24,019 nucleotides of DNA from a virus: the IMG/VR virus record IMGVR_UViG_3300042868_006100, positions 1-24,019 of that record; one strand, given 5' to 3'. The position numbers were made by a program, and so were the translations under genes. This document shows, in pieces, positions 1 to 24,019 of this stretch (the first letter of the stretch is position 1; each line of letters starts with the position of its first letter). The notes under the pieces were generated by a model. That model was not told the DNA's origin and ran no database searches. It worked only from the letters and a program-made list of their open reading frames with translations.

Positions 1-119
1 GATTGGCATTAGAGAATGCAGGAAGTATTGCATCTCTATTATTAACAACCGAATGTGTAATAGCAACGGAAAAAGAAGAAAAACAATTACAAATGCCACA
101 AGGTGGATTTGGAATGTAA
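1..119 (+). CDS. groL: GroEL-like chaperonin (Hsp60), C-terminal end only
   Basis: Only the last 38 residues lie in the window (frame begins at base 3, TAA at 117-119). They read LALENAGSIASLLLTTE and end in a Gly/Met tail, GGFGM. The ALxNAxSxAxLxLTTE block is the conserved helix near the C-terminus of group I chaperonins, and Gly-Met tails are typical of GroEL. GroEL forms the folding chamber for cytosolic proteins; phage-encoded GroEL homologues are known in some large phages. The protein would be about 540 residues if complete, with its start upstream of the window. Identity is well supported by the motif, but so short a piece does not show whether ATPase residues are intact or whether a GroES partner exists. 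Confidence 0.85.
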   Translation, partial: LALENAGSIASLLLTTECVIATEKEEKQLQMPQGGFGM

Positions 120-144
120 TAAATAAAACAATAAAACAAAACAA

Positions 145-351
145 ATGGCAAAGTATTATTCAGTACAAGTAGCAATCGAAGTAGAAGATGCTAAAGGTAA
201 GATTAAAAAACAAAAAGAAAACTATTTAGTAGACGCAATGTCAGTAACGGAAGCAGAAGCTAAGTTGGTAAACAAATTCATTGAAGAAGCAGTTAAGCTT
301 GAATATGAAGTAGTAAAAGTATCAGAAACAAACATTATTGAAGTATTCTAA
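145..351 (+). CDS. DUF4494-like small protein
   Basis: This 68-residue acidic protein has a short beta-rich N-terminus (KYYSVQVAIEVEDAKGKIKK), then NYLVDAMSVTEAEAKLV. The YLVDAxSxTEAEAxL signature matches the Bacteroidota and phage family DUF4494 as I recall it. Its function is unknown. The start follows an A-rich leader (aaacaaaacaa) with no Shine-Dalgarno sequence. It lies 25 bases after the groEL stop and one base before the next ORF, so it is probably co-transcribed with both. Confidence 0.75.
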   Translation: MAKYYSVQVAIEVEDAKGKIKKQKENYLVDAMSVTEAEAKLVNKFIEEAVKLEYEVVKVSETNIIEVF

Positions 352-352
352 T

Positions 353-601
353 ATGGAAAAAGAACTCAAAGAACAAAAGGAATTAGTCCTTAAAAGAGTT
401 CCACCGGGAGATAGATGGATATTTGCAAATGGTAAAAATTCGGCAGTATATCCATCTCTCACCGATGCTTTGGAGAGTTGGTATCAAACAAATGGAGATA
501 CCAACTTTTATATTGAAGCAAGAAAGGGAACTGTGGAAATCATTAGACAAGAAGAAGTAGAAATACCCGTTAAAAGATTTTCTCTATACGGAGAAGATTA
601 A
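353..601 (+). CDS. Hypothetical protein, 82 aa
   Basis: I do not recognise this protein. The ATG at 353 is chosen because it lies one base after the previous stop; an in-frame ATG at 338 would add five residues and overlap the upstream gene by 14 bases. It is charged, with a Lys/Glu-rich N-terminal helix, then a compact part containing GDRWIFANGKNSAVYPSLTD and a C-terminal beta-like segment ending FSLYGED. There is no signal peptide, membrane segment or cysteine pattern. It is the last gene before the promoter-like element at 603-632. Confidence 0.6.
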   Translation: MEKELKEQKELVLKRVPPGDRWIFANGKNSAVYPSLTDALESWYQTNGDTNFYIEARKGTVEIIRQEEVEIPVKRFSLYGED

Positions 602-602
602 T

Positions 603-632
603 TTTGCGAAAAATTTTTAATATTTATATTTA
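603..632 (+). promoter_or_regulatory. Bacteroidota-type promoter candidate
   Basis: TTTG at 603-606, an 18-nt spacer and TATATTTA at 625-632, followed by an A-rich leader to the ATG at 656. This matches the Bacteroidota -33/-7 architecture, with a spacer two bases shorter than the strong copies later in the window. Confidence 0.45.
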
Positions 633-655
633 ATTCTAAACAAAAACAAAAAACA

Positions 656-913
656 ATGAGTACATTAGTATTAGTAGTAGTTACATTGGCAGTAGCAGGT
701 GCAATTACTTATATCCTTATGAAAAAGGGTACAATCGCAGACACAAACAACAACAACATTCCAGATGCAATCGAAGAGAAAGTAGAAGAAGTTAAAGTTG
801 TAGTTAAGAAAGCAAAAGCTAAAGTAGAAAAAGTAAAGACTGCAGTAGCTGAAGTAAAAAAAGTAGCTGATAAAGTAAAGAAGCCAGCAACTAAGAAAAC
901 AACAAAAAAATAA
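656..913 (+). CDS. Small membrane-anchored Lys-rich protein
   Basis: This 85-residue protein has three parts. Residues 1-21 form one hydrophobic membrane segment (STLVLVVVTLAVAGAITYIL). Residues about 29-40 read DTNNNNIPDAIE, resembling the calcium-binding DxNxNxxxDxxE loops of thrombospondin-3 or dockerin type. Residues 43-85 are a Val/Lys/Ala-rich helix ending in a histone-H1-like tail (KKPATKKTTKK). The basic tail could bind nucleic acid or lipid phosphates; this is inferred from composition only. The start follows an A-rich leader behind a promoter candidate. Confidence 0.7.
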   Translation: MSTLVLVVVTLAVAGAITYILMKKGTIADTNNNNIPDAIEEKVEEVKVVVKKAKAKVEKVKTAVAEVKKVADKVKKPATKKTTKK

Positions 914-941
914 GTAAAGTAAATCGGAAAATAACTAAACA

Positions 942-1064
942 ATGGCAAAATCCATAGGTTCTTCAAACAAAGTAAGTTTCGGAAAAAGAAAAACAGGTAG
1001 AGCAAAAAAGAGTTATAACAAACATTCACCTAAGCCAAAAGACTATAAAGGTCAAGGTAGATAA
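942..1064 (+). CDS. Short, very basic phage protein, 40 aa
   Basis: An ATG at 942 opens a 40-codon frame ending TAA at 1062-1064. The product starts MAKSIGSSNKVSFGKRKTG and ends KDYKGQGR; about a third of it is Lys or Arg and it has no acidic residue except one Asp. It sits in an operon between two real genes, 28 bases after one and 1 base before the next, with a clean start context. Composition suggests a nucleic-acid-binding or DNA-condensing role, but no family is assigned. Confidence 0.65.
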   Translation: MAKSIGSSNKVSFGKRKTGRAKKSYNKHSPKPKDYKGQGR

Positions 1065-1065
1065 A

Positions 1066-2058
1066 ATGATAAAACTAAAAGACCTACTACGAGAGGAGGA
1101 TGTCGTTAAAAACAAAAAGACAGGTAATGTCTATGTGGTTCAAAAAATGGATCCGAATAAACACGACAAACCTACTCCTGCCGAAATTGAAAAAACAAAG
1201 GCAGCGAATAATGGTCAATTACCAAAATCAGAACCTCAACCCAAACAAACTCCTAACAACACCCCAACCGACAAACCACAAAAAGGCCAAAAGTTAGGGA
1301 GTGACAACTTTAAATCCCCTGCAGAAAAAGCAACGGATATTCCAATGTTAAAGGATTTGATGCCAAATGCAAATTTTGACAGAAAACCTTTATCAGCAGT
1401 TTCACCAATTGAAAGACAACAAATATCTACAATCATTGATAAGTTGGCTGAATTGGGTAAACAAGCAAAAGAGAAAGGAGAAAAGGCACCTAACTTTAAT
1501 TTGTGTCAAGTATCAGTTCCTGGTACTAACTTATATTGTGATGGTAACAAAGGTATTCCTAGAGAGGATATGCCACAATTCAAAGGAACACCTGAACCTG
1601 GTTCTATTGCGGACAAACTCCCAAAGGATGAAAATGGTGAAGCAGATACCGAAGAATTTTTCAAACAAATGTTGAATAAACAAGGTATTAAAGTTTCGGA
1701 ACCAACAGCAGTTCCTGCTGATAGATTAAAAGCAACACAATCGGAATTAGTAGGCCCAAAAGTTGCAGGTATGAGTAAAGTTTTAGCTGACCCAAATCAT
1801 CCAGCATACGGAAAAATTACTGCACCTATATATGTATCCAACGATGGATATGTATTAGACGGACATCACAGATGGGCAGCAGTTGTTGCACACAATGCAT
1901 CAAACCCTGATAATCAAATTCCAATGAATGTTAGAGTCATTGATGAACCAATTGTTCCATTGGTAAAACGTTCAAATAAATTCGCAGAAGAAATCGGTAT
2001 TAGAGCTAAAAAAGCCGATACGGGAGCTGCAGGTGGCCCAACACCGATTACTAAATAA
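1066..2058 (+). CDS. ParB/sulfiredoxin-like domain protein, possible virion protein
   Basis: The 330-residue protein starts MIKLKDLLREEDVVKNKKTG, then has a Pro/Gln/Lys-rich linker (about residues 35-85) and a C-terminal region with the ParB-superfamily motif VLDGHHRWAAV (about residues 263-273) after a beta strand APIYVSNDGY. The GHHRW box is the phosphate-binding loop of the ParB N-terminal/sulfiredoxin fold, which in different members acts as a CTPase, nuclease or phosphotransferase. Fusions with this domain are common in phages; the substrate here is unknown. The N-terminal LKDLL segment and following KKTG/KKDSG-like stretch resemble the ADP-ribosyltransferase two genes downstream, suggesting a shared targeting signal. 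The fold call is good; the biochemical role is open. Confidence 0.7.
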   Translation: MIKLKDLLREEDVVKNKKTGNVYVVQKMDPNKHDKPTPAEIEKTKAANNGQLPKSEPQPKQTPNNTPTDKPQKGQKLGSDNFKSPAEKATDIPMLKDLMPNANFDRKPLSAVSPIERQQISTIIDKLAELGKQAKEKGEKAPNFNLCQVSVPGTNLYCDGNKGIPREDMPQFKGTPEPGSIADKLPKDENGEADTEEFFKQMLNKQGIKVSEPTAVPADRLKATQSELVGPKVAGMSKVLADPNHPAYGKITAPIYVSNDGYVLDGHHRWAAVVAHNASNPDNQIPMNVRVIDEPIVPLVKRSNKFAEEIGIRAKKADTGAAGGPTPITK

Positions 2059-2061
2059 TTT

Positions 2062-2069
2062 TATATTTA
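2062..2069 (+). promoter_or_regulatory. TATATTTA -7-like box before the endolysin gene
   Basis: TATATTTATATT lies 18-25 bases upstream of the endolysin ATG in a 28-base gap. No TTTG box is present 20 bases upstream, so this may be a second promoter class that uses only the -7-like box. Similar boxes stand before the genes at 4251, 16116 and 20783. Confidence 0.35.
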
Positions 2070-2086
2070 TATTAAAATTGTAAATT

Positions 2087-2926
2087 ATGTTGTTAAGAAA
2101 AGGTGATAATAATGAGAATGTAAAGTTAATGCAGCAAAAATTAGGTATTGAACCAGCTGTTACTAACTTTGGCCCAAAAACAGAAGCTGCAGTAAAAGCT
2201 TGGCAGTCTGCACATGGTTTGACTCCAGATGGTATCGTAGGTGATAAGACTTGGGCAATGATTATGGCAGAAGGACAATCGGTTCCTACTCCAGTTGAAA
2301 CTCCAATACCACAATCAACAGGTGGTTTAAAATTAGACAAATTAAAAGGACATATTCCAGATGCAGTAATCGCAATGATTCCTGACACTGCTGCAAAATT
2401 TGGTATTAACACTCCATTAAGATTGGCACACTTTTTAGCACAATGTGGACATGAGAGTGGTGGTTTTAGATTAACACAAGAGAACTTAAACTATTCAGCA
2501 AAAGGTTTGAATGGTATCTTTAAAAAGTATTTCCCAACTGAAGCATCTGCAGCACCTTACAATAGAAACCCACAAAAGATTGCAAACAAAGTTTACTCAA
2601 ATAGAATGGGTAACGGAACCGAATCAAGTGGTGATGGATATAAGTTTAGAGGCAGAGGATATATCCAATTGACTGGAAAAGATAACTACACTACATTTGG
2701 TAAATCAATCGGAGTAGATATGACGGTTAATCCAGATTTAGTAGCATCTCAATATGCATTACTTTCAGCAGCATGGTTCTTTACTAAAAACGGATTACAC
2801 AAGATGGCCGATGGTGGTGCTACTGACCAAGTTGTAACATCTATTACTAAAAGAGTAAATGGTGGAACTATTGGATTGGCAGATAGAATCAAACACTTCA
2901 AAGAGTATTATCATTTATTAGCATAA
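2087..2926 (+). CDS. Endolysin: peptidoglycan-binding domain plus GH19 lytic domain
   Basis: This 279-residue lysis enzyme has two domains. Residues 1-65 are a PG_binding_1 domain (LRKGDNNENVKLMQQKLG, then FGPKTEAAVKAWQ and GIVGDKTW). Residues about 80-279 are a glycoside hydrolase family 19 domain: AHFLAQCGHESGGF, with probable catalytic Glu123 in HES, and FRGRGYIQLTGKDNY around residues 187-201. GH19 phage endolysins cleave the peptidoglycan glycan backbone. There is no signal peptide, so release would need a holin; small membrane-protein candidates lie at 10842-12104. The stop overlaps the next start by one base (TAATG). Confidence 0.92.
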   Translation: MLLRKGDNNENVKLMQQKLGIEPAVTNFGPKTEAAVKAWQSAHGLTPDGIVGDKTWAMIMAEGQSVPTPVETPIPQSTGGLKLDKLKGHIPDAVIAMIPDTAAKFGINTPLRLAHFLAQCGHESGGFRLTQENLNYSAKGLNGIFKKYFPTEASAAPYNRNPQKIANKVYSNRMGNGTESSGDGYKFRGRGYIQLTGKDNYTTFGKSIGVDMTVNPDLVASQYALLSAAWFFTKNGLHKMADGGATDQVVTSITKRVNGGTIGLADRIKHFKEYYHLLA

Positions 2927-3954
2927 TGATGTTACTAAAATCTTTACTAAACGAACTTTCAAATTGGACGGCTATTAAAAAAGATAGTGGTAAGATTGTT
3001 TCTTTTATGAGTAAACAAACTAGAGATGCTGCAATAAAAAAAGGTACACATATTGACTCAAAACAAAAGAAAAAGCTCAACATCAAAAAACCTGTTGGTA
3101 AACCAATGTCATCTATTGATTTTAAGGTTAATAAAAAAGAAGCTCCAATCAAATCTCCCAATGTAACAATAATAAGTAAAACGATAGATGATATAGATAA
3201 TCTATATGACAATATGGTTAGTCGTTGGGCCGATAAAAAAGAAAAACATGTTGTTAAAATAGAAAAAGCTGCAATAAAAGAACAAGGAGAATGGATAAAA
3301 AACTTAATGAAAGATGGCATAATTGATATAGATAATTATGATTCAATAATGGCCAATTGGCAAAAAAATGCAGATAAGGATTCACTAAATTCAATAGATA
3401 AATTCCTTAAAAAATATCAACCACCTCCAATTGAAACAAACGAACCTGTATATAGAGGTATTATTGTTTCAAAAAAAGAATATGTAAAATTATTGGAAGA
3501 TTTTAATAATAAAAAAAATATTAAATTACCAATAGGGTCATTTACAACATTCTTTGATACAGCAACACAATTTGCTAATCCAATAGAACATCCGGTTGTA
3601 ACTACATCCAATAGACCCTATTCCGTTGTTTTTAGAGTTAAAAGTGAATGTGATAAATTAAACGCATTTTCTATGAATAGTAATATTGCATCTAAAGGAT
3701 TAAGAGGTATAACAAAGGTATTTTCAGATGAACATGAGGTATTGATGTCATCCAATCAAAAATATAAAGTAGATAAAATAAATTATGTAAAATTTTCAGA
3801 TAAATATTCATTTGCCAAAAGTATGGCATTTATTGATTTAGTTCAAAAGTGTGCAAAAAATGAAGCAATTGAAGATGGTGTGGATTTGACAAATGATGAA
3901 TTTTATACGAATATATTTCAAACACATATGAGACTAGATAAAGAGGGAGATTGA
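2926..3954 (+). CDS. ADP-ribosyltransferase (ART superfamily, Alt-like)
   Basis: The C-terminal half of this 342-residue protein carries the R-S-E motifs of arginine-type ADP-ribosyltransferases: VYRG (Arg177), GSFTTF (Ser205-Thr208, the STS position) and DEHEVLM (Glu269 and Glu271, the ExE pair). Such enzymes move ADP-ribose from NAD+ to target proteins; T4 Alt is packaged in the head and modifies host RNA polymerase on entry. The N-terminus, MMLLKSLLNELSNW followed by KKDSGKIVSF, resembles that of the ParB-like protein at 1066 and could be a packaging signal. The middle is Lys-rich and probably helical. An ATG at 2929 is an alternative start. The target here is unknown. Confidence 0.82.
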   Translation: MMLLKSLLNELSNWTAIKKDSGKIVSFMSKQTRDAAIKKGTHIDSKQKKKLNIKKPVGKPMSSIDFKVNKKEAPIKSPNVTIISKTIDDIDNLYDNMVSRWADKKEKHVVKIEKAAIKEQGEWIKNLMKDGIIDIDNYDSIMANWQKNADKDSLNSIDKFLKKYQPPPIETNEPVYRGIIVSKKEYVKLLEDFNNKKNIKLPIGSFTTFFDTATQFANPIEHPVVTTSNRPYSVVFRVKSECDKLNAFSMNSNIASKGLRGITKVFSDEHEVLMSSNQKYKVDKINYVKFSDKYSFAKSMAFIDLVQKCAKNEAIEDGVDLTNDEFYTNIFQTHMRLDKEGD

Positions 3955-3968
3955 TTCTCTCTTTTTTA

Positions 3969-4000
3969 TTTGGTATACTAAATAATTTTTCGTATATTAC
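3969..4000 (+). promoter_or_regulatory. Promoter, TTTGG-type strong match
   Basis: TTTG at 3969-3972, exactly 20 nt, then TATATTAC at 3993-4000, preceded by TTCG as in the tmRNA and giant-RNA promoters. It follows the ADP-ribosyltransferase stop. With the usual Bacteroidota spacing, transcription would start at about 4005-4008, on or next to the ATG of the next gene. Confidence 0.7.
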
Positions 4001-4004
4001 TTAT

Positions 4005-4193
4005 ATGGAAAAATTAAAAATTACATTAAATGTCATTATTGTTACCTGTGTAATAGGTTTAGCAATATCTTATTTGACACAATTGATATCAGTATTACCT
4101 AAATTGACATTCTTAGAAGCAGTTGGTGTATATTGTATTTGGACACCTCTACATCATTATTTCAATACAATAGGAAAAGATAATATAGAATAA
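4005..4193 (+). CDS. Small membrane protein, 62 aa
   Basis: The ATG at 4005 is preferred to 3951 because the longer form would run through the promoter box at 3969-4000 and overlap the upstream gene. The product (start MEKLKITLNVIIVTCVIG) has one strong membrane segment at about residues 7-30 and a second, weaker hydrophobic stretch around 32-46, ending in a polar tail GKDNIE. No family is recognised. If transcription starts at the mapped promoter, the message would be leaderless or nearly so. Confidence 0.55.
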   Translation: MEKLKITLNVIIVTCVIGLAISYLTQLISVLPKLTFLEAVGVYCIWTPLHHYFNTIGKDNIE

Positions 4194-4215
4194 ATACTGA
4201 TTATCATCACTCCTT

Positions 4216-4223
4216 TATATTTA
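4216..4223 (+). promoter_or_regulatory. TATATTTA -7-like box before 4251
   Basis: TATATTTATATTCG lies in the 57-base gap before the ATG at 4251, with no TTTG box 20 bases upstream. Same type as the boxes at 2062 and 16090. Confidence 0.35.
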
Positions 4224-4250
4224 TATTCGTAAAAGTAAAATGAGTATAAA

Positions 4251-4904
4251 ATGAAAGCAAAGTTATTGCAATTAAAGCAAAATTGGAGAGATACCCTCAC
4301 ATTGGGCCTTCTAAGTTTAGTAGGTATATGGATTGTATTTGCATTGTTATTTCAACTTACAATGGTTGGTATACATCTTGCAGGTAAAACTGAATTGGAA
4401 ACAAATATAGCAAACTGGTTTAGTTGGAAATTTGATGGAACATTCAAAAACGACCCTAACAATATTTGGTATAATGCCGAAGACCATATTTGGGTTGAGA
4501 GTGTTACAAATCAAGTTAAAATAGGAAAATTAGCCGGAAATAGAAAATTAGAATTCGGCGTAAAGAATATATTGGAAGAATATTTGCAAGATAAAGGTTA
4601 TGACATCACCCCATCTGCAACTTACAAATTGAAAGTGGATATTATATTTTTAGATGTATTAACGACTAAAAAGAATGTATCAGTATTTCATAGTAACGAA
4701 CAAGAAGTTGTTATCCGTTTAAGAGGAACACTTTACAAAGATGGTAAAAAAGAAAAAGAGGTTATGGTTGAAGAAAGTTCATCAGAAATCTCTATGTCAA
4801 CTCTCATAGTAGATGAAGGTGGAAAGTTCAATCAAACTTCGTTAAGTAATGCACTTAAAAAAGGTTCCGGTCAACTTATCACCAAACTATTAGGAGAAAA
4901 ATAA
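4251..4904 (+). CDS. Membrane-anchored periplasmic protein, unknown family
   Basis: This 217-residue protein has a cytosolic basic N-terminus, one membrane helix at about residues 18-42 (LGLLSLVGIWIVFALLFQLT) and a mixed alpha/beta outer domain. The latter contains TYKLKVDIIFLDVLTTKKN and EVVIRLRGTLYKDGKKEKEV, alternating strands like those of envelope lipoproteins of the YajG/CsgG fold type. That resemblance is weak and is only a guess. It is the first gene of the secreted-protein block, its stop overlaps the next start by one base, and a TATATTTA box precedes it. Confidence 0.6.
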   Translation: MKAKLLQLKQNWRDTLTLGLLSLVGIWIVFALLFQLTMVGIHLAGKTELETNIANWFSWKFDGTFKNDPNNIWYNAEDHIWVESVTNQVKIGKLAGNRKLEFGVKNILEEYLQDKGYDITPSATYKLKVDIIFLDVLTTKKNVSVFHSNEQEVVIRLRGTLYKDGKKEKEVMVEESSSEISMSTLIVDEGGKFNQTSLSNALKKGSGQLITKLLGEK

Positions 4905-6550
4905 TGAAAAAAATCATATTATTTATTGGGGTATTTTTATCAGTATCCCTATCGGCATTTAGTCAATTAACAATCAGTCAATCATTATCACCAACAACCG
5001 GATTAAAGGTAGGTGACACTATAAGTGTTAAATATACTTTGACAAAAGGAGATACTATTGTTAATCCTCGTTATCTTTGGTTTAGATACCAATATAACAA
5101 TAAGGCATTGACATATCTTTCAACTGAATTTAATCAGGGTACATCAACTCAAACATTCTACACCGGTTGGACTAGTTATAAGTTCACTCCAAATGTGGGT
5201 GCAAGTGATAACGCTTTGAATTTACAATATACACTGAGTCCTTGGAATTATGCAGTAAATGCAGATTGGAATGTTGGTCAATTGACAATTCAAAGAGCAG
5301 ACCGTTCTATCACCGGATTGTTGGCAACACAAAAATATATCTTAAAAGACCAAAATACTTATAACAACATTTTCAAAATAGACTTAGCAACTGGTACTGA
5401 TACAACTGGTGCAAATGTTGGAACTATTACTGGTGGTGGGTTTTCATCTATATCAAATGTAACGGGTAATACATCACAATTCAAAGTTAGAGTTTTGTTT
5501 CCATCGGGATATTCAATTACTGACCACAATGTTCAATTGATGAGATTGAAATCAGATGGTAGTGGTGATATAGACTGGTCACAACAACCAATTACACAAG
5601 CTGCATTGGATGCAAGTGGTGAGGTAATATTTACATCAGGTGTTAAGGTTGGTGATAGTGTTGGTGTATTTGTATCACCTGCTTCTCAAAAGACTTGGAT
5701 GAATAATGTAATTACAGTTTCAGATGCATATAAAGCATTCTTAGGACATTCTCAAACTGATATTAGTGGAACTGCAAACTTCTTTACAAGACCTGTTTTG
5801 GAAAGAAAAATAGGTAATGTAACAAAGAACGATATGACATTCAACGAAGCTGACTCATATAATTTATTTGCATATGTAATCGGACAAGATGTATCTACAA
5901 ATGCATTTATCCCAACATCAACTGCAACTTCGTGGAGATGGCATAGTGGTTTATTAAATCAAAGTTGGTTAGATGGTGTTACTAAGAATAGAGTATACAT
6001 TACGGCTCCATCACAAACTGTTGATGCAGTATTTGCATGGGGTGGTGACTTAAACTGGTCACACTCATCTCATCCTGACACAATTGCAACTAGAATTACA
6101 CAAGGTAATTTTACAAACTCAATAAACGATAGAAACTTCCAATCATTTTCAGTAAAATCAATGTCATATACTCAACCTACATTTGAAAAGGCAACATTGG
6201 GTATTAACTCTACTTTGGAAAATGGTAAAGTTATATTAACTACAACATTGACAAAAGAAGGATTGGCAGGTTTGCAAGTTATTATGAATTATGATGAAAG
6301 TAAATTAACTTTAGATAATGTTTCATTTGATGCAGGTTCTACAATTACAAACTTCTCAACTCGTGATGGTAGTAGATTAACATTTGGTTCAATTGACCAA
6401 TTAAAGACGGCAAGAATCAAAGTGGGAACACCATATAGATTAGTATTCACACCAAAAGAAACTTTAACAAATACTGCAGGATTATTTTTCTTTATATTAG
6501 CAGATGCAGTTGATGGTTTCGGTAAGAAAGTTGATTTAACAATAGAATAA
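4904..6550 (+). CDS. Secreted protein with dockerin-like and cohesin-like modules
   Basis: The 548-residue protein has a Sec signal peptide (MKKIILFIGVFLSVSLSAFSQ) and a long beta-rich N-terminal region with no family I recognise. A degenerate dockerin-like stretch follows at about residues 305-327 (FNEADSYNLFAYVIG), then a cohesin-like sandwich at about 435-548 (LAGLQVIMNYDESKLTLDNV, then NTAGLFFFILADAVDGFGK). The next gene carries the same two modules in the same order, including SVKSMS/SVKTMS before the cohesin-like part and WGGDLNWSHS/WRGDVNLSHS between the modules, so the two are paralogues. The calcium ligands of the dockerin-like loop appear partly lost here. Likely exported to the periplasm or surface of the infected cell, or part of the virion; no enzymatic domain is visible. 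Confidence 0.75.
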   Translation: MKKIILFIGVFLSVSLSAFSQLTISQSLSPTTGLKVGDTISVKYTLTKGDTIVNPRYLWFRYQYNNKALTYLSTEFNQGTSTQTFYTGWTSYKFTPNVGASDNALNLQYTLSPWNYAVNADWNVGQLTIQRADRSITGLLATQKYILKDQNTYNNIFKIDLATGTDTTGANVGTITGGGFSSISNVTGNTSQFKVRVLFPSGYSITDHNVQLMRLKSDGSGDIDWSQQPITQAALDASGEVIFTSGVKVGDSVGVFVSPASQKTWMNNVITVSDAYKAFLGHSQTDISGTANFFTRPVLERKIGNVTKNDMTFNEADSYNLFAYVIGQDVSTNAFIPTSTATSWRWHSGLLNQSWLDGVTKNRVYITAPSQTVDAVFAWGGDLNWSHSSHPDTIATRITQGNFTNSINDRNFQSFSVKSMSYTQPTFEKATLGINSTLENGKVILTTTLTKEGLAGLQVIMNYDESKLTLDNVSFDAGSTITNFSTRDGSRLTFGSIDQLKTARIKVGTPYRLVFTPKETLTNTAGLFFFILADAVDGFGKKVDLTIE

Positions 6551-6551
6551 T

Positions 6552-8870
6552 ATGAAACAAATATTAGTTACATTATTTCTTTTAATATCATTTTTAGGGT
6601 TCGGACAGAGTGTATCTGCTCCGGACTCTAAATCGTTTATACCATCCACAAGCGGACAAGATGCAAGTGGGTTTAGTTTAAGTGGATTTTCTACAACATC
6701 TACTTTGTTAGCATCAATCAGTTTAGTTAATCCACCAACCGGTACAACATTTGTATTAAACACAACAACAGGCCTAACCGCAGCAAGTGGATTTACTTTA
6801 AGTGGTAATAAGACTCGTTTAGTAGTAACGGGAACAATGGTAGATATTAACACCGCATTGGCATCACTTAAAGTAAACACAGGTTCTATAAAAGGAAATG
6901 TTTTATTATCTGTGGCAGCAACAATCAATCCAACGGGATATTTCTACAATGGTGTAAACGGACATTTTTATAGACCAATATCAACCGGAGCAACTTATAC
7001 AAACGCAAGAATTTTATCCGAAGCAACAACATTCAAAGGACAAAAAGGATATTTAGTAACAATCACTTCCGCAGATGAAGATTTGTTTATTTTTAATAAT
7101 GTTCCACAAAGTAGTATTTGGTTTGCACTAACGGATGAAGAAACGGAAGGTCAATGGAAAATTGATGCCGGTCCTGAAAAAGGAACTCTAATCAAAACAT
7201 CAAACGGGCAAACTGCAGGAAACATACAAGGACAATACAATAACTGGGCAGGTGGTGAACCAAACAATAGTGGTAACGAAGATTATGCAGTAACTAAATG
7301 GGGTGGTGGTTCTCAATGGAATGATTTACCAAATGGGTTTAGTTGTGCTTATGTAATTGAATTTGGAACTTGGACTAATCCAGATGATGCAACATTTACA
7401 GAGTTTTATACTAATTCAGTAACTCACTCAAACGGAGAAGTCCTAACTGCACGATTCAATTTTGACTTTGGTAGTAATGTGGATGAAACTAAATTTTCAG
7501 CAAAAGCAAACACATATAAAAATAATATATGGGATGTAACAACCAACGCATCAAGAACATTAAGTGGATTAGGTAAAGCAGATATTACAAATGATTTAGA
7601 TACTACCAAATACCCAACAGGAACTAAATATGTAAACTTAACACCTGGTGAAATTGAATTTTGTGTTATATACGAATACGATGCAACCAATAAAAGATAT
7701 AGAGTTGGTTTAGATAGTAGATTATGGGAATACACACAAAACGCTCCGGTATGGAATGATGTAAAAAACTTAAAACTTTTTGATTTATACAACGGACCAG
7801 TAATACCAAATTCAACTGGAAGTGGTGATGTTTGGTGGAATGAATATTACATTTATACTGATACTCAATTTAATTATGCAAATTCAACATATCAATCAAA
7901 TTTAAGAAATGGTGGTGGTTATTATGCATTAAAATTGGCATCAACTTTTACATTTGGTGATAATACATCTTTGGCACAACATGGTATTGATGTGATACCA
8001 AACTCACAAACGGAATTAAACACTTTGTATAGTAGTATTGTTAGTGTAGCTGATGTTTATTTGGCATTTAAGGAATTATCAAATGGTGGATTATTTGGAA
8101 ATGAAACTGGTAATGAATTTGGATATGGTATTCAATATATGAATGCAGATGTGAATGGTGATGGTTTATTTAATGAAGCAGATACTTACAAATTACTACA
8201 ACATTTAACGGGTGTAGAATCACTTACACAATATTCAACATTAACATATTTGATGAAACTATATGGTAAATCGGAATATGATGGTATTACAAAATCAAAT
8301 TGGAATAGACAATTCAATTATACAAGAAGTTTATATCCATTCAGTTTAAATACGGGTACACTTAATAACACATACAATGTTAGTGTAAGTTGGAGAGGTG
8401 ATGTAAACCTCTCACATTCGGCAATACCTGTGGTTAATACAACCGCAAGCAATTCGGTTAGAAGTAGTATGAGTGTTAAAACAATGAGTTCACCAATATC
8501 AAACGAAATCAATGCATCAATCATAACTGAAATAATGGGTGATAGTGTTTATGCATATATTACAATAGACCCATTACAACAAGAATTGGTAGGAACTCAA
8601 TTACATTTAAATTATGATAATAGTTTGTTAAAGTTTATGAGTGTATCTTATAAAACAGCAGGTGCACCAACTAATTATGGGACGGACAAAAATGATTATG
8701 TGAATTTTGGTTCATTGATTACCGATGGTGGTATTTTGAATAACACAACGGAATATAAAATTACATTTACAACTAAAACAAAATTGGATAATATATTGGG
8801 ATTGGTTTCGGTTGGATTTATGGATGCAGTTAACAAAAGTGGGAAAACATTAAAAATAATAATGAAATAA
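6552..8870 (+). CDS. Secreted C-type-lectin protein with dockerin-like and cohesin-like modules
   Basis: This 772-residue protein has a signal peptide (MKQILVTLFLLISFLGFGQ), then an Ig-like beta region (about residues 25-125). A C-type lectin domain follows at about 128-270, with FKGQKGYLVTITSADE, the EPN sugar-specificity motif (236-238) and the WND calcium motif (256-258). A dockerin-like EF hand (DVNGDGLFNEADTYKL from residue 533, calcium ligands intact) and a C-terminal cohesin-like sandwich (about 660-772) complete it. EPN with WND usually indicates calcium-dependent mannose-type binding, although phages also use this fold for protein recognition. Paired with its paralogue upstream, it could form a self-associating surface scaffold; that is inference. 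Confidence 0.82.
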   Translation: MKQILVTLFLLISFLGFGQSVSAPDSKSFIPSTSGQDASGFSLSGFSTTSTLLASISLVNPPTGTTFVLNTTTGLTAASGFTLSGNKTRLVVTGTMVDINTALASLKVNTGSIKGNVLLSVAATINPTGYFYNGVNGHFYRPISTGATYTNARILSEATTFKGQKGYLVTITSADEDLFIFNNVPQSSIWFALTDEETEGQWKIDAGPEKGTLIKTSNGQTAGNIQGQYNNWAGGEPNNSGNEDYAVTKWGGGSQWNDLPNGFSCAYVIEFGTWTNPDDATFTEFYTNSVTHSNGEVLTARFNFDFGSNVDETKFSAKANTYKNNIWDVTTNASRTLSGLGKADITNDLDTTKYPTGTKYVNLTPGEIEFCVIYEYDATNKRYRVGLDSRLWEYTQNAPVWNDVKNLKLFDLYNGPVIPNSTGSGDVWWNEYYIYTDTQFNYANSTYQSNLRNGGGYYALKLASTFTFGDNTSLAQHGIDVIPNSQTELNTLYSSIVSVADVYLAFKELSNGGLFGNETGNEFGYGIQYMNADVNGDGLFNEADTYKLLQHLTGVESLTQYSTLTYLMKLYGKSEYDGITKSNWNRQFNYTRSLYPFSLNTGTLNNTYNVSVSWRGDVNLSHSAIPVVNTTASNSVRSSMSVKTMSSPISNEINASIITEIMGDSVYAYITIDPLQQELVGTQLHLNYDNSLLKFMSVSYKTAGAPTNYGTDKNDYVNFGSLITDGGILNNTTEYKITFTTKTKLDNILGLVSVGFMDAVNKSGKTLKIIMK

Positions 8871-8883
8871 AAAACTAAAAATT

Positions 8884-9183
8884 ATGAATATATCATTTGA
8901 CTATAATGAGATGAAGAATTTTATCTCTCACACAGGTAAATATAAAATTGTAAATGTTAAGTGTTTTATTCAAGTTCCTAGTAGTTGGTATAATCAATAT
9001 AGAAGAGAAGAAGAAGAAGTAGATATGGAAGTGGCTTATCTAATAGATGATATTGAGACTGAAAAATGGATATTTGACGGATATAGATATAGGATAAGAA
9101 AAGACGAACTTATGAGATGGAGTATCGAATCAGTTTTTTACAGAGAATTCAAAAGTAAAATATTAGATTTATTATATAAATGA
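8884..9183 (+). CDS. Hypothetical cytosolic protein, 99 aa
   Basis: I do not recognise this protein. It is rich in aromatic and charged residues (YNQYRREEEEVDMEVAYLID, then EKWIFDGYRYRIRKDEL), with no signal peptide or membrane segment, unlike its neighbours. It is 13 bases after the lectin gene, and its stop overlaps the next start (ATGA), so it is translationally coupled to the outer-membrane barrel gene. Confidence 0.6.
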   Translation: MNISFDYNEMKNFISHTGKYKIVNVKCFIQVPSSWYNQYRREEEEVDMEVAYLIDDIETEKWIFDGYRYRIRKDELMRWSIESVFYREFKSKILDLLYK

Positions 9184-10073
9184 AAAAACTATTATTAATC
9201 ATATCACTACTTTTAATTGGATTTGTATCAACTGCACAAATACAAAAACCTGATACATTACAATTATCGGCAAAAGAACTATTTGGAGAAAGTGATGACT
9301 GGAACGATGTGGGTATATTGCAATCCTATGTTAATTTTTCAAAAGATGTTCTCTCATCATCAAACCTCTCAGTTGGTGTAATTGGGAGACAAGTATCAAC
9401 TACTCTTAATTTAGGATACCATAAATCATCTTTAAATGGACAATGGGGACACACATTCGCAGCATCAATAAATCCTATATGGAACTATTATGGTGTGGGA
9501 TATGGACTTAGTAGAAATACAGAAAAAAGAACAACAACAATACAAACATTTTATTCTACGGACTTTGATTTCCAAAAAGATATTAACCTATCTTTTATAG
9601 ATGTGTTTAGAACAAAAAAGTATGGAACATTCGGTTATAGTTTAACGGCATCAAAATCATTTTGGGGAACTTATCAAGGTGAATGGGAAGGAAAATATAC
9701 GGTAGATGAAAATGGTGATTTTAAAGATTTAATATATCCAATGATGCCAGCATCTAGTGAAATGAGTTATAGAGGTATGGTGATGTACACTTACACATTG
9801 AAAACAAAGAGGGTAGATATTTCACCGCAAGTATTTGCAATGAGTGATATATACAAAGTATTTAAAGATGGAACTGAATCGGATTTGGCATATTTAAATG
9901 ATTTCAATTTGGATTTATATTATGGTACATCTATTGATTGGAAAATAACTAAAAGATTTGTGTTAAATACCAATATCAGATATAATACAACTTGGGATAA
10001 ATTAAGTGAATCAGTTGGTTATAAAAAGAGTAACCCAATCCTATTTATGATAGGAACAAACTTTCAATTTTAA
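9180..10073 (+). CDS. Outer-membrane beta-barrel protein
   Basis: The 297-residue protein has a signal peptide (MKKLLLIISLLLIGFVSTAQ) and alternating amphipathic strands such as GVIGRQVSTTLNLGYHKSS and FVLNTNIRYNTTW. It ends MIGTNFQF, with a terminal Phe as required by the BAM machinery. The second half resembles the barrel of the protein at 14609: both have KYGTxGY, then ISPQVFxMS, then a GTS/GSS-DxK-xxKRF block and a PxLxMFxxG-like last strand. It probably inserts in the outer membrane of the infected cell. Cargo and function are unknown; the lipoproteins downstream, with a one-base overlap, may be partners. Confidence 0.78.
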   Translation: MKKLLLIISLLLIGFVSTAQIQKPDTLQLSAKELFGESDDWNDVGILQSYVNFSKDVLSSSNLSVGVIGRQVSTTLNLGYHKSSLNGQWGHTFAASINPIWNYYGVGYGLSRNTEKRTTTIQTFYSTDFDFQKDINLSFIDVFRTKKYGTFGYSLTASKSFWGTYQGEWEGKYTVDENGDFKDLIYPMMPASSEMSYRGMVMYTYTLKTKRVDISPQVFAMSDIYKVFKDGTESDLAYLNDFNLDLYYGTSIDWKITKRFVLNTNIRYNTTWDKLSESVGYKKSNPILFMIGTNFQF

Positions 10074-10444
10074 TGAAGAAAAAAGATTTAATATTATTCG
10101 TAGTAATTTATTTATTAACCACATTTACAATATTATTTAGTGGTTGTAGAAAAACACAAGTTATGCCTACACCACAACCTGTTGTAAACATATTTAGTGT
10201 TAGAGAAAGTAATGTTGAAAATGGACAAGAAATACAATTTGAATTAAGTAAAAATGGTGTCTATACATTGACTTTGGGTGATAGTGTGAATAACCAAGTT
10301 TTGACAAGAGAAAGATTTATCGGACAAATTGGACAAAATAAAAAGAAAATATACACTAAATCACTTTCAGTTAAATATTTATATCTGTTATTGGAGGATG
10401 AAAACAAAAGTAAAGTAGGAAAAACAATAATAATAGTAAAGTAA
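10073..10444 (+). CDS. Lipoprotein, 123 aa
   Basis: An N-terminal hydrophobic segment ends in a lipobox, ILFSGC, so Cys25 would be lipidated; the following residues RKTQ lack the acidic surface-export signal of Bacteroidota. The mature part is a small beta-rich domain (NGVYTLTLGDSVNNQVLTRE). It starts within the stop of the barrel gene and is followed by a second lipoprotein beginning CRK. No named family is recognised. Confidence 0.65.
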   Translation: MKKKDLILFVVIYLLTTFTILFSGCRKTQVMPTPQPVVNIFSVRESNVENGQEIQFELSKNGVYTLTLGDSVNNQVLTRERFIGQIGQNKKKIYTKSLSVKYLYLLLEDENKSKVGKTIIIVK

Positions 10445-10445
10445 A

Positions 10446-10829
10446 ATGAGAAAAATTGACAAACTTTTAGGATTAGGATTTTTGGTAACATTGTTGGCAT
10501 TGAGTTGTAGAAAGATTGACTTACCTGTACCAGTTGCACAAGAATTACCAACGGAATTAAAAATATCAAATTCGGTAGGTATTAAATTACAAACTGCATT
10601 CGTAACATCAGAAGTTGCAATGAATGTAAAAAGTGATGTAGCACAAACTGTGACTATTAGAATATTTGATATTGCAAACAAAGTTGTATCAAAATCTACA
10701 AGTGATGTAAATGTGGGTGACAATGTATTAAAAGTATATACAAATGCACTACCATCATCTGCTTATAGAATTGGAATATATGATATGAGTGGTAAACAAT
10801 TAGGAATAACAGATTTTAACAAATTATAA
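10446..10829 (+). CDS. Lipoprotein with a sorting-domain-like beta sandwich
   Basis: This 127-residue protein has a lipobox at LLALSC followed by RKIDLPVPV. Its second half (TVTIRIFDIANKVVSKSTSD, then LPSSAYRIGIYDMSGKQLG) resembles the C-terminal beta-sandwich of type A sorting domains of the type IX secretion system, in which a VxxYDxxGK-type strand is typical. Here it is attached to a lipid anchor rather than to a large cargo. It may be an independent small beta domain; the resemblance is by motif only. It is one base after the previous lipoprotein gene. Confidence 0.62.
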   Translation: MRKIDKLLGLGFLVTLLALSCRKIDLPVPVAQELPTELKISNSVGIKLQTAFVTSEVAMNVKSDVAQTVTIRIFDIANKVVSKSTSDVNVGDNVLKVYTNALPSSAYRIGIYDMSGKQLGITDFNKL

Positions 10830-10841
10830 AAACAACAATTT

Positions 10842-11153
10842 ATGTCAGAAGAAGTAGAAAAATCAGAATCAACCGGTGGTTCAATTAAGAATATACTTAT
10901 CGGTTTAGTATCAACAATCACATTAGGTGTGGGTGGTTGGTTCACAACAAAGTTAACAGGTGGTGACAAAGAAGAAACTCCAGTTCAACAAGCAGCTCCA
11001 GTAATTAACATTACAAATTCTAACCAACAATCACAATCTGCAGGTGGAACAACTAAAGTTATTGAAAGAGAAAGAGTAGTTGAAAAAGAAAAACCAGCTC
11101 CAAAACCAAAAAAGGAAGCAGACGAATTTAAAGAGAAGCCTGCAGCTTGGTAA
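10842..11153 (+). CDS. Small single-pass membrane protein, possible lysis accessory
   Basis: The 103-residue product has an acidic N-terminus, one hydrophobic segment at about residues 14-35 (SIKNILIGLVSTITLGVGGW), a Gln/Asn/Ser-rich stretch and a C-terminal charged tail rich in Lys, Glu and Pro ending PAAW. It is the first of three consecutive small membrane-protein genes before the terminator, an arrangement typical of phage holin or spanin-like functions. No family signature is visible. Confidence 0.58.
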   Translation: MSEEVEKSESTGGSIKNILIGLVSTITLGVGGWFTTKLTGGDKEETPVQQAAPVINITNSNQQSQSAGGTTKVIERERVVEKEKPAPKPKKEADEFKEKPAAW

Positions 11154-11179
11154 TTTAGAAAATTAAAAATTTATATAAA

Positions 11180-11794
11180 ATGGCAGAACAAACACCAAGT
11201 GGTTTTAAAGACCTATTGAGTAATATGATGAAACGTAGATGGTATATCACTGCGTTGGTATTGGGTGGATTTATGTTTATTATAGGAGGAATGTTCTTCG
11301 CTATATTTTCTAAATCAGAAATAGCAGGAGAATGGAAAGAACTTCTATTATTGTTATTAGGAGCATTCATCGGTAGTTATGGTAAAATCATTGACTATTG
11401 GTTTAGTGATACTGATAAGGACAAAATGTTGGTTCAAAAGATGGATGAGGAAGATGGTATATCAATGAGCAACACTGCAGATTTACCAAACAATCCAATA
11501 GTTCCAATGAGTATCACACCATTAGTATTACCAACTACGGAGTTTAAAAATGAAGAACAATCGGTAGTATCTCTACCACAAACTGAAGAAAAACAAACTA
11601 AAGTAGGTGTTGAAATTGATGAGGATGGTGATGGTGTAATGGATGGTTTAGATTTTGATGGTGATGGTAAGATTGATGAATACTTTGCACATAGACAATG
11701 TGAACACGTTTGGGGTGATTTGGATGGTGATGGTGTTGAGGAATGTTTGAAATGTGGAAAGATTAAAGATGAAGATGCTGAAATGGCAGGATAA
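11180..11794 (+). CDS. Two-helix membrane protein with EF-hand-like loops and Cys motif
   Basis: This 204-residue protein has membrane helices at about residues 22-43 (ITALVLGGFMFIIGGMFFAI) and 53-70 (ELLLLLLGAFIGSYGK), then a disordered linker. An acidic calcium-binding-like region follows (DEDGDGVMDGLDFDGDGKID, about 151-170), and then a C-terminal motif CEH-x(14)-C-x(2)-C with another DLDGDGVEE loop inside. The DxDxDG repeats resemble EF-hand or thrombospondin-3 loops, and the CxH...CxxC set could bind zinc. The N-terminal hairpin is holin-like. I know no named family with this combination. Confidence 0.68.
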   Translation: MAEQTPSGFKDLLSNMMKRRWYITALVLGGFMFIIGGMFFAIFSKSEIAGEWKELLLLLLGAFIGSYGKIIDYWFSDTDKDKMLVQKMDEEDGISMSNTADLPNNPIVPMSITPLVLPTTEFKNEEQSVVSLPQTEEKQTKVGVEIDEDGDGVMDGLDFDGDGKIDEYFAHRQCEHVWGDLDGDGVEECLKCGKIKDEDAEMAG

Positions 11795-11831
11795 ATCAGT
11801 TACATAGTATTAACAATTTAAATTAAAAACT

Positions 11832-12104
11832 ATGGGATTTTTTAAAGAATTATTTAGTGATAGCAACGACATTAATGAGAAATCAGTTGTAGGGTTTGCA
11901 TCTTTCGGTTGTATGGTCTTAGCTTTGGTAGTTGACCTTGTAACTGGATATATGGGTAAACCATTATTGATTAACGAATACATCTTTAACGGATTTTTGG
12001 TAATCACTTTGGGTTCATTTGGTATCGCTTCAGTTGATAAGTTTATCAATAAAAAAGCAGAACATGATGCAGCTAAATTAGAAGCTGAAACCGAAGAAGG
12101 ATAA
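11832..12104 (+). CDS. Holin-like small membrane protein, 90 aa
   Basis: The product starts MGFFKELFSDSNDINEKSVV and has two membrane segments (about residues 20-42 and 51-70) joined by a short turn with KPLLINEY, then a charged C-terminal tail (NKKAEHDAAKLEAETEEG). Size, two helices and a charged tail fit class II holins, and it is the last gene before the transcription terminator. The endolysin is nine kilobases upstream, so the lysis role is inferred from topology rather than adjacency. Confidence 0.62.
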   Translation: MGFFKELFSDSNDINEKSVVGFASFGCMVLALVVDLVTGYMGKPLLINEYIFNGFLVITLGSFGIASVDKFINKKAEHDAAKLEAETEEG

Positions 12105-12121
12105 TGATTTGATAACATTAT

Positions 12122-12149
12122 AAACCCTCACTTTAGGTGGGGGTTTTTT
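12122..12149 (+). terminator. Rho-independent terminator
   Basis: A 10-bp stem (12122-12131 with 12137-12146, one G-U pair) with the loop TTTAG is followed by a T-rich run. It sits 17 bases after the holin-like gene and closes the block from 4251. Confidence 0.85.
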
Positions 12150-12153
12150 ATTT

Positions 12154-12855
12154 ATGTGTATGAATAACTTATTAACGATAGTAATACCTTGTAAAAATGA
12201 AAAAGATAACATATATGAGTGTATTGCATTTATTGCAAAACAAGTGGGTTCCGCAGGACTTAAAGTTATTATTGCAGATAACTCCGATGAAGGTGATAGT
12301 TTAGATTTTTTATATTATGTTAAAAGAGATTTTAAATATTCATTGGATATAGAAATTATACAAGGTGGGTTTCCTGCAAAAGCTAGATTAGAAGGTAGTA
12401 AATTAGTAACCACTCCTTACATACTATTTTTAGATGCAGACATAATGTTGCAGGATAAATTTATATTGGGTGAATGTTTGGCATATGATACAGATTTAGT
12501 AACTGTTTTATTTCAAACCGAAAAAGAATATAATTGGATATTTAGATTATTTGATATCCAACAAAGAATAAGTAATTGGATAGGAACTCCATTTGCAATT
12601 GGTGGATTTCAATTGTGGAAAACCGAAGCATATTGGAAAACGGGTGGATATGATGAAACACATTTATTTGCAGAAGATTATTGGGTTTCACAAAAAGCAG
12701 AAGTAATGAAAATACACAAAACAAAGGGTGTATGGACATCTGCACGAAGATTTAAGAATAAAGGATTTTTTTATATGTTTATATTAAGTATCAAATGCTA
12801 CATCAACCGAAACAATACAGAATTTTTCAAAAAACACCACAACTACTGGAAATGA
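12154..12855 (+). CDS. GT2-family glycosyltransferase
   Basis: This 233-residue GT-A fold enzyme has TIVIPCKNEKDNIYECI at the start (nucleotide-sugar binding), VIIADNSDEGDSLDF (strand with Asp) and ILFLDADIML, the DxD-type metal-binding motif. A later acceptor-region block reads GGFQLWKTEAYWKTGGYDE and ends in FAEDYW, with a probable catalytic acidic ED pair. It transfers a sugar from a nucleotide-sugar to an unknown acceptor. A second in-frame ATG at 12160 is equally plausible as a start. It directly follows a terminator and overlaps the next gene by four bases (ATGA), so it is coupled to an LpxH-like phosphoesterase. Together they may modify lipid A or surface glycans of the host. Confidence 0.85.
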   Translation: MCMNNLLTIVIPCKNEKDNIYECIAFIAKQVGSAGLKVIIADNSDEGDSLDFLYYVKRDFKYSLDIEIIQGGFPAKARLEGSKLVTTPYILFLDADIMLQDKFILGECLAYDTDLVTVLFQTEKEYNWIFRLFDIQQRISNWIGTPFAIGGFQLWKTEAYWKTGGYDETHLFAEDYWVSQKAEVMKIHKTKGVWTSARRFKNKGFFYMFILSIKCYINRNNTEFFKKHHNYWK

Positions 12856-13574
12856 TACATCAAGCAATAATAGTATCGGATTTACATTTAGGAACAAAAG
12901 ATAGTAAGGCTGAAGAGTTTATAGAATTTATAGAAACACATCCAACCGATTTACTTATTCTTAATGGAGATATCATAGATGGTTGGGCTTTGAATAGAGG
13001 AACTAAATGGAAAAAACAACATACGAAGGTTATTTCAAAATTATTACAATTATCAAACAAAACCAGAATCATCTGGATAAGAGGTAACCATGACGAATTT
13101 ATACAAGATTTCATTGGCACCCATTTGGGAGCAATTGAAATTAGAGAAGATTATAAGTTGGATATCAATCATACTATGGAGAGTTACTATATTTTCCACG
13201 GAGATGTTATTGATGTTTTTATAACTAAATACAAATGGTTATCAAAGATAGGTGCAATTGGATATGATTTTGCACTATGGTTAAATAGAGTTTATAACAC
13301 ATATCGTAAGTGGAGAAAACTACCTTACATTTCAATATCACAAAAGATTAAAGGAAGTGTTAAAGTAGCAACAAATTATGTAAATGATTTTGAAACAACT
13401 GCTCTATCAATGGCCACCAAAAAAGGATGTAATGGTGTAATTTGTGGCCACATTCACCAACCTGCAGATAGAATGATTAACGGAAAAAGATATCTCAATA
13501 GTGGTGATTGGATTGAGAATATGAGTGCTATTTGTATAGATAATATCGGAAAGATATATTTATATAAAAAGTAG
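12852..13574 (+). CDS. LpxH-like calcineurin-family phosphoesterase
   Basis: The start at 12852 overlaps the glycosyltransferase stop (ATGA); a longer frame from 12795 would run inside that gene. All metallophosphoesterase motifs are present in order in 240 residues: SDLHLG (residues about 8-13), NGDIIDGW, GNHDEF, FHGDVID and CGHIHQP. This matches the UDP-2,3-diacylglucosamine pyrophosphatase family, which hydrolyses a lipid A precursor, but close relatives act on other phosphoesters. No signal peptide is seen. Its role with the GT2 partner in remodelling host envelope precursors is inferred from context. Confidence 0.85.
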   Translation: MIHQAIIVSDLHLGTKDSKAEEFIEFIETHPTDLLILNGDIIDGWALNRGTKWKKQHTKVISKLLQLSNKTRIIWIRGNHDEFIQDFIGTHLGAIEIREDYKLDINHTMESYYIFHGDVIDVFITKYKWLSKIGAIGYDFALWLNRVYNTYRKWRKLPYISISQKIKGSVKVATNYVNDFETTALSMATKKGCNGVICGHIHQPADRMINGKRYLNSGDWIENMSAICIDNIGKIYLYKK

Positions 13575-13580
13575 TCATGT

Positions 13581-14300
13581 ATGAAAAAATTATTAGTATT
13601 CTTAAGTTTCTTTTTGTTAAGCAGTGTTGTTATTGCCCAAAATGTCGGAGTAACAAAAACAGAGCAATTTAAAGCATCGTTTGAAACAAAGATTGATATT
13701 AGTCAATTTATGGATTATGACGGCCCTCAAATTCCTATTCAAATCTTAAAGGCAGGTATATCGGATGAGATGTATGAAATGTATCCTGAGTTGAAAGAAA
13801 AGAGAGTTGGATTGGGTGTTGCAAATATCTCAATGGAGTATTTGGAAAATCTTAATCGTTTCAAATTCACAGAGGACAAGACGGAAATTAAGAATAGAAT
13901 GGTTAAACAATTCCAAGCATCAGCTGCTGGTATTTCCGAAAACAAATTAGATGGTAGAGGAAAGATTAACTTGGCAGAATATTTTGTAACAATTGAATGT
14001 TATGATTATTCAGTTAGTGAAGATGAAACTATAAACTTAAAAGATGGTATCAAAGATAATATGGTAACAAGAATAGGTTTACAAGTTAGATTTACAAATG
14101 CAGAAACAGGAGTAGTATTTGGTGCAAGTGGATTAGGAGAAGCAACTACCAATAGACAATTAACACTATTATCGGATGCATCAGTAGACCCAATTAAATT
14201 CAATCAGTCAACTATATCAATTGCAACTAAGAAGGCATTAGATATCGCTTGTGCAAGAATTTTGGATAGAATGATTAAAAAGGGAATATTTACAAAATAG
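13581..14300 (+). CDS. CsgG-like secreted envelope protein
   Basis: This 239-residue protein has a signal peptide (MKKLLVFLSFFLLSSVVIAQ), a middle part with RVGLGVANISMEYLENLNRF and a strand GKINLAEYFVTIECYDYSVS. The C-terminal region reads RIGLQVRFTNAETGVVFGAS, then SISTATKK-type helices (IATKKALDIACARILDRMIK). This order resembles CsgG, the outer-membrane curli exporter, and its Bacteroidota relatives. Classical CsgG is a lipoprotein, whereas no lipobox is visible here, so this may be a soluble or differently anchored relative. The Pro/Arg-rich lipoprotein and barrel genes follow directly. Assigned by motif only. Confidence 0.65.
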   Translation: MKKLLVFLSFFLLSSVVIAQNVGVTKTEQFKASFETKIDISQFMDYDGPQIPIQILKAGISDEMYEMYPELKEKRVGLGVANISMEYLENLNRFKFTEDKTEIKNRMVKQFQASAAGISENKLDGRGKINLAEYFVTIECYDYSVSEDETINLKDGIKDNMVTRIGLQVRFTNAETGVVFGASGLGEATTNRQLTLLSDASVDPIKFNQSTISIATKKALDIACARILDRMIKKGIFTK

Positions 14301-14306
14301 AATAAT

Positions 14307-14609
14307 ATGAAAAAACTATTATTAGGAATATTATTGATATTGAGTTCATGCACACCTGTTAGATATGTGTATGTAGACCAAAAAGACTCGGTTGTAAAAA
14401 AACAAAGGGTAGTGTATGATGACTTATATGTTCCATCACCATTCTTTTTTAATTACGGATGGGGAGTACCATTTTACAATCCAATCATTATACAAAGGCA
14501 AAGACCTATTGTAGTTCCACGTAGACCAACAGTACAACCAAATAGATGGATTAGGCCTAATACTCCACAAAGAACTTTACCACCTAGAGTACCTAGAGTA
14601 AGAAGATAA
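14307..14609 (+). CDS. Pro/Arg-rich lipoprotein, 100 aa
   Basis: A short signal segment ends in the lipobox ILSSC (lipidated Cys15). The mature part has aromatic/Tyr-rich sequence VPSPFFFNYGWGVPFYNP, then a very basic Pro/Arg tail (PRRPTVQPNRWIRPNTPQRT ... VPRVRR). The tail is likely unfolded and could bind acidic polymers such as LPS, DNA or peptidoglycan. Its stop overlaps the next start by one base, linking it to the barrel protein at 14609. Confidence 0.65.
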   Translation: MKKLLLGILLILSSCTPVRYVYVDQKDSVVKKQRVVYDDLYVPSPFFFNYGWGVPFYNPIIIQRQRPIVVPRRPTVQPNRWIRPNTPQRTLPPRVPRVRR

Positions 14610-16078
14610 TGAAAAAATGGATATCAACATTACTAATAATTGTTATATCCCTAACGGCATTTAAAGCCGAAGGACAAACTTATACCCAATCATTTATAGA
14701 TAAGTGCACCGGTGAAAGAAAGATTGCAACTACAACAATGATAAATGGTAGTGCAACTGTTTCTTTTTACAATGAGGTAAGAACATTTTCACCAATAGAA
14801 GTTCAAACAGGACAATTGCAACTTTGGATAAATCAAGTCTATCTTAGATATTCAACATTGGCATGTCCTACAAATGTAGTAGTTCAACAAACGGTAACTA
14901 ACGCAGTAGCACAAACGGCATCAAACGCTGCAAGTAGTGCAGCAAGTAATGCAGCATCTGCTGCAGCAAGTAGTGCAGCATCTGCCGCAGCGAAACCACC
15001 TACTATAAATGTACCACCTCCACCTCCGGCAGCATCGGCACCTCCACCACCTGCACCAACGGCATCGGCACCACCTCCTGCAAGTAGTGGTTCATCGGCA
15101 CCTCCACCTGCAAGTGGTAGTTCTTCACAAAGTGGGGGTAGTTCTTCATCATCTTCGTCACAAAGTTCGGGTAGTTCATCTTCATCGGGAGAGAGTTCAT
15201 CTAGCAGTAGTTCATCTTCATCTGAAAGTAAGACTGAAACTAAATCGGAAACAAAGAGTGAATCAAAATCAGAAAGTAAAAGTGAAGAAAAGAAATCTGA
15301 AAGTAAGAGTGAAGAAAAGAAAGAAGAGAAAAAATCTGAAGAGAAAAAAGAAGAAAAGAAAGAGGAAAAAAAGGAAGAGAAGAAGGAGGAAAAGAAAAAA
15401 GAAGAAAAGAAAAAAAGTGGTAACTTAAATCCAATGTTAGTATCATCGGATTACTCAGTTGTAGAAAGTGCAGATAGAAAGTTTGGTTCTATATTGGGAT
15501 TGGGTTGGAGTAGAGCAAGTATGGCGGGAGATGAAATGTTCTCTGCAAACGCAATGATATGGTCAAATTTGAAACAATTTGCATTGGGTGGTGGTTATAC
15601 TAAAATGGAATTTAACGAAGGTCAATTGGATGCCATACACTCTTACGGAGTAACTGGTGCATATTTGGATGGGAACTATATGGGATTGTTAGGATACACA
15701 TGGATTAAACCACATCCTAAATATGGAACATATGGTTATAATGTAGGTATGGTAAATCTATTCTTAAAAAATGCAGATAATAAATTTGATTATTCTATCA
15801 TAACATCAGCCGTTGCATTTTGGACTAAACCTTATCAATATTCAAAAAAACTTACAATATCACCACAAGTATTCGTAATGTCATCACCTTTATCTTACAA
15901 TTCAACAACGGGTGGAACAACGGTAAATAGACATGCAGGATTTTTAATGGGTTCATCTTTTGACTATAAATTAAGTAAAAGATTTGGATTCAGTTTTAAC
16001 TACAAATTTAATGGTTCTACACAACCAGGAACACCACTATTACATATGTTTTTAGTAGGTAGTAGAATGATGTTATAA
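14609..16078 (+). CDS. Outer-membrane barrel protein with long Ala/Ser, Pro and Lys/Glu low-complexity region
   Basis: The 489-residue protein has a signal peptide (MKKWISTLLIIVISLTAFKAEGQ) and a small N-terminal domain with two cysteines (about residues 24-92). An Ala/Ser helix-like segment, Pro-rich stretches and a Ser-rich stretch follow, then about 65 residues of almost pure Lys/Glu/Ser (SEEKKEEKKSEEKKEEKK type), and a C-terminal beta barrel (about 275-489). The barrel resembles the one at 9180: both contain ISPQVFxMS and KxxKRF motifs. Alternating EEKK blocks commonly form rigid single alpha helices, here perhaps spanning the periplasm. The protein ends in RMML rather than a terminal Phe or Trp, so barrel insertion may be atypical. 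Confidence 0.72.
   Translation: MKKWISTLLIIVISLTAFKAEGQTYTQSFIDKCTGERKIATTTMINGSATVSFYNEVRTFSPIEVQTGQLQLWINQVYLRYSTLACPTNVVVQQTVTNAVAQTASNAASSAASNAASAAASSAASAAAKPPTINVPPPPPAASAPPPPAPTASAPPPASSGSSAPPPASGSSSQSGGSSSSSSSQSSGSSSSSGESSSSSSSSSSESKTETKSETKSESKSESKSEEKKSESKSEEKKEEKKSEEKKEEKKEEKKEEKKEEKKKEEKKKSGNLNPMLVSSDYSVVESADRKFGSILGLGWSRASMAGDEMFSANAMIWSNLKQFALGGGYTKMEFNEGQLDAIHSYGVTGAYLDGNYMGLLGYTWIKPHPKYGTYGYNVGMVNLFLKNADNKFDYSIITSAVAFWTKPYQYSKKLTISPQVFVMSSPLSYNSTTGGTTVNRHAGFLMGSSFDYKLSKRFGFSFNYKFNGSTQPGTPLLHMFLVGSRMML
14930..15420 (+). repeat. Low-complexity coding repeats (Ala/Ser, Pro, Ser, Lys/Glu)
   Basis: Within the barrel gene, tandem-like codon repeats encode AASAAS, APPPPA, SSSSGS and EEKKEEKK. 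The last part (about 15245-15420) is nearly pure purine on the + strand. Such DNA is prone to slippage and length variation. Confidence 0.8.
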
Positions 16079-16089
16079 TTGAAAAATGT

Positions 16090-16097
16090 TATATTTA
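16090..16097 (+). promoter_or_regulatory. TATATTTA -7-like box before the nuclease gene
   Basis: TATATTTA stands 19 bases upstream of the ATG at 16116 in the short gap after the barrel gene, with no TTTG box 20 bases upstream. Same type as the boxes at 2062 and 4216. Confidence 0.35.
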
Positions 16098-16115
16098 TCC
16101 TAAAGTAAAAAGAGG

Positions 16116-16751
16116 ATGAAAAAAGTATTGTTGTTAGTTACACTATTAGTTATTAGTGTTACATTATTTGCACAAGATGTAGTAGTATTGAAACATACAA
16201 ATTACACATCACACTTCAGTAAATCAAAAAAATATCCAGTAATGGTAGAGTGGTGGGAAACTAAAGCAAAAGTAGGTTGTCCAACTCCATTACCTCGTAA
16301 AGATAATTTCAAACCAGACCCATTGTTACCAGTTGAAACTAATATTGGAAACGACTATGTTGGTAGTGGTTTAGATAGAGGACATTTGATGCCAGCAAAA
16401 TCAAATCAATGTCAAACTCAAGCAGTACAAGACGAATGTTTCTATTATTCAAATATGGCTGCACAAACACATAGGTTGAATGCGGGAGATTGGAAATCAT
16501 TGGAAACCCTAACAAGAGAAATTGCTGCAAGAGAAGATAGTGTTCATATATGGGCTGGTAATGTTGGTGAGATTAGAAGAATAGGTAAAGTTGCAGTTCC
16601 AAAACAATGTTGGAAAGTAGTTTATAGTAAAAAATCAAACGATTGGATGGCATTCTTATTTGAAAATGACCAATCTAATCCAGACGGGATAAACAATAAC
16701 AAAGTAGACTTATCAGACATAGAAAAATTAACAGGCCTAAAATTTAAATAA
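16116..16751 (+). CDS. Secreted DRGH-type non-specific endonuclease (EndA/NucA family)
   Basis: This 211-residue protein has a signal peptide (MKKVLLLVTLLVISVTLFAQ) and the DNA/RNA non-specific endonuclease core. LDRGHLMPA, about residues 85-93, holds the catalytic His of the DRGH motif. YYSNMAAQTHRLNAGDWKSLE follows, with the metal-binding Asn and the conserved N-x-G-x-W helix. These beta-beta-alpha metal nucleases degrade DNA and RNA without sequence preference. The signal peptide sends it out of the cytosol, so it could not readily attack phage DNA inside the cell; breakdown of extracellular or periplasmic DNA is a reasonable inference. Confidence 0.88.
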   Translation: MKKVLLLVTLLVISVTLFAQDVVVLKHTNYTSHFSKSKKYPVMVEWWETKAKVGCPTPLPRKDNFKPDPLLPVETNIGNDYVGSGLDRGHLMPAKSNQCQTQAVQDECFYYSNMAAQTHRLNAGDWKSLETLTREIAAREDSVHIWAGNVGEIRRIGKVAVPKQCWKVVYSKKSNDWMAFLFENDQSNPDGINNNKVDLSDIEKLTGLKFK

Positions 16752-16753
16752 AG

Positions 16754-17194
16754 ATGTTCGTACCAAATCACTTACACCTATTAGTAAAGGGGTATATTAA
16801 GACTCCACCAAAAACAGAAAAAGTGTTAAACATATGGTTTACACAATTAGTACAAAATGTAGGAATGAAAGTGGTTGCAGGGCCCACATCGGTTTATGTA
16901 AATGAACCTGGTAATGAGGGATTGACCGGAACGGTAACACTTGCAACATCACATGCATCAATTCATATTTGGGATAACATAAATCCTGCAATGTTTCAAT
17001 TTGACTTATATAGTTGTTCAAACTTTACACCACAACAGGTTTTAAACCACATTGACGATTGGTTTGGTTTACAAGAAGCACATTGGCAATTCATAGATAG
17101 AAATGGTAGTGAGTTTTACACATTGGATAGTGGAAATTTCAAAAAAGGCCTAAAGTCTAAATTTACGGATGTATTCAAAAAGAAAAAATTCTAA
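16754..17194 (+). CDS. speD: SpeD-like S-adenosylmethionine decarboxylase homologue
   Basis: The core of this 146-residue protein is GMKVVAGPTSVYVNEPGNEG followed by ATSHASIHIWDN and FQFDLYSC. The S-H-x-S-I-H motif matches class 1 AdoMetDC, which self-cleaves before the Ser (here Ser66) to form a pyruvoyl cofactor; His71 and Cys86 match other conserved positions. The residue before Ser is Thr rather than the usual Glu. Canonical SpeD makes decarboxylated AdoMet for spermidine synthesis, but some phage and bacterial SpeD homologues have become ornithine or arginine decarboxylases, so the substrate is uncertain. It is two bases after the nuclease gene and directly abuts the next. Confidence 0.75.
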   Translation: MFVPNHLHLLVKGYIKTPPKTEKVLNIWFTQLVQNVGMKVVAGPTSVYVNEPGNEGLTGTVTLATSHASIHIWDNINPAMFQFDLYSCSNFTPQQVLNHIDDWFGLQEAHWQFIDRNGSEFYTLDSGNFKKGLKSKFTDVFKKKKF

Positions 17195-17854
17195 ATGAGT
17201 TATTTGGTTGCCAACATACCACCAATTGAAGTCTTAATTGATAAGAAATTTCTATATGATTTTCAAAAAGATGAGAAGGGTAATTATTTGGGAGATGGTG
17301 AATGGGAAAGAGGACATTGGGTAAGTGTTAAATCAATTGTAAATCGTGCATTATTATTTGAAACCTACATTGACACATTTGGTGCAGTATATGACAAATT
17401 ACCTATCCATGCATTCCGCTGGAGACCATTAGAAACGGCAGATAAGACCTTTCCTTTGGACTTCTTACAACTTTGGGATTGTCTATCATATAACATATCA
17501 GTCATTGAAAAAAGGGTTCTAAGGGGTGTTAAAACCTATACTACAATGAAAGACCATTCAGTAGTAGAGGGTGAATATCTTTTTACAATTGATACGGCGC
17601 ATTCCGAGCCAAATGAGATTGATACTGGATGGAGTGAAACCCCTAATGAACATAAATGTTACAATATATCTAAGTTAAGTAATGGACAGTTTTGTGCACA
17701 ACCAAATAATAGGACAAGATTTTACCAACCTAGCAGAACTGCAGATATTACTCAAATACCTTACTTTAGATATTCTACAAAAGTGTGGAAATGTGAGGAT
17801 TTTGGAAAATGGAGACCATCCGATACAAATTGGGATTATAGTGATACAAAATAA
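17195..17854 (+). CDS. Conserved-looking hypothetical protein, 219 aa
   Basis: I do not recognise this family. The protein is cytosolic, rich in Trp, Tyr and His, and has densely motif-like stretches such as LPIHAFRWRPLETADKTFPL, LQLWDCLSYNISVIEKRVLR and FTIDTAHSEPNEIDTGWSET, suggesting a folded domain rather than disorder. It begins directly after the speD stop, so a link to the polyamine step or to a virion process is possible but not shown. No cofactor motif is obvious. Confidence 0.6.
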   Translation: MSYLVANIPPIEVLIDKKFLYDFQKDEKGNYLGDGEWERGHWVSVKSIVNRALLFETYIDTFGAVYDKLPIHAFRWRPLETADKTFPLDFLQLWDCLSYNISVIEKRVLRGVKTYTTMKDHSVVEGEYLFTIDTAHSEPNEIDTGWSETPNEHKCYNISKLSNGQFCAQPNNRTRFYQPSRTADITQIPYFRYSTKVWKCEDFGKWRPSDTNWDYSDTK

Positions 17855-17856
17855 AA

Positions 17857-17888
17857 ATTGAAAATCTTAATTATTTTTCGTATATTTA
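17857..17888 (+). promoter_or_regulatory. Promoter, near-consensus TTTG-type
   Basis: ATTG at 17857-17860, exactly 20 nt, then TATATTTA at 17881-17888, preceded by TTCG. The ATG at 17911 lies 22 bases downstream. It would drive the zinc-ribbon and ATP-grasp gene set. Confidence 0.65.
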
Positions 17889-17910
17889 TAAACACAAATA
17901 GTTATATAAT

Positions 17911-18174
17911 ATGAATAAAATAGAAGAAATATTCAAAGCATGGGGTATAATGTTTAATCCCAACGAACAACAAAATGAATTGGCATCCAAAAGACTTGAA
18001 ATATGTAATGAATGTGAATTTAAAAATTCAATACCAATTCAAACATGTACAATTTGTGGATGTGCTTTAAAAGCAAAAGTTTTTTCTCCTGTAAATGGTG
18101 CTTGTCCTAAAAATAAATGGGATAAATTGGATCAAAAATATTTAGATATAAAAAATAAAAAATCTCTAATATAA
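17911..18174 (+). CDS. Zinc-ribbon protein, 87 aa
   Basis: A helical N-terminus is followed by RLEICNECEF (CxxC), TCTICGCALKAKV (CxxCxC) and GACPKNKW. This arrangement of two CxxC-type knuckles plus an extra Cys fits a structural zinc ribbon found in small phage proteins. It carries no catalytic motif, so an adaptor role is likely. It has its own promoter and stops one base before the ATP-grasp/Hint gene starts, so the two are co-expressed. Confidence 0.72.
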   Translation: MNKIEEIFKAWGIMFNPNEQQNELASKRLEICNECEFKNSIPIQTCTICGCALKAKVFSPVNGACPKNKWDKLDQKYLDIKNKKSLI

Positions 18175-18175
18175 A

Positions 18176-19690
18176 ATGAGAACTGTATTAATTGGATCGG
18201 ATTTTATGTATGATAAAGATGGTAATTTAAAACCCATTGAAATTAATACAAATGTTGGTTGGCATTATAACATAATAAATGGTAATAATCCTGATTTGGA
18301 CTTAAACTCATTAAACTCATTTATATCGGAAAATGGATTTATTAAAATTGTATACATTGGAAATATGCAATATATAAACTCCACTATACAATCTTATTGT
18401 CAAGAAAACAATATTCAATATCAATATATTAGTTTGGATTCAAATTCTATCACAATTCCAAATATTGAAGATAATGATACTACATTAATTATAAGGAGTT
18501 CATATGATACGACTGCAATAGTTGATGAGACATATTGTAGAGATAAGATTCAATTTCTTAATTTAATTAAAGAAACAGAATTTGGATCACAATTTGCATA
18601 TTTGGATGAATCAAACACATTGGTTAATAACATAACAACAATCAACGATAATGGAGACAACCCTAATTTTATTTTAAAAGCTAGATGGCCATCATATGAT
18701 AAAGATGTATATCCAAAATTCTACAAAGTATCAAATATATCAGAATTAAATGTTCTTATTTCTAATGTAGTAAACTATGATTATTTTTTAATGGAATTTC
18801 ATTATAATCCTACAAAATTAATAGAAAACAATATACAAGTTTTCAGAGGATTAAATATTTTATTTCCACCAAATTTAGAATCAATTTCAATTGGTGGGTA
18901 TACTAGAGTATGTGATAATTCAGTTATAACACCATCAACATTTGACCCTATTACCTTTGAATTAATTGGTGATAGATACAAATATGTTACAAATGATTCT
19001 CATAAAAGTTCACCAAAACTATTAGATACCGATTTAATTCAGATGGCGGATAATAGTTTTAAAGAGGCGAGAGAATTGGTAGTTGGTGATTTAATTAAAA
19101 CAATTGATATTCCAAATCCATTTGATGCAACCGATTCAAATGAAACGGTTAATTATAAAATTGGATTATCTCAATTAGAAACCGAAACACAATACTCAAC
19201 AAATGCAATCACTCATATAGAAAAAATAAATACATATTCACATATTGTAAAACTAACCTTTACAGATGGAACGAATTGGTTTGACAATGAAAATTCTAAA
19301 TATTTATCAATTAGAAATAATGAGGTAAGATTTTTATCCTTATCAACAAAGTTTATTGGAGAATATTCGTTTTCAGTTGGTGACAATATATTATTGATAG
19401 ATACATCTGATTCAATCACTCCAAAATTTGTATCAAAAGAAATATCAAATATTGAAACATTTACTGAATTTTTTGGTGGATATGAAATTTCTGTCGCTAA
19501 TTCTCATTTATTTTTAACAAAAGATTCTGACCAAGAATCAATATCATATGTTTCAATTGAACATAATATTGGTAATCCATGTTCTGTGCCTAATTGTTCA
19601 TACACAGATGATTGTGACAAGGGTCAATATTGTTGTAATTTTACATGTGTTAATGTTGGGAATTGTTTCTGTGATTTTGAAGAAGTATAA
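18176..19690 (+). CDS. ATP-grasp-like, Hint-like, Cys-rich-tail fusion protein
   Basis: The 504-residue protein has three parts. Residues about 1-275 resemble an ATP-grasp ligase: KPIEINTNVGWH (19-30) is the metal-binding E-x-N motif, and FILKARWPSYDKD (about 165-177) looks like the ATP-binding Lys strand. Residues about 278-460 resemble a Hint (intein-like) domain: LDTDLIQMADNS with ELVVGDLIK, SHIVKLTFTDG and GGYEISVANSHLFLT. The last 40 residues hold eight cysteines in a knottin-like spacing (C-x4-C-x5-C-x5-CC-x3-C-x5-C-x-C). The E-x-N motif, usually C-terminal in ATP-grasp, is at the N-terminus, suggesting circular permutation. No clear Cys nucleophile is seen at the Hint start, so splicing ability is uncertain. 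Confidence 0.62.
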   Translation: MRTVLIGSDFMYDKDGNLKPIEINTNVGWHYNIINGNNPDLDLNSLNSFISENGFIKIVYIGNMQYINSTIQSYCQENNIQYQYISLDSNSITIPNIEDNDTTLIIRSSYDTTAIVDETYCRDKIQFLNLIKETEFGSQFAYLDESNTLVNNITTINDNGDNPNFILKARWPSYDKDVYPKFYKVSNISELNVLISNVVNYDYFLMEFHYNPTKLIENNIQVFRGLNILFPPNLESISIGGYTRVCDNSVITPSTFDPITFELIGDRYKYVTNDSHKSSPKLLDTDLIQMADNSFKEARELVVGDLIKTIDIPNPFDATDSNETVNYKIGLSQLETETQYSTNAITHIEKINTYSHIVKLTFTDGTNWFDNENSKYLSIRNNEVRFLSLSTKFIGEYSFSVGDNILLIDTSDSITPKFVSKEISNIETFTEFFGGYEISVANSHLFLTKDSDQESISYVSIEHNIGNPCSVPNCSYTDDCDKGQYCCNFTCVNVGNCFCDFEEV

Positions 19691-19702
19691 TAAAATAAAA
19701 AA

Positions 19703-19780
19703 ATGACAACAAACGAAAAAGAAATAATAAATAACATAATGTCCCAAATAGGTTCATTAATAGTTAAAGAAAACTCTTAA
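19703..19780 (+). CDS. Very short ORF, 25-residue peptide
   Basis: The ATG at 19703 follows a purely A-rich leader (taaaataaaaaa) 12 bases after the fusion-protein stop. The frame runs 25 codons to TAA and encodes MTTNEKEIINNIMSQIGSLI followed by a short Lys/Glu/Asn/Ser tail; the first half is polar and the second contains a hydrophobic patch. Leader type and position support translation, but the length is near chance. It is listed because a short peptide beside an ATP-grasp-like enzyme and a GNAT-like enzyme is reminiscent of modified-peptide loci. Confidence 0.4.
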   Translation: MTTNEKEIINNIMSQIGSLIVKENS

Positions 19781-19800
19781 TTAATCGTAATTCTAATATA

Positions 19801-20220
19801 GTGAAACTTTTTTTACTAAATTATTCCGAATTGGTTCACAGAAACACGGATATAGAAATAAAAGAAACAACAGATAGAGATGAAATACAAAAATGTATAG
19901 ATTTATTTAATTCTGAAATTGTTTGGGATGATATGTTTGATTTAAAAGAAGCATTTCATAGAATTGAAAGTGGCCAAAAAATGTTCATTGGATATAAAAA
20001 TGAATGTTCATTTTGTTATTGTTGGTTGAGAAAAGATGGTGAAGAAGATTATTATTTATATAATGTATTTTCTAAAAAACCAACATCTTTAAGAAAAACA
20101 GGAGTCATAGATTTATTATACTTAGTTATAAAAAATCATACAATCGGAAAAATACACGCCGAAATAAATGATTGGAATATACAATCCCAACGGGTTGCTA
20201 AAAGATTGGGATTTAAGTAA
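19801..20220 (+). CDS. GNAT-like N-acetyltransferase, 139 aa
   Basis: The C-terminus reads IHAEINDWNIQSQRVAKRLGFK, the classic GNAT end motif (N-x-x-S-x-R-x-x-x-x-x-G-F) that packs on acetyl-CoA, after a strand MFIGYKNECSFCYCW. No standard ATG is available upstream of the conserved part, so GTG at 19801 is taken as the start. The protein is near the lower size limit of the family and the N-terminal region is divergent. Substrate unknown; the ATP-grasp/Hint fusion upstream is the natural candidate partner. Confidence 0.68.
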   Translation: MKLFLLNYSELVHRNTDIEIKETTDRDEIQKCIDLFNSEIVWDDMFDLKEAFHRIESGQKMFIGYKNECSFCYCWLRKDGEEDYYLYNVFSKKPTSLRKTGVIDLLYLVIKNHTIGKIHAEINDWNIQSQRVAKRLGFK

Positions 20221-20257
20221 TATTACAATTTTTTATCTATATAAATACTTATAATAC

Positions 20258-20284
20258 ATAACTCATTGATAATCAATAAGTTAT
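20258..20284 (+). repeat. AT-rich palindrome after the GNAT gene
   Basis: Two arms, ATAACT-C-ATTGAT (20258-20270) and ATCAAT-A-AGTTAT (20272-20284), pair perfectly except for one C/A mismatch. There is no T-run, so it may be a 3-prime-end stabiliser, a weak terminator or a protein-binding site just before the tmRNA promoter. Confidence 0.6.
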
Positions 20285-20302
20285 AAAATACTTTCCAAAT
20301 TG

Positions 20303-20334
20303 TTTGGCCAAATCAAATATTTGTCGTATATTTG
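20303..20334 (+). promoter_or_regulatory. tmRNA promoter, TTTGG-type full consensus
   Basis: TTTG at 20303-20306, exactly 20 nt, then TATATTTG at 20327-20334, preceded by GTCG. This is the best match in the window to the Bacteroidota TTTG/TAnnTTTG consensus. Transcription should begin near 20340, about 33 bases before the mature tmRNA 5-prime end. Confidence 0.82.
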
Positions 20335-20372
20335 AGTATATCAAACAATAATTGATAAGTTCATTGAAATAT

Positions 20373-20738
20373 GGGGATGCTTTGGAATTGATTGCTATGT
20401 AAATGGTAATATCACATGTAGAGATAAGTGCTAGTTCTCTTTAAATCTGCACAAAACAATAACTGACGAAAAGTCAACTATGACTTACAACGACTTAATG
20501 GCGTTTGTAGGTATGGATTACGCTGTAGCAGCCTAACCAATCCCGCACACATCGTGGGACTTTAAATAGAATGTGAAATTGAGTGAAAACTAACTGAACT
20601 CAAAATCGAGTTAGAATATTGATGGAAATGAAATATCAAAACGTTCCTATTTGTCAGTTATGAATAACTGAATAAACATGTGAGATGCTGATATTATTGA
20701 TTTCTAGTAAGACACGAGTTCGACTCTCGTCATCTCCA
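20373..20738 (+). ncRNA. ssrA: tmRNA (ssrA), rescue of stalled ribosomes
   Basis: Mature ends are defined by a 7-bp acceptor stem, GGGGATG (20373-20379) with CATCTCC (20731-20737), plus discriminator A20738. The 3-prime part has a canonical T arm, ACGAG-TTCGACT-CTCGT (20714-20730). The tag frame ends GGTATGGATTACGCT, then GTAGCAGCC and TAA at 20534-20536, giving GMDYAVAA if the resume codon is GGT at 20510; upstream sense codons leave the exact resume codon open. Right after the stop, a 6-bp hairpin (about 20540-20558) matches helix 5. Length, 366 nt, is normal for one-piece tmRNA. The 3-prime CCA is not encoded. Confidence 0.93.
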
Positions 20739-20769
20739 CAAGGTAGTTCGTTGGTTTATTTTATTTTTG

Positions 20770-20777
20770 TATATTTA
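20770..20777 (+). promoter_or_regulatory. TATATTTA -7-like box before the homing endonuclease gene
   Basis: TATATTTA ends five bases before the ATG at 20783. A TTGG lies at 20751-20754, but the 16-nt spacing is short. Confidence 0.35.
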
Positions 20778-20782
20778 TATGT

Positions 20783-21289
20783 ATGAAATATACTATATAT
20801 AAAACAACAAATAAAATAAATAATAAGGTTTACATTGGCAAACATCAAACCTTAAACCCACATGATAACTATATTGGTAGTGGTAAAGCTTTAGAAGAAG
20901 CTATAAAAAAGTACGGAAAATCTTCTTTTAGTAAAGAAGTTCTTTTTATATTTGATACTGAAGCTGAGATGAATGATAAAGAAAAGGAGTTAGTAAACGA
21001 ATCATTTATATCTACTAACTTAACTTATAATATGGGAGTAGGTGGTGAAGGTGGCTCACATTTTTCGGGCAGAAGGCACTCAGATGAGACAAAGGAAAAA
21101 ATAAAAGAAAAACGAAAAAATCAAATCTTTTCAGAGGAAACTAAGAAAAAGATTTCAGAAGCTAATAGGAATAGAATTGTAACAAAAGAAACAAAACTTA
21201 AACTTTCTGAAAAGGGTAAACTTAGATTTAAAAACGAAGAAGCTAGAAAAAAACATTCAGAGTTAATGACTGAATACTATAAAAAATAA
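20783..21289 (+). CDS. GIY-YIG homing endonuclease with NUMOD3 repeats
   Basis: This 168-residue protein has an N-terminal GIY-YIG nuclease module: YTIYKTTNKINNKVYIGKH (the GIY and YIG strands as TIY and YIG), NYIGSGKALEEAIKKYGKSS and FSKEVL, with a Glu/Asp-rich helix (EAEMNDKEKELV). DNA-binding NUMOD3-like repeats follow (HFSGRRHSDETKEKIKEKRK, FSEETKKKISEANRNR, VTKETKLKLSEKGK). It is complete, similar in size to T4 Seg proteins and not enclosed in a recognisable intron, so it is free-standing. It lies between the tmRNA and a tRNA gene, and one of these may carry its target site. GC content and codon use are similar to its neighbours. Confidence 0.9.
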   Translation: MKYTIYKTTNKINNKVYIGKHQTLNPHDNYIGSGKALEEAIKKYGKSSFSKEVLFIFDTEAEMNDKEKELVNESFISTNLTYNMGVGGEGGSHFSGRRHSDETKEKIKEKRKNQIFSEETKKKISEANRNRIVTKETKLKLSEKGKLRFKNEEARKKHSELMTEYYKK

Positions 21290-21292
21290 TAT

Positions 21293-21365
21293 CGCGGGTT
21301 ACGGAAGTGGTCATCCCTCAGGTCTCATAAGCCAGAAATCGGTGGTTCGAATCCACCACCCGCAA
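21293..21365 (+). tRNA. tRNA-Met (CAT), initiator-like
   Basis: Acceptor arms CGCGGGT and ACCCGCA give a C1-A72 mismatch, the mark of bacterial initiator tRNA; the T arm GGTGG-TTCGAAT-CCACC is canonical and the anticodon loop is CTCATAA. The anticodon stem lacks the three G-C pairs of a true initiator and has an A-A mismatch. CCA is not encoded (ACA follows). Confidence 0.83.
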
Positions 21366-21367
21366 CA

Positions 21368-21467
21368 AAATCTATCATAGTGGTATCTGATACTGACAGC
21401 TCTTTAGGAGTGATGGGTGTGAAAGCAGATTGAAAAGGGTACGACCCAACCCCATTATAATAGATTT
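21368..21467 (+). ncRNA. Candidate structured RNA A, 100 nt, unknown class
   Basis: A perfect 8-bp stem, AAATCTAT (21368-21375) with ATAGATTT (21460-21467), closes a 100-nt region starting two bases after the tRNA-Met discriminator. Inside are ATCA/TGAT (tRNA D-arm-like, with a TAGTGGTA loop), a hairpin CTC-TTTAG-GAG, GGGT-ACG-ACCC, and a possible ATGGGT/ACCCCAT helix. There is no canonical T arm, so it is not an ordinary tRNA. It is probably processed from the tRNA transcript. Confidence 0.5.
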
Positions 21468-21475
21468 AAAAAAGA

Positions 21476-21507
21476 TTTGGTAGTTTGAAAAAATTATCGT
21501 ATCTTAC
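21476..21507 (+). promoter_or_regulatory. Promoter for structured RNA B, TTTGG-type
   Basis: TTTG at 21476-21479, exactly 20 nt, then TATCTTAC at 21500-21507, preceded by ATCG. Predicted transcription start (about 21509-21514) coincides with the first arm of the closing stem of RNA B. Confidence 0.72.
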
Positions 21508-21508
21508 A

Positions 21509-21608
21509 TTTAAGATGATTGGTTGAAGCCATCAAATAATAAAACCGATTGAGTGACCTGTCCAACAGGGAAGAAAGCCGGACACCGATTATCTTAAAAA
21601 AGTTTTTT
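21509..21608 (+). ncRNA. Candidate structured RNA B, own promoter, unknown class
   Basis: A perfect 8-bp stem, TTTAAGAT (21509-21516) with ATCTTAAA (21591-21598), closes the element and is followed by A6-G-T6, a weak terminator. Inside, GATTGGTT (21517-21524) pairs with AACCGATT (21543-21550) using two G-U pairs, and CCTG-TCCAA-CAGG and TGTCC/GGACA are overlapping alternatives that could form a pseudoknot. Promoter, first stem and T-run together support a discrete small RNA of about 95 nt. No known family is recognised. Confidence 0.6.
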
Positions 21609-21617
21609 GAAAATAAA

Positions 21618-21649
21618 TTTGGTAATGTAAAAAATGTTTCGTATATTAC
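21618..21649 (+). promoter_or_regulatory. Promoter, TTTGG-type
   Basis: TTTG at 21618-21621, exactly 20 nt, then TATATTAC at 21642-21649, preceded by TTCG. Only about 65 bases separate it from the next A8-G-T4 tract, so it would make a very short transcript or read into the giant RNA. Confidence 0.7.
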
Positions 21650-21721
21650 ATAAGTAAGTGAGAAACAATAGGTGATGAAAGATACTCGTTATTAAATTTA
21701 CAAAAAAAAGTTTTAAATAAA

Positions 21722-21753
21722 TTTGGCAGAATAAAAAATTATTCGTATATTTA
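21722..21753 (+). promoter_or_regulatory. Promoter of the giant RNA, TTTGG-type
   Basis: TTTG at 21722-21725, exactly 20 nt, then TATATTTA at 21746-21753, preceded by TTCG. Predicted transcription start is about 21757-21760, directly before the first small hairpin (CC-GAAA-GG) of the non-coding region. Confidence 0.75.
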
Positions 21754-21757
21754 TTAA

Positions 21758-23036
21758 AACCGAAAGGAAAGTTCTTTAAAATATTAAAATCTTTACATAG
21801 TGAGTTCGTCTCACATAGTAAACAACGGCCGCTTATGGTCGTCAAATAAACTACGAAAGTAGGATAAAGTGGGTGTACTTAAGTGGTGCATCTGCGGTTA
21901 CTCTCCCCGTAAGGAGAGACTAACTTAAGTAAGCAAGTGGGATATTATTTGAGCTTTGTACGAAAGGGTAACACTATATCGGAAGAGTTTGAATAGTTGG
22001 GGTAGTATAGATACTCCGACTGAGTTGGGAACAACAATAAGAATAACCCATAGAATATCAGTAAGAAGTGTAGACTTAATCCCTCTACATCATTGCGGTA
22101 TTCAGTTTCAAAGTTATCTTAACATCAAGCCATCCGAAAGGACGCAAGATAAGATAGTGTACAAGTGGTGTTGTTACCATCCTTATATAGAGTTTGCCAA
22201 AACCTATATTTGAAGATGACTTAAAAAACCGCAGTAGGGATATTGCATCGGGTAGTTTAGTATTCTCTCGTTCAAAAGATGAGGGAGCTAGTGGTAAACC
22301 ACTACCTGAATAATTCTATAAACTAAAACTCAATTTTTATTTTGGTATAAAAACTACAATTACAAATTAAGCATGAGTGTTTACCAGTTACGGACGAAAG
22401 GTGTGTACATAGTAGGGAGCTGTTCCTTGCCACGATACCTCCGCAAGAGGTCTGTGATTCTACCGAAAGGTTTCTAATTCCGCAAGAACTAATCAGGCTG
22501 CGAGGCTTGAAGAAAATGACTAAGTAGAGAGTAAGTCGTAACTTAAAGACTGATAGTCTTAAATCATCCACATTGAATTGGTACTACTCAAAAGGTAGTG
22601 GAAACGGGAGGAAACAAATAATCTTTCTAAAGTCGGTTCACCAAATGGAGTATTCTCATCCATTTTTATAAGCGGTCTTAGTGTAATAGTAGCACTCCTA
22701 GCATTCCAGTTGGGGAGAGGTGGGGCAGAACCATTTTACCGCTCAATACGAAGATTTTCGTGGTCTACCTTTTGGCTGTTTCTTATTCAACAGTCAGTTC
22801 GTTTAAGTGACCTAAAAGATATAACGATATAATAAAATAGGAGATAAGTGTTTTAGGGAGGATTTTGACATTAAAAATGCAATCAGAAACGATACACGAT
22901 TGCCGGATTCGTAGAAGTACACTACAAGAGTTACCGCCTCCCATCAAACTCTATTCATGTGCTAAGTAATTTAATGAGGCTTATATTAACCGGAGCATGA
23001 CTTGACGTGGCGTATTTTGAAATTGAATTACTTTTT
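21758..23036 (+). ncRNA. Giant structured non-coding RNA region, about 1.28 kb (GOLLD/ROOL-like candidate)
   Basis: No plausible gene occupies this stretch, but hairpins fill it. 5-prime half: GTGAG/CTCAC (21800-21814), ACGGCC/GGTCGT (21825-21842), CTAC-GAAA-GTAG (21851-21862), a 9-bp TACTTAAGT/ACTTAAGTA helix enclosing CTCTCC/GGAGAG (21876-21931), TGTAGA/TCTACA (22069-22089), TTATCTT/AAGATAA enclosing TCC-GAAA-GGA (22114-22152) and AGTGG-TAAA-CCACT (near 22290). 3-prime half: ACCTC-CGCAA-GAGGT (22437), ACC-GAAA-GGT (22462), AAGAC/GTCTT (22546), ACTAC/GTAGT (22583), ATGGA/TCCAT (22645), AGCGGT/ACCGCT (22671-22743), ACGAA/TTCGT (22748), GGCTGT/ACAGTC (22774) and GGGAGG/CCTCCC enclosing GCAATC/GATTGC (22856-22942). 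AGTAATT/AATTACT plus T5 forms the end. An AT-rich linker near 22310-22370 may separate two RNAs. Confidence 0.68.
22671..22743 (+). other. tRNA-like domain inside the giant RNA
   Basis: AGCGGT and ACCGCT pair as a short acceptor-like helix around 61 bases. Inside is a typical D arm, AGTG-TAATAGTAG-CACT, then a six-pair stem CCTAGC/GTTGGG with loop ATTCCA that contains TCC in anticodon position. No T arm with TTCGA is present. It looks like a degraded tRNA-Gly or a tRNA mimic built into the RNA. Confidence 0.45.
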
Positions 23037-23070
23037 AACATTAAACAAAAAAATTAGATATATATTAACA

Positions 23071-23160
23071 ATGAGAACTCTAACACATACACTTTGTAGT
23101 CAACCGAATCAGATTTGGATTGGCAATTTTGTGCAGTTAGAGGATACGGATGTAGGATAA
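23071..23160 (+). CDS. Very short ORF, 29 residues, before a strong terminator
   Basis: The ATG at 23071 lies in an AT-rich leader after the giant RNA. The frame runs 29 codons to TAA and encodes MRTLTHTLCSQPNQIWIGNF plus a short acidic end. A strong terminator follows 30 bases later. The region could instead be untranslated RNA; base composition does not separate the two. Confidence 0.3.
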   Translation: MRTLTHTLCSQPNQIWIGNFVQLEDTDVG

Positions 23161-23189
23161 AATGTAATAATTTTTGAATAATATTGAGA

Positions 23190-23220
23190 AACCTCTGACT
23201 GAAAAGTTAGGGGTTTTTTT
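23190..23220 (+). terminator. Strong rho-independent terminator
   Basis: An 11-bp stem, AACCTCTGACT (23190-23200) with AGTTAGGGGTT (23205-23215), has a GAAA loop and is followed by T5 (T7 counting the last stem bases). It separates the giant-RNA transcript from the tRNA array. Confidence 0.9.
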
Positions 23221-23228
23221 GTATATAC

Positions 23229-23300
23229 GCTTTTTTAGCTCAGAGGTAGAGCACATCACTGTTAATGATGGGGCCGGGATATCGTAATTCTCAAAAAGCG
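23229..23300 (+). tRNA. tRNA-Asn (GTT)
   Basis: Acceptor GCTTTTT/AAAAAGC, D arm GCTC-AGAGGTA-GAGC, anticodon arm CATCA-CTGTTAA-TGATG and discriminator G. The T loop is unusual (ATCGTAA instead of TTCGAAT), with a mismatch at the loop end of the T stem. Confidence 0.88.
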
Positions 23301-23303
23301 CAA

Positions 23304-23366
23304 TGTGATAATCACTCCATAGAAATATGGTAAGCGTCCGGTAGTAACACCGGAATGGCAATGTGG
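23304..23366 (+). ncRNA. Three-hairpin element between tRNA-Asn and tRNA-Gly
   Basis: GTGA-TAA-TCAC (23305-23315), CCATA-GAAA-TATGG (23317-23330) and TCCGGT-AGTAAC-ACCGGA (23337-23354) are separated by only 1-6 bases. The direct repeat GCAATGTG (23300-23307 and 23358-23365) flanks them. A tRNA-like three-arm layout exists, but there is no acceptor stem or anticodon loop. Function unknown. Confidence 0.5.
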
Positions 23367-23396
23367 TTATTAAGAGGTAAGGAAAAGACTAAATAA

Positions 23397-23469
23397 GCGG
23401 GTGTAGCTCAATTGGCAGAGTGCGTTCCTTCCAAGTACGAAGTTGCTGGTTCGAACCCAGTCACCCGCT
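23397..23469 (+). tRNA. tRNA-Gly (TCC)
   Basis: Acceptor GCGGGTG/CACCCGC, D arm with AATTGGCA loop, anticodon loop CTTCCAA and T arm GCTGG-TTCGAAC-CCAGT, with discriminator T as in bacterial tRNA-Gly. CCA not encoded. Confidence 0.93.
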
Positions 23470-23474
23470 CAAAT

Positions 23475-23547
23475 TGTCGGATGGTGTAATTGGTCAGCAC
23501 AATAGATTTTGATTCTATTAGTTTTGGTTCGAGTCCAGGTCCGATAA
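23475..23547 (+). tRNA. tRNA-Gln (TTG)
   Basis: Acceptor TGTCGGA/TCCGATA has the weak U1-A72 pair typical of tRNA-Gln. Anticodon arm ATAGA-TTTTGAT-TCTAT; T arm TTTGG-TTCGAGT-CCAGG. CCA not encoded. Confidence 0.9.
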
Positions 23548-23553
23548 CAAAAT

Positions 23554-23629
23554 ATAGATGTAGAGGAGTTCGGTCTATCTCGCTACGTTTGGGGCGTAGA
23601 GCACGTTGGTTCAAATCCAACCATCTATA
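23554..23629 (+). tRNA. tRNA-Pro (TGG)
   Basis: Acceptor ATAGATG/CATCTAT, anticodon arm CTACG-TTTGGGG-CGTAG and T arm GTTGG-TTCAAAT-CCAAC. The D arm is short-stemmed (GAG/CTC) with a larger loop. CCA not encoded. Confidence 0.88.
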
Positions 23630-23635
23630 CAACAT

Positions 23636-23709
23636 TGGAATATAGCTCAATTGGTTAGAGCATTCGCCTGATACGCGAAAGGTTAAAAGTTCGATTCTTT
23701 TTATTCCAA
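23636..23709 (+). tRNA. tRNA-Ile (GAT)
   Basis: Acceptor TGGAATA/TATTCCA, D arm GCTC/GAGC with AATTGGTTA loop, anticodon arm TTCGC-CTGATAC-GCGAA and T arm AAAAG-TTCGATT-CTTTT. CCA not encoded. Confidence 0.92.
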
Positions 23710-23713
23710 CAAA

Positions 23714-23784
23714 ATGCGTGGTAGGCTATGGCAGCCAATTGGTCTCCAAAACCAAAGGAGAGGGTTCAATTCCTTCACTGCGTG
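23714..23784 (+). tRNA. tRNA-Trp (CCA), imperfect acceptor stem
   Basis: Anticodon arm TTGGT-CTCCAAA-ACCAA and T arm GAGGG-TTCAATT-CCTTC identify tRNA-Trp with discriminator G. The acceptor (ATGCGTG with ACTGCGT) has only five pairs, two of them G-U, with two mismatches at the inner end, and the D loop is very short. It may be degraded or need editing; the exact 5-prime end is uncertain. Confidence 0.72.
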
Positions 23785-23789
23785 CAATT

Positions 23790-23862
23790 AGTTCTATGGT
23801 GTAATTGGATAGCACAAAACACTACGGATGTTTTAGTTTGGGTTCGAGTCCTAATGGGACTA
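23790..23862 (+). tRNA. tRNA-Arg (ACG)
   Basis: Acceptor AGTTCTA/TGGGACT (two G-U pairs), anticodon arm AAACA-CTACGGA-TGTTT and T arm TTGGG-TTCGAGT-CCTAA. A34 would need host TadA to become inosine. CCA not encoded. Confidence 0.9.
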
Positions 23863-23868
23863 CTATAT

Positions 23869-23938
23869 GGTCAGTTTGGTCGTGGAGGCCGGTGGGACTG
23901 CAAATCTTACGGAGTTGGTTCGATTCCAACATTGACCT
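23869..23938 (+). tRNA. tRNA-Cys (GCA)
   Basis: Acceptor GGTCAGT/ATTGACC, anticodon arm TGGGA-CTGCAAA-TCTTA (two G-U pairs) and T arm GTTGG-TTCGATT-CCAAC, with discriminator T as expected for tRNA-Cys. CCA not encoded. Confidence 0.9.
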
Positions 23939-23943
23939 CAAAT

Positions 23944-24018
23944 GGTGTTTGAAGCATTAAGGTGATGCGTCGGTTTGTGGAGCCGGATAAGACGGGTCGG
24001 TACCGTCCTTACACCCCA
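23944..24018 (+). tRNA. tRNA-His (GTG) with encoded G-1 and CCA
   Basis: Anticodon loop TTGTGGA, D arm GCAT-TAAGGTG-ATGC and T arm GACGG-GTCGGTA-CCGTC. The extra 5-prime G at 23944 pairs with discriminator C24015, the tRNA-His identity pair, and CCA follows. The inner acceptor stem has two U-U mismatches. It ends one base before the window edge. Confidence 0.85.
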
Positions 24019-24019
24019 A

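Follow-up and report, generated by a model that had tools for sequence, protein, structure and literature searches.

In polymorphic toxins, Hint domains free C-terminal toxin domains. RiPP pathways combine a conserved leader with a variable core peptide beside genes for modifying enzymes. A-type BIL domains carry a C-terminal His-Asn and cleave there without ligating (PMC7765530). Among ATP-grasp enzymes, the R2K clade of phages and bacteria is predicted to modify proteins and has GNAT neighbours (PMC4431377). Here we describe a phage gene that has something in common with each of them. It lies on a 24-kb phage fragment (24,019 nucleotides, hereafter the window) and joins an ATP-grasp-like domain, a Hint domain and a Cys-rich tail in one protein (Table 1).

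As in polymorphic toxins, the Hint domain of this fusion stands just ahead of a variable C-terminal cargo. Unlike them, the fusion has no secretion module or identified immunity gene, its cargo is very small, and a modification cassette surrounds it. What the fusion shares with RiPP pathways is a candidate core peptide, short and variable, at the C-terminus, with genes for radical SAM, oxygenase, methyltransferase and acetyltransferase enzymes nearby; sequence divergence and gene linkage gave a conserved leader-like body and a variable core next to modifying enzymes. The difference is that the leader would be a 464-aa enzyme-like carrier, the enzymes share a tag, a microprotein is a partner and the tail may release itself.

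Table 1. Positions of the features in the window and the basis of their assignment
Feature	Position	Strand	Basis
DNA/RNA non-specific endonuclease	16116..16751		PF01223 E 1.5e-37; N-terminus hydrophobic, signal-like
S-adenosylmethionine decarboxylase	16754..17194		PF02675 E 8.9e-13
phrog_3704 'ferredoxin'	17195..17854		E 1.3e-71
Zinc-ribbon protein, 87 aa	17911..18174	+	phrog_13558 E 4.8e-11; ends K-K-S-L-I-COOH (codons 18157-18171)
Fusion gene, 504 aa: ATP-grasp-like + Hint + Cys-rich tail	18176..19690	+	AF2 model pTM 0.74; 108 distinct relatives
Permuted ATP-grasp-like domain, residues 1-275	18176..19000	+	AF2 pTM 0.83; VIA-align; invariant residues
Hint domain, residues 278-464	19007..19567	+	VIA-align Z 15.3 to 6y75; intein position 1 = K281, TxxH lost
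His463-Asn464, predicted C-terminal cleavage site	19562..19567	+	56/56 invariant; H-N before tail in 108/108 distinct copies
Hypervariable tail, residues 465-504, eight cysteines; candidate core peptide	19568..19687	+	Cys counts; divergence vs body
Microprotein gene, 25 aa (MTTNEKEIINNIMSQIGSLIVKENS)	19703..19780	+	Conserved ORF directly 3' of fusion
GNAT-like acetyltransferase, 139 aa, GTG start, no tag	19801..20220	+	Acetyltransf_3 E 0.0033, below cut-off
tmRNA, predicted tag DEKSTMTYNDLMAFVGMDYAVAA	20373..20739		
GIY-YIG homing-type endonuclease	20783..21289		
GOLLD RNA	22248..22662		Rfam RF02032, 283.8 bits, full length
tRNA-like gene	23229..23300		Rfam 51.5 bits; ARAGORN no call

Outside the cassette, the S-adenosylmethionine decarboxylase gene adjoins that of the phrog_3704 protein. 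The tmRNA is followed by the GIY-YIG gene and a tRNA-Met, and the GOLLD RNA lies between the tmRNA and a tRNA cluster that the tRNA-like gene heads.

The fusion is a gene of many metagenomic phages

A protein scan of IMG/VR returned full-length relatives in 34 contigs, with the same start Met and 47–63% identity. A profile scan of IMG/VR gave 51 fusion loci, and many further relatives came from scans that started from the radical SAM neighbour or from a divergent clade. Full-length relatives were found on more than 100 metagenomic phage contigs, the largest of 335 kb. The full-length homologues, their common start Met and the more than 100 further relatives indicated a genuine gene rather than a chance ORF. 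For comparison we used 108 distinct copies and a divergent alignment of 56 sequences that reached down to about 25% identity. The first-pass annotation had read a ligase-like, an intein-like and an eight-cysteine module in this protein; homologues and structure models, in which the ATP-grasp and Hint topologies were both recovered, confirmed that architecture.

Scans of 50,697 phage genome records gave no relative of the fusion, and neither did the GTDB genomes scanned. A single phage-isolate match was confined to the canonical Hint part. No paralogue within the same phage was found in the seven contigs checked. Pfam and PHROG scans assigned no family to the fusion, its relatives or in-silico re-permuted sequences, and a profile search of PDB sequences gave only weak intein and Ataxin-1 matches. 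A literature search found no description of such a system.

The N-terminal domain has an ATP-grasp fold with invariant catalytic-type residues

The model of residues 1–275 was compared with known structures. With VIA-align, all 50 matches listed were ATP-grasp enzymes, the best with a Z of 8.9 over 205 residues, bearing out the proposed ligase-like module. The highest Z scores were those of YjfC (8.9), YgiC (8.4), eukaryotic glutathione synthetase (8.4) and GspS (8.0); trypanothione synthetase, TTL and LysX/ArgX came lower. Foldseek alone gave weak matches (LysX/ArgX, E 0.08). Residues D9, E22, N24, R107, D111, D117, K168 and R224 were invariant in the divergent alignment (56/56). Against the catalytic-residue template for the superfamily (PMC4431377), K168 is the RAGNYA strand 2 Lys, R224 is the kinase-like strand 1 Arg, and D9, E22 and N24 are the metal-binding Asp and ExN residues. 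The invariance of these catalytic-type residues speaks for an active enzyme.

The N-terminal position of the ExN motif had been taken as a sign of circular permutation. The order is indeed permuted, but it is not unique. YjfC/YgiC, eukaryotic glutathione synthetase and GspS align with the model from residue 1 to 275 in colinear order, so the N-terminal D..ExN of the fusion follows an order already known from the GspS group. Eukaryotic glutathione synthetase owes its origin to gene permutation (Polekhina 1999, cited in PMC2213659). The fusion shares with these enzymes the colinear fold and a D..ExN near the N-terminus; unlike them, it has no detectable sequence similarity to the group, is fused to a Hint domain and is phage-encoded. 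Like R2K proteins, it is a phage ATP-grasp protein with GNAT neighbours. We rejected membership of that clade because the second Lys is not universal (the best candidate, K181, is present in 42/56), and the permuted order is a further difference.

The Hint domain keeps only its C-terminal edge

Residues 278–466 matched 6y75 (Tetrahymena BIL2) with a Z of 15.3 over 146 residues at 2.8 Å. Dozens of inteins were matched, many with Z above 13. In the 6y75 alignment, intein residue 1 is K281 and the last intein residue, Asn, is N464. Family members have K, Y or G at position 1 and have lost TxxH; known intein chemistry therefore gives no reason to expect the usual reaction at the N-terminal edge. 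The residue at +1 is variable, and the F-block His, which helps Asn cyclisation in inteins, is not conserved. A splicing intein was rejected, as position 1 holds no Cys, Ser or Thr (or class 2 Ala) and there is no +1 nucleophile. Thus, the proposed intein-like cleavage module stood as to its fold, whereas its N-terminal nucleophile and TxxH are lost and splicing is not expected.

H463 and N464 were the only invariant Hint columns in the 56-sequence alignment. The family thus has the C-terminal His-Asn of A-type BIL domains in 108/108 copies and lacks their N-terminal nucleophile and TxxH. Like A-type BIL domains and Tetrahymena BIL2, the fusion combines a Hint fold and a C-terminal His-Asn with a variable flanking region; unlike them, it has no N-terminal Cys or Ser, stands behind an ATP-grasp domain and carries a Cys-rich peptide as cargo. 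The invariant His-Asn and the A-type BIL precedent point to C-terminal release as the most likely retained function, for which the missing F-block His is a caution.

The Cys-rich tail varies fast under constraint

After the His-Asn pair, the tail runs for about 25–56 residues. The 102 short-tailed forms contained six cysteines in 73 cases, eight in 28 and nine in one, and the body showed no such six-or-eight pattern. In the first set, the tail composition was 19% Cys, 12% Pro, 12% Ser, 10% Gly and 7% Tyr; tail cores of the second clade, for example SCWCPWNYCGHWCNSWYCPSC, end in K-(L/I). The eight-cysteine tail noted in the first pass is real, while its label as a Cys-knot is not established. 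Cystine-knot and WAP mini-proteins are defined by fixed Cys spacing and knotted connectivity; the tails seen here have six or eight cysteines at variable spacing.

Tails averaged 49% identity, against 84% for the body, where the bodies were 80–90% identical. The body had a dN/dS of 0.079; that of the tail was 0.21, rising to 0.31 when only its non-Cys codons were counted. By these measures tail evolution is fast yet constrained, and positive selection is unsupported at a tail dN/dS of 0.21.

Six long forms have no such tail. In its place stand one to three complete canonical Hint domains, arranged in tandem, and the cassette and the tag are kept; the Cys-rich tail therefore does not account for everything and may not be the only substrate of the enzymes. 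In L146:179-2917 and L151:218-2956, the degenerate Hint domain ends in VSHN and three complete canonical Hint domains follow; in L168:3063-4925, one follows the same ending. The Hint domains of these three proteins are a few residues apart, and the proteins end in HNK or HNKV.

A microprotein and a cassette of tailoring genes accompany the fusion

All 37 first-set loci, all 18 divergent loci and all 80 further loci have an ORF of 24–50 aa directly 3' of the fusion. In the 37 first-set loci, its differences were 1662 synonymous versus 714 nonsynonymous. The C-terminus is IGxLIxxANS in the clade of the window and KHL or AHS in others. This conservation and synonymous excess indicate that the microprotein is a real gene, the most constant partner of the fusion. 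The short peptide ORF of the first-pass annotation was thus upheld by the homologue search, being present after every copy of the fusion examined. The gene set as a whole did not prove unconserved either, with the zinc-ribbon cluster present in 23/25 loci. The GNAT is as real as the ribbon (its relative in L044 matched Acetyltransf_1 at E 1.9e-4, over the cut-off), but it occurs in only 4/25 loci and is an optional member.

Around the fusion, the cassettes encode 2OG-Fe oxygenases, radical SAM, sulfotransferase-like, SGNH-like, SET and SDR proteins, methyltransferases, GNATs and the zinc ribbon. 2OG-FeII_Oxy_3 (PF13640) was matched by 22 of the 32 oxygenase members (best E 1.9e-16), and their HxD..H triad is nearly invariant. 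The radical SAM enzyme matched Radical_SAM at E 6.6e-8, and in every radical SAM locus with at least 5 kb of upstream sequence, that sequence holds a relative of the fusion, the most distant of them about 25% identical. The SET protein matched SET at E 3.8e-13. The sulfotransferase-like proteins have a PxCAS loop, with weak Pfam support (best E 0.0034). Just upstream, about 9–12 of 25 loci encode an APS kinase (E 4e-17), a nucleotidyltransferase and a protein that we take to be DUF2061-like. From its family assignment, the APS kinase would supply PAPS for the sulfotransferases.

The window itself holds few tailoring genes; 2OG oxygenases, radical SAM enzymes and sulfotransferases are present only in its relatives. 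The suggestion of a peptide-modifying or self-processing system thus gained a peptide-modifying context, although the main modification genes lie outside the window and we infer cleavage, modification and function.

Unrelated cassette proteins share a C-terminal tag

The ending K-x-(T/S/K/N)-(L/I)-(I/L)-COOH recurs in cassette proteins of at least eight unrelated families, and most of the enzymes have endings that read as the shorter form K-x-(T/S)-L-I-COOH. In the window, the zinc ribbon is the only carrier (KKSLI); the first-pass annotation was made from the window sequence, where the tagged enzymes of relatives are out of view. With a fixed pattern, the tag was found in 128/225 ORFs 1.5–8 kb downstream of the fusion versus 14/221 upstream, where composition predicts 0.3% (P 5e-33). 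The pattern was chosen after the loci had been viewed, and the P value overstates independence because the counts take in related genes. Counted by family, the numbers were 14/42 downstream versus 5/97 upstream. Because tailoring genes occur in the upstream zones too, this contrast is, if anything, understated.

Elsewhere in the 335-kb phage, the tag was found in 6/133 ORFs, and in distant blocks of two other contigs in 0/114 ORFs. Divergent loci obtained later had it in 94/164 ORFs near the fusion versus 14/60 further out. The Hsp20, HD-hydrolase and nucleotidyltransferase core neighbours never matched it. Third codon positions of the tag vary freely and synonymously, indicating selection on the peptide. 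A DNA-level signal was rejected on this variation and on the varied sequence downstream. A stop/start overlap was also rejected, since the stops are mostly TAA and sharing bases with the next ATG constrains no more than the third position of the final codon. Nor is the tag a general trait of phage 2OG clusters, as 1/14 ends resembled it in cyanophage S-SCSM2R. In cyanophage S-RIM2 (L172, HQ317291.1 22581-32213), a relative of the zinc ribbon and a 2OG-Fe oxygenase are encoded between genes of fibre type, and both lack the tag.

A proposed peptide-maturation pathway and its alternatives

Our proposal builds on the architecture, the invariant residues, the variability and cysteine parity of the tail, the microprotein, the gene linkage and the tag, all read from sequences or models. 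From them we infer docking, modification, cleavage, ligation and a peptide target as follows. The fusion would be the carrier-precursor of a phage-encoded RiPP-like peptide pathway, in which an ATP-grasp/Hint carrier ends in the core peptide, the Cys- and aromatic-rich tail. The tailoring enzymes (2OG-Fe oxygenases, radical SAM enzymes, sulfotransferases, methyltransferases and GNAT) would dock, mostly via the K-x-(T/S)-L-I tag, and modify the tail. In the Hint domain, disabled at its N-terminal edge, Asn464 would cyclise and free the tail peptide, whose disulfides would form away from the reducing cytoplasm, either once the cell has lysed or on the virion. An amide bond in the pathway would be the work of the ATP-grasp domain, perhaps with the microprotein or a tagged C-terminus. 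A competitor, the host surface or a receptor on the virion are candidate targets. We judge the chance that this proposal is right to be close to even.

The same evidence can be read in other ways. The main rival is a virion-displayed modified tip: the fusion, cleaved or not, would sit in the particle, its fast-evolving tail forming a tip that binds a receptor or surface, while virion proteins would be hydroxylated, sulfated and glycosylated by the enzymes. The variability of the tail agrees with this, as do the cyanophage zinc ribbon and oxygenase between fibre-type genes. Moreover, a tail sheath gene (phrog_23 E 4.3e-72; contractile tail) adjoins the cassette in L033, as does a gene for an 1811-aa repeat protein in L139, and sugar-pathway and carbamoyltransferase genes lie near cassettes, so virion decoration also fits. 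We nevertheless consider this rival unlikely. For a structural tip it would be odd to begin with an enzyme domain whose catalytic residues are invariant, and odd to have a His-Asn edge of the cleavage type; nor did the fusion contain a recognisable fibre or tail domain of known kind.

Two further readings move the weight to one domain. The substrates of the ATP-grasp domain might be the tagged enzymes or the microprotein, at their C-terminal carboxylates, as in LysX/LysW, RimK/S6 and TTL/tubulin, with the Hint domain and the tail regulating or targeting it. Such a ligase would explain why the permuted domain keeps all catalytic-type residues, why unrelated proteins share one C-terminal tag and why the C-terminus of the microprotein is conserved, and TTL and LysX/ArgX are among the structural matches. 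A shared C-terminal motif could equally be a docking site, however, and the microprotein ends (ANS, KHL) are unlike the tag, which makes this reading improbable. The least probable, in our estimation, is a non-cleaving scaffold, in which a dead Hint fold would act as structural spacer, and the tail would bind metal or serve in assembly. The N-terminal nucleophile, TxxH and the F-block His are all lost, and the tail is of low confidence in the AF2 model, as such a scaffold would have it. Yet in a Hint domain that otherwise varies freely, His-Asn alone is fully invariant, and it lies right at the cleavage edge; moreover, tails with six cysteines are ill-suited to simple four-Cys metal sites.

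Returning to the carrier-precursor pathway, we propose tentatively, and somewhat less firmly than the pathway itself, that these loci form an undescribed and widespread class of phage peptide maturation. In such a class, a precursor would bring its own amide ligase and a C-terminal-only Hint domain, the microprotein would be obligate, tag-recruited enzymes of at least eight families would be swappable, and diversity would arise by exchanging core and enzymes. Two features were found in no described system: an enzyme-fused precursor with predicted self-release, and a common C-terminal tag, the predicted docking site, on unrelated enzymes. In the literature searched, combinatorial peptide-modification pathways of this size were not reported for any phage. 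With relatives on more than 100 metagenomic phage contigs and in no sequenced isolate searched, the family may be a common trait of environmental phages that has been overlooked. Recruitment of unrelated tailoring enzymes by one shared C-terminal tag would amount to a new principle, which engineered pathways might be able to borrow, and a Hint domain reduced to its C-terminal reaction would show a route from a self-splicing element to a peptide-release device.
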